Shown here one piece after another: positions 1-51,969 of a stretch of 51,969 nt of DNA (position 1 is the stretch's first letter; every line of letters starts with the position of its first letter). The notes below the pieces were generated by a model. It had not been told where the DNA came from, ran no database searches, and was given only the letters and a program-made list of their open reading frames with translations. Position numbers and translations under genes: made by a program. The stretch comes from Clostridiales bacterium. GTDB lineage: Bacteria > Bacillota > Clostridia > Lachnospirales > Lachnospiraceae. The stretch is from assembly GCA_029100885.1 (NCBI GenBank), contig JAQXPY010000178.1, positions 1 through 51,969 on the forward strand, given 5' to 3'.

Positions 1-1
1 C

Positions 2-178
2 CTCGTGAAGAAGCAGAGAATAGGAATACCTAAGCTGCTTAAGAATGTTATCCGCTGCAGGAATCCGAGATGCATCACCTCGGTGGAGCAGGAGCTGGAT
101 CAGGTATTCAAGCTTACGGCTCCGGAGAAAAAGATATACAGATGTCTTTATTGCGAGACAAAGGCAGGAAAGCAGTAA
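2..178 (+). CDS. pyrI: Aspartate carbamoyltransferase regulatory chain, C-terminal zinc domain (5' truncated by window)
   Basis: Frame 2 reads LVKKQRIGIPKLLKNVIRCRNPRCITSVEQELDQVFKLTAPEKKIYRCLYCETKAGKQ*, with the Zn-ligand pattern CxxxxC...CxxC typical of PyrI. Absent from the ORF track because it is open at the window edge. Confidence 0.93.
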   Translation, partial: LVKKQRIGIPKLLKNVIRCRNPRCITSVEQELDQVFKLTAPEKKIYRCLYCETKAGKQ

Positions 179-275
179 GCATTTTCCGAAAGTAAAATGC
201 ACAAGACCGCTTGCCACAGGGCATAAGAACCGGTCAACGGTCGGGGATAAATACAACAATATGGAGAAAATGAAT

Positions 276-764
276 ATGAAAAAAGTCGGAATAGTAATGG
301 GAAGCGACAGTGATCTTCCTGTAATTCAGAAGGCTGTGGATATACTCAGGGAGCTGGAGGTACCTTATGAGGTACATATTTATTCTGCGCACAGGACACC
401 TGAGGAGGCAAAGAGCTTTGCAGCCTCAGCCAGGGAGAAGGGCTTCGGTGTAATGATCGCGGCGGCTGGTATGGCTGCTCATCTGGCAGGCGCTGTTGCG
501 GCAAACACTACTCTGCCGGTTATCGGAATCCCGTGCAAGGGCCCTGTGTTTGACGGGATGGATGCGCTTCTTTCGACGGTGCAGATGCCTTCGGGAATTC
601 CGGTGGCTTCGGTGGCCGTAAACGGCGGTGCAAATGCGGCGCTGCTGGCAGCACAGATCCTCGCGGTAGAGGACAGCGCCCTTGCGGCAAAGCTGGACGC
701 AAAGAGAGCTGCTGATGCAGCAAAGGTACTGGCAAAGGACAGAGATATTGCCGCTTCGCTTTGA
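276..764 (+). CDS. purE: 5-(carboxyamino)imidazole ribonucleotide mutase
   Basis: [16 protein letters not shown]...[10 protein letters not shown]...[10 protein letters not shown]. The ORF track start at 45 is over-extended. Confidence 0.95.
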
Positions 765-845
765 TGCCTCTCCCGGACAGGATATTGTTGTCCTGCATTT
801 TTCGTGAGTACTGATTGTATTTAATCGAGTTATAGAAATGTGTAT

Positions 846-874
846 TTGTAGGACATAACGTTCTGTGTTATATT
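846..874 (+). promoter_or_regulatory. Possible promoter for the purF-like operon (TTGTAG-N17-TATATT)
   Basis: -35-like 846-851, 17-nt spacer, -10-like 869-874. The -35 match is weak. Confidence 0.35.
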
Positions 875-975
875 ATTAAAATCGTTATTATTTTGTATAT
901 GGCGGAAAGGATGTAAGTATCGTCTCATGTTTTCCGGTCGTTCCGTCATAACAATTACTCTTTAGGAGGTCTTAA

Positions 976-2400
976 ATGGGAGGATTTTTTGGAGCGGTAT
1001 CCAAAAAGGATGTTGTTCTCGATGTCTTTTTCGGAACTGATTATCACAGCCATCTCGGTACGAAAAATGCCGGCATGGCTATCTGGAGTACCGAACAGGC
1101 ATTTCAGAGACAGATCCACTCTATTGCAAATACACCTTTTCGTACTAAATTTGAGAACGATCTTCAGGATTTCAGCGGCACAAGCGGCATCGGCTGTATA
1201 AGCGATTCAGATCCTCAGCCGCTGCTCGTCCGTTCCCATCTCGGAATATATGCCATTTCCACAGTCGGAGCAGTCAATAATGCAGAAGAGCTGGTGAACA
1301 GCTATTTTGCCGATCACAGACATCAGTTTATGGCCATGAGCTCAGGTGATGTCAATACTACAGAGCTGGTGGCGGCTCTTATCAATGAGGGAGAGAGCAT
1401 TGCCGACGGTATCAGAAGAGCTCAGGAGTTGATCAAGGGCTCTATGACCATCCTGATTCTTACCTCAGAGGGCAAGATAATCGCCGCAAGGGATAAGTTC
1501 GGAAGACTACCGGTGCTTGTAGGCAGGAACGATGAGGGACACTGCGTTTCCTTCGAATCCTTCGCATATCACAAGCTCGGCTATACCGATGCCTATGAGC
1601 TCGGTCCTGGTGAGATCGTCTGCATCGATCAGGAAAATATCGAATCGCTTCAGGCGCCGGGCAGTGAAATGAAGATCTGCGGATTTTTATGGACCTACTA
1701 CGGATATCCTAACTCCAACTATGAGGGCAGAAACGTTGAGCTCATGCGTTATGAAAACGGAGCTCTTATTGCCAAGCAGGATATGGAGAACGGCAACTTC
1801 CCGGATGTGGATTTTGTTGCGGGAGTGCCGGATTCGGGACTTCCTCATGCGATAGGCTATGCCAACTATTCCCACAAGCCTTTTGCAAGACCGTTTGTCA
1901 AATACACGCCTACCTGGCCGCGTTCTTTTATGCCGCCTAATCAGTCGGTAAGAGATCAGGTTGCCAGAATGAAGCAGATACCTGTCCCTGAGCTCATCAA
2001 GGACAAAAAGCTGCTGTTTGTAGATGATTCCATAGTCAGAGGCACTCAGCTTCAGGGCACTGTGGATTTTCTCTATGAGTCCGGAGCAAAGGAGGTGCAT
2101 ATGCGTTCCGCATGTCCGCCTATCATGTTCTCATGTAAGTATCTGAATTTCTCAAGAGGCAATTCCGATATGGACCTGATCGCCAGAAGAACCATTCAGG
2201 AGCTGGAGGGAGACGAGGGACAGAAGCACCTTGAGGAATATGCGGATGCATCTACGGAGAGAGGAAAGTGCATGCTGAAAACGATCTGTGAGAAGCTGGG
2301 CTTTGATTCCCTCGGCTATCAGTCGCTGGACGGCGTGCTCGAGGCAATAGGCATTGACCGCAGCAAGGTATGCACCTACTGCTGGACCGGTAAAGAATAA
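976..2400 (+). CDS. Amidophosphoribosyltransferase (PurF) family protein, glutaminase Cys absent
   Basis: AGGAGGT RBS. PRPP motif KLLFVDDSIVRGTQL and Cys residues matching Fe-S ligand positions (ICGF, CPPIMFSC, CTYCWTG). The N-terminus is MGGFFG rather than CG(I/V)FG. Confidence 0.88.
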   Translation: MGGFFGAVSKKDVVLDVFFGTDYHSHLGTKNAGMAIWSTEQAFQRQIHSIANTPFRTKFENDLQDFSGTSGIGCISDSDPQPLLVRSHLGIYAISTVGAVNNAEELVNSYFADHRHQFMAMSSGDVNTTELVAALINEGESIADGIRRAQELIKGSMTILILTSEGKIIAARDKFGRLPVLVGRNDEGHCVSFESFAYHKLGYTDAYELGPGEIVCIDQENIESLQAPGSEMKICGFLWTYYGYPNSNYEGRNVELMRYENGALIAKQDMENGNFPDVDFVAGVPDSGLPHAIGYANYSHKPFARPFVKYTPTWPRSFMPPNQSVRDQVARMKQIPVPELIKDKKLLFVDDSIVRGTQLQGTVDFLYESGAKEVHMRSACPPIMFSCKYLNFSRGNSDMDLIARRTIQELEGDEGQKHLEEYADASTERGKCMLKTICEKLGFDSLGYQSLDGVLEAIGIDRSKVCTYCWTGKE

Positions 2401-2435
2401 ATTCAAAATAATTGGAATATTGAAAGGACCATACC

Positions 2436-3482
2436 ATGATCAATTCACATTCAGCCGCTTATGCGGCAGCCGGAGTTAATATTGAGGCAGGCTACGAAGG
2501 CGTAAAGCTTATGAAGAAGCATGTTGAGAGAACCTTCATTGACGGTGTAGTATCGGATATCGGAGGCTTCGGAGGTCTGTTCAGACCTGATATCACAGGA
2601 ATGACAGAGCCTGTGCTTGTTTCCGGCACCGACGGTGTAGGTACCAAGCAGCGTATTGCGCAGATCATGGGAAAGCATGATACTGTGGGAATCGACTGCG
2701 TTGCCATGTGCGTTAACGACGTTATCTGCGTAGGAGCAAAGCCGATATTCTTCCTTGATTATATCGCCATCGGAAAGAATGATCCTGTCAAGGTTGCCGA
2801 GCTGGTTTCGGGTGTGGCAGAGGGCTGTGTCCAGTCGGGCTGTGCGCTTATCGGCGGTGAGACCGCTGAGCATCCCGGCACCATGGCTGCAGACGATTAT
2901 GATCTCGCAGGATTTACTGTGGGTATCGTTGACAAGAAGGATATTATTGACAAGAACAGGATGAAGCCGGGCGATGTAATAGTTGCACTTGCCTCAAGCG
3001 GTATCCATTCCAACGGATACTCCCTTGTTCGTAAGGTATTCGATATAGAAAACGCTGACCTTGAGAAGTATTATGATGAGCTGGGAGCAAAGCTTGGAGA
3101 GACGCTTCTGACTCCTACAAGGATATATGTAAAGCCGGTCCTCAAAGCGCTTGCAGCATCCGACATTCACGGTATCAGTCATATTACAGGCGGAGGCTTC
3201 TATGAGAATATTCCGAGATCGGTGCCTGACGGTCTTTGTGCCTCAGTAGAAAAGAGCAAGATAGTTGTTCCGCCTGTATTCAGTCTGCTTCAGAGGGAGG
3301 GCGGTATCGATGAGAGAGACATGTTCAACACCTATAACATGGGAGTGGGCATGAGCATTATCGTTTCCCAGGAAACTGCCGACGAGTGCGTCAGAACCCT
3401 TAAGGCAGAGGGTGAGAATGCCTATATTATCGGTGAGATAACAGCAGCGGCGGATGACAACAAGATCATCATCAGAGACTGA
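2436..3482 (+). CDS. purM: Phosphoribosylformylglycinamidine cyclo-ligase
   Basis: Full-length AIRS family: DGVGTKQRIA, GGETAEHPG, HITGGGFYENIPR. Confidence 0.96.
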   Translation: MINSHSAAYAAAGVNIEAGYEGVKLMKKHVERTFIDGVVSDIGGFGGLFRPDITGMTEPVLVSGTDGVGTKQRIAQIMGKHDTVGIDCVAMCVNDVICVGAKPIFFLDYIAIGKNDPVKVAELVSGVAEGCVQSGCALIGGETAEHPGTMAADDYDLAGFTVGIVDKKDIIDKNRMKPGDVIVALASSGIHSNGYSLVRKVFDIENADLEKYYDELGAKLGETLLTPTRIYVKPVLKALAASDIHGISHITGGGFYENIPRSVPDGLCASVEKSKIVVPPVFSLLQREGGIDERDMFNTYNMGVGMSIIVSQETADECVRTLKAEGENAYIIGEITAAADDNKIIIRD

Positions 3483-3608
3483 GTAACGGCACCGGGCTGA
3501 GTAATGGCACACGGGATGAGTAATGATACCGGGCTGAGTAATGATACCGGGCTGTGTAATGATACCGGGCTGTGTAACGGCACCGGGATGAAAAAGGATA
3601 TCGGGATG
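3481..3608 (+). repeat. Degenerate 18-bp tandem repeat (about 7 units) spanning the purM stop and purN start
   Basis: Units such as GAGTAATGATACCGGGCT at 3481, 3499 (19 bp), 3518, 3536, 3554, 3572 and 3590. Confidence 0.9.
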
Positions 3609-4238
3609 AAAAAGGACAGTAAGATCACCAGGATAGCTGTGCTTGTTTCAGGAGGAGGAACCAATCTGCAGGCATTGATAGATGCCGAAAGGAGCGGGCT
3701 CCTGAAGAGCGGACATATCTGCCTTGTGGTATCAAACAATAAGGATGCCTATGCTCTTCAAAGAGCTGAAAAGGCAGGCATTGCCTCCGCTGTGGTGCTG
3801 CTTTCCGAATGCGGCAGGCAGCAGAGCGTTTTTGAGGACAGGCTGCTGTCTGTTCTCAGAGAGCATGAGGCGGATATGATCGTGCTGGCGGGATTCATGA
3901 GCATTCTCACCGAGAGATTTATTTCCGCTTACAGAAACAGGATAATCAATGTTCACCCTTCCCTTATTCCGTCTTTCTGCGGCAAGGGCTATTACGGGCT
4001 GCATGTACACGAAGCGGCGCTTGAGTACGGAGTAAAGGTGTCCGGAGCAACTGTTCATTTTGTAAATGAGATCCCGGACGGAGGAAGGATCATACTTCAG
4101 AAGGCAGTAGCTGTCAGAAGCGGTGATACGCCGGAGATCCTTCAGAAGAGGATCATGGAGCAGGCAGAGTGGAAGATACTGCCGAGAGCCGCGGAGAAGG
4201 TCGCAGCCATGATAGCTTCGGGGAAGCTTCCGGAATGA
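3606..4238 (+). CDS. purN: Phosphoribosylglycinamide formyltransferase
   Basis: SGGGTNLQALID...VLAGFMSILT...INVHPSLIPSFCGKGYYG. Start ambiguous (3504, 3588 or 3606). Confidence 0.93.
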   Translation: MKKDSKITRIAVLVSGGGTNLQALIDAERSGLLKSGHICLVVSNNKDAYALQRAEKAGIASAVVLLSECGRQQSVFEDRLLSVLREHEADMIVLAGFMSILTERFISAYRNRIINVHPSLIPSFCGKGYYGLHVHEAALEYGVKVSGATVHFVNEIPDGGRIILQKAVAVRSGDTPEILQKRIMEQAEWKILPRAAEKVAAMIASGKLPE

Positions 4239-4366
4239 TGCTTTAATTTTTCGGAACAGATAATTATTCAGACATATCCATGCTCTCATGCTGAAGGGTC
4301 TTCGGCATCCGGGATCCCGGATATAGTCTCTTTACATCAGAATCAATGAACGGAGAGCACATAAGA

Positions 4367-5080
4367 ATGAATGTATATGAGATCGGATCGATAACCGAAA
4401 AGCTTTCTAACAATACATATCCGGGAAGAGGCATCATCCTCGGCATTACACCGGACGGAACTAAGAAGGTAGCCGCTTATTTTATTATGGGAAGAAGCGT
4501 AAACAGCAGAAACCGGATCTTTAAGACCGAGGAGGACGGTATCAGCACCGAAGCCTTTGATCCTTCGCTGCTTTCCGATCCTACTCTTATCATATACCAT
4601 CCGGTAAGGGAGGCAGGCAAGGAGCTGATTGTTACAAACGGGGATCAGACCGATACTGTGGCCGACGGGCTCAGACTCGGAAGCACCTTTGAGGGAGCTC
4701 TCAGAACACGCAGATTTGAGCATGACGGTCCAAACTGGACCCCGAGGATATCGGGTCTGCAGCATGAGGACGGCAGCTATGCCATGTCCATACTTAAATC
4801 AGCAGATCCTGAGGGCAGCGCGTGTGTAAGGCAGTTCTTTGAGTATCCTGCCATAACCGGTCTCGGACATTTCCTGCATACATATGTGACGGACGGAGAT
4901 CCTATTCCTACTTTTACCGGAGAGCCGGAGCGGGTGGGCATGTATGACGATATAGACGAGTTTACAGATGCTATCTGGAACAGTCTCAATGAGGCAAACA
5001 GGATATCCCTGTTTGTGCGTTATACCGATATTGAAGACGGATCATACGAGCAGAACATTATCAATGCTCATGAAGCCTGA
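4367..5080 (+). CDS. IMP cyclohydrolase, PurO-type family
   Basis: MNVYEIGSITEKLSNNTYPGRGIILG...YFIMGRSVNSRNR...; resembles the stand-alone IMP cyclohydrolase family. Next to a transformylase-only gene. Confidence 0.78.
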   Translation: MNVYEIGSITEKLSNNTYPGRGIILGITPDGTKKVAAYFIMGRSVNSRNRIFKTEEDGISTEAFDPSLLSDPTLIIYHPVREAGKELIVTNGDQTDTVADGLRLGSTFEGALRTRRFEHDGPNWTPRISGLQHEDGSYAMSILKSADPEGSACVRQFFEYPAITGLGHFLHTYVTDGDPIPTFTGEPERVGMYDDIDEFTDAIWNSLNEANRISLFVRYTDIEDGSYEQNIINAHEA

Positions 5081-5133
5081 GTGCCTCATGACAGTAAGGC
5101 TTTTTTACAGCTCAAGGCTGCAGCAGCTTTACG

Positions 5134-5213
5134 GGCATCATTATGAGATGCGTTTTTACAGGCATCATTATGAGCTGTGCTTTTACAGTCATCATTTCAG
5201 ATGTGCTTTATCA
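5134..5213 (+). repeat. Three-copy 27-bp degenerate tandem repeat upstream of the AICAR transformylase gene
   Basis: GGCATCATTATGAGATGCGTTTTTACA / GGCATCATTATGAGCTGTGCTTTTACA / GTCATCATTTCAGATGTGCTTTATCA. Confidence 0.9.
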
Positions 5214-5253
5214 GGCGTAAGACAACAGTATTTTTTTTCAGGGGTGTACAGAT

Positions 5254-6432
5254 ATGAAAGAGCTTCAGCTTAAGTACGGCTGCAATCCTAATCAGAAGCC
5301 GGCAAGGATCTTTATGAAGGACGGATCGGAGCTGCCTGTAGAGGTGCTTAACGGACGTCCGGGTTATATCAACTTTCTTGATGCCTTCAATTCATGGCAG
5401 CTTGTAAAGGAGCTTAAGGAGGCCACCGGACTTCCGGCTGCCGCTTCGTTCAAGCATGTTTCTCCGGCCGGAGCTGCTGTCGGGCGTGAGCTTTCTGATA
5501 TCGACAGACAGATATATTTTGTTGAGCCGGATGCCGAACTCAGTCCTGTCGCCTGCGCCTATATCAGAGCCAGAGGAGCCGACAGGCTCTGCTCCTACGG
5601 AGACTGGGCTGCTCTTAGCGACACCTGTGATGCGGCGGTGGCAGCATATCTGAAGGAGGAGGTCTCCGACGGAATCATTGCTCCGGATTACACACCGGAA
5701 GCGCTGGAGATACTTAAGTCCAAGAAGAAGGGCGGCTATAACATTATCAAGGTGGATCCTGCCTATGTTCCTGCAAGCGAGGAGCTGAAGGATGTTTTCG
5801 GTGTGACCTTTGAACAGGGACATAACGATTTCAGGATAGACAGATCGCTTTTTTCAAACATCGTATCGGAAAACAAGGAGCTTCCAGAGGAGGCTGTCAT
5901 TGATATGATCGTTTCCATGATAACCCTGAAGTATACACAGTCCAATTCTGTATGCTATGTCAAGGACGGTCAGGCTATCGGAGTAGGAGCCGGACAGCAG
6001 AGCCGTATCCACTGCACGAGGCTTGCCGGCAGCAAGGCTGACGGATGGTATCTGAGGCAGCATCCGAAGGTACTCGGACTTAAATTCCTTCAAGGCATCA
6101 GAAGACCTGACAGGGACAATGCGATCGATGTTTATATCTCCGATGAATATGATGATGTATTGAGGGACGGAGAGTGGCAGAAGCGGTTTTCCGAGCGTCC
6201 GGAGCCTCTCACCTCAGAGGAGAGGAAAGCCTGGATATCACAGCAGTCGGGAGTGACGGTCGGATCAGATGCATTTTTCCCGTTCGGAGACAATGTAGAA
6301 AGAGCCAGAAAGTCCGGTGTGAGCTATATCTGCGAGCCGGGAGGCTCTATCCGCGATGACAATGTCATCGAAACAGCTGATAAATACGGTATAGTTCTTG
6401 CCTTCACAGGCATGAGACTGTTCCATCATTGA
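5254..6432 (+). CDS. Phosphoribosylaminoimidazolecarboxamide (AICAR) formyltransferase, transformylase domain only
   Basis: LKYGCNPNQKPA..., FKHVSPAGAAVG, TQSNSVCYVKDGQAIGVGAGQQSRIHC; lacks the N-terminal IMP cyclohydrolase (MGS-like) domain of PurH. Confidence 0.92.
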   Translation: MKELQLKYGCNPNQKPARIFMKDGSELPVEVLNGRPGYINFLDAFNSWQLVKELKEATGLPAAASFKHVSPAGAAVGRELSDIDRQIYFVEPDAELSPVACAYIRARGADRLCSYGDWAALSDTCDAAVAAYLKEEVSDGIIAPDYTPEALEILKSKKKGGYNIIKVDPAYVPASEELKDVFGVTFEQGHNDFRIDRSLFSNIVSENKELPEEAVIDMIVSMITLKYTQSNSVCYVKDGQAIGVGAGQQSRIHCTRLAGSKADGWYLRQHPKVLGLKFLQGIRRPDRDNAIDVYISDEYDDVLRDGEWQKRFSERPEPLTSEERKAWISQQSGVTVGSDAFFPFGDNVERARKSGVSYICEPGGSIRDDNVIETADKYGIVLAFTGMRLFHH

Positions 6433-6539
6433 TATATCGAAATGTCAGCAGACCGTCTTTGTAAAAGCAGATGGTCTGCTTTACGGCATATTCGGACAGG
6501 AACGGATATGCCATATACTTTTTTCAGGGAGAACTGTTT

Positions 6540-7808
6540 ATGAGAATAATGGTAGTGGGAGGCGGCGGCAGAGAGCACGCCATCATTAAAAAACTCAAAG
6601 AGAATAAAAAGGTCGAAAAGATCTATGCGCTTCCGGGAAACGGCGGGATAGCAAAGGATGCCGAGTGCGTGGATATTCAGGCAAAGGATATTGATGCTAT
6701 TACCGCCTTTGCCGTAGAAAACAGCATCGATTACGCCGTAGTGGCTCCGGATGATCCGCTGGTTCTCGGCTGTGTTGACAGACTCGTTGAGAAGGGCATT
6801 CCATGCTTCGGACCTGATGCGGCTGCTGCAGTTATCGAGGGCTCCAAGGTGTTTTCAAAGAACCTTATGAAGAAATACGGTATTCCTACTGCAGCATATG
6901 AGGTATTCGATGACATGCAGGACGCTTTAGAGTACGTTAAAAGCTGTCCTCTCCCTACGGTCATCAAGGCAGACGGTCTGGCCCTCGGCAAGGGCGTGGT
7001 CATTGCCCAGACAAGAAACGAGGCCCTTACAGCTATTGTGAATGCCATGCAGAACAAGGTATTCGGAGACAGCGGAAACCAGGTGGTCATCGAAGAGTTT
7101 TTAGAGGGTCCGGAGGTATCCGTGCTTTCTTTTACAGACGGAAAGACTGTTGTTCCTATGATCTCATCTATGGATCACAAGAGAGCTGGCGACGGAGATA
7201 CCGGTCTTAATACGGGAGGAATGGGAACAATAGCACCTAACCCTTATTATACTGATGAGATAGCTGCAGAGTGCATGGAAAAGATATTCCTGCCTACGAT
7301 AGAGGCTATGAACAGGGAGGGACGCACCTTCAAGGGCTGCCTCTATTTCGGTCTGATGCTTACTAAGGATGGTCCTAAGGTCATTGAATATAACTGCAGA
7401 TTCGGAGATCCGGAGACCCAGGTAGTGCTTCCTCTGCTTGAGTCGGATCTGCTGGAGATCATGCAGGCAGTTACAGAGGAGAGACTCGGTGAAGTCGAGG
7501 TCAGATTCAGCGGCAGCAGCGCCTGCTGCGTGATCCTTGCTTCCGATGGATATCCTCAGAGCTATGATAAGGGCTTTGAGCTTGTTATTCCGGAGGATAT
7601 CTCTGACAGCGTCTATGTTGCGGGAGCAAAGCTGCAGGACGGAAGGCTGCTTACCAACGGCGGAAGAGTTCTCGGAGTTACGGCTGTGGCGTCGACTCTG
7701 CCTGAGGCGGTAAGCTGTGCATACAGTCTTGCGGACCGTATAAGCTTTGATAACAAATATTACAGACATGACATCGGTGCAAGAGCTCTCAGGGCGCTTG
7801 AGGCATGA
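6540..7808 (+). CDS. purD: Phosphoribosylamine--glycine ligase
   Basis: MRIMVVGGGGREHAI...LPGNGGIAKDAE...FGDPETQVVLP. True start is internal to the ORF track entry. Confidence 0.96.
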   Translation: MRIMVVGGGGREHAIIKKLKENKKVEKIYALPGNGGIAKDAECVDIQAKDIDAITAFAVENSIDYAVVAPDDPLVLGCVDRLVEKGIPCFGPDAAAAVIEGSKVFSKNLMKKYGIPTAAYEVFDDMQDALEYVKSCPLPTVIKADGLALGKGVVIAQTRNEALTAIVNAMQNKVFGDSGNQVVIEEFLEGPEVSVLSFTDGKTVVPMISSMDHKRAGDGDTGLNTGGMGTIAPNPYYTDEIAAECMEKIFLPTIEAMNREGRTFKGCLYFGLMLTKDGPKVIEYNCRFGDPETQVVLPLLESDLLEIMQAVTEERLGEVEVRFSGSSACCVILASDGYPQSYDKGFELVIPEDISDSVYVAGAKLQDGRLLTNGGRVLGVTAVASTLPEAVSCAYSLADRISFDNKYYRHDIGARALRALEA

Positions 7809-7874
7809 ATGTCTGATGAAGGTTGATCTTACTGAACATACAATTATACGCAAGTAGAATACGGGAGTAGAAGA

Positions 7875-10800
7875 ATGGTATACAGAATCTTTGTTGAAAA
7901 GCATAAGGAATTTGCTCATGAGGCTGCAGCTCTTCTCAATGAAGCAAAGACCCTGCTGTCTGTCGGCGGTCTTGAGGAGGTCAGGATCTTCAACAGATAT
8001 GATGCCGAAAATATTGATGAGGACCTGTTCGATTATGCTGTAAGAACAGTTTTCTCCGAGCCTCAGGTAGACACCGTTTACAGGCAGCTTGACACAGGCG
8101 ATGCGGTTTGCTTTGCAGTGGAGTATCTGCCGGGTCAGTTTGACCAGAGAGCGGATTCGGCAGCCCAGTGTATTCAGATCATTTCACAGAAGGAAAGACC
8201 TCTTATCCGTTCAGCAAAGGTCTATGCGCTTTACGGAGAGCTTTCAAGTGAAGATGTGGAGACGGTAAAGAAATATGTTATCAACCCTGTGGAGGCGAGG
8301 GAGGCAGGCTTTGAGCTTCCGGAAACTCTGAAGGTGAATTATGACATTCCGGAGTCGGTAAGGACTCTCGAGGGCTTCAGAGAATACACAAGGGAGCAGC
8401 TTGATGGCTTCATCGCAGAAAACGGCCTGGCAATGGATATTGATGATATCGCCTTCTGTCAGAAGTATTTTGTGGAGGAAAAAAGGGATCCTACTATCAC
8501 TGAGATCAAAATGATCGACACCTACTGGTCGGATCACTGCAGACACACGACCTTCAATACGATCATTGATTCTGTCGAATTTGAGGATGAGCTCATTCAG
8601 AGGACCTACGAGGAGTATATCGAATACAGAAAGCAGCTCGGACGCACCAAGCCTGTGACTCTTATGGATATCGGCACACTTGCGGCAAAGGTTCTGAAAT
8701 CCCAGGGCAGGCTGGACAAGCTGGATGAGTCGGAGGAGATCAATGCATGTACTGTAAAGATCAGGATAGATGTGGAGGGACAGCCTGAGGACTGGCTGCT
8801 GCTCTTCAAGAACGAGACCCACAACCATCCGACTGAGATCGAGCCTTTCGGAGGTGCGGCAACCTGTATAGGAGGCGCTATCAGAGATCCGCTTTCAGGC
8901 AGATCATATGTATATGCAGCTATGCGTGTGACAGGTGCGGCGGATCCTCTCAAGCCTGTAAGCGAGACGATCACAGGCAAGCTTCCTCAGCGCAAGATCG
9001 TTACTACAGCCGCAAACGGATATTCCTCCTACGGTAACCAGATCGGTCTTGCCACCGGCATGGTGGACGAGATATACCATCCGGGATATGCGGCAAAGAG
9101 AATGGAGATCGGAGCGGTTATCGCGGCAGCACCGGCAGCGAATGTCAGAAGAGAGAGACCGGCTCCTGGAGATGTGGTCATCTATCTCGGCGGCAGCACC
9201 GGCAGAGACGGTATAGGCGGTGCCACCGGTTCCTCCAAGGCTCACAATGCGCATTCGGTAGAAAACTGCGGTGCAGAGGTTCAGAAGGGAAATGCGCCTG
9301 AGGAGAGAAAGCTTCAGAGACTGTTCAGAAACGAGGAGGCCTCCCGACTTATCAAGCGCTGCAATGACTTTGGAGCCGGCGGAGTATCAGTTGCCATCGG
9401 AGAGCTGGCAGACGGCCTGGACATCGATCTCAATGCGGTTCCTAAGAAATACGAGGGACTTGACGGAACAGAGCTTGCTATCAGTGAATCCCAGGAGCGT
9501 ATGGCTGTAGTTGTGGCTCCTGAGGACGCTGACAGATTTATGGAGCTTGCAGCTTCAGAGAACCTGCAGGCCTGCAGGGTGGCTGTGGTCAAGGCTGATC
9601 CGAGACTGACAATGAAGTGGAACGGCGTTACGATAGTGGATATCAGCCGCGCATTCCTTGATACGAACGGTGCTGAGAAGCATATTACTGTTCATACAGG
9701 AGCGCCTGCAGTACAGGCAGGTGAGATCAGCGGAGGCTTCAAGGAGAATCTCCTGAAGACAGCCGGAGACCTTAACTGCTGCTCCAAGAGGGGACTTTCC
9801 GAGAGATTTGACTCTACTATCGGTGCCGGAACCGTGCTTATGCCTTTCGGAGGAAAGAACCAGCTGACACCTATTCAGGCTATGGTACATAAGATCTCCG
9901 TGGAGAAGAAGCATACAGACGATTGCTCGCTGATGTCCTGGGGCTATGATCCTTATCTGACAGAGAAAAGCCCGTATTTCGGCGCATATTTTGCAGTGAC
10001 TGATTCTATCTGCCGCCTCGTTGCGACAGGAGCACAGTTCAGTGATATTTATCTGACCTTCCAGGAGTATTTTGAGAGACTCGGAAAGGATCCGGAAAAG
10101 TGGGGCAAGCCTTTCGCAGCGCTGCTCGGAGCCTTCAGAGCTCAGATGGATTACGGCTGTGCAGCAATCGGAGGAAAGGATTCTATGTCAGGAACCTTTG
10201 AGGACATTCATGTTCCTCCGACACTCTGCTCCTTTGCCGTAACGACTCAGAAGACCGGGGATATCGTTTCTCCTGAGTTTAAGGCAGCAGGTCATAAGGT
10301 CATCAGAATAGTTCCGGCATTAAATGCCGACGGAATTCCTGAGCCGGAAGCTCTTAAGGCAGTATTTGCAAAGGTAACTGAGCTTATGAGGTCGGGAAGA
10401 GCAGCCGCATGCTATACTCCGGGTATCGGAGGAATTGCCGAGGCAGTAATGAAGATGTGCTTCGGAAACAGCATAGGCTTCAGCTTTGCAGAGGGAACAG
10501 AGGTATCTGTGATCTTTGAAAAGAGATACAATACCTTCCTTATCGAGCTTAAGGATAATGATATTCCTGCTTCCTGCGAGTCTTATACCGTTACCGTTGC
10601 AGGCGAGACCTGTGCTGAAGAAGCAGTAAGTCTCGGAAGTGAATCAGTATCACTTTCAGAGCTGCTCTCGGTATATGAGGATAAGCTGGAGTCGGTATTC
10701 TCCTGCAATATCGAGCAGGGAAGCGGAAAGCTTGAGAAGTTCTCAGCTTCTGCAGCAGAGTATCCTGCTCCTGCTGTGAGGACGGCAAGACCTAAGGTCA

Positions 10801-11588
10801 TGATACCTGTATTCCCGGGAAATAACTGTGAGTATGATTCCGCAAAGCTGGTCAATGACTCCGGCGCCGAGGCAGAGATCTTCGTTATTAAGAATCTTAC
10901 TGCAGACGCGGTTGCACGCAGCGTAGAGGAATTTGCGGCAAAGGTCAGGGAATCTCAGATGATTTTCATCCCGGGCGGCTTCTCGGGCGGAGACGAGCCT
11001 GACGGAAGCGGAAAGTTCATCACTGCATTTTTCAGGAACGGCATGGTCAAGGATGCGGTTACGGATATGCTGGATCAGCGCGGAGGCCTTATGTGCGGTA
11101 TCTGCAACGGCTTCCAGGCACTGATCAAGCTCGGACTTGTGCCGTACGGAAAGATAATCGACACAGATGAGACATGTCCAACACTGACCTTCAACACTAT
11201 AGGACGTCATCAGTCCCGTATCGTAAGGACCAGGATCGCATCCAACAAGTCACCTTGGCTTGCGGCTGCACAGGTGGATGATATATTCAATGTGGCGATC
11301 TCCCACGGTGAGGGACGCTTTATTGCCGATGAGGCTCTTATCAGACAGCTTGCTGCCAACGGACAGATCGCTACGCAGTATGTGGATTTTGACGGCGATC
11401 CGACATCGGATATCCATTTCAATCCGAATAATTCCATGTATGCGATCGAGGGAATCACCTCGCCTGACGGCAGAGTGTTTGGAAAGATGGGACATTCTGA
11501 GCGTATAGGAAGCGGTCTTTACCGCAATGTTCCGGGCTGCTATGATATAAAGATGTTCGAGTCTGCGGTGAAGTATTTCCGCGGCTGA
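7875..11588 (+). CDS. purL: Phosphoribosylformylglycinamidine synthase, single-chain, with C-terminal class I GATase
   Basis: KNETHNHPTEIEPFGGAATCIGG, GGKDSMSG, GATase nucleophile GLMCGICNGFQ. Confidence 0.96.
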   Translation: MVYRIFVEKHKEFAHEAAALLNEAKTLLSVGGLEEVRIFNRYDAENIDEDLFDYAVRTVFSEPQVDTVYRQLDTGDAVCFAVEYLPGQFDQRADSAAQCIQIISQKERPLIRSAKVYALYGELSSEDVETVKKYVINPVEAREAGFELPETLKVNYDIPESVRTLEGFREYTREQLDGFIAENGLAMDIDDIAFCQKYFVEEKRDPTITEIKMIDTYWSDHCRHTTFNTIIDSVEFEDELIQRTYEEYIEYRKQLGRTKPVTLMDIGTLAAKVLKSQGRLDKLDESEEINACTVKIRIDVEGQPEDWLLLFKNETHNHPTEIEPFGGAATCIGGAIRDPLSGRSYVYAAMRVTGAADPLKPVSETITGKLPQRKIVTTAANGYSSYGNQIGLATGMVDEIYHPGYAAKRMEIGAVIAAAPAANVRRERPAPGDVVIYLGGSTGRDGIGGATGSSKAHNAHSVENCGAEVQKGNAPEERKLQRLFRNEEASRLIKRCNDFGAGGVSVAIGELADGLDIDLNAVPKKYEGLDGTELAISESQERMAVVVAPEDADRFMELAASENLQACRVAVVKADPRLTMKWNGVTIVDISRAFLDTNGAEKHITVHTGAPAVQAGEISGGFKENLLKTAGDLNCCSKRGLSERFDSTIGAGTVLMPFGGKNQLTPIQAMVHKISVEKKHTDDCSLMSWGYDPYLTEKSPYFGAYFAVTDSICRLVATGAQFSDIYLTFQEYFERLGKDPEKWGKPFAALLGAFRAQMDYGCAAIGGKDSMSGTFEDIHVPPTLCSFAVTTQKTGDIVSPEFKAAGHKVIRIVPALNADGIPEPEALKAVFAKVTELMRSGRAAACYTPGIGGIAEAVMKMCFGNSIGFSFAEGTEVSVIFEKRYNTFLIELKDNDIPASCESYTVTVAGETCAEEAVSLGSESVSLSELLSVYEDKLESVFSCNIEQGSGKLEKFSASAAEYPAPAVRTARPKVMIPVFPGNNCEYDSAKLVNDSGAEAEIFVIKNLTADAVARSVEEFAAKVRESQMIFIPGGFSGGDEPDGSGKFITAFFRNGMVKDAVTDMLDQRGGLMCGICNGFQALIKLGLVPYGKIIDTDETCPTLTFNTIGRHQSRIVRTRIASNKSPWLAAAQVDDIFNVAISHGEGRFIADEALIRQLAANGQIATQYVDFDGDPTSDIHFNPNNSMYAIEGITSPDGRVFGKMGHSERIGSGLYRNVPGCYDIKMFESAVKYFRG

Positions 11589-11629
11589 AATTATCAGTTA
11601 TTCAATATCAGAAAAGGAGGCTCTTGATT

Positions 11630-11902
11630 ATGGAGCATTATCAGTATAGACCTCAGGGCGTATGCTCTGTCATGATAGATTTCGATCTGGACGGGGATAT
11701 TGTCAGAAATATCAGCTTTACCGGCGGATGCAACGGTAATCTGAAGGCTATTTCAAAACTTGTTGACGGAATGACCGTTGATTATATAGAATCAAAGCTG
11801 GCAGGCAATACCTGCGGCTACAGAAGCACCTCATGTGCGGACCAGTTTGCAAAGGGCGTTCGCGCCGCCTACAACAAGTCACTTGAGAGTAAAGAACAAT
11901 AA
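11630..11902 (+). CDS. TSCPD domain-containing protein (TIGR03905-like)
   Basis: FTGGCNGNLKAISKLVDG...NTCGYRSTSCADQFAKGV; RBS AAAAGGAGG. Confidence 0.8.
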   Translation: MEHYQYRPQGVCSVMIDFDLDGDIVRNISFTGGCNGNLKAISKLVDGMTVDYIESKLAGNTCGYRSTSCADQFAKGVRAAYNKSLESKEQ

Positions 11903-11940
11903 TTATTGTATCTGCAGCTTTACTGTTCCTGTTTAACTGT

Positions 11941-11952
11941 CCGATGCATCGG
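11941..11952. promoter_or_regulatory. Perfect 12-bp palindrome upstream of guaB, candidate operator
   Basis: CCGATGCATCGG is its own reverse complement. A second palindrome, GACCGGTC, lies a few bases downstream. Confidence 0.35.
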
Positions 11953-12028
11953 TTCCGATCTCTGACCGGTCCTGCGGCAGGCAGTGATTTACATTTAACA
12001 TATTCTTTTATATACAAGGAGAAGAGCA

Positions 12029-13546
12029 ATGGCTTTTTATTACGAAGAACCATCAAGAACCTTCAGTGAATATCTGCTGATTCCGGGATACACTTCAGAG
12101 GAATGTGTCCCTGACAGGGTATCACTCAGAACACCTCTTGTTAAATACAGAAAGGGAGAGGAGGAGTGTCCTATAACTCTCAATATTCCTCTCGTTTCAG
12201 CTATCATGCAGTCAGTTTCGGATAATAATCTGGCTGTTGCTCTTGCTCGTGAGGGCGGTGTTTCTTTTATTTACGGCTCGCAGTCCATCGAGGATGAGGC
12301 GGAGATGGTCAGAAAGGTCAAGAAGAGAAAGGCTGGCTTTGTTGTCAGCAAGGCTAACCTTACTCCGGACAACACCCTTCGCGATGTTCTTGAGCTTAAG
12401 GAGAATACAGGCTTTTCTACCGTTGCGATCACCGAAAATGCCGAGCCGAACGGAAAGCTTCTCGGTATCGTCTCGAGTCGTGATTACCGTGTGACACGTA
12501 TGAGTCTTGATACAAAGGTGGCGGAGTTCATGACCCCTAGGGAAAAGCTTGTTACGGCTGATGCGAGCGTTACTCTGAAAGAGGCCAATGACATCATCTG
12601 GGATTATAAGCTCAACTCCCTTCCTGTAGTGGATGACAATGATCACCTTTTGTATTTTGTATTCCGCAAGGATTATGCCGAGCATAAGGAATATCCTCTC
12701 AGCATGATGGACGAGGAGAAGAGATATATCGTCGGAGCAGGAATCAACTCCAGGGATTTCAGAGACAGGATCCCTGCACTGATCGATGCCGGCGCCGATG
12801 TTCTCTGCATAGATTCCTCCGAGGGCTACAGCATATGGCAGAAGAGAGTTATTGAGTATGTGAGAGCCGAGTACGGTGACAAGGTGAAGATCGGAGCCGG
12901 AAACGTGGTGGATAAGGACGGCTTCAGGTTCCTTGCCGAAGCTGGAGCGGATTTTGTCAAGGTCGGAATCGGCGGAGGCTCTATCTGTATTACCCGTGAG
13001 ACAAAGGGAATCGGACGAGGACAGGCCACATCCCTCATCGAGGTGGCAGCCGAGCGTGACAGATATTTTGAGGAAACAGGAGTATATGTTCCTATCTGTT
13101 CCGACGGCGGTATAGTTCATGACTATCACATGACACTGGCTCTCGCCATGGGTGCAGACTTCTTAATGCTCGGAAGATATTTTGCAAGATTTGACGAGTC
13201 ACCTACAAACAAACTGATCGTCAACGGACAGTATGTTAAGGAGTACTGGGGAGAGGGCTCCAACAGAGCCCGTAACTGGCAGAGATATGATCTGGGCGGA
13301 AAAAACAGCCTTGCTTTTGAAGAGGGCGTTGACTCCTATGTTACATATGCCGGATCGCTTCACGACAACGTGGAGAAGAGCCTTTACAAGGTCAAGTCCA
13401 CAATGTGCAACTGCGGCGTGACCAGCATCCCTGATCTTCAGAAGAATGCAAAGCTTACAGTAGTTTCCGCCACAAGTATCGTCGAGGGCGGATATCACGA
13501 CGTTACACTTCATGCAACACCGGGCATGAGCGTTAATAATCCGTGA
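12029..13546 (+). CDS. guaB: Inosine-5'-monophosphate dehydrogenase
   Basis: CBS domains, active-site loop [22 protein letters not shown], flap [20 protein letters not shown]. Confidence 0.95.
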
Positions 13547-13624
13547 TCTGATTGAATATTAGTGAATCGGCATCGGCAGAGGGGCGTATACCTTCCGCAG
13601 ATGCCGGTTCCTATCGGTAATTAT

Positions 13625-14029
13625 ATGGTTAACAGAGAAAAGGTCAGGCTGATGACCGAGCTGAGTCTGTTCAGAAGGAAGAATGAGCCGGTTTTTCAGA
13701 TAACTAAATATTTCAGGTATGACTATATTGTCTGGCACATGCTTCTGGCAGGAGTCAGGTTTACATTCTGCGCAGGTATCGTGGCTGCGCTTTTTGTGAT
13801 TTTTGACTCGGAAAGCTTTTTTTACAATATTAATCTGTCAGGAATAGCCGAGACTCTGGAGCAGTATTTTTTTTATTATATTTCAGGTCTTGTTGTTTAC
13901 GAGATCATTTCGTTTTTTATTTACCGCAGACGGTATGATAAGGCCCGCAGTCTGACCAGATACTATAACACTGGGCTCAGGCGTCTGGCGAGAAGGTTTG
14001 ATTATATTGACAGGGAGCAGAGAAGTTGA
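13625..14029 (+). CDS. Small membrane protein of unknown function
   Basis: Two predicted hydrophobic segments. Stop overlaps the next start (TTGA). Start ambiguous (13562 or 13625). Confidence 0.6.
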   Translation: MVNREKVRLMTELSLFRRKNEPVFQITKYFRYDYIVWHMLLAGVRFTFCAGIVAALFVIFDSESFFYNINLSGIAETLEQYFFYYISGLVVYEIISFFIYRRRYDKARSLTRYYNTGLRRLARRFDYIDREQRS

Positions 14030-14916
14030 ACATTTTGATTAACATCAGGAATATACTGACCGATCTGTATGACAGATACGGTATGCTTCTGAAGCCGCTT
14101 TTAAAGACAGCAGCTGCATTTGTGATGCTTCTTGCGATACAGAATACTGTAGGCTTCAATACTACTCTGTCGAAGCTCCCTGTGATCGGCTGCACCTCGA
14201 TAATCTGCGCATTCTTTCCAAGCGGGTTTATCACCTTTGTCTGCGCTGTCTTCGTTATCGTTAATCTTCTGAAGCTGTCTGTTGTGATGGCTGGCGTTGC
14301 GGCGGTGATATGTATACTCATAGCCGTTTTGTATTTCGGCTATAAACCGGGGACCGGAATAATCATAAGTCTTGTTCCGCTGATGTTTTATTTAAAAACA
14401 CCCTTCGTCCTTCCTGTTGTTCTGGGTATAAGCATAGGTTTCGGTGCGGCAGTGCCTATTGCGATAGGAGTTTTCTGCTGGAATATGCTGCATTTTTTTG
14501 TACAGAATGCCGAGATTCTTTCAGAGGGAGGTATTCTGGATGTCAATATGGATATCGCAGAGCTTGTCAGGGGAATAGTTCTGGATGAGCATATGCTGCT
14601 TCTTATAGTGGCCTTTTCTGTCTGTACGGCTGCCTCTGCCATGATCAGCAGGACAAGACTTAATAACTGCTGGATCGCTGCTGCGGTCTGCGGAACCGGT
14701 ATTCTGTTTGTGTTCATTCCGGCAGGAGATATTATCCTCGGCACCGGTACACTCGGAGCTGATACGGCAGGTCTTATAGTGTCCCTTGTTCTGTCTGTAT
14801 TATACGCTGCTGTCGTTTACAGCGTTGATTTCAGGCGGACAGAGAATCTGAGCTTTGAGGATGACGATTATTACTATTATGTTAAGGCTGTTCCGAAGCT
14901 AAAGCCGCGTGAATGA
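14026..14916 (+). CDS. Polytopic membrane protein of unknown function upstream of cdaA
   Basis: TTG start overlapping the upstream stop. Multiple TM segments and C-terminal FEDDDYYYYVKAVPKLKPRE. Confidence 0.75.
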   Translation: MNILINIRNILTDLYDRYGMLLKPLLKTAAAFVMLLAIQNTVGFNTTLSKLPVIGCTSIICAFFPSGFITFVCAVFVIVNLLKLSVVMAGVAAVICILIAVLYFGYKPGTGIIISLVPLMFYLKTPFVLPVVLGISIGFGAAVPIAIGVFCWNMLHFFVQNAEILSEGGILDVNMDIAELVRGIVLDEHMLLLIVAFSVCTAASAMISRTRLNNCWIAAAVCGTGILFVFIPAGDIILGTGTLGADTAGLIVSLVLSVLYAAVVYSVDFRRTENLSFEDDDYYYYVKAVPKLKPRE

Positions 14917-14935
14917 CCATGAGAGGTGAATTGAG

Positions 14936-15793
14936 TTGACTGATGTAATGAGGATCTTAAAGAGCTGGCTTTCGCTGCTGCCGGGATTTCATCTTGCAAA
15001 CATGTTTGAGGTCCTGATCATAGCCGCGATAGTCTATGTGCTTCTCAACTGGATAATGAGCACCAGAGCCTTTACTCTGCTTAAGGGTATTTTTGTGATT
15101 CTTCTTTTTACATTTGTTGCTTTTGTATTCAGACTTACAACTATCCAGTGGATAATCGAGAAGTTTTCGACTGTTGCGGTTATTGCCCTGGTCATTATTT
15201 TCCAGCCGGAGTTAAGAAAGGCACTTGAGCAGCTTGGCAGCAGATGGATGATAGGAAGTCTTGTTTCAGCTGCGGATACACATAATATGCTCAGCAAGGA
15301 GTCTGCTTCCATGATATCCAAGGCCGTCTTTCAGATGGCGGCTGTCAGGACCGGCGCTCTTATCGTGATAGAGCAGAATGAAAAATTAGGTGATTTTATC
15401 TCCACGGGAATTCCTATAAACGGAGATATCAGCACCGGTCTTATCATTAATATTTTTGAAAAAAATACTCCTCTGCATGACGGAGCCGTTATCGTCAGGG
15501 GAAATACGATTGCTGCAGCTACCTGTTACCTTCCGCTTTCGGAGAGCATGAGCATCAGCAAGGATCTTGGAACGAGACACAGAGCTGCCCTTGGCATTTC
15601 CGAGATCACCGACAGCATAACTATCGTTGTGTCAGAGGAGACAGGTCATGTAAGCTGTGCCTACAGGGGCAAGCTGATAGATATCAGGGAGGAGAAGGAT
15701 CTTGACAGCCTGCTGTTTGGCAGGATCAACAAGGCTGAGGTAAAGCTGTTCAGAAGACTGCGTGTTTCATCGGGAGACAGGAGCAATGGATAA
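14936..15793 (+). CDS. cdaA: Diadenylate cyclase CdaA
   Basis: N-terminal TM segments plus DAC motifs LHDGAVIVRG and LGTRHRAALGISE. Confidence 0.95.
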   Translation: MTDVMRILKSWLSLLPGFHLANMFEVLIIAAIVYVLLNWIMSTRAFTLLKGIFVILLFTFVAFVFRLTTIQWIIEKFSTVAVIALVIIFQPELRKALEQLGSRWMIGSLVSAADTHNMLSKESASMISKAVFQMAAVRTGALIVIEQNEKLGDFISTGIPINGDISTGLIINIFEKNTPLHDGAVIVRGNTIAAATCYLPLSESMSISKDLGTRHRAALGISEITDSITIVVSEETGHVSCAYRGKLIDIREEKDLDSLLFGRINKAEVKLFRRLRVSSGDRSNG

Positions 15794-17024
15794 GATAAAA
15801 AGCTTTTTTAAAACCAACCTGCTGCTCAAGATCGTATCTCTGGCTGTTGCCTTTGCGATATGGCTGATAGTAGTGAATATATCAAATCCGGAGGTCAATG
15901 TCACTTTTACCTCCTCGATTGAGGTGGATTACGGTGAGAGCCTTACAAGTCTGGACAAGTATTACAGTCTCGATACCACCAGCGCCAAGGTCTCCTTTAA
16001 CGTCAGAAGCAATCAGAGAAGATTTGTTTCCTCGGAGGATTTCAAGGTCTATGTTGATATGCGGGATTTTTCCATCACAGGAGCACTTCCGGTTTATGTG
16101 GTGGCGGATGACAGCATAAAGGACATTATCAGCAACTGCTCCGTGAGTCCGCTGGTCGTCCATGCGACCACCGAGGATATGCAGGAAAAAACCTTCGATC
16201 TGTCTGCGGACTATTTGGGAGAACCGGCAGAGGGCTTCGCTGCTGCCGAGGCTACTGTATCTCCTAACAGAGTAACGCTGTATGGCCCTAATTCGGAGAT
16301 AGGCAAGATAAGCAGAGTCGGCTTCAATATAGATATTTCGGGAGCGACAGACAGTATCTGGGGAACCGCAGAGTTTATATTCTATGATGCAAACAACAAT
16401 CCGATAGCTGCGGATGTGAGGATAGTGGTCAAGAACTCGGTCAGCTACTTTGTTCCGGTATACAGGAAGAAAAATGTCAGCATCACTGTGCAGACCAACG
16501 GAGAGCCTAAGGAGGGCTATACTGTCGAATCAGTAAAATGCGAGCCTAATTTTATCGAGGTTTACGGTGAGGACAGCGTTTTACAGAAGGTCAACGCCAT
16601 TATCCTGCCTTCGTATCTATTGAATGTGACGGATGCTTCCGCGGATGTATTTAACTCCATTGACATTAAGAATTACCTTCCTGACGGCCTGTATTCGGAT
16701 ACAGTTAAAAATGTTGCACTGATTGCAAAGATATCAAGGACAGGGCTTCTGCCTCCTATGCTGGATTCACCGGAGGATACTCAGGAAAGCACGGAAGGAG
16801 ACACGGATCTGTCCGTAGAAGGCAGCGATAAGTCAGAGAGCGCAGCAGAACAGGATGCCAAGGTATCGGAAACGGCGGCTTCTGATAAAGAGGCTTCCGG
16901 TGAAGAGGCTTCTGAAGAAAAGGCTGCAGGTCAGGAGAAGGATGCTTCTGGGAAAACAACCTCAGGTCAGGAGAAGAGTTCTTCGGAGAAGGCATCTTCA
17001 GGTCAGGCAAAGGATTCTATGTAA
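15786..17024 (+). CDS. cdaR: YbbR-domain protein, CdaA regulator CdaR
   Basis: N-terminal TM and YbbR-like repeats, overlaps cdaA by 8 nt. Low-complexity Ser/Glu/Lys tail. Confidence 0.88.
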   Translation: MDKIKSFFKTNLLLKIVSLAVAFAIWLIVVNISNPEVNVTFTSSIEVDYGESLTSLDKYYSLDTTSAKVSFNVRSNQRRFVSSEDFKVYVDMRDFSITGALPVYVVADDSIKDIISNCSVSPLVVHATTEDMQEKTFDLSADYLGEPAEGFAAAEATVSPNRVTLYGPNSEIGKISRVGFNIDISGATDSIWGTAEFIFYDANNNPIAADVRIVVKNSVSYFVPVYRKKNVSITVQTNGEPKEGYTVESVKCEPNFIEVYGEDSVLQKVNAIILPSYLLNVTDASADVFNSIDIKNYLPDGLYSDTVKNVALIAKISRTGLLPPMLDSPEDTQESTEGDTDLSVEGSDKSESAAEQDAKVSETAASDKEASGEEASEEKAAGQEKDASGKTTSGQEKSSSEKASSGQAKDSM

Positions 17025-17025
17025 T

Positions 17026-18570
17026 ATGCATCTGGTAATTTTCTCATTATTGTATGTCGGCAGCTGCTATTGCGCTTTCTGCAGCGCATATCTGGCTTCG
17101 GGATGCCTTCTGATGGCTGCGGCTGCCGGTCTTTCTGCATATTATTATAAGAAAAGCGGCAGGCTTACTTGTCCTGCCGTTATTTTTTCCTTATCCTGGA
17201 TAGGGGGCTGCGGTATTTCCTGCCTGAAGCTTTCGAGACTTCAGAGCGATTGGGAAATTGAGACATGGCTGTGTTTTTATCTGGCATATGTGCTGTTTAT
17301 TATGGGCTGGGAAATCGCTGACAGGGCCCTTATGCGCAGACCCCTGCTCAGGTCAAAGGGCAGACTGCATGACGGCATGCTTCATAGCCTGATACATCCA
17401 TTATTCAGGGAGCATGCTCCGGCTGTGATGGGCAGGGCTGTGTTAAAGGTCATGGCTTTGTGTACCGCAGTCAGCGTGGCTGCCTTTGCGGCGGAAGCTC
17501 TTTTGCTTGGATATGTACCTCTCTTTACTGCGGATACTCCACATGCATACTCATATTTTCATGTCAGCGGTCTGCATTACTTTACCGTGATCTGCGTGCT
17601 TCTTCCGGCAATGGCAGTTCTGTATTGCTTCTGCGTCTCAGGCGGCTTTGTTTCCTCGCAGGTTTCAAAGTATACAATAGCCGCCTGCACTGAGGAGACC
17701 ATGAGCACCTCCGGGAGTGAAGGTGCTGCTGAGGGAGCTGCTGCCACGGGGAAGGCCTGTATTGCCGGTGCTGCTGCCGCGTCAGTATTTGCCGCTGCGG
17801 GGGTGATCGTTCCGGTCCTGCTGGTATCAAGATATCAGCTGCTCTTTGGTATGCTGTTAGCTGCTGCCGCGATCATCATTCTTCTCGGAGGAAGGCTCAG
17901 CCTCAGCTTCAGGACAGTATGCATTATTGCAATAACGGCTGCCGCCGCCCTGACGCTGTATGTGTTTATTACTATCGAACGCGCTCACAGTGTGGAATAT
18001 CTGAACGGCATCTTTGAAATGAAGAAGAGCGATACTCCTATATGGATAACTCAGCCATATATGTATATTGCGAACAACTTTGATAATTTCAACTGTATGG
18101 TACGGGAGCTTGAGGAGCATTCTCACGGTCTCAGGATGCTGTTTCCTGTCATTGCTCTGACCGGTCTCAAGTTTGTCAGACCGGAGCTTTGCGCTTTTCC
18201 TCTGTTTGTTACTAAGGAGGAGCTGACTACGGTTACGCTGTTTTATGATGCTTTTTATGATTTCGGGATCATCGGAGTGGCAGTATTTGCATTTGTTCTG
18301 GGTCTGATCTATGCGGTCTGTGAGCATGTCTGCCGTTCCTGCATAGCATCGGCATCGGAAAACAGGGCAGTGAGGATCAGAACCGGCAATGTGACAGCAG
18401 GAACTTCTTTAAATGCCGCCGGCGTGACAGGCATCCTGCTGTACGGACAACTGTGTATATATCTTGCTCTGTCCTTTTTTACTACATGGTTTTCAAACCC
18501 GACTACATGGTTTTATTTTGCGGTCACGGCTGTCTGCGGAGCAGGTCTGTGCCTCGTTAAAGACCCGTGA
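17026..18570 (+). CDS. Polytopic membrane protein, oligosaccharide repeat-unit polymerase (Wzy)-like
   Basis: About a dozen hydrophobic segments; QPYMYIANNFDNFNCMV...FYDAFYDFGIIG pattern resembles the oligosaccharide repeat-unit polymerase family. Confidence 0.6.
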   Translation: MHLVIFSLLYVGSCYCAFCSAYLASGCLLMAAAAGLSAYYYKKSGRLTCPAVIFSLSWIGGCGISCLKLSRLQSDWEIETWLCFYLAYVLFIMGWEIADRALMRRPLLRSKGRLHDGMLHSLIHPLFREHAPAVMGRAVLKVMALCTAVSVAAFAAEALLLGYVPLFTADTPHAYSYFHVSGLHYFTVICVLLPAMAVLYCFCVSGGFVSSQVSKYTIAACTEETMSTSGSEGAAEGAAATGKACIAGAAAASVFAAAGVIVPVLLVSRYQLLFGMLLAAAAIIILLGGRLSLSFRTVCIIAITAAAALTLYVFITIERAHSVEYLNGIFEMKKSDTPIWITQPYMYIANNFDNFNCMVRELEEHSHGLRMLFPVIALTGLKFVRPELCAFPLFVTKEELTTVTLFYDAFYDFGIIGVAVFAFVLGLIYAVCEHVCRSCIASASENRAVRIRTGNVTAGTSLNAAGVTGILLYGQLCIYLALSFFTTWFSNPTTWFYFAVTAVCGAGLCLVKDP

Positions 18571-18598
18571 TTCATTATTTTTTTCCGGAGGGTGTATT

Positions 18599-20149
18599 AT
18601 GGTTGACAATTCTTCTGTTTTTTTTGCAAGAGCCGGCAATGATATGTCTGAAAAGATATTTCTGGAGCCTCGGATGGCAAATCGGCACGGCTTTATCTGC
18701 GGAGCGACGGGAACAGGAAAGACGGTAACGCTTAAGGTGCTGGCTGAATCCTTTTCCGCTCTTGGCGTTCCTGTTTTTCTCTCGGATGTAAAAGGAGACC
18801 TCAGTGGCTTTATCGTACCCGGAACAGCCGGAGAAGAAATGACAGAGCGCATCCGCAGATTCGGGATCGGGGACAGCTTTTCCTTCAGAAGCTTTCCTAC
18901 TGCTTTTTTTGATGTATTCGGAGAAAAGGGCATTCCTCTCAGAACTACTGTTTGTGAGATGGGACCGCTTCTTTTAAGTCAGTGTCTGGGACTTAATCAG
19001 ACACAGACCGATGTTCTGACTGTCATTTTCAAGATAGCCGATGATCACGGTCTGCTGCTGTGTGATACAAAGGATCTTAAGGCTATGCTGGGCTATGTGG
19101 GAGAGGACACCTCGCGCTTCGAAATGGAGTACGGCCGCATTGCCAGAGCCACGCTTTCAGCCATAGTCAGGTCTATTGTTGCTCTGGAGGCCGAGGGCGG
19201 AGACGGATTTTTCGGTGAGCCTGCAATAGATATTACTGATTTCTTTGCCTTAGATGACAAGGGCTCGGGATATATCAATATTCTGGAATGCCAGACGCTT
19301 ATAAATAAGCCTAAGTTATATTCCGCATTTATGCTGTATCTCCTTTCGGAGATTTTTGAGGTCCTTCCCGAGGTGGGAGACCAGGCTAAGCCAAAGATGG
19401 TATTTTTCTTTGACGAAGCCCATCTCCTGTTTGAAAATGCATCACCTGCTCTGCTTGAAAAGATAAGTCAGGTGGTCAGGCTTATTCGTTCGAGGGGAGT
19501 AGGTATTTATTTTGTGACCCAGTCTCCGGCAGATATCCCTGACAATGTAATGTCGCAGCTGTCAAATAAGATCGAGCACGCTCTCAGAGCCTACACCCCT
19601 AAGGAGAGGAGGGCTTTGAAGGCTGCAGCAGAATCCTTCCGTGAAAATCCGGCATTCGATACTACAGAGCTTATTCAGAATCTCGGAACAGGAGAGGCGG
19701 TCGTCTCAATGCTGGGTACCGACGGCATTCCTCAGGAGGCGCGCCACGCGTATATTCTTCCTCCGGAAAGCCATATGGGAGCAGTGACGGATGCCGCCAG
19801 AAGGAATGCTTTTCTTATGCATCCTTTGGCAGACAAATACACGGAAGGAGCGGATCCGGAATCTGCCTGGGAGCTGCTGGAAAAGAGAAGAATTCAGATG
19901 GATGAGGAAAACAAAAAAGCTGCCGAGGATGCTGCAAAAAAGAAGGAGGCAATAAAAAACGAAAAGGAAAAGGGCAGGGCTCTGAAGCGAAGCGTTAAGA
20001 ATGTAGCCTCTTCAACGAGCGGAACTATCGGAAGAGAGATAGGAAAGGCTCTGGGCTCTTCTGTCGGAGGCTCCTTCGGAAAGACTCTCGGAGGCAATGT
20101 GGGAGCCAGCATAGGCAGAAATATTATCGGAACATTATTCAAATTCTGA
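18599..20149 (+). CDS. HerA-like ATPase, DUF853 (YjgR) family
   Basis: Walker A GATGTGKTVT, Walker B KMVFFFDEAHLLF, glycine-zipper C-terminus. Confidence 0.88.
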   Translation: MVDNSSVFFARAGNDMSEKIFLEPRMANRHGFICGATGTGKTVTLKVLAESFSALGVPVFLSDVKGDLSGFIVPGTAGEEMTERIRRFGIGDSFSFRSFPTAFFDVFGEKGIPLRTTVCEMGPLLLSQCLGLNQTQTDVLTVIFKIADDHGLLLCDTKDLKAMLGYVGEDTSRFEMEYGRIARATLSAIVRSIVALEAEGGDGFFGEPAIDITDFFALDDKGSGYINILECQTLINKPKLYSAFMLYLLSEIFEVLPEVGDQAKPKMVFFFDEAHLLFENASPALLEKISQVVRLIRSRGVGIYFVTQSPADIPDNVMSQLSNKIEHALRAYTPKERRALKAAAESFRENPAFDTTELIQNLGTGEAVVSMLGTDGIPQEARHAYILPPESHMGAVTDAARRNAFLMHPLADKYTEGADPESAWELLEKRRIQMDEENKKAAEDAAKKKEAIKNEKEKGRALKRSVKNVASSTSGTIGREIGKALGSSVGGSFGKTLGGNVGASIGRNIIGTLFKF

Positions 20150-20169
20150 CATGACCGGTCCCAGGTGAA

Positions 20170-20229
20170 GGTATGCAGATCTGTCGGGAGACATGTGACG
20201 GTATACAGATCGATCGGGAGGCATGCGGC
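20170..20229 (+). repeat. 30-bp tandem duplication including an RBS-like and ATG segment upstream of the rRNA methyltransferase
   Basis: GGTATGCAGATCTGTCGGGAGACATGTGAC / GGTATACAGATCGATCGGGAGGCATGCGGC (24/30 identical). Confidence 0.88.
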
Positions 20230-21533
20230 AGAATTGTTTAGATGCTGCTTTGAAAGGGCTGCAAAAATATATGGGGTCAGACAAAATCGTATTACCTGAA
20301 GAATACTTAAACAGAATGAAAAAGGCTCTGGGCGATGAGTTCGGAGCTTTTTCGGATATCTATGAAGGTGAGCCGCAAAGAGCTCTCAGGTTCAACCGGA
20401 AAAAGGCAAGGGGCGAGACTGTGGACAGACTTGTTTCGGAATGGGGGCTGGAGCCGGTACCCTGGTGCGAAAGAGGATATTATTACAGCACCGAAACCGG
20501 AATAAGACCCGGTCTGAGTCCCTATCATGATGCGGGAGTCTATTATATTCAGGAGCCCAGTGCGATGATAACAGCGGAAAAAGCGGATATCGGCAGTGAT
20601 GATATCGTTCTGGATCTGTGTGCGGCGCCCGGAGGCAAGTCCTCACAGGCGGCGGAAAAATGCCGTTTTCTGGTATCTAACGAGCCGGTACTGTCGAGAG
20701 CACGTACACTCAGCTCAAATATCGAAAGAATGGGATTTGACAACGTAGTGGTATGCTCGGCATTTCCGAAAGAGCTCAAAAGTGCCTTCGGGGAGTATTT
20801 TACAAGGATAATCGTGGACGCGCCATGCTCCGGAGAAGGGATGATGCGAAAGGATGAAGCTGCAGTCAGAGAGTGGAGTCCGGAAAATGTCAGGCTGTGC
20901 ATACTGCGTCAGGAGGAGATCCTTGATTGTGCAGCTTCGATGCTCAAGCCGGGAGGAAGGCTCGTATATTCAACCTGTACCTTTGAGCAGGGGGAAAACT
21001 CTGCTCAGATAGAGCATTTTCTGTCGGAACACAGTGATTTTGTCCTTGCAGAATCAGATACCCTGTATCCCCACAGAATCAGAGGAGAGGGACATTTTTA
21101 TGCTGTCCTTGAAAAAAACGGAGAGCTATCCGCTTCCCGGAGCAAAAAAAAGGAGCCGGGATCGGCTGAGGATATAAAAAAGCTGCTTCTCAGAAAAAAG
21201 ATCCATGTGCTGAGAACCTCTGTGGAACAGGGAGAGACGATCAGGGACAGGCGTGGTGAGGTAAGATATGAGCCGTCACATGCTGAGGCTCTGGCCGGAG
21301 TATTCGGAAATAACGAAAACTATATAGACCTTTGCAGTCTTTCCGATGCCGTGAGCTACCTTTCGGGAAATGTTCTGGATATTACCCGCATGGATAAGGA
21401 CAGCTTTACATTAAAGAGCAGCGGAGGATGGATCGTCGTAAAATACGACGGATATGCCATGGGGCTCGGCAAGCTGTCCGGCAGTCTGATCAAGAATCAT
21501 TATCCGAAGGGATTAAGACATATTTCATCGTGA
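20223..21533 (+). CDS. RsmF/NOL1-NOP2-Sun family RNA m5C methyltransferase
   Basis: LDLCAAPGGKSSQAAE, DAPCSGEGMMRKD, YSTCTFEQGENS. Alternative start at 20271. Confidence 0.9.
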   Translation: MRQNCLDAALKGLQKYMGSDKIVLPEEYLNRMKKALGDEFGAFSDIYEGEPQRALRFNRKKARGETVDRLVSEWGLEPVPWCERGYYYSTETGIRPGLSPYHDAGVYYIQEPSAMITAEKADIGSDDIVLDLCAAPGGKSSQAAEKCRFLVSNEPVLSRARTLSSNIERMGFDNVVVCSAFPKELKSAFGEYFTRIIVDAPCSGEGMMRKDEAAVREWSPENVRLCILRQEEILDCAASMLKPGGRLVYSTCTFEQGENSAQIEHFLSEHSDFVLAESDTLYPHRIRGEGHFYAVLEKNGELSASRSKKKEPGSAEDIKKLLLRKKIHVLRTSVEQGETIRDRRGEVRYEPSHAEALAGVFGNNENYIDLCSLSDAVSYLSGNVLDITRMDKDSFTLKSSGGWIVVKYDGYAMGLGKLSGSLIKNHYPKGLRHISS

Positions 21534-21575
21534 CTTAATAACTGTTACGGTTATTTTAAGATTCCTTTAACTATG

Positions 21576-21604
21576 TAGACAAAGAAAAATGCTGATAATA
21601 TAAT
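21576..21604 (+). promoter_or_regulatory. sigma-A-like promoter TAGACA-N17-TATAAT
   Basis: -35 at 21576-21581, -10 at 21599-21604, 17-nt spacer. Confidence 0.6.
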
Positions 21605-21699
21605 TATCCGGAATCAGGCATTTATGCTGTTTTTTGCATGCATTCCCGCGGATCATCCGATTCGAATCTGTTATGGGTCTGCATCAAAGGAATCGAAAT

Positions 21700-24207
21700 A
21701 TGAGAACAGTTCACAGATACAGATATATGATAAGGAGAATCGCTGCGGCAGGAGCAGCGGTTCTTCTTGCGGTCAATTCTTTGGGTGCTGCCGCGTCCTC
21801 TGCCCTGCGTATGGTTTCGTCACCCTTTTCCCTTACGGCATACGCCCAGAACAGGCAGGCTTCGGTCAATACAGACAGACTGAATGTAAGGTCAGGTCCG
21901 GGAACCTCTTACAGTAAGGTCGCAACGCTGACTGCAGGGACAGCGGTTACAGTCACAGGCGAAACAAAGGGCTCGGACGGTTATACATGGTACAGCATTT
22001 CCTTCGGCAGCGGCAGCGGCTATGCAAGACATGATTTTATATCGGTCAATACCGTTTATGCTGTGCAGAGCGCTGATTTTGAACAGTGGATGAACAGTCA
22101 GGGATTTCCGGAGAGCTATAAGAACGGTCTCAGGGGACTTCATGAGAAATATCCGGCATGGATATTCACAGCACAGAAGACCGGACTTGACTGGAATACC
22201 GTAATTACCGAGGAGTCGAAGATAGGACGAAATCTTGTGGCAAGTACTTCTATTTCCTCCTGGAAATCTCTTTCCGCAGGAGCCTTTGACTGGTCCGGAA
22301 ACTACTGGCCTGGCTTTGACGGAGCATCCTGGGTCCAGGCCTCCTCAGAGCTCATCAGCTACTATATGGATCCGAGGAATTTTCTCAGCGATCCTTATAT
22401 TTTCCAGTTTGAGGTACAGACCTACAATCCGGAGGTTCAGACCAGAGAGGGACTTGAAAAGCTTCTTGAGGGGACTTTTCTTGATAAGGATGCGATCATT
22501 CCGGTGGAGGGCAGCCTGATCGAGGGCGGAACAGTTATTGAAGGAAGCACCTACACGGTTCCTTCAGGCTATGATTCCAAGAAAGTCTATACGGGCTACG
22601 GCTCCGGCGCAAGCGGTCCGGGCGGCACAGGTACATCCCGTGTGATAGGTCCCGGAATGACGATGCCCGGAAGTACCGGTTCGGGTTCTTCAGCACCGTC
22701 CGGTACGGCTTCCTTCGGCGGACCGGGAGCTTCTCTTGAGAGCGGAAGCACATCCGGCTCAGGTTCGGATACCGTAGTGGGCACGGGACCCGGAAGCGTC
22801 AGCACTCAGGCTCGCGCATCGGGTTCATTATCCGGCAGCCTGTCGGCATTTGCGGACAGACTTACGGGAGTGATTACAAGCTATGCCAACTGGCAGAAGG
22901 ATGATGCCGGCAAGTGGGTATATTATGACAAGGCATCAGGTGTTTTCTACAATGACGGGTGGCACTGGCTTGACGGAAACTACGACGGTATAGCCGAGTG
23001 TTATTATTTCTTCTCCGACGGTTCGCTCGCGGTCTCACAGGAGGTCGACGGCTACAGGGTCAACGAGGACGGAAAATGGGTGGATGAAAACGGCATTATC
23101 CAGACAAAGAGCGTTGCCGCGGCAGGTGCGCCGGGAAGCTCCGGTTCTGGCTTTGGCGGAACATCGGAAAATGCGCAGCCAGTATCAGGCATGCTCAAAA
23201 AGGTCTCCTATGCTGACATTATTATGAAGGCCGCCGAGACCTCGGGAGTCAGCCCGTATGTTTTAGCCTCGGCTATCCTTCAGGAGCAGGGCAAAGGAAC
23301 GAGCGAGCTGATATCGGGAAACAGCGGCTATTATAACTTTTATAATACCGATGCCTACGAGCATGACGGAATGTCAGCTGTTCAGGCCGGTCTCAGCTAT
23401 GCGGCCGAGAGCGGCAGCGGAGAACGCCCGTGGAATTCCATCGATAAGGCTATTATCGGCGGAGCATCTCTGTACGGGGCAAGCTATGTCAATAACGGAC
23501 AGGATACCTTTTATCTCAAGAAGTTAAACGTCAAGGGCAGCAATAAGTTTAATCATCAGTTTATGACTCATGTTATTGCAGCCAGTGCAGAGGGAGCCAA
23601 GGTTTCAGGAGCATATACAGATGCTTTGAAGAATTCGGCTCTTGAGTTCAAGATCCCGGTATATGAAAATATGCCGGAGTCTACCGCATTGCCTGTCGGA
23701 GACGGTAATCCGAACAACAAGCTGTCTGCTCTTAGTGTTGACGGTTTCGTTATGACTCCGACCTTCAATATGGATACCACGGAATACAGTCTGATAGTTG
23801 ACGGAAGTGTTTCTTCGGTCAATATCAATGCTTCAGTCATTGATTCGGGTGCCTCAGTCACGGGAGCAGGCAGTGCGGCTCTGAATGTAGGTACCAACGA
23901 TATCCGCATTACGGTTCGGGCTCAGAACGGAAGCGAGCGGGTATACACGATCAGTATAACGAGAAGGGACAATGCTTCATCCGGTACAGGAAGCTCCTCC
24001 GGAATACCAGGAGATGCGCCATCCGCTGTGTCCGGTGCCGGGGCAGGAGAAGCTGCGGCCGGACCCGGCGTAATGACGGGACCGGGAGCTGCGGTGTCCC
24101 AGGCGTCGGGTGAAGGTACGGGAACGGGACAGAGCAATGCTTCCCAAAGCACGGATGCTGACGTATCGGTTGATTCGACGGTCATTATCGGCCTCGGTCC
24201 ACAGTAG
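21700..24207 (+). CDS. Secreted modular glucosaminidase: SH3b, Gly/Ser-rich insert with choline-binding-like repeats, GH73-like domain, cadherin-like beta-sandwich
   Basis: VNTDRLNVRSGPGTSYSKVATL (SH3b); W/Y repeats at WHWLDGNYDGIAECYYFFSDGS; SGVSPYVLASAILQEQGKG...YYNFYN (glucosaminidase); LSALSVDGFVMTPTFNMDTTEYSLIVDG (cadherin-like). Confidence 0.85.
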   Translation: MRTVHRYRYMIRRIAAAGAAVLLAVNSLGAAASSALRMVSSPFSLTAYAQNRQASVNTDRLNVRSGPGTSYSKVATLTAGTAVTVTGETKGSDGYTWYSISFGSGSGYARHDFISVNTVYAVQSADFEQWMNSQGFPESYKNGLRGLHEKYPAWIFTAQKTGLDWNTVITEESKIGRNLVASTSISSWKSLSAGAFDWSGNYWPGFDGASWVQASSELISYYMDPRNFLSDPYIFQFEVQTYNPEVQTREGLEKLLEGTFLDKDAIIPVEGSLIEGGTVIEGSTYTVPSGYDSKKVYTGYGSGASGPGGTGTSRVIGPGMTMPGSTGSGSSAPSGTASFGGPGASLESGSTSGSGSDTVVGTGPGSVSTQARASGSLSGSLSAFADRLTGVITSYANWQKDDAGKWVYYDKASGVFYNDGWHWLDGNYDGIAECYYFFSDGSLAVSQEVDGYRVNEDGKWVDENGIIQTKSVAAAGAPGSSGSGFGGTSENAQPVSGMLKKVSYADIIMKAAETSGVSPYVLASAILQEQGKGTSELISGNSGYYNFYNTDAYEHDGMSAVQAGLSYAAESGSGERPWNSIDKAIIGGASLYGASYVNNGQDTFYLKKLNVKGSNKFNHQFMTHVIAASAEGAKVSGAYTDALKNSALEFKIPVYENMPESTALPVGDGNPNNKLSALSVDGFVMTPTFNMDTTEYSLIVDGSVSSVNINASVIDSGASVTGAGSAALNVGTNDIRITVRAQNGSERVYTISITRRDNASSGTGSSSGIPGDAPSAVSGAGAGEAAAGPGVMTGPGAAVSQASGEGTGTGQSNASQSTDADVSVDSTVIIGLGPQ

Positions 24208-24233
24208 GCTTACAGTTTTGTACAGAGGAAAAT

Positions 24234-25802
24234 ATGAGATTGCTTAGATCATTTTTAATTTCAATTGTAATCAGTGTTATTTCGGCGTTCACTGTATTTG
24301 CGGCTCAGGGAACTATCAGCTTTTCAGATCCGGAGGTCACGGTAGGCGATGAAGTAAACGTGACAATGAAGATCACTGCAGACGAGGGCACCGAGCTTGA
24401 CAGTGCCAATATAGTCCTGACCTACCCTGCATCGGGGCTGGAGTTTATTTCAGGAACAGATGCCGATGGCGGAGCCGGTGCGATCAGGGTTCACGGCACC
24501 TCCAACGGTAAAGGAACGTCAAAGCTGGAGTATAATCTAAAGTTTAAGACATCCATTGCAGGCAGCTACTCTCTGACTATTGACAGCTATGAGGTCTATG
24601 ATTCGTCTGAACAGCCGATAGATTTCACTCATCTCGGCAGCTCTTCTGTCACTGTCAGGGCAGAGGCGGATGCTTCCGCAAACTGCAGTCTCAGCAGCCT
24701 GGATGTGTATCCTGGAGAGCTGGAGCCGGCATTCGATCCTGAACAGACATCCTACTCCCTTAAGGTTGGAACCGGCGTAAAGAATATTACAGTCAATGCG
24801 ATTACCGCTGATGCTGCGGCAAATGTCAGAATCGACGGAAACAACGGACTGGGAGACGGAGATTCTGACATCGTTATAACAGTAAATGCTCCTGACGGAG
24901 CCTCCAGTCTCGAATATGTTATAAGTGTTTCCAAGGTCGAGGGAGGACCTGAGGCTGAGGACGGTAATATCGGACTCAGCGACAGTGTTCAGCTGTCTTC
25001 AAAGGGCAAGACTATCACAATTATGAATCCTGGTGAGGATATAGAGATTCCGGCCGGCTTCAAGCAGGGAACCATCAGTATTGACGAAAAGAAAGTACAG
25101 GGATGGGTATGGGGCGCAGCTGAGACGCCTGAATACTGTGTTGTATACGGTATGAACGACAAGGGAGAGCTGAATTTCTATCGTTATGATATGACCGAGA
25201 AGACCATACAGAGATACTTTGAAGATCCGCTGTCAGCCAATTCGGTAAGCAATGCAGAGTATTCGGCATTAGAAGCCGAAAAGACAGCTGCAGAAAGAAG
25301 CGCCGAGACCAGACTGATAATAATCGTAGTCATGGCGGTCATTGCCTTTGCTGCTGTTATGGGATGTATCTATATGTGGTTCAGGCTTAAGACAAGCGAA
25401 AGGCTTCAGAGATCCTACAGACGCCAGAATCTGGAACGCGTCAGAGGCACCGCTTCATCAGGGGATAATGATTCTTCCGGTACACCTGAGACACAGGAAT
25501 CCTCACTGGAGAATGTCAATGAGATCCTGAAGCATGACTTTACCAGTGACGGTGCTTCGGAGAACGTATCCGAGGCGGATGAGACACAGGTCATCAGAAG
25601 ACCTGAGAGAAAACGCAGAGCCAGAAGAAATCGCTCTCTTTCACCGGAGCTGTCTCAGGAAAATGCCGAGGACAGCAATGCCGATCTTTCGGGGGGCGAG
25701 AATATAGATCCGGAGGAGCTGGAGATCGCCGATGAGGATGCTGTGATCGAATCAGCGGAAAGCGGAGAGTTTTCGGATATAGATTTTTTCTCTGAAAAGT
25801 AA
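24234..25802 (+). CDS. Membrane-anchored surface protein with cohesin-like and cadherin-like beta-sandwich domains
   Basis: Signal peptide, ISFSDPEVTVGDEVNVTMKI... (cohesin-like), LSSLDVYPGELEPAFDPEQTSYSLKVG (cadherin-like), TM LIIIVVMAVIAFAAVMGCIYMWF, acidic tail. Confidence 0.75.
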   Translation: MRLLRSFLISIVISVISAFTVFAAQGTISFSDPEVTVGDEVNVTMKITADEGTELDSANIVLTYPASGLEFISGTDADGGAGAIRVHGTSNGKGTSKLEYNLKFKTSIAGSYSLTIDSYEVYDSSEQPIDFTHLGSSSVTVRAEADASANCSLSSLDVYPGELEPAFDPEQTSYSLKVGTGVKNITVNAITADAAANVRIDGNNGLGDGDSDIVITVNAPDGASSLEYVISVSKVEGGPEAEDGNIGLSDSVQLSSKGKTITIMNPGEDIEIPAGFKQGTISIDEKKVQGWVWGAAETPEYCVVYGMNDKGELNFYRYDMTEKTIQRYFEDPLSANSVSNAEYSALEAEKTAAERSAETRLIIIVVMAVIAFAAVMGCIYMWFRLKTSERLQRSYRRQNLERVRGTASSGDNDSSGTPETQESSLENVNEILKHDFTSDGASENVSEADETQVIRRPERKRRARRNRSLSPELSQENAEDSNADLSGGENIDPEELEIADEDAVIESAESGEFSDIDFFSEK

Positions 25803-25814
25803 TAAATTGATCAT

Positions 25815-25865
25815 CATTCGCTGTTGTTCGGGTGAGAACGGCAGCGAATGAATTTTGTTTTTTTA
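25815..25865 (+). terminator. Intrinsic terminator before clpC
   Basis: 15-bp stem CATTCGCTGTTGTTC/GAACGGCAGCGAATG, 6-nt loop, then AATTTTGTTTTTTT. Confidence 0.85.
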
Positions 25866-25883
25866 TAACACAGGAGATTTTTG

Positions 25884-28421
25884 ATGACAGATTATACAAA
25901 AAATGCCAAAAGAGTCCTGGAGCTTGCCAGAGCTGCAGCACAGAGACTTCATGCCGGTTTTATAGGCTCCGAGCATATTCTGTGCGGTCTGATCGAGGAG
26001 GGAACAGGAATTGCCGCAGGGGTTCTGCTTGATGCCCATATCGAGGTGAATTCGGTGGAGTCACTTATCGGAAAATATGTTGCCGGGGAAAACGCAGCAG
26101 CTTCAGCTGCCGGACTGACCTATACTCCCTCCGCCGAGGGAATACTCAAAACAGCAGCTGAGGAGGCAGCCGCTTTTGAATCGGATAAAACAGGTACAGA
26201 GCATATACTTATCGCTATGCTCAAGCATTCCGACTGTATCGCCACCAGAATACTCAACACCCTGGGAGTCAACATTCAGAAGCTCTATACAGAGATCATA
26301 AACATCATTGGGGAGGATCTGCCGGACAATCGTGCTGCCCTTTCGGGAAACGGATCAAACGCAACTGCCACTCCTGTTTTAGACCAGTATTCCAGAGATC
26401 TGACAGAGGCAGCCTATCATGGGACATTGGATCCGGTGATCGGAAGAAAAACCGAGATCGAACGCGTCATTCAGATACTTTCCCGACGCACTAAAAACAA
26501 TCCGTGTCTGATCGGAGAGCCGGGTGTAGGTAAGACGGCCATTGCCGAAGGTCTTGCGCAGCTTCTGGCCGGAGGAGATGTTCCGGATTCTATCAGCGGA
26601 AAGCGTCTTGTATCACTGGATATCGGCAGCATGGTTGCCGGAACCAAATACAGAGGTGAATTTGAAGAGAGGATAAAAAAGGTCATTGCAGAGTGCATAA
26701 AGGCCGGAAATATTCTGCTTTTCATAGATGAGCTTCATACCATCATCGGTGCAGGAGGTGCCGAAGGCTCTTTGGATGCTGCGAATATTCTTAAACCTTC
26801 TTTAAGCAGGGGCGAGCTTCAGCTTATAGGAGCAACCACCGTTGAGGAGTACCGCAAGCATATTGAAAAGGATGCGGCGCTGGAGAGGCGTTTTCAGCCT
26901 GTCATTGTTGAAAAACCGACCGAGGAGGAGGCAGCGGAGATCTTAAGGGGCATCAGACATAAGTATGAGGAGCACCATGGCGTAAGGATCTCGGATGAAG
27001 CAGTGGATGCCGCGGTAAAAATGAGCGAGAGATATATCAGCGACAGATTTCTTCCGGATAAGGCCATCGATCTTATAGATGAGGCTGCTTCACGTCTGAG
27101 GCTCAAGAGCATCAGAGAGCCGGCAAATATCAGAAAATGTCTTGACAGAATCAGGGAGCTTGACTCTGTAAAGGAGGAGGCAATCAGAAATGATGAGCTG
27201 CCTGCTGCTTCCGCTGCGGCAGGAGAGCAAAAAAAGGAAGAAAAGAAGCTGGCCAGGCTGAGAAGGGACTGGGAGAAAAAGAAGCTGTCTTCCATGCTGA
27301 CAGTTACGGAGAATGATATCGCCGATGTGGTAAGCGGATGGACCAAGATTCCTGTATCAAGGCTTACGGAAAAGGAGGCCATGAGGATCAGGCATCTTGA
27401 TGAAACGCTTCATAAGAGGATCATTTCTCAGGACGAAGCCGTCTGCGCGGTTGCAAAGGCCATCAAGAGGGGAAGCGCGGGGATCAAGAATCCGAAGAGA
27501 CCTACAGGAAGCTTTTTATTCCTGGGACCTACCGGAGTAGGAAAGACGGAGCTTTCCAAGGCCGTTGCCGAGGCTGTATTCGGATCTGAGGAAGCCATGA
27601 TCAGAGTGGATATGTCTGAATACATGGAAAAACACAGCGTTTCCAAGATGATCGGCTCACCTCCAGGATATGTGGGCTTTGATGACGGAGGGCAGCTTTC
27701 CGAGAGGGTCAGAAGGAATCCGTATTCAGTAGTGCTTTTCGATGAGATCGAAAAGGCTCATCCGGATGTGTTCAATATTCTCCTGCAGGTACTTGACGAC
27801 GGTCATATTACCGATTCCCAGGGAAGAAAAGTCGATTTTAAGAACACTATCATCATAATGACTTCGAACGCGGGAGCACAGAATATCATAGCCCCTAAGG
27901 TAATGGGCTTTGCCTCTGCCTCCGATACGGAAAGAAACTATCAGAATATGAGAGCCGGTGTCATGGATGAAGTCAACAGACTTTTCAAGCCGGAGTTTCT
28001 TAACAGACTGGACGAAATAATCGTGTTCAGACCTCTTACCCGCGATAATATCGCATCTATTGCGGATATAATGCTCTCTGAGGTAAGAAAGCGGCTCAGA
28101 GCTGAAAAGAATGTCTCGATGGAGGTGACCCGAGCTGCAAAGGAATTCCTTATTGACAGGGGCTATGATGAAAAGTTCGGAGCGAGACCGCTCAGAAGAA
28201 CGGTACAGAAATACATAGAGGATCTGCTGGCGGATGATATTCTTGACGGAACCATCAGGAGCGGGGACCGTGTCAGGGTCGATACTGACGGAACAGGAGA
28301 GGGACTTAAGCTGTCTGTCAGAAGATCCGGGGGTCGTGTCAGGGGCGATACCGACGGTAAAGGGGACGGACTTAAGCCTTCTGTCAGAAGATCCGGATCA
28401 AAACAGACCGATAATAAGTAA
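25884..28421 (+). CDS. clpC: ATP-dependent Clp protease ATP-binding subunit ClpC-like
   Basis: Clp N-domains; two AAA modules ([26 protein letters not shown]); UVR-like linker. Confidence 0.92.
28266..28397 (+). repeat. In-frame 66-bp tandem duplication at the 3' end of clpC
   Basis: Encodes [22 protein letters not shown] / [22 protein letters not shown]. Confidence 0.95.
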
Positions 28422-28432
28422 AGGAGCTTGAT

Positions 28433-29836
28433 TTGGCTGGTAAGGGTAAGGAGGAAACTGTATTTTTCTGCAGCAGCTGCGGGTATGAATCTAAAAAATG
28501 GATGGGGCAGTGCCCTGCCTGCAGAACCTGGGGAGCTTTTGCCGAGGAGCCTGTAGTCAGAATGCGCTCTGCCTCCGGTGTACAGGCAAGGTATCCGGGC
28601 TGCGGCTCCGATATTGCTTCGGTTCCTATAAGCAGTGTTGACCCTGATGAGGAAAGCAGGATCGATACCGGCTTTGAAGAGTTTTCGAGGGTGCTTGGAG
28701 GCGGTATAGTCCCCGGCAGTCTCATTCTTATAGGAGGAGACCCGGGAATAGGAAAATCTACGCTGCTGCTTCAGACAGCGGCAAATATAGCTGCTTCGGG
28801 CAGCAGAGTGGTCTACATATCAGGTGAGGAGAGTCTCAGGCAGATCAGGCTCAGAGCCGACAGGATCGGTACGATGCCTGACGAGCTGAGATTTGTGACA
28901 GATACAGACATCGACAGGATAATATCCCTTCTGGAAAAGGAAAAGCCTTCCGTTTGTGTTATTGACTCGGTTCAGACAATGTTCACGGCCGAGGCTCAGT
29001 CTGTAGCCGGCAGTGTTACTCAGGTCAGAGAATGTGCACAGCGTATGATGCGGTTTACCAAGAGCTCCGGTACGGCGGCATTTCTTGTGGGGCATGTTAC
29101 GAAGGAGGGAACCGTAGCAGGACCCAGAGTACTGGAGCACATAGTGGATACTGTTGTTTTCTTTGAATCGGGAGATCAGTTCGGCTACAGATTCCTGCGC
29201 AGTGTCAAGAACCGTTTCGGCTCCACAAATGAGATCGGTGTTTTTGAGATGTCCTCCGACGGACTGAGAGCCGTTGCGAATCCGTCCGAGTATCTTCTGG
29301 AGGGAAGACCTGTCAATACTGCCGGAACTGCCGTTACATGCCTAATGGAGGGAAGCAGACCTGTTCTGATGGAGGTTCAGGGACTGGTTTCGGAGACCCA
29401 GTACAATCTGCCGAGAAGACAGACCAACGGTATAGATTTTAACAGGCTGAGCATGCTTCTGGCAGTGCTTTCAAAGAGAGCCGGAATAGATCTCGGAAGA
29501 ATGGATGCATATGTCAATATCACCGGAGGAATGCGAGTCACGGAGCCCTCGGCTGATCTTGCGGTGATAGCGGTGCTGATATCTGCAGCAAAAAACCGGA
29601 TCATTCCTCCTGATACCGTGCTCTTCGGGGAGGTCGGTCTTTCGGGAGAGGTAAGAGCTGTTCCCCAGGCTTCGGAAAGGGTAAGGGAGGCTGTCAGACT
29701 GGGATTCAGGCATATCATACTGCCAAAAACATGTCTCAGAGGAGCTGCAGCCCCGGAAAATGTAAAAATGACAGGTATCGCTCATATCGGAGAGCTTTCA
29801 GGACTTCTTTCTGATGTGAGAAAAGAAGGAGAATAA
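28433..29836 (+). CDS. radA: DNA repair protein RadA
   Basis: TTG start; zinc finger CSSCGYESKKWMGQCPAC; GGDPGIGKSTLLLQ; KNRFGSTNEIGVFEM. Confidence 0.95.
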   Translation: MAGKGKEETVFFCSSCGYESKKWMGQCPACRTWGAFAEEPVVRMRSASGVQARYPGCGSDIASVPISSVDPDEESRIDTGFEEFSRVLGGGIVPGSLILIGGDPGIGKSTLLLQTAANIAASGSRVVYISGEESLRQIRLRADRIGTMPDELRFVTDTDIDRIISLLEKEKPSVCVIDSVQTMFTAEAQSVAGSVTQVRECAQRMMRFTKSSGTAAFLVGHVTKEGTVAGPRVLEHIVDTVVFFESGDQFGYRFLRSVKNRFGSTNEIGVFEMSSDGLRAVANPSEYLLEGRPVNTAGTAVTCLMEGSRPVLMEVQGLVSETQYNLPRRQTNGIDFNRLSMLLAVLSKRAGIDLGRMDAYVNITGGMRVTEPSADLAVIAVLISAAKNRIIPPDTVLFGEVGLSGEVRAVPQASERVREAVRLGFRHIILPKTCLRGAAAPENVKMTGIAHIGELSGLLSDVRKEGE

Positions 29837-30345
29837 TGGCTGAACAATTAGTATCTGTACTTGCCGGGGCTTTGTCCGGAAGCCTGAGCGGTGAGGCTGT
29901 ATGTTTTATTATTTCATTGCTTCCGATCCTTGAGCTGAGAGGAGGTCTGCTGGCAGCATCGCCTGCATTCTTAAATGTGCCTGTTGCAGCAGCGGTCCCT
30001 TTATGCATTATCGGAAATCTTTTGCCGATCCCTTTTGTTCTGCTGCTGATAGAGAGAATACTTGTTCTCATGGAAAGAATCAGCATTACCTCGGGTCTGG
30101 CGCTATGGCTCAGGAGAAAGGCCGATAAAAACAAGGATAAAATAGTCAGGTATGGCTTCTGGGGTCTGGTGCTCTTTGTGGGCATTCCGCTTCCGGGTAC
30201 CGGGGCATGGACAGGAAGTCTGGTGGCCGCTCTGCTTCATATGCCGTTTAAAAAATCATTTTCGGCATGTGTCATAGGTGTCATGATGGCGGCAGTCATT
30301 ATGTATATCGTGTCCTACGGGATACTTGGGGCTGTTTTTGCATGA
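29836..30345 (+). CDS. Small multi-drug export protein family (COG2426) membrane protein
   Basis: ISLLPILELRGGLLAA...VGIPLPGTGAWTGSLVAALL; start overlaps the radA stop. Confidence 0.82.
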   Translation: MAEQLVSVLAGALSGSLSGEAVCFIISLLPILELRGGLLAASPAFLNVPVAAAVPLCIIGNLLPIPFVLLLIERILVLMERISITSGLALWLRRKADKNKDKIVRYGFWGLVLFVGIPLPGTGAWTGSLVAALLHMPFKKSFSACVIGVMMAAVIMYIVSYGILGAVFA

Positions 30346-30393
30346 GCGGCGTAATGAGCCGTTAATACGGATATTATCAGCAGGAGGGTAAAT

Positions 30394-31191
30394 ATGGAGT
30401 ATATTTCTCACATCAGGGAGGCATCACTGGACACTGTGATCTCCTTTGCGGTCACGCTTGTTATCTGCATTATTGCCATGAGGGTCATCACCGGCATTGT
30501 CAACAGACTGCTGAACAGGTCCAGGATCGATCACACGGTCAGGAACCTTATCAACACGATCCTGAAGATCGGACTCTGGGCACTGGCTGTGATCATTATT
30601 GCCGACTCACTCGGTATATCCACCGCATCTCTTATTGCGGTGCTTTCGGTAGCAGGTCTGGCTCTTTCTCTTTCAGTTCAGGATATAATGTCTAATATCT
30701 TTTCCGGTATTATCATTCTTCTTTTTAATCATACCTTCAAAAAAGGAGATTATGTGGATATCGGAAGCATCTCCGGAACAGTAGATAATGTGGGAATTAC
30801 TCATACATTTGTAAAGACGCTTGACAACAGGCTTATCAGCATCCCGAACAAGGATGTGGCAGCGGCGTCTGTAGTGAATTATAATTCGGAGGCACTCCGC
30901 AGAGTTGATATGAAGTACACTGCGGATTATGAGGACAGTACAGAAGCTGTCACTGCAGCAATAAGGGATGCGATCGCCATGGATGACAGGATAATGCAGG
31001 ATCCGGCTCCTTTTATCGGGATCAGCAGCTTTAATGACAGCAATATAGAATATGCTGTGCGTGTATGGTGCAGAACGGAGCATTACTGGGATGTATACTT
31101 TGCACTTAACAATAACATTCGCATCACCTTTGATAAGAATAACGTGCATATGACCTACAATCATATCAACGTTCATCTTCAGAACAGCTGA
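30394..31191 (+). CDS. Small-conductance mechanosensitive channel (MscS family)
   Basis: LIAVLSVAGLALSLSVQDIMSNIFSGIIIL...GDYVDIGSISGTVDNVGI. Confidence 0.92.
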   Translation: MEYISHIREASLDTVISFAVTLVICIIAMRVITGIVNRLLNRSRIDHTVRNLINTILKIGLWALAVIIIADSLGISTASLIAVLSVAGLALSLSVQDIMSNIFSGIIILLFNHTFKKGDYVDIGSISGTVDNVGITHTFVKTLDNRLISIPNKDVAAASVVNYNSEALRRVDMKYTADYEDSTEAVTAAIRDAIAMDDRIMQDPAPFIGISSFNDSNIEYAVRVWCRTEHYWDVYFALNNNIRITFDKNNVHMTYNHINVHLQNS

Positions 31192-31324
31192 TCGTATTGC
31201 CTGATCATAATATAAATAAATATATATATATATGATATTTATGTAATTGTTCAGCACTCTGTAAGATTATTCGCACTATATCATGACGGGTACTGAATAG
31301 TTTCAGCTTTTTTCAATAAACTGC

Positions 31325-31353
31325 TTGCTTTTTTTACAGAAGAATGTTAGAAT
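31325..31353 (+). promoter_or_regulatory. Promoter TTGCTT-N17-TAGAAT for tRNA-Trp
   Basis: -35 31325-31330, -10 31348-31353; tRNA begins 26 nt downstream. Confidence 0.65.
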
Positions 31354-31378
31354 ACAAAAGCTTTGAAGAGCAAGCTGT

Positions 31379-31449
31379 AGGGGCATCATCCAATGGTAGG
31401 ATACCGGTCTCCAAAACCGTCAATCTGGGTTCGAGTCCTAGTACCCCTG
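31379..31449 (+). tRNA. tRNA-Trp (CCA)
   Basis: AGGGGCATCATCCAATGGTAGGATACCGGTCTCCAAAACCGTCAATCTGGGTTCGAGTCCTAGTACCCCTG; anticodon CCA, TTCGAGT loop. Confidence 0.95.
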
Positions 31450-31459
31450 TTAACAGAAT

Positions 31460-31545
31460 ACCTATAAAGAGTGCGCGAGAGACAAGCTCGTTGACCGCAC
31501 AGCAACCGCTGATAAGAGCAAGGTGCTAAAGCTTGGATGATGGGT
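31460..31545 (+). promoter_or_regulatory. SAM-I-clan (S-box-like) riboswitch aptamer upstream of metK
   Basis: P1 ACCTAT/ATGGGT; P2 GTGCG-CGAG/CTCG-CGCAC; conserved-looking AGCAACC, AAGGTGCTAAA and GATGA; precedes metK. Confidence 0.8.
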
Positions 31546-31563
31546 TAAATATGACTTTCAATC

Positions 31564-31589
31564 CCTGACTCTGAGAGTCAGGTTTTTTT
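31564..31589 (+). terminator. Terminator of the metK leader
   Basis: CCTGACTC-TGA-GAGTCAGG followed by TTTTTTT. Confidence 0.9.
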
Positions 31590-31605
31590 ATTTCAAGGAG
31601 GAAGA

Positions 31606-32790
31606 ATGGCCAGAAGATTATTTACATCCGAGTCTGTTACCGAAGGACATCCGGATAAGGTCTGCGATCAGGTATCCGATGCTATACTGGATGCTATTAT
31701 CGCTGTTGATCCGGAGGCTCATGTTGCCTGTGAGACCTTCGCAACTACAGGAACCCTTGTTTGTATGGGTGAGGTCAGCACAACTGCGTCGGTGCCGTAT
31801 GAGAAGATTGCGAGAGACGTAGTATGCGATATTGGCTATGACAGGGATGATATTGGATTTAACGGACGTACGATCGGTGTGCTTACATCTATCCATGAGC
31901 AGTCAGCCGATATTGCTCTGGGAGTCGATAGATCATTTGAGTATAAGGAGGGCCAGGAGGACGAGGCAAATCTCAGAGGAGCCGGAGATCAGGGAATCAT
32001 GTTCGGCTATGCCTGCAATGAGACAGAGGAATATATGCCGCTGGCCGCAATGTATGCTCATAAGCTGTCCATGAAGCTTACCGAGGTCAGAAAGAACGGT
32101 ACCTTCGACTATCTCAGACCTGACGGAAAGACTCAGGTTACTGTTGAGTATATTGATGATAAGCCTGCAAGAATAGATGCTGTCGTGCTTTCTACTCAGC
32201 ACGCGGACAGCGTTTCTCTGGAGCAGCTGAGGGCAGATATGACAGAGGCTGTCATCAAGGCCGTCATTCCTGCAGAGCTCATTGATGAGAACACTAAGAT
32301 ATATATCAATCCAACAGGCAGATTCGTTATCGGAGGTCCTGCCGGCGACACCGGTCTTACAGGAAGAAAAATAATCGTCGATACCTACGGAGGAGCCGCA
32401 AAGCACGGCGGCGGAGCCTTCAGCGGAAAGGATCCGACAAAGGTAGACAGGTCAGCAGCCTATGCCCTCAGGCATATTGCCAAGAATATCGTAGCGGCCG
32501 GGCTTGCCGACAGATGTGAGATACAGGCGGCCTATGCTATCGGAGTTGCAAGGCCTGTATCTGTCATGGTAGACACCTTCGGAACAGGCAGATACACTAA
32601 CGATCAGATAGAGGAGGCGGTCAACAGGGTATTTGATCTGAGACCATACTCTATTATCAGGGATCTCAGGCTTCAGAGACCGATCTACCGCAAGACAGCA
32701 GCCTACGGTCATTTCGGAAGAAATGATGCAGACTTCACATGGGAGGCACTGGATAAGACGGAGGAGCTCAAGAGGGCTATCGCTGAATAA
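31606..32790 (+). CDS. metK: S-adenosylmethionine synthetase
   Basis: [56 protein letters not shown]. Confidence 0.97.
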
Positions 32791-32808
32791 CTGATAATAT
32801 ATTTTACT

Positions 32809-32843
32809 GAGCCGCAGCCGGCTGTTTACGGCGCGGCTCTTTT
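32809..32843 (+). terminator. Terminator between metK and coaBC
   Basis: GAGCCGC(A)GCC/GGCGCGGCTC stem followed by TTTT. Confidence 0.65.
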
Positions 32844-32856
32844 CGGAGGTTTTACA

Positions 32857-34080
32857 ATGGAAAGTCTGCAGGGAAAATGTGTTGTTGTCGGTGTTACGGG
32901 AGGAATTGCAGCGTATAAGTCGGCGCTGCTTGTTTCGGCCCTGAAAAAGACCGGAGCGGATGTTCATGTAATAATGACGGAAAACGCTGCTCAGTTTATC
33001 ACACCGCTCACATTTGAGACTCTTTCTAACAATAAGTGCATGGTCGATACCTTTGATCGCAATTTCAAATATGACGTTGCTCATATTTCTATCGCAAAGG
33101 CTGCGGATCTTATCGTTATCGCTCCGGCAACAGCCAATGTGATCGCAAAGCTGGCTCACGGAATAGCCGATGATATGCTGACGACCGTGGTGCTGGCTGC
33201 GGGCTGCAAAAAGCTTGTAGCTCCGGCAATGAATACAGGCATGTTGGAGAATCCTATAACACAGGATAATATCAGGACGCTTGAAAAATACGGCTTCGGT
33301 ATTATTCCATCGGAATGCGGACTGCTGGCATGCAAAGATGTGGGCAGCGGCAAGCTTCCGGATACACAGGTTATCATGGACTGGATATTACGCGAGCTTG
33401 CCTTTGAAAAGGATCTTGAGGGACTCACCATCGCAGTCAGCGCAGGACCTACAAGGGAAGCGATAGACCCGGTCAGATATATCAGCAATAAGAGCAGCGG
33501 AAAGATGGGTTATTCGATAGCCAGAGCAGCAATGCTGAGAGGAGCGAGGGTCAGACTGATTTCAGGTCAGACAGGACTGGAGCCGGTTCCGTTTGCGGAT
33601 AATATCAGGATAACCTCGACCCGTGAGATGTATGAGGCATTCAAAAAGGCTCTTCCGGATACGGATATTGTCATCAAGGCTGCGGCTGTCGCGGATTACA
33701 GACCGTCGGTGGTTGCCGAAAACAAGATCAAAAAAACAGACGGGGATATGAGCATCGGTCTGGAAAGGACAGAGGACATCATTTCCTACTGCGGACAGAA
33801 CAGACATCCAGGACTTTTTCTCTGCGGCTTCAGTATGGAGACGGAAAACATGCTGGAAAACTCCAGAAAAAAACTCAAAAAGAAAAATCTGGATATGATC
33901 GTGGCAAATAACCTCAAGCAGGCGGGAGCCGGATTTGCAGTCGATACAAATATCGTTACGATCATTACCGAGGACGGAGTCACCGAGCTTCCTATTATGG
34001 ATAAGGATGAGGTTGCTCACAGACTGCTGGATGAGATAGTAAGACGCAGAAAACTTGCCTCAGGAAGTATTGACAATTAA
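32857..34080 (+). CDS. coaBC: Bifunctional phosphopantothenoylcysteine decarboxylase/phosphopantothenate--cysteine ligase
   Basis: VVGVTGGIAAYKSALLV; APAMNTGMLENP; AGPTREAIDPVRYISNKSSGKMGY. Confidence 0.95.
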   Translation: MESLQGKCVVVGVTGGIAAYKSALLVSALKKTGADVHVIMTENAAQFITPLTFETLSNNKCMVDTFDRNFKYDVAHISIAKAADLIVIAPATANVIAKLAHGIADDMLTTVVLAAGCKKLVAPAMNTGMLENPITQDNIRTLEKYGFGIIPSECGLLACKDVGSGKLPDTQVIMDWILRELAFEKDLEGLTIAVSAGPTREAIDPVRYISNKSSGKMGYSIARAAMLRGARVRLISGQTGLEPVPFADNIRITSTREMYEAFKKALPDTDIVIKAAAVADYRPSVVAENKIKKTDGDMSIGLERTEDIISYCGQNRHPGLFLCGFSMETENMLENSRKKLKKKNLDMIVANNLKQAGAGFAVDTNIVTIITEDGVTELPIMDKDEVAHRLLDEIVRRRKLASGSIDN

Positions 34081-34222
34081 GAATTGTATTGTTAATCTTT
34101 AGTCGTTTACGGTATGTTTTCCTGCTGATTATTTCAACAGGCAACTTTTTTATTTTACCGGGAAGGCATACGTTCCGGGAACATGTGTCTGAACGGTCAC
34201 ATATTTTTACAGGGAGAAGAAG

Positions 34223-35512
34223 ATGAAAAAATTACTTGCGGTGCTTCTTGCATCATCAATGGTTTTCACACTTTGTGCCTGCGGTTCAGGCTCATCGGGA
34301 GCTGCCGAGACAACAAAGGCTGCGGAGCAGTCTGCGGCTCAGTCAGCTGAAACACAGGCTGAGGCAGAGACAACGGCGGCTGCCGACGATACGGTATATA
34401 AGGTGGGCATGGTCTGCATCGGCAACGACAACATGGCCTATGACCGCAACTTCTATATGGCTGCGGATGCCGCAAAGGAAGAACTTGCCGCTGACGGCAT
34501 CAATATTGAGTGGGTCTACACATACGATCATCCGGAAGGCGATCCGGTTGCTTCAGACTGCGAGGAGCTTGCAGATTCCGGATGCATTGCGGTATTTCTT
34601 AATTCCTACGGCATGGAGCCTGCTATGCTTACAGTAGCCGGGGATTATCCTGATGTGGTATTTGCTGCTCTTACAAACGAGACCTCCAAGTCGGATGCTC
34701 TGGAGAACACAGTAAATGCCTTCCCGTCCATCTATGAGGGCAGATATCTTGCAGGTATCGCTGCAGGCATGAAGCTCAACGAGATGATCGAAAAGGGTGA
34801 GATCAAAGAGGATGAGGCTGTTATGGGCTATGTAGGAGCCTATACATATTCCGAGGTAGTATCGGGATATACTGCCTTCTATCTCGGAGCAAAGTCCGTT
34901 TGTCCGAGCGTTACCATGCTTGTTGAGTTTATAGGTTCATGGGGCAACCCGGCTATCGAGGCTGCTACAGCTCAGGATCTTATTGACAGAGGTGCTGTTC
35001 TTATTTCCCAGCATTCCGATGCTACAACTCCTGCAACAACCGCTCAGGATAACGGCGTATACAGCGTAGGCTACAACATTTCCATGACAGATGTTGCTCC
35101 TGAGTCTGCTATCATCTCCTCAAGGATAGACTGGACAAATTATTTTGTTTATGTGATCAGGACTATCGTAGAGGGCGGAAAGGTTGATCAGGATTTCTGC
35201 CAGCACGGTATTGCCGACGGTTCCGTAAAGCTTACAGAGCTCAACGAGGCCATTGCGGCTCCGGGAACGGCTGAGGCTATCGCTGCTGCAGAGGAGAAGC
35301 TCAAGTCAGGAGAACTTAAAGTATTCGATACATCCACATTTACTGTAGGCGGACAGACTCTGGAGTCCTCCATGATCGACATGGATGCGGATTTCCAGCC
35401 GGATTCACAGGATGCCGTTTCAGACGGCTTCTATCATGAGTCCTTCTACAAGTCAGCTCCTTCATTCTCGGAGAGAATCGACGGCATCACTCTTGTAAAC
35501 GAAGAGTATTGA
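34223..35512 (+). CDS. BMP/PnrA-family nucleoside-binding lipoprotein
   Basis: Lipoprotein signal LLASSMVFTLCACGSG; BMP-family features VYKVGMVCIGNDN...EGRYLAGIAAG...SQHSDATTPA. Confidence 0.88.
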   Translation: MKKLLAVLLASSMVFTLCACGSGSSGAAETTKAAEQSAAQSAETQAEAETTAAADDTVYKVGMVCIGNDNMAYDRNFYMAADAAKEELAADGINIEWVYTYDHPEGDPVASDCEELADSGCIAVFLNSYGMEPAMLTVAGDYPDVVFAALTNETSKSDALENTVNAFPSIYEGRYLAGIAAGMKLNEMIEKGEIKEDEAVMGYVGAYTYSEVVSGYTAFYLGAKSVCPSVTMLVEFIGSWGNPAIEAATAQDLIDRGAVLISQHSDATTPATTAQDNGVYSVGYNISMTDVAPESAIISSRIDWTNYFVYVIRTIVEGGKVDQDFCQHGIADGSVKLTELNEAIAAPGTAEAIAAAEEKLKSGELKVFDTSTFTVGGQTLESSMIDMDADFQPDSQDAVSDGFYHESFYKSAPSFSERIDGITLVNEEY

Positions 35513-35534
35513 TCAGATAGAGATTTTTAACTTC

Positions 35535-35594
35535 AGTGCTGCTGCACCGTGATTGCGCGTATATTTGTACGGTTTCGGGTGCGGCAGCACTTTT
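35535..35594 (+). terminator. 14-bp hairpin plus T-run between the binding-protein gene and the ABC ATPase gene
   Basis: AGTGCTGCTGCACC/GGTGCGGCAGCACT (one G-U pair), 29-nt loop, then TTTT. Confidence 0.65.
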
Positions 35595-35623
35595 CAGCAG
35601 CAGTCCGCGAAAGGGGAATAGTT

Positions 35624-37165
35624 TTGGAAGGAACGCACGCAGTTGAATTCAGAGGTATCAGTAAGTACTTCGGTGATGTTGCGGCAAATGAGAATGTCGA
35701 TCTGTATCTGGACAAGGGCGTGATCATGTCTCTGCTCGGTGAGAACGGATCGGGAAAGACGACTCTCATGAATATGCTTGCGGGGATATATTTTCCTGAT
35801 AAGGGAGAGATCCTGATCAACGGAAAGCCTGTTTCCATCAGATCGCCGAGAGATGCATTTGAAAACCGTATCGGTATGATCCATCAGCATTTTATGCTTG
35901 TGGATGTCTTTACGGCTGCCGAGAATATTATTCTCGGACTCGAGGAGGAGGGCAGGCTGGATCGCAGACAGACAGCTGATAGGGTCAGACAGATCAGCGA
36001 AAAGTACGGCTTCAGCATAGATCCCGATAAAAAGGTATACGAAATGTCTGTTTCAGAGAAACAGACTGTGGAGATAATCAAGGTTCTTTATCGCGGAGCG
36101 GATATTCTGATACTTGATGAGCCTACTGCGGTCCTGACACCTCAGGAGACTGAAAAGCTCTTTAAGGTAATGCGTGCCATGAGGGATGACGGAAAATCCA
36201 TTATTATCATTACCCATAAGCTCAATGAGGTCATGGAGATCTCTGATGTGGTGGCTGTTCTCAGAAGGGGAAGGCATATTGCCACAGTCAGAACGACCCA
36301 GACCAATGAGGCAGAGCTTACCGAGATGATGGTAGGAAAAAAGGTCAGCCTGAATATCAGGAGAAATACTCCTGTGAATCCGGTTCCGAGGCTTACGGTG
36401 GCAGGCCTTACATGTACTGACAGCAGCGGAGTGCCAAAGCTGGATGATGTCGGCTTTATTGCCTACGGCGGTGAGATACTGGGTATAGCCGGAATTGCCG
36501 GCTCCGGTCAGAAGGAGCTTTTAGAGGCGATCGCCGGACTCAGGAAGGCTGATAAGGGTTCTGTTATTTACACACCGGAGGGCAAGGCGCCGGAGGATCT
36601 TGTGGGAAAGACCCCGATGGAGATCAAGGATGCGGGCGTCTCGCTGGCCTTCGTACCCGAGGACAGACTGGGTATGGGACTTGTGGGAGGCATGGGCATG
36701 ACCGGCAATATGATGCTCAGATCCTGGACAAGTGGAAAGGGTATTTTTATAGATACAAAGGCTCCGAGAGAGCTGGCAAAGCAGGTACACGATTTCCTTG
36801 ATGTGGTCACCCCGGATATAGATTATCCGGTCAGAAAGCTGTCAGGAGGAAATGTACAGAAGGTTCTTGTGGGACGTGAGATAGCCTCCTCTCCTTCGGT
36901 ACTGATGAGCGCCTATGCTGTTCGAGGTCTTGATATCAATACCTCCTATGTGATCTATAATCTGATGGCCGACCAGAAGGAAAAGGGAGTAGCGGTCATC
37001 TTTGTCGGCGAGGATCTGGATGTGCTTCTTGAACTGTGTGATAAGATACTTGTTCTCTGCGGGGGAAGGGTTTCCGGAATAGTTGATGCCAGAACCGCCA
37101 CCAAGGAGGAGATAGGACTGCTTATGACCAGGCTGGGCGGAAAGGAGGCAAAGGACAATGAATGA
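35624..37165 (+). CDS. ABC transporter ATP-binding protein, duplicated NBD (YufO/NupO-like)
   Basis: TTG start (LEGTHAVEFRGISKYFGDV); Walker A GENGSGKTT; second NBD LSGGNVQKVLVGREI. Confidence 0.9.
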   Translation: MEGTHAVEFRGISKYFGDVAANENVDLYLDKGVIMSLLGENGSGKTTLMNMLAGIYFPDKGEILINGKPVSIRSPRDAFENRIGMIHQHFMLVDVFTAAENIILGLEEEGRLDRRQTADRVRQISEKYGFSIDPDKKVYEMSVSEKQTVEIIKVLYRGADILILDEPTAVLTPQETEKLFKVMRAMRDDGKSIIIITHKLNEVMEISDVVAVLRRGRHIATVRTTQTNEAELTEMMVGKKVSLNIRRNTPVNPVPRLTVAGLTCTDSSGVPKLDDVGFIAYGGEILGIAGIAGSGQKELLEAIAGLRKADKGSVIYTPEGKAPEDLVGKTPMEIKDAGVSLAFVPEDRLGMGLVGGMGMTGNMMLRSWTSGKGIFIDTKAPRELAKQVHDFLDVVTPDIDYPVRKLSGGNVQKVLVGREIASSPSVLMSAYAVRGLDINTSYVIYNLMADQKEKGVAVIFVGEDLDVLLELCDKILVLCGGRVSGIVDARTATKEEIGLLMTRLGGKEAKDNE

Positions 37166-38249
37166 AAAGACTCCTCTGATTCGTATATCCAAGCGTGAAA
37201 ATGCCGGTAAGGGTTATATCTGGTTTGTCAGAGCCATGGCGTTTCTGTTTGCTCTGCTGCTCAGCTGCCTGGTTTTTGCGGCTGCCGGCGCCGATCCTGT
37301 TGAGGCATACGGCACAATGATAAGCGGATCGCTCGGAAAAAAGAGCGGCATCAGGCAGGTGGTAAAGACTGCGGCTCCTCTGCTGGGAACAGCCCTTGCC
37401 CTTGCGCCTTGCTTTAAGATGAAGTTCTGGAACATAGGCGCCGAGGGACAGATAACTGTCGGAGCTATGGCTGCTGCTTTCTTTGCCATCAATTTCGGCA
37501 CAAAGCTTCCTTCACCGGTGCTTCTTACCGCTATGGGCATAGGCTCCATGGTGCTTGGAGCCCTTTGGGCGGGCATTCCGGCTGCCTTCAAGGCAAAATG
37601 GCATACAAACGAGACTCTGTTTACTCTTATGCTCAATTATATTGCCATCGGCATTGTCGGATGGCTTCAGGGCGGTCCGTGGGAAGGAAAGCAGGGCTCA
37701 CAGGTGATACCGAACTTTGTCGAAGCTGCGGTGCTTCCAAAGGTTCTCGGTGTTCACTGTGGGTGGATAATCGTGCTTATCCTTGTTGTTTTTATATTTG
37801 TATATATGAATTATACAAAGCAGGGATACGAGATATCCGTTCTCGGCGAATCTGAAAATACCGCAAGGTACGCAGGAATGAATGTTTCCGTTATCACCGT
37901 CAGAACAGCCTGCATATCCGGAGCGATATGCGGTCTCGTAGGGTTTATGGTGGCTTCGGGAGCCAATCAGACCCTTTATGCAGATGTTGCCGACGGAGTA
38001 GGCTTCACGGCCATTACCGTTGCGTGGCTTGCTCAGCTCAATCCATTTGCCATGATCATTATTTCGCTTCTCTTCGGAGTTCTCAGCAAGGGTGCCTCCA
38101 GCCTTCAGACAGGCATGGGAGTTCCTTCTTCCGTATCGGAGATCATAAAGGGACTGCTGCTGCTGTGCCTGCTGGGATGTGAGTTCTTTATCAATTACAG
38201 ACTGACCTTCAGAGGTCATTCGGTCGGAGAGAAAAAGGGGTGTGAATAA
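37158..38249 (+). CDS. ABC transporter permease (YufP-like)
   Basis: FKMKFWNIGAEGQITVGAMAAAFFA; polytopic; overlaps the ATPase gene. Confidence 0.88.
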   Translation: MNEKTPLIRISKRENAGKGYIWFVRAMAFLFALLLSCLVFAAAGADPVEAYGTMISGSLGKKSGIRQVVKTAAPLLGTALALAPCFKMKFWNIGAEGQITVGAMAAAFFAINFGTKLPSPVLLTAMGIGSMVLGALWAGIPAAFKAKWHTNETLFTLMLNYIAIGIVGWLQGGPWEGKQGSQVIPNFVEAAVLPKVLGVHCGWIIVLILVVFIFVYMNYTKQGYEISVLGESENTARYAGMNVSVITVRTACISGAICGLVGFMVASGANQTLYADVADGVGFTAITVAWLAQLNPFAMIIISLLFGVLSKGASSLQTGMGVPSSVSEIIKGLLLLCLLGCEFFINYRLTFRGHSVGEKKGCE

Positions 38250-39235
38250 TGAATTTTAATCTTATCGGACTTATTCGTGCTGCTGTTCTGAACGGCACCC
38301 CGCTGCTTTTCGGTACATCGGGTGAGATCCTCACACAGAAATCCGGCAATATGAACCTTGGAGTAGAGGGTCTCATGTTTATGGGCGGAGCCTTCGGACT
38401 GCTCGGAGCATTTGTGTACGGAAATGCAGCAGGAGATGGGGCTGTCGGCTGGATAGCGGTTATGATCGCATTTCTGTCTGCCTTTGCCGCAGGCATTATC
38501 GGGTCTCTGATATTCAGCTTTCTGACGGTCACTCTTCGTGCCAACCAGAATGTTACGGGTCTGGCTCTGACGATCTTCGGAACGGGAGTCGGTCAGTTTG
38601 TCGGCGAGCTCATGAGGCTTAAGGTCGGAGGAAACGTGTCTGTCAGCAACTCTCTTAAGACAGCATTTTCAGGGTCTGTATTTCCTGAAGCCATGCAGAG
38701 CATTCCTGTTCTCGGACCGTTGCTCTTTAACTATAATGTATTTGTATATATCGGTCTTGTGATTGTTGTCATTATGTATCTGTTTCTGAATAAGACCAGA
38801 AAGGGATTGTATCTGAGGGCAGTGGGAGAATCTCCGGCAACGGCGGATGCGGCCGGTATAAGCGTGACAAAGTACAGATATCTGGCTACCTGTATAGGAG
38901 GAGGAATCTCCGCCATCGGAGGCATGGTTCATACTATGACTATTTCAGGCTGTGTCTGGAATCATACAGCTTTGGCCGGAGAAGGCTGGGTGGCTGTTGC
39001 CCTCGTTATTTTCTGCCTTTGGAAGCCGCTTAATTCACTTTGGGGTTCGATCCTGTTCGGAGGACTGCTCATTCTTTATCTCAGGCTTCCGATACCGTTT
39101 ATACCTACCCAGATATACAAGATCGTGCCGTATATTGCCACAGCCGTGGTGCTCGTGATAGTATCGATGAGGCAGCGCAGAGAGGATCAGCCGCCTGCCG
39201 GACTGGGACTCAATTACTTCAGAGAAGAGAGATAA
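38249..39235 (+). CDS. ABC transporter permease (YufQ-like)
   Basis: GTPLLFGTSGEILTQKSGNMNLGVEGLMFMGG; overlaps the previous gene. Confidence 0.9.
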   Translation: MNFNLIGLIRAAVLNGTPLLFGTSGEILTQKSGNMNLGVEGLMFMGGAFGLLGAFVYGNAAGDGAVGWIAVMIAFLSAFAAGIIGSLIFSFLTVTLRANQNVTGLALTIFGTGVGQFVGELMRLKVGGNVSVSNSLKTAFSGSVFPEAMQSIPVLGPLLFNYNVFVYIGLVIVVIMYLFLNKTRKGLYLRAVGESPATADAAGISVTKYRYLATCIGGGISAIGGMVHTMTISGCVWNHTALAGEGWVAVALVIFCLWKPLNSLWGSILFGGLLILYLRLPIPFIPTQIYKIVPYIATAVVLVIVSMRQRREDQPPAGLGLNYFREER

Positions 39236-39243
39236 GCTCTTAC

Positions 39244-39272
39244 TTGACTCGGGTCTTTAATAATAGTATATT
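39244..39272 (+). promoter_or_regulatory. Strong promoter TTGACT-N17-TATATT upstream of pnp
   Basis: -35 39244-39249, -10 39267-39272, exact 17-nt spacer. Confidence 0.75.
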
Positions 39273-39273
39273 T

Positions 39274-39341
39274 GACTCTGTATGTTGATCAGTGTTTTAT
39301 TTTATATTAAGCACTCCCCGGCATACAGAGTCCTGTTTTTT
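39274..39341 (+). terminator. Terminator-like structure in the pnp leader overlapping the expected start site
   Basis: Perfect 11-bp arms GACTCTGTATG (39274-39284)/CATACAGAGTC (39322-39332); inner AGTGTTT/AAGCACT; T6 at 39336-39341. Confidence 0.65.
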
Positions 39342-39370
39342 GTATGGGGAGAGTGCAGAGGAGAAAAGCT

Positions 39371-41617
39371 ATGGATTTAAATTTTGGAACTTTTTCCAAA
39401 GACGTTGACAGGTCATACAAGACCTACAGTATGGAACTGTGCGGCAGAACTCTTTCTGCCGATATAGGCAGGGTCTCGGCTCAGGCTAACGGCGCTGTTC
39501 TTATGCATTATGGAGATACAACTATTCTTGCAACCGCAACTGCTTCCAAGGAGCCGAGGGACGGTGTGGATTTCTTCCCGCTTTCTGTCGAGTACGAAGA
39601 GAAGATGTATGCTGTTGGAAAGATACCGGGCGGATTTAATAAGAGGGAAGGAAAGGCGTCGGAGCATGCCATTCTTACATCCAGAGTTATCGACCGTCCT
39701 ATGAGACCGCTTTTCCCGAAGGATTACCGTAATGATGTTCTTTTGGATGATATGGTAATGTCTGTGGATCCTGACTGCCCTCCGGAGGTTCTTGCGATGC
39801 TTGGATCTTCACTGGCAACAAGCATCTCCGATATTCCTTTTGACGGTCCTTGTGCAGCGACAATGGTAGGACTTGTAGACGGTAGGTTTGTGTTTAACCC
39901 GACAAATGCGGAAAAGGTCCTTTCAGATCTTTCTCTTACTGTAGCATCCACAAAGGATAAGGTCATCATGATCGAGGCCGGAGCCAATGAGGTAAGTGAT
40001 GAGGTCATGATCGATGCCATTTATCAGGCTCATGAGATCAATCAGAAGATCATCGCCTGGATGGAGCAGATCATTGCCGAGGTAGGAAAGCCGAAGCACG
40101 CCTATGTTTCCTGCGCTGTTCCGGAGGAGCTCTTTGCGGCGATCAGAGAAGAGGTTCCTCAGGAAGAGATGGAGGAGGCTGTTTTCTGTGATGAGAAGCA
40201 GAAGCGTGATGCGAATATTGCTGCTATTACCGCCCGTCTTAAGGAGAAATTTGCAGATAACGAGGAGTGGCTTGCGGTTCTCGGTGAGGCTGTATATCAG
40301 TATCAGAAGAAGACTGTCCGCAAGATGATACTCAAGGACAGAAAGAGACCTGACGGCAGAGGCATTTCGGAGATCAGACCGCTTGCGGCCGAGATAGATG
40401 TGGTTCCGAGAGTGCACGGCTCAGGCATGTTTACAAGAGGTCAGACACAGATCCTCAATATCTGTACACTTGCACCGCTTTCCGATGCCCAGAAGATAGA
40501 TGGTCTGGATGAGACTGTAACCTCCAAGAGATATATGCATAACTATAACTTCCCGTCATATTCTGTCGGTGAGACGAAGCCTTCGAGAGGACCGGGAAGA
40601 AGAGAGATAGGTCACGGAGCTCTTGCTGAGAAGGCTCTTATTCCTGTACTTCCGAGTGTTGAGGAATTCCCTTATGCTATCAGAACAGTGTCCGAAACAC
40701 TGGAGTCAAACGGATCCACATCTCAGGCTTCGGTATGTGCTTCTTCACTTTCACTGATGGCTGCCGGAGTACCTATCAAGGCTCCTGTTGCCGGTATCAG
40801 CTGCGGTCTTGTTACAGGAGAAACAGACGACGATTATATTGTTCTTACAGATATTCAGGGACTTGAGGACTTCTTCGGAGATATGGACTTCAAGGTTGCA
40901 GGTACCGAGAAGGGAATCACTGCTATTCAGATGGATATCAAGATCCATGGTCTTACAAGACCTATCGTTGAGGAGGCTATCGCCCGTACTCATGAGGCAC
41001 GCCTTTACATCATGAACAATATCATGAATCCTGTGATTTCCGCGCCGAGACCTGAGCTTTCCAGGTATGCGCCTAAGATAAGCTCCATAACCATCGACCC
41101 GTCAAAGATCGGAGATGTAGTCGGAAAGCAGGGCAAGACCATCAACAAGATCATCGAGGAGACAGGAGTTCAGATCGATATTGAGGATGACGGACATGTT
41201 TCTGTATGCGGTACGGATCAGGATATGATCGACAGAGCTATTGAGATAATCGAGAGCATAGTGACAGATATCGAGCTTGGCATGATCACCTCCGGACCTG
41301 TTGTAAATATTCTTCCTATCGGTGCACAGGTTCAGCTTGGACCGAACAAGAAGGGTCTTATTCATATTTCCAGACTGGCTGACAGCCGTGTCGGAAAGGT
41401 TGAGGATGTGGTAAAGCTCGGAGACGAGGTGACTGTAAGAGTTATCAAGGTCGATGAGATAGGAGGAAAGATCGATCTGTCCATGCGTCCATCGGATATT
41501 AACGATACATGGTCACCTGAGCTTGAAAACGAGCGCAGAAAGAGCTTCGGGGACCGCAGAGAGCATGGCGGAGACAGAGACCGCAGAGGCTCAAGGGACA
41601 GAAGAGACAGACACTGA
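39371..41617 (+). CDS. pnp: Polyribonucleotide nucleotidyltransferase
   Basis: RNase PH domains, KH motif IGDVVGKQGKTINKIIEETG, S1 domain. Confidence 0.97.
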   Translation: MDLNFGTFSKDVDRSYKTYSMELCGRTLSADIGRVSAQANGAVLMHYGDTTILATATASKEPRDGVDFFPLSVEYEEKMYAVGKIPGGFNKREGKASEHAILTSRVIDRPMRPLFPKDYRNDVLLDDMVMSVDPDCPPEVLAMLGSSLATSISDIPFDGPCAATMVGLVDGRFVFNPTNAEKVLSDLSLTVASTKDKVIMIEAGANEVSDEVMIDAIYQAHEINQKIIAWMEQIIAEVGKPKHAYVSCAVPEELFAAIREEVPQEEMEEAVFCDEKQKRDANIAAITARLKEKFADNEEWLAVLGEAVYQYQKKTVRKMILKDRKRPDGRGISEIRPLAAEIDVVPRVHGSGMFTRGQTQILNICTLAPLSDAQKIDGLDETVTSKRYMHNYNFPSYSVGETKPSRGPGRREIGHGALAEKALIPVLPSVEEFPYAIRTVSETLESNGSTSQASVCASSLSLMAAGVPIKAPVAGISCGLVTGETDDDYIVLTDIQGLEDFFGDMDFKVAGTEKGITAIQMDIKIHGLTRPIVEEAIARTHEARLYIMNNIMNPVISAPRPELSRYAPKISSITIDPSKIGDVVGKQGKTINKIIEETGVQIDIEDDGHVSVCGTDQDMIDRAIEIIESIVTDIELGMITSGPVVNILPIGAQVQLGPNKKGLIHISRLADSRVGKVEDVVKLGDEVTVRVIKVDEIGGKIDLSMRPSDINDTWSPELENERRKSFGDRREHGGDRDRRGSRDRRDRH

Positions 41618-41649
41618 TCTCTTTAGTCTGTCCGATTTTTTATACAGAC

Positions 41650-43086
41650 ATGAGTATTTCGCCTGACAGCGATCAGCTGAAGGCAATCATGCATGGTTTG
41701 GGACCGGCAATGGTAATAGCCGGTCCCGGCAGCGGCAAAACTGCTGTAATAACAGGGAGAGCTGCTTCTCTTATCAACTGTGGACTGGCTGCTCCCGACA
41801 GCATACTTGTTATAACATTTACACACACTGCCGCTGCGGAGATGCATCAGAGATTTCTGCGCTTATCAGCCGGAGAAAGGAGAGAGGGCCCGGTAATGAC
41901 CGGGAATACTCCTGTTTTCGGTACCTTTCATTCTGTTTTTTATTCTTTATTAAGACATCATACAGGCTTTGGCAGCTATACACTGGCAACACATGCGCAG
42001 TCTGCCGAGGTTCTTCGCAGGCTTTTCGACAGATTATATCCAGATAACAGGTATTCTTCGGATCTATATTCAAATCTGCTTAATAGTATAAGCAGGTTTA
42101 AAAACGGTATCCGGGATCAGGATCCGTCATCGTCTTTTATGGGACAGGAGCCGTTCGGACTGATAAGGGAATATGATAAAATGATGAGGGAAATAGGGCT
42201 GTTCGATTTTGATGATATGCTGTTGGAGTTTTATGCGGCATTAAAGAAAGACCGTATGTTCCTTCAGGCTGTCAGGAGCAGATTCAGGTTCATTATGATC
42301 GATGAGTTTCAGGATATCAATGCCCTGCAGTTTGAGATCATCAGAATGATGGCGCAGGAACATCGCAATCTGTTTGTTGTAGGGGATGATGACCAGAGTA
42401 TATATGCCTTCAGAGGCTCGAGACCGGAGATAATGCTGGGGTTTACGGGATATTATCCGGATGCTGTATTATATACATGTGTTTCCAATTACAGATCCCA
42501 GGCTGAGATAATTTTTGCTTCCCGCAGACTTATAGAGAGAAACAGACACAGGTTCGGAAAGGCATTGAAGGCTGTGAATCCACCCGGCGCGAAGGTGACG
42601 GTTCGAACCTTTTCTGACAGCCGCAGGGAGGCGGTATATGTTGCCGGCTGTATTGCGGATCACCTGCAAAGGAACCCGCTGTGGAGCTTCGGAATTTTAT
42701 TCAGGAATCACAGGCTGCAGAGTGAGGTCCGCAGGGAGCTGGTAAAAAGGGGACTTTGGGAGGAGACTGAGAAGGGAAGGATCAGGCTTCTGACATTTCA
42801 CGCCTCCAAGGGCCTGGAATTTGACGTTGTGTTCCTGATAGGCGCAAACGATGAAACAGTACCAGGCATCAGGCACTCTGTCACAGAAGACGAAGAGGCT
42901 GTTATCGAGGAGGAACGGCGGCTTTTTTATGTAGCCATGACAAGAGCAAAAAAAATTCTTCACATTTCAAACACAAAATACATATATAATAAAAAGCAAA
43001 CGATCAGCCGTTATGTTTTAGAAGCCCTGAGCATGAGGGACAGGCTGAGATATTTTGCATGGGAGATGTTAAACAGCAATGAATGA
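41650..43086 (+). CDS. Compact UvrD/Rep-type SF1A helicase
   Basis: GPGSGKT, DEFQDIN, GDDDQSIYAFRG, LLTFHASKGLEFDVVFL, RRLFYVAMTRAKK; 478 aa. Confidence 0.9.
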   Translation: MSISPDSDQLKAIMHGLGPAMVIAGPGSGKTAVITGRAASLINCGLAAPDSILVITFTHTAAAEMHQRFLRLSAGERREGPVMTGNTPVFGTFHSVFYSLLRHHTGFGSYTLATHAQSAEVLRRLFDRLYPDNRYSSDLYSNLLNSISRFKNGIRDQDPSSSFMGQEPFGLIREYDKMMREIGLFDFDDMLLEFYAALKKDRMFLQAVRSRFRFIMIDEFQDINALQFEIIRMMAQEHRNLFVVGDDDQSIYAFRGSRPEIMLGFTGYYPDAVLYTCVSNYRSQAEIIFASRRLIERNRHRFGKALKAVNPPGAKVTVRTFSDSRREAVYVAGCIADHLQRNPLWSFGILFRNHRLQSEVRRELVKRGLWEETEKGRIRLLTFHASKGLEFDVVFLIGANDETVPGIRHSVTEDEEAVIEEERRLFYVAMTRAKKILHISNTKYIYNKKQTISRYVLEALSMRDRLRYFAWEMLNSNE

Positions 43087-43753
43087 CATGAAGATACTGA
43101 TAGTGGATGACGAGGACAGGATACGAAAGCTTCTCAGGGATTTCCTGTCTATCAAGGGCTATGAGTGTGCGGAAGCGGCTGACGGAGAGAAAGCACTGGA
43201 GATTTTCTTTTCCGACAGGAGCATAGGTCTGATTATATTAGATGTTATGATGCCTAAGCTGAACGGCTGGGAGGTACTGAAAACCATAAGAGAGACCTCA
43301 AGGATTCCTGTCATAATGCTTACGGCACGGGGCGAGGAACAGGATGAGCTGCATGGCTTTGAGCTTGGCGCAGATGAATACATTTCCAAGCCGTTTTCTC
43401 CAAAGATCCTTACAGCCAGAGTCGATGCCATACTTCGCAGATCCCACAATACCGATACGGATATTCTTGAATGCGGCGGTGTGAGGCTGAATAAGTCGTC
43501 CCATACCGTTACGGCTGACGGAGAGCCTGTTGATCTCAGCTTCAAGGAGTTTGAGCTTCTGGAGTATTTTATTAACAATAAAAACATCGCACTCAGCAGA
43601 GACAATATACTTAACAACGTGTGGGACTACGACTATTTCGGTGATTCGAGGACCATAGATACACATGTAAAAAAACTGAGAGCAAAGCTTGGAGATTGCG
43701 GAAATCAGATCAAGACGGTCTGGGGCATGGGCTATAAATTTACAGAGGAATAA
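43079..43753 (+). CDS. OmpR/PhoB-family response regulator
   Basis: Receiver LIVDDEDRI...LIILDVMMP plus winged-helix DNA-binding domain. Confidence 0.95.
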   Translation: MNDMKILIVDDEDRIRKLLRDFLSIKGYECAEAADGEKALEIFFSDRSIGLIILDVMMPKLNGWEVLKTIRETSRIPVIMLTARGEEQDELHGFELGADEYISKPFSPKILTARVDAILRRSHNTDTDILECGGVRLNKSSHTVTADGEPVDLSFKEFELLEYFINNKNIALSRDNILNNVWDYDYFGDSRTIDTHVKKLRAKLGDCGNQIKTVWGMGYKFTEE

Positions 43754-43792
43754 AGGCATTCGTGTGACAAAAGGGTTACATTTAATCTTCAT

Positions 43793-45427
43793 ATGAGATC
43801 ATCCATAAGAAAAAACTTTACATTGATATTCATTTCTCTGGTTGCTGTGCTCCTGCTGATCATGAACCTTGTTCACAGTATTTTTCTGCAGAAGTATTAT
43901 GAGAAGGAGAAGATCGCACAGATGATCGAGGCCTACGAGGCTATTGATTCGGCGGTCTATGATGCTGTGGCAGAGGGAAAGACGCTTCTTGAGATCATGA
44001 ATGATGAATTTGATAAAAATGCGGAGGATTCAAGATATACCTCCGTATTCAGGACGCTGTCGGATAGATACGGCATCGACGCGGTTTTGATGGATGATGA
44101 AGGCAGAAAGGCGGGAACCAGCCGTGAAAGCCAGTGGAACGGAGCAAAGCTCAAGGCTTACTATGCCTTCAGAGACGTCTACGGATATGACGAGAAGATG
44201 TATTATCCTCTGTGGAGAGGCAAAAACGAAAATAACGGCAGCGACCTTAAAAGAGACAGCATCAAGGTCATAAGCACCACGGATAATTACACGCTGCAGT
44301 CCTTTTTTGATTTCCGCTCCAAGACCAACTATATTGAATGCTGGGGAACCTTTTCCGATGACAAAACCATGTTTTTGCTGAGCATGCCTTTGGTCAGCAT
44401 AGAAGAAAGCGCTCAGATAAGCAGAACATTTCTGAATGCGGTGACATTGCTGATACTTGTCATAGGTACTGCAGCAGTATATCTTACCACCGGTATGATA
44501 ACCAAGCCTATAAATGATCTTGCCGGCATTGCCGAAAGAATGAGCCATCTTGATTTCAGCGCCAGGTATTCGGGAAACAGCAGGAATGAGATAGGTGTAT
44601 TAGGGCAGTCCATGAATGTGATGTCAGAACGGCTGGAGGCGTCTATCCTGGAGCTGAAGGAGGCCAATCAAAGACTCCGTGAGGACAATGATCTGAAGAC
44701 CAGAATAGACGATATGCGAAAGGAGTTCATTGCGGATGTTTCCCACGAGCTGAAAACTCCTATATCCATTATCGAGGGATATGCCGAGGGACTTAACGAG
44801 GGACTTGCAGATTCTCCTGAGGACAGAGCTTACTATTGCGGAGTCATCATAGATGAGGCTGCAAAAATGAACAGGCTGGTGAAACAGCTGACTACCCTGA
44901 TGTCATATGAGATGGACAGCAATTCGGATGAGTGTATCGATTTTGATGCTTCGGAGCTTGTAAAGAGCGTAGTTCAGTCCCAGAGCATTAAACTGAACGA
45001 AGCCGGAGCGGTAACGGAGCTGAAGGTGGAGGATGGAGTGATCATCAGGGGTGACGAGTTCAAGATAGAGGAGGCCTTTACCAATTACCTGAATAATGCC
45101 GTCAACCATCTTGACGGAAAGAAAAGAATAACTGTCAGCTTAGAAAGAAGGAACGGCTTTGCAGTGTTCGAGGTATATAATGACGGAGAACCTATTCCTG
45201 AGGAAAGTCTGAACAGAATCTGGGAGAAGTTTTATAAGGTGGACAAATCCAGATCCAGAAAATATGGCGGAAGCGGCATAGGCTTGAGCATCGTCAAGGC
45301 AATAGTCGAGAGTCACGGAGGCAGCTGCAGCGTCGAAAACAGAGAAAACGGGGTGGCTTTCCTGTTCAGTATTCCTCTGCATAACGAGAATTATCTGCCG
45401 GAGGAGCCGGCAGTGCAGGATGCTTGA
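43793..45427 (+). CDS. Sensor histidine kinase
   Basis: TM segments, HAMP, DVSHELKTPIS H-box, GGSGIGLSIVKAIVE. Confidence 0.95.
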   Translation: MRSSIRKNFTLIFISLVAVLLLIMNLVHSIFLQKYYEKEKIAQMIEAYEAIDSAVYDAVAEGKTLLEIMNDEFDKNAEDSRYTSVFRTLSDRYGIDAVLMDDEGRKAGTSRESQWNGAKLKAYYAFRDVYGYDEKMYYPLWRGKNENNGSDLKRDSIKVISTTDNYTLQSFFDFRSKTNYIECWGTFSDDKTMFLLSMPLVSIEESAQISRTFLNAVTLLILVIGTAAVYLTTGMITKPINDLAGIAERMSHLDFSARYSGNSRNEIGVLGQSMNVMSERLEASILELKEANQRLREDNDLKTRIDDMRKEFIADVSHELKTPISIIEGYAEGLNEGLADSPEDRAYYCGVIIDEAAKMNRLVKQLTTLMSYEMDSNSDECIDFDASELVKSVVQSQSIKLNEAGAVTELKVEDGVIIRGDEFKIEEAFTNYLNNAVNHLDGKKRITVSLERRNGFAVFEVYNDGEPIPEESLNRIWEKFYKVDKSRSRKYGGSGIGLSIVKAIVESHGGSCSVENRENGVAFLFSIPLHNENYLPEEPAVQDA

Positions 45428-45559
45428 TAAATACTTTCAAGCGTCTCTTTCAAATGTCCGGGCTTATGAGGCAGGATCTCCGATCATTACAATAAGCAGC
45501 AGTACGGAAGCCTCTGTATGAAGTAAAAATTACCGGATAAAAAAATATTTAAGAATTGC

Positions 45560-45587
45560 TTGACTTTCAAATCGAGTCTGATATAAT
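45560..45587 (+). promoter_or_regulatory. Promoter TTGACT-N16-TATAAT for tRNA-Pro
   Basis: -35 45560-45565, -10 45582-45587. Confidence 0.75.
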
Positions 45588-45599
45588 AAGCACTGTTGT

Positions 45600-45673
45600 C
45601 GGGGTGTGGCTCAGTTTGGTAGAGCACTTGATTTGGGATCAAGGGGTCGCAGGTTCGAATCCTGTCACCCCGA
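45600..45673 (+). tRNA. tRNA-Pro (TGG)
   Basis: CGGGGTG...CACCCCGA acceptor; anticodon arm CTTGA-TTTGGGA-TCAAG; TTCGAAT loop. Confidence 0.97.
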
Positions 45674-45686
45674 TTAAATGAAAGCA

Positions 45687-45719
45687 GGGCTGTTGCCGTA
45701 GGGCAGCGGCTCTTTTTTT
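45687..45719 (+). terminator. Terminator after tRNA-Pro
   Basis: GGCTGTTGCC/GGCAGCGGCT stem with T-run. Confidence 0.8.
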
Positions 45720-45746
45720 ACACATAGCTGCCTGACTTTGAACTGT

Positions 45747-45900
45747 TATTAACAAAAAGGCATTGCAGCTGTATTTATACAAAGGCATTATGATCGATAT
45801 TAACGCAAAGGGCTTTTTTTACGATATTAACGCAAAGGGCTTTTTTCACGATATTAATGCAAACGCATCATGGTATTAACACAAAAGCATTTCATCTGTA
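45747..45900 (+). repeat. Degenerate ~27-bp tandem repeat upstream of the thioesterase gene
   Basis: Two near-identical 27-bp units, CGATATTAACGCAAAGGGCTTTTTTTA (45795-45821) and CGATATTAACGCAAAGGGCTTTTTTCA (45822-45848), flanked by decayed copies. Confidence 0.88.
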
Positions 45901-45918
45901 CGGATTCCGGATACTGTT

Positions 45919-46323
45919 ATGGACTATAATAAACTGAAACAATTAAGAGACGGCGAGTATTTCGGCAATATGCTGGGCCTTAAGCATATCGAGGTAAGAG
46001 AGGGCTATGCCAGCACAGAGCTTAAGGTAAAACGGGAGTTCATCAATCTTCAGAATACCATCCACGGAGGTATTCTGCTGACTTTGGCGGATGTCACAGG
46101 GGGAACGGCAGCCTGCTCCTACGGCAATATTGTTGCTACAGTGGATAACAGCTACCATTTCCTCAGGGCACGTGAAGATATCAGGATGCTGAGAGCCGAG
46201 GCGAAGGTTATCAGAGCCGGAAGAAGGCTGATAGTAACAGAGGTCCTGGTTTCAGATGAAGCAGGCACCCTTTTGGGACAGGGCATCTTTACGTATATGC
46301 CTCTGGATATGCCGATAGCATAA
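45919..46323 (+). CDS. PaaI-family (hotdog) thioesterase
   Basis: NTIHGGILLTLADVTGGTAACSYG hotdog motif. Confidence 0.88.
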   Translation: MDYNKLKQLRDGEYFGNMLGLKHIEVREGYASTELKVKREFINLQNTIHGGILLTLADVTGGTAACSYGNIVATVDNSYHFLRAREDIRMLRAEAKVIRAGRRLIVTEVLVSDEAGTLLGQGIFTYMPLDMPIA

Positions 46324-46359
46324 ATAATGGCTGCAAAAAATATCAGATCTAATCCGTGA

Positions 46360-46388
46360 TTGTGTCGCGGGAGCATTTGTGTTATATT
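46360..46388 (+). promoter_or_regulatory. Promoter TTGTGT-N17-TATATT for the 6S RNA candidate
   Basis: -35 46360-46365, -10 46383-46388. Confidence 0.6.
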
Positions 46389-46393
46389 AAATG

Positions 46394-46571
46394 AGCCTGA
46401 GATGTTCGTCGGGTTTATTATATTACTTCCACAATCTGACATACGGGATTTCGTATAGAGCTGATGATGCCGGGCCGCCTGTGAGCGGAAGACTGAGGCA
46501 GCTCTGAGATAACCCACCTGGCTTTACAGCTGGGAGTCAACAGTAAACCAGCGGCACCTTGGGTATTTTTT
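46394..46571 (+). ncRNA. ssrS: 6S RNA (SsrS) candidate
   Basis: 5' CCTGAGATGTTCGTCGGG resembles the conserved 6S 5' element CTGAGATGTTCG. About 175 nt between a promoter and a T-run (CACCTTGGGTATTTTTT), no supported ORF. Confidence 0.68.
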
Positions 46572-46623
46572 ATTTCGGACAAAGCACTCGTTAGCTGCCG
46601 GGTCCAATCTGATTAATTAAATT

Positions 46624-47079
46624 ATGGATTACAGAGAACTTGCAAAGATTGCTGTGGAGAAGCTTAAATTCAGCTATACTCCGTACAGCGGATTTAATGT
46701 GGCTGCAGCCTTGCTGACAGAAAGCGGCAAGGTATATTTTGGTGTAAACATTGAAAACGCAGCATATACTCCTACAGTATGTGCCGAAAGAACTGCGTTT
46801 TTCAAGGCTGTTTCCGAGGGTGAAAGGCATTTCAGGGCTATCGCGGTCGCGGGATGCAAAAGGACTTATCTTGATTCCGACGAGTATAAAAAAGGTCTGC
46901 TTCCAGGATATACAGCTCCCTGCGGTGTTTGCCGTCAGGTCATGAGGGAGTTCTGCGATCCGTCGGAATTTGATGTGATACTTGTAAGATCATATGACGA
47001 CTTCAGGGTCTTCCGACTGGAGGAGCTGCTCCCTGAGAGCTTCGGACCCGAAAATCTTGCAGGACAGCTTATGCGATAA
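46624..47079 (+). CDS. cdd: Cytidine deaminase
   Basis: YTPYSGFNVAAALLTESG, NIENAAYTPTVCAERTA, PCGVCRQVMREF. Confidence 0.95.
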   Translation: MDYRELAKIAVEKLKFSYTPYSGFNVAAALLTESGKVYFGVNIENAAYTPTVCAERTAFFKAVSEGERHFRAIAVAGCKRTYLDSDEYKKGLLPGYTAPCGVCRQVMREFCDPSEFDVILVRSYDDFRVFRLEELLPESFGPENLAGQLMR

Positions 47080-47171
47080 GCCATTATTCTGTTTTTATTC
47101 TGTTATTTGCAGCAGCTGCCGATAACACATATTTTGAATAGCTGTATATGGTTAATGAAAGGAGCAATACA

Positions 47172-47942
47172 ATGGGAAAGAAGACAGTATTTGGAGTATT
47201 GGGATCTCTTATTCTGGCAGGAGCCGCTGTCGGAGCCGTAAAGTATCTTAAGGATTATGCGGGAGTAAAGTTTACTGACGATGATCAGATAGATGATGTT
47301 AAGAATGATTCAAAGGCAGTAAAGGAATCCGCAAAGCGCACATATTTTGCTATCAGGGAAAAGAAGGATGTCAAGGAAGCTGCCGCGGAGCTTTCAAAGG
47401 CAGCGGGAGCGGTAGTTTCGGATGCTGCGGAAATTGCAAAAACAGCCGGCAGCGAGACGGTTCATGCTATAAAGGATCTTAAGGAAAAATACAATGAAGA
47501 CCCGGATGGCGCCAGAGCTCAGTTGGCGGAGAATCTGTCGGACATGACCAGAGGCCTTGCAAGGAGGGCTCAGGATACCGCGGCAAATATCAAGGATAAG
47601 CTTTCGGGAGCCGATGAGGATGATGTGTTAGTCAGTGAAACAGAAACCGATGCAGCCGGCTCAAAGTACACAGATATATCAGATGCCTCCGCCTGCTGCT
47701 GTGAAGGAGGAGTATGCAGCTTCGGTCCGGTTCATTCAGAGCAGACAGAAGTCCCTGCCGAAGGAGTTGCTGCAGTTTCAGGAGGCTATGATGCAGATAA
47801 GGCTGACGACAGTGCTGCTGTCGTTTCCGGCGATGGTGAAGGAGTAGGTGCTGAAGCGGAGAGTATAAGCATTGCATCCGGTGACGATGAGGTCGGTGAG
47901 GATAATGTGACCGGATCCGATGTTAAGATAACAGAGGAATAA
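47172..47942 (+). CDS. Uncharacterized membrane-anchored helical protein with a Cys cluster and acidic tail
   Basis: AAAGGAGC RBS; N-terminal hydrophobic segment; Ala/Lys/Glu-rich helices; CCCEGGVC; acidic low-complexity C-terminus. Confidence 0.75.
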   Translation: MGKKTVFGVLGSLILAGAAVGAVKYLKDYAGVKFTDDDQIDDVKNDSKAVKESAKRTYFAIREKKDVKEAAAELSKAAGAVVSDAAEIAKTAGSETVHAIKDLKEKYNEDPDGARAQLAENLSDMTRGLARRAQDTAANIKDKLSGADEDDVLVSETETDAAGSKYTDISDASACCCEGGVCSFGPVHSEQTEVPAEGVAAVSGGYDADKADDSAAVVSGDGEGVGAEAESISIASGDDEVGEDNVTGSDVKITEE

Positions 47943-48025
47943 ATCACAAGGATCATTAATGTGAATATTATATTTCGCGCCGACAGAGGCCGCGGAAAAT
48001 TCGATAGTTGGAGAGGACGATATAT

Positions 48026-50662
48026 ATGCAGGTAAGAGGAGTAAATGAGTTAAGAAGAATGTTTCTTGAGTACTTTGAGAAAAACGGTCATTTAAGAATG
48101 AAGAGCTTTTCTCTGGTGCCGCATAACGACAATTCCTTACTTTTGATAAACTCGGGAATGGCTCCGCTCAAGCCGTATTTCACCGGACAGGAGATTCCTC
48201 CGCGCCGCAGGGTAACTACATGCCAGAAGTGCATCCGTACAGGAGATATCGAAAATGTAGGAAAAACAGCAAGACACGGAACATTTTTTGAAATGCTCGG
48301 AAACTTCTCCTTCGGGGATTATTTCAAGCATGAGGCTATTCCTTTTGCGTGGAATTTTCTTACCGGCGAGGTAGGTATCGATCCTTCCAGACTTTATCCT
48401 TCGGTATATGTAGATGATGAAGAATCCTTCAATATCTGGAGGGATGAGATAGGCATCGACCCTTCCAGAATATTCAAATTCGGCAAGGAGGACAATTTCT
48501 GGGAGCACGGCGCAGGACCTTGCGGACCTTGCTCAGAGATCTATTACGACCGCGGGGAAAAGTACGGCTGCGGAAGACCCGGCTGTACTGTCGGCTGTGA
48601 ATGCGACAGATTTGTTGAGATCTGGAACATCGTATTCACTCAGTTCAATAACGACGGACATAACAACTACACAGAGCTGGTTCAAAAGAATATCGATACA
48701 GGAATGGGTCTTGAACGTATTGCCATGGTAGTTCAGGATGAGGAGTCCATCTATACCGTGGATACGAACAAGGCGATCCTCGAGTATATTGCGGATCTGT
48801 GCGGAGTTGTTTATCACACCGATCATGACAAGGACATCAGCCTTCGTATTCTTACGGATCACATCAAATCCAGCACCTTTATGATCTCAGACGGAATCAT
48901 GCCTTCAAATGAGGGACGAGGATATGTTCTCAGAAGGATCATTCGTCGTGCGGTAAGACACGGCAGGAAGCTGGGCATCGATCATGACTTTATGCCTGAT
49001 ATGGCAAAGCGTGTTATCGAGCTTAACTGCGACGGCTATCCTGAGCTTAAGGAGAAGCAGTCGATGATCCTGGAGGTGCTGGCAAATGAGGAGGATAAGT
49101 TCAACAGAACTATTGACGAAGGTATGAATATCCTCAACGATATGGCCAAAGCGGCCTCTGAAAAGGGCGAAAAGAAGCTTAGCGGAGAGGATGCCTTCAA
49201 GCTCTATGATACCTACGGATTCCCTTACGACCTCACTGAGGAGATATTGGGGGACAGAGGCTTCACTGTAGACAGAGAGGGCTTTGATGCCTGTATGCAG
49301 GAGCAGAAGCAGAAGGCAAGAAGCGCCAGAAAGACCTACACCTATACAGGAGCGGATGCTACAGTATATGATCTTATCGATCCTTCGCTCACTTCCGAAT
49401 TTACCGGATACGACAGGCTCGAGGATGAGGGAACCGTTATCTGCCTTACAACAGACGAGGAGGTCACTCAGGCTCTCACTGAGGGACAAAGAGGTACGGT
49501 GATCACCGACAGGACTCCTTTCTATGCTACAAAGGGAGGACAGCAGGGAGACAGCGGAGTTATCGTCTGCGGCGAAGGAGAATTTGCCGTTTCGGATACA
49601 ATTGCTCTCAAGGGCGGAAGGATAGGTCATGTGGGAACAGTGACCAGAGGAATGATCTCGGTCGGTCAGAAGGCTGAGCTCAGGGTCAACGGTGCGCAGC
49701 GCAGTGCTACCGCCAGAAATCACTCGGCTACTCATCTTCTTCAGCATGCCCTCAGAGAGGTGCTGGGGGAGCATGTTGAGCAGAGCGGCGCCTTTTATGA
49801 CAAGGACAGACTTCGTTTTGACTTTACTCATTTTAAGGCCATGACTCCGGCGGAAATAGCAGAGACAGAAAGACTTGTCAATAAGGCTATCTCTGAAAAC
49901 ACTGATGTCGTTACCAGGATCATGTCATTGGAGGATGCCAAGAAGACAGGAGCAATGGCTCTGTTCGGAGAGAAGTACGGCGAAGAGGTTCGTGTTGTAA
50001 GCATGGGAGATTCTACCGAGCTTTGCGGAGGCACCCATGTACAGCATTCCGGAGAGATCGGAGCCTTCAGGATAATCAGTGAATCCGGAATCGCCGCAGG
50101 TGTCAGAAGGATAGAGGCCCTCACCTCAGACAATCTTTTTGCTTACTATAGAAGCATTGAAAACGAATTGCTGGAGGCTGCATCCGTGGTAAAGGCTCAG
50201 CCAAAGGAGCTTACACGTAAGCTGTCGCAGCTTATGGATGAGCTGAGAGAGCTCAAGTCTGAAAATGAACGTCTTAAGACGGAACTTGCAGGCAATTCAC
50301 TGGGAGATGCCTTAAGCGATGCAAAGGAGCTTAACGGCATCAGATATATCTGTCTTAAGGCCGATGCGGAGGATGTCAATTCTCTCAGAGGGCTTTGTGA
50401 TTCCATTGCCGATAAGCTGGGAGACTGTGTAATAGTGCTCGGAGCCGAGATCGGCGGCAAGGCTACTCTCATTGCCTCGGCAACAGACGGAGCTGTTAAG
50501 AAGGGTGCGATGGCAGGAAACATTATCAGGGAGATCGCTCCTGTAGTAGGAGGCAAGGGCGGCGGACGTCCTACCATGGCACAGGCCGGAGGACCTGATG
50601 TTGCCGCTGTTCCTGCAGCGCTTGAAAAGGCTGCCGAGATTATCGCAGCCCAGATCGGATGA
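48026..50662 (+). CDS. alaS: Alanyl-tRNA synthetase
   Basis: GTFFEMLGNFSFGDYFK; ARNHSATHLLQHALRE; CGGTHVQHSGEIG. Confidence 0.97.
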   Translation: MQVRGVNELRRMFLEYFEKNGHLRMKSFSLVPHNDNSLLLINSGMAPLKPYFTGQEIPPRRRVTTCQKCIRTGDIENVGKTARHGTFFEMLGNFSFGDYFKHEAIPFAWNFLTGEVGIDPSRLYPSVYVDDEESFNIWRDEIGIDPSRIFKFGKEDNFWEHGAGPCGPCSEIYYDRGEKYGCGRPGCTVGCECDRFVEIWNIVFTQFNNDGHNNYTELVQKNIDTGMGLERIAMVVQDEESIYTVDTNKAILEYIADLCGVVYHTDHDKDISLRILTDHIKSSTFMISDGIMPSNEGRGYVLRRIIRRAVRHGRKLGIDHDFMPDMAKRVIELNCDGYPELKEKQSMILEVLANEEDKFNRTIDEGMNILNDMAKAASEKGEKKLSGEDAFKLYDTYGFPYDLTEEILGDRGFTVDREGFDACMQEQKQKARSARKTYTYTGADATVYDLIDPSLTSEFTGYDRLEDEGTVICLTTDEEVTQALTEGQRGTVITDRTPFYATKGGQQGDSGVIVCGEGEFAVSDTIALKGGRIGHVGTVTRGMISVGQKAELRVNGAQRSATARNHSATHLLQHALREVLGEHVEQSGAFYDKDRLRFDFTHFKAMTPAEIAETERLVNKAISENTDVVTRIMSLEDAKKTGAMALFGEKYGEEVRVVSMGDSTELCGGTHVQHSGEIGAFRIISESGIAAGVRRIEALTSDNLFAYYRSIENELLEAASVVKAQPKELTRKLSQLMDELRELKSENERLKTELAGNSLGDALSDAKELNGIRYICLKADAEDVNSLRGLCDSIADKLGDCVIVLGAEIGGKATLIASATDGAVKKGAMAGNIIREIAPVVGGKGGGRPTMAQAGGPDVAAVPAALEKAAEIIAAQIG

Positions 50663-50683
50663 TTAATAAAAAGGGGATCGGAT

Positions 50684-51256
50684 ATGAAGCTTCTTGAAGA
50701 AAGAATCCTGCAGGACGGCAAGGTCATTGGCGGAGATGTGCTTAAGGTAGACAGCTTTCTCAATCATCAGATGGATCCTGCTCTGTTTAAAGAGATGGCT
50801 ATAGAATGGAAAAGGCTGTACGATGGATGCGGTATCAACAAGATCCTTACCATCGAGGCATCGGGAATAGGCATTGCATGCATTGCCGGGCTGGTATTTG
50901 AATGTCCTGTGGTATTTGCGAAAAAAAGCAAGACCAGCAATACTCCGGAGAATTCCTACTCCTCAACCGTAAAGTCGTTTACAAGAGGCACTGTCAATGA
51001 TATATATGTTTCACAGAAATATCTGAATAAAGGTGACAGGGTTCTGGTGATCGATGACTTTATGGCCACAGGAGAGGCGTCGAGAGGTCTCGCGGATATA
51101 GTCAGGCAGTCCGGCGCTGAGCTGGTTGGTATTGGCATTGCCATAGAAAAGGCCTTTCAACCCGGAGGAGATGAGCTCAGGGCTATGGGCATACGAGTGG
51201 AGTCCCTTGCAAGAATCAGTGAAATGAGTACCGAAAACGGAATTGAATTTTGCTAA
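50684..51256 (+). CDS. xpt: Xanthine phosphoribosyltransferase
   Basis: MKLLEERILQDGKVIGGDVLKVDSFLNHQMDP...VLVIDDFMATGEA. Confidence 0.95.
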   Translation: MKLLEERILQDGKVIGGDVLKVDSFLNHQMDPALFKEMAIEWKRLYDGCGINKILTIEASGIGIACIAGLVFECPVVFAKKSKTSNTPENSYSSTVKSFTRGTVNDIYVSQKYLNKGDRVLVIDDFMATGEASRGLADIVRQSGAELVGIGIAIEKAFQPGGDELRAMGIRVESLARISEMSTENGIEFC

Positions 51257-51272
51257 AATGCCCTTAAAGATA

Positions 51273-51301
51273 TTGCAACCGCAACTTAAATGTGATATAA
51301 A
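51273..51301 (+). promoter_or_regulatory. Promoter TTGCAA-N17-TATAAA upstream of rpsU
   Basis: -35 51273-51278, -10 51296-51301. CAGTGC/GCACTG hairpin in the leader at 51308-51330. Confidence 0.65.
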
Positions 51302-51382
51302 TATACGCAGTGCAATTATACCCCGCACTGAGTGGCATGTAGGAGATACATAATTCGGCCACCGGAGGGAGGTAAGGGGTCT

Positions 51383-51559
51383 TTGTCAAACGTAATAGTT
51401 AAAGAGAATGAATCCTTGGATTCAGCCCTTCGCAGATTTAAGAGAAACTGCGCAAAGGCAGGTATCCAGCAGGAGATTCGTAAAAGAGAACATTACGAGA
51501 AGCCAAGCGTAAGACGTAAGAAGAAGTCTGAAGCAGCTAGAAAGCGTAAGTACAACTAA
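51383..51559 (+). CDS. rpsU: 30S ribosomal protein S21
   Basis: TTG start after [62 protein letters not shown]. Confidence 0.95.
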
Positions 51560-51567
51560 GTAAAATA

Positions 51568-51598
51568 GCCTCAATTCCTCTGGAGTTGGGGCAATTTT
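51568..51598 (+). terminator. Terminator after rpsU
   Basis: GCCTCAATTCC-TCT-GGAGTTGGGGC stem (with wobbles), then AATTTT. Confidence 0.75.
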
Positions 51599-51650
51599 AA
51601 TGTTTAAAGTAAATTATCAGGACCGGTAGGGTTTTGATATCGGTATAGAA

Positions 51651-51969
51651 ATGCAGACAGAGATAGAAAAAAGCATACCTATTGAACATATAAGAAATAT
51701 TTTCGGAGATTTCGACAGATTTGTTAAAAAAATTGAAAGAGCCTTCTCCGTTGACATAACAGAGAGGAACGGTGCCGTTAAGATAAACGGAAGCCAGGAT
51801 GCCTGTGAGCGCGCGGCAAATGTACTGGACGGATTACTTAAGCTAAGTGAGAACAACGGCCAGATAAACGAGCAGCAGGTTGACTATATTATTTCTTTAA
51901 GTCTTGAGGGACTGGGACATGAAAAGGATATTGCAGAGATAGATAAAGATATTATCTGCCGAAGCATCA
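51651..51969 (+). CDS. PhoH-family protein, N-terminal part (3' truncated by window)
   Basis: MQTEIEKSIPIEHIRNIFGDFDRFVKKIERAFSVDITERNGAVKINGSQDACERAANVLDGLL; follows rpsU. Missing from the ORF track because it is open-ended. Confidence 0.8.
   Translation, partial: MQTEIEKSIPIEHIRNIFGDFDRFVKKIERAFSVDITERNGAVKINGSQDACERAANVLDGLLKLSENNGQINEQQVDYIISLSLEGLGHEKDIAEIDKDIICRSI

Follow-up and report, generated by a model that had tools for sequence, protein, structure and literature searches.

We conclude that the leader of pnp in the window, the whole 51,969-nucleotide stretch of DNA analyzed here, somewhat more probably than not contains an intrinsic terminator for the upstream operon that is split by the pnp start site. 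According to the folding models, a hairpin belonging to the upstream transporter operon would overlap the pnp promoter, its 5′ arm beginning right past the −10 box. Polymerase arriving from the transporter genes would copy the whole 5′ arm, a 14-bp stem would form upon emergence of the 3′ arm, and a fraction of the incoming polymerases would stop at the U-run. RNA made from pnp's own promoter is predicted to start at about 39279/39280, without the outer six bases of the arm; because those bases would be missing, the stem next to the U-run could not close and the promoter-started RNA would escape. The freed 3′ arm would then pair downstream in a second hairpin (hairpin 2), just before the ribosome-binding site. 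We give about even chances to a broader view, that this is a passive, protein-free logic element which terminates polymerases from upstream and passes those started inside it, has been preserved at pnp through compensatory changes within a single Lachnospiraceae genus, and insulates an RNA-decay gene from changing upstream neighbors. That transcription starts there, that polymerase actually terminates, and that the element insulates pnp are what we infer; an origin-dependent terminator is supported by promoter conservation, compensatory pairing, rarity of the geometry, and a predicted difference in folding.

The source of the window is a Lachnospiraceae metagenome assembly with 183 contigs. 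We collected pnp and its upstream DNA from the window's genus and from the wider family; the same-genus relatives in this collection are uncultured Lachnospiraceae or Eubacteriales metagenome-assembled genomes. Upstream of pnp lie genes for a BmpA-type protein, an ABC ATPase, and two permeases (Table 1). The BmpA-type protein, which has no NCBIfam match, is presumably a substrate-binding protein, a name given from reading its sequence. Since the last permease stop codon lies 8 nt from the pnp −35 box, there is no space for a separate terminator; in L020, a same-genus relative, the upstream stop codon and the −35 box are 6 nt apart. A search of the interval from permease stop to promoter gave no other terminator candidate in either the window or L020. 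Elsewhere in the window, a gene for a PcrA/UvrD-like helicase of 478 amino acids, about two-thirds of the usual length, lies immediately 3′ of pnp (41650-43086), a tRNA gene (31379-31449) is followed after 10 nt by a SAM riboswitch (31459-31546), and a 6S RNA gene is found at 46391-46569.

Table 1. Coordinates of features at the pnp locus (window positions unless a locus is named).
Feature	Position	Strand	Details
Last permease gene, upstream BmpA/ABC nucleoside-type transporter operon	38249-39235	+	
pnp promoter TTGACT-N17-TATATT	39244-39272	+	−35, 39244-39249; −10, 39267-39272; common to 17 genus leaders
5′ arm, terminator-like hairpin	39274-39284	+	GACTCTGTATG
Predicted pnp transcription start	39279-39280	+	7-8 nt past −10; G39280 is the aligned G of conserved GTATG/GAATG
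Hairpin 2	39311-39356	+	GCACTCCCCGGCATAC (39311-39326) / GTATGGGGAGAGTGC (39342-39356); ends 1 nt before Shine-Dalgarno (SD) sequence
3′ arm, terminator-like hairpin	39322-39332	+	CATACAGAGTC; common to hairpin 2
T6 run	39336-39341	+	CTG (39333-39335) between stem and run
pnp SD sequence GAGGAG	39358-39363	+	
pnp ATG	39371	+	
pnp, polyribonucleotide nucleotidyltransferase	39371-41617	+	NCBIfam NF008805, 925 bits
Family pnp-leader hairpin, 44 loci (alignment A1, model R1)	L058:1382-1435, L067:1414-1465 (examples)		

The pnp promoter had been proposed from the letters of the window alone; both its sequence and its coordinates proved right, and it is conserved across the genus. TTGAC-N18-TA...T was present in 17 of the 23 genus pnp leaders, with a spacer of exactly 17 nt in every one, and is followed at a fixed distance by nnnCTCYGTATG, usually then ACCGAATGAGG. 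The remaining six leaders (L013-L015 and L017-L019) carry a different promoter, TTGTAA-N16-TAAAAT. When the conserved leader core was scanned across the genus, close matches (≤1 mismatch) occurred only at pnp. The conserved promoter and the fixed sequence downstream of it place the predicted start within the 5′ arm, likely at G39280, the conserved G 8 nt past the −10 box, with 39279 as the alternative; the earlier suggestion of a start near 39279 inside the arm agrees with this position, which now derives from a promoter shared by 17 species.

The predicted messages also share their first bases. All 17 begin GUAUG or GAAUG, and most go on ACCGAAUGAGG or similar (39280-39295 and aligned positions), so that in the window and 16 relatives an AUG sits 3 nt from the 5′ end. 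In the window this AUG opens a 32-codon frame (39282-39380) that runs through both hairpins and stops within the first pnp codons. We rejected a conserved leader peptide beginning at this AUG, at +3, given that the frames vary by species (M*, MTE*, MAE*, or longer); the conservation of GUAUG/GAAUG is explained neither by a partner in a hairpin nor by peptide conservation. A −10-nnnCTNYGTATG start like that of the pnp promoters is also found in three other genera, at L145, L147, and L148 (position 1500, matching strand), in what we take to be yicC-family promoters.

The two arms of the hairpin in the window, GACTCTGTATG and CATACAGAGTC, are perfect complements. A perfect 11-bp inverted repeat followed by T6 had been described here by the sequence-only reading; the repeat and the T6 run exist, but CTG intervenes before the run. 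RNA folding carries the stem beyond 11 bp, with 39274-39332 forming two helices, one of 14 bp and an inner one of 7 bp (59 nt; −26.7 kcal/mol). The resulting stem-loop is stable, with a probability of 1.00 for the outer stem in read-through RNA, and it exceeded dinucleotide shuffles at the floor of that test (1000 shuffles, p = 0.001). The sequence past the stem is CTGTTTTTT, and the d'Aubenton-Carafa score is −36.9 because of the CTG spacer and the long hairpin; by this classical score the window copy is a weak terminator. Bases 39274-39279 of the 5′ arm are wholly or nearly absent from the predicted pnp-promoter RNA.

Comparison with same-genus relatives bears on whether this overlap is maintained. 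In 5 of the 17 species with the same promoter (the window, L002, L008, L020, and L021), the downstream arm pairs with bases starting 1 to 2 nt past the −10 box, and a U-rich tract follows the pairing in all five, weakly in two. The stem is followed immediately by a T-tract in L008, L020, and L021; the U-tract of L002 is weak, and L008 alone scores above zero as a terminator (d'Aubenton-Carafa, +5.1). L007 has a weak version of the overlapping hairpin that uses its SD sequence. Shuffling the downstream sequence gave p =.001 for the window,.001 for L002,.021 for L008,.008 for L020, and.002 for L021 (Fisher-combined p = 7e-5 over all 17 leaders). At +2, three species have a G-C pair and two have A-U; at +7, three have U-A and two C-G; at +6 the pair is C-G or U-G. 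Pairing with the pre-start bases is kept by compensatory change, in that +2 and +7 are altered on both sides among the five species, although these pairs and species are related by descent.

Other features of the comparison concern the history of the element. The whole hairpin varies from 33 to 66 nt in length across the five species, a spread that simple block copying of the 3′ arms would not give. The pnp tree scatters the five species within a single clade of 12, and at least three changes of state on it are well supported. The overlapping hairpin is absent from 12 of the 17 same-promoter species, and pnp expression therefore does not depend on it. In L021 the overlapping terminator coexists with a separate one upstream, and the link between the overlapping hairpin and a missing upstream terminator was not significant (p = 0.34).

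To compare the two origins of transcription, RNA was modeled with its 3′ end at the U-run and its start either upstream or at +7, +8, or +9. The probability of the outer six pairs was 0.96 to 1.00 in the read-through RNA of all five species, versus 0.13 to 0.15 for promoter RNA starting at +7 and 0.00 for starts at +8 or +9, again in all five. Addition of the seven pre-start bases shifted the folding z-score of the window leader from −2.6 to −4.1, that of L002 from −1.2 to −3.5, and that of L020 from −0.35 to −3.8. The expectation of a full stem in read-through RNA and a truncated one in promoter RNA is borne out by thermodynamics in the five species. In these models, pairing with bases absent from the predicted pnp message is hard to explain by any function of that message; a terminator acting on incoming polymerase would require just such pairing.

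The structure of the downstream leader bears on a second reading, which we regard as unlikely: that the leader is autoregulated by PNPase, hairpin 2 or the truncated first hairpin being a double-stranded target processed first by RNase III, with PNPase following, on the E. coli and S. pyogenes pattern, and the terminator look being secondary. Repression of pnp by RNase III through leader hairpins has been reported in several bacteria (PMC6431027, PMC8708148); for RNase III repression of pnp the second of these papers reports E. coli, S. pyogenes, S. coelicolor, B. burgdorferi, and C. jejuni. Hairpin 2 fits such a role in being a near-continuous 18-bp helix (−21.8 kcal/mol) beside the SD sequence, and the 3′ arm re-pairs downstream with probabilities of 0.75 in the window, 0.84 in L008, and 0.49 in L021. 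Its arms, its coordinates, its sharing of the 3′ arm, and its mutual exclusivity with the terminator stem are as originally described, but the T-run is partly paired rather than only looped out. Hairpins near the SD sequence also occur in L004-L007, and hairpin 2 may have a role in translation or mRNA stability. Against autoregulation, the z-score of hairpin 2 is only −2.6, the leaders of L012 and L016 are almost unstructured, and the pairing with six pre-start bases is left unexplained.

The rest of the family lends this second reading its other support. A near-continuous hairpin, CCGAGAC-n-ACUGAAAA...UUUUCAGU-n-GUUUCGG, is a feature of most pnp leaders elsewhere in the Lachnospiraceae; a strict search detected it in 57 of 105 leaders (a total that includes the window's genus, which has 0). 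Across 44 aligned copies, 97% of cells pair and both sides vary in 8 of the 15 pairs; 0 of 500 shuffles reached as high a value. A covariance model found the hairpin in 30 family members of a 295-genome order-level sample; 30 hits were fetched as loci, and 29 of them are immediately upstream of pnp. The family hairpin has no Rfam match. Because RNase III repression of pnp has been reported in several bacteria, it is a natural candidate for such repression, and it is probably an RNase III/PNPase control element. Model R1 (CCGAGAC-ACUGA...UCAGU-GUUUCGG) had no match at E ≤ 1 in the window or in the 22 genus loci searched, which speaks against autoregulation of the window leader by this route. 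The same result led us to reject the idea that the window leader is a divergent copy of the family hairpin, and by this sequence comparison the window's genus has lost it. Scanning the window and the leader against Rfam gave nothing relevant to the leader, and Actino-pnp (RF01688) had no match in the window at the gathering threshold or at E ≤ 10.

A conventional attenuator, with the main pnp start further upstream and a ligand, protein, or ribosome switching between the two hairpins, is improbable. Two mutually exclusive hairpins are indeed present and read-through RNA folds the first of them, as such a device would have it, yet the strong promoter conserved in 17 species puts the start within the arm, and there is no aptamer or Rfam match. 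The order of synthesis also opposes it: the 3′ half of hairpin 2 (39342-39356) is transcribed only once polymerase is past the U-run, so no antiterminator forms before the terminator is complete. Hairpin 2 was rejected as an antiterminator for this reason and can be a post-escape structure only.

Absence of function, with promoter and hairpin overlapping by chance or as a decayed remnant, would accord with the missing hairpin in 12 of 17 relatives and with the 3-nt displacement of the window T-run. We consider it improbable as well, in view of its recurrence in five species of at least three lineages, the two double-compensatory pairs, and the rarity of the geometry elsewhere. We counted terminator-like hairpins starting +1 to +3 past a −10 box in a 1.6-Mb background drawn from five genomes of the family, of which four belong to the window's genus and one to another. 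Of 306 promoter-like sites, 1 had the geometry, and hairpin starts did not peak at this position; the figure for pnp promoters was 5 of 17 (Fisher p = 1.3e-6; p = 5e-4 with only three lineages counted). Among random positions in the fetched loci, 36 of 20000 had it. The idea that start-site-split terminators are common in these genomes was rejected on this count and the lack of positional enrichment. Finally, a DNA-level inverted repeat, for example a repressor operator over the promoter or a short mobile repeat, begins as it should at the −10 box in all five species but is very improbable, since arm spacing varies, arm sequences differ while pairing is kept, the U-rich tract is always on one side, and close matches to the leader core (≤1 mismatch) occur in the genus only at pnp.

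The same promoter/hairpin overlap was seen at two further loci. One is L140:1501-1545, from another genus: the perfect 14-bp repeat there, AAATAAACTATGTA...TACATAGTTTATTT, has its arm AAATAAACTATGTA beginning within the −10 box of a promoter 3 nt past an apparent lumazine synthase gene. The other is L139, where the arrangement follows a GntR-like gene. Both gene names are presumptive, from reading of the translations. We found no matching description of overlapping promoter/terminator designs in the open-access papers searched, which is not proof of absence.

If the start-site-split terminator is real, neighboring operons would be separated compactly, with almost no spacer DNA. It would also supply a searchable rule, that a terminator whose 5′ arm starts from the −10 box blocks only read-through and ignores the downstream promoter, and it would affect annotation, as programs that score hairpins blind to the start site would call the pnp leader an attenuator. 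The family hairpin makes PNPase control in Lachnospiraceae, a major gut family, directly testable.

Among known systems, the pnp leader resembles intrinsic (Rho-independent) terminators in having a stem-loop and then a U-rich tract downstream of an operon; it differs in that the 5′ arm in the window starts 2 nt past the next gene's −10 box and includes that gene's predicted start, and in its long hairpin (59 nt) and the 3-nt spacer before the U-run. With attenuators, such as the predicted patA attenuator (PMC4319486), it shares a terminator and a mutually exclusive alternative leader hairpin. In the pnp leader, however, the choice would depend on the origin of transcription and not on a ligand, and the alternative hairpin lies past the U-run and so cannot prevent termination. 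The RNase III/PNPase-controlled pnp leaders of E. coli and S. pyogenes (PMC8708148, PMC6431027) likewise have a hairpin in the 5′ leader, whereas the window's genus is without the family-type hairpin. Actino-pnp RNA (RF01688; PMC2864571) is similarly a structured cis-regulatory pnp leader, but it belongs to a different lineage and has no match in the window.
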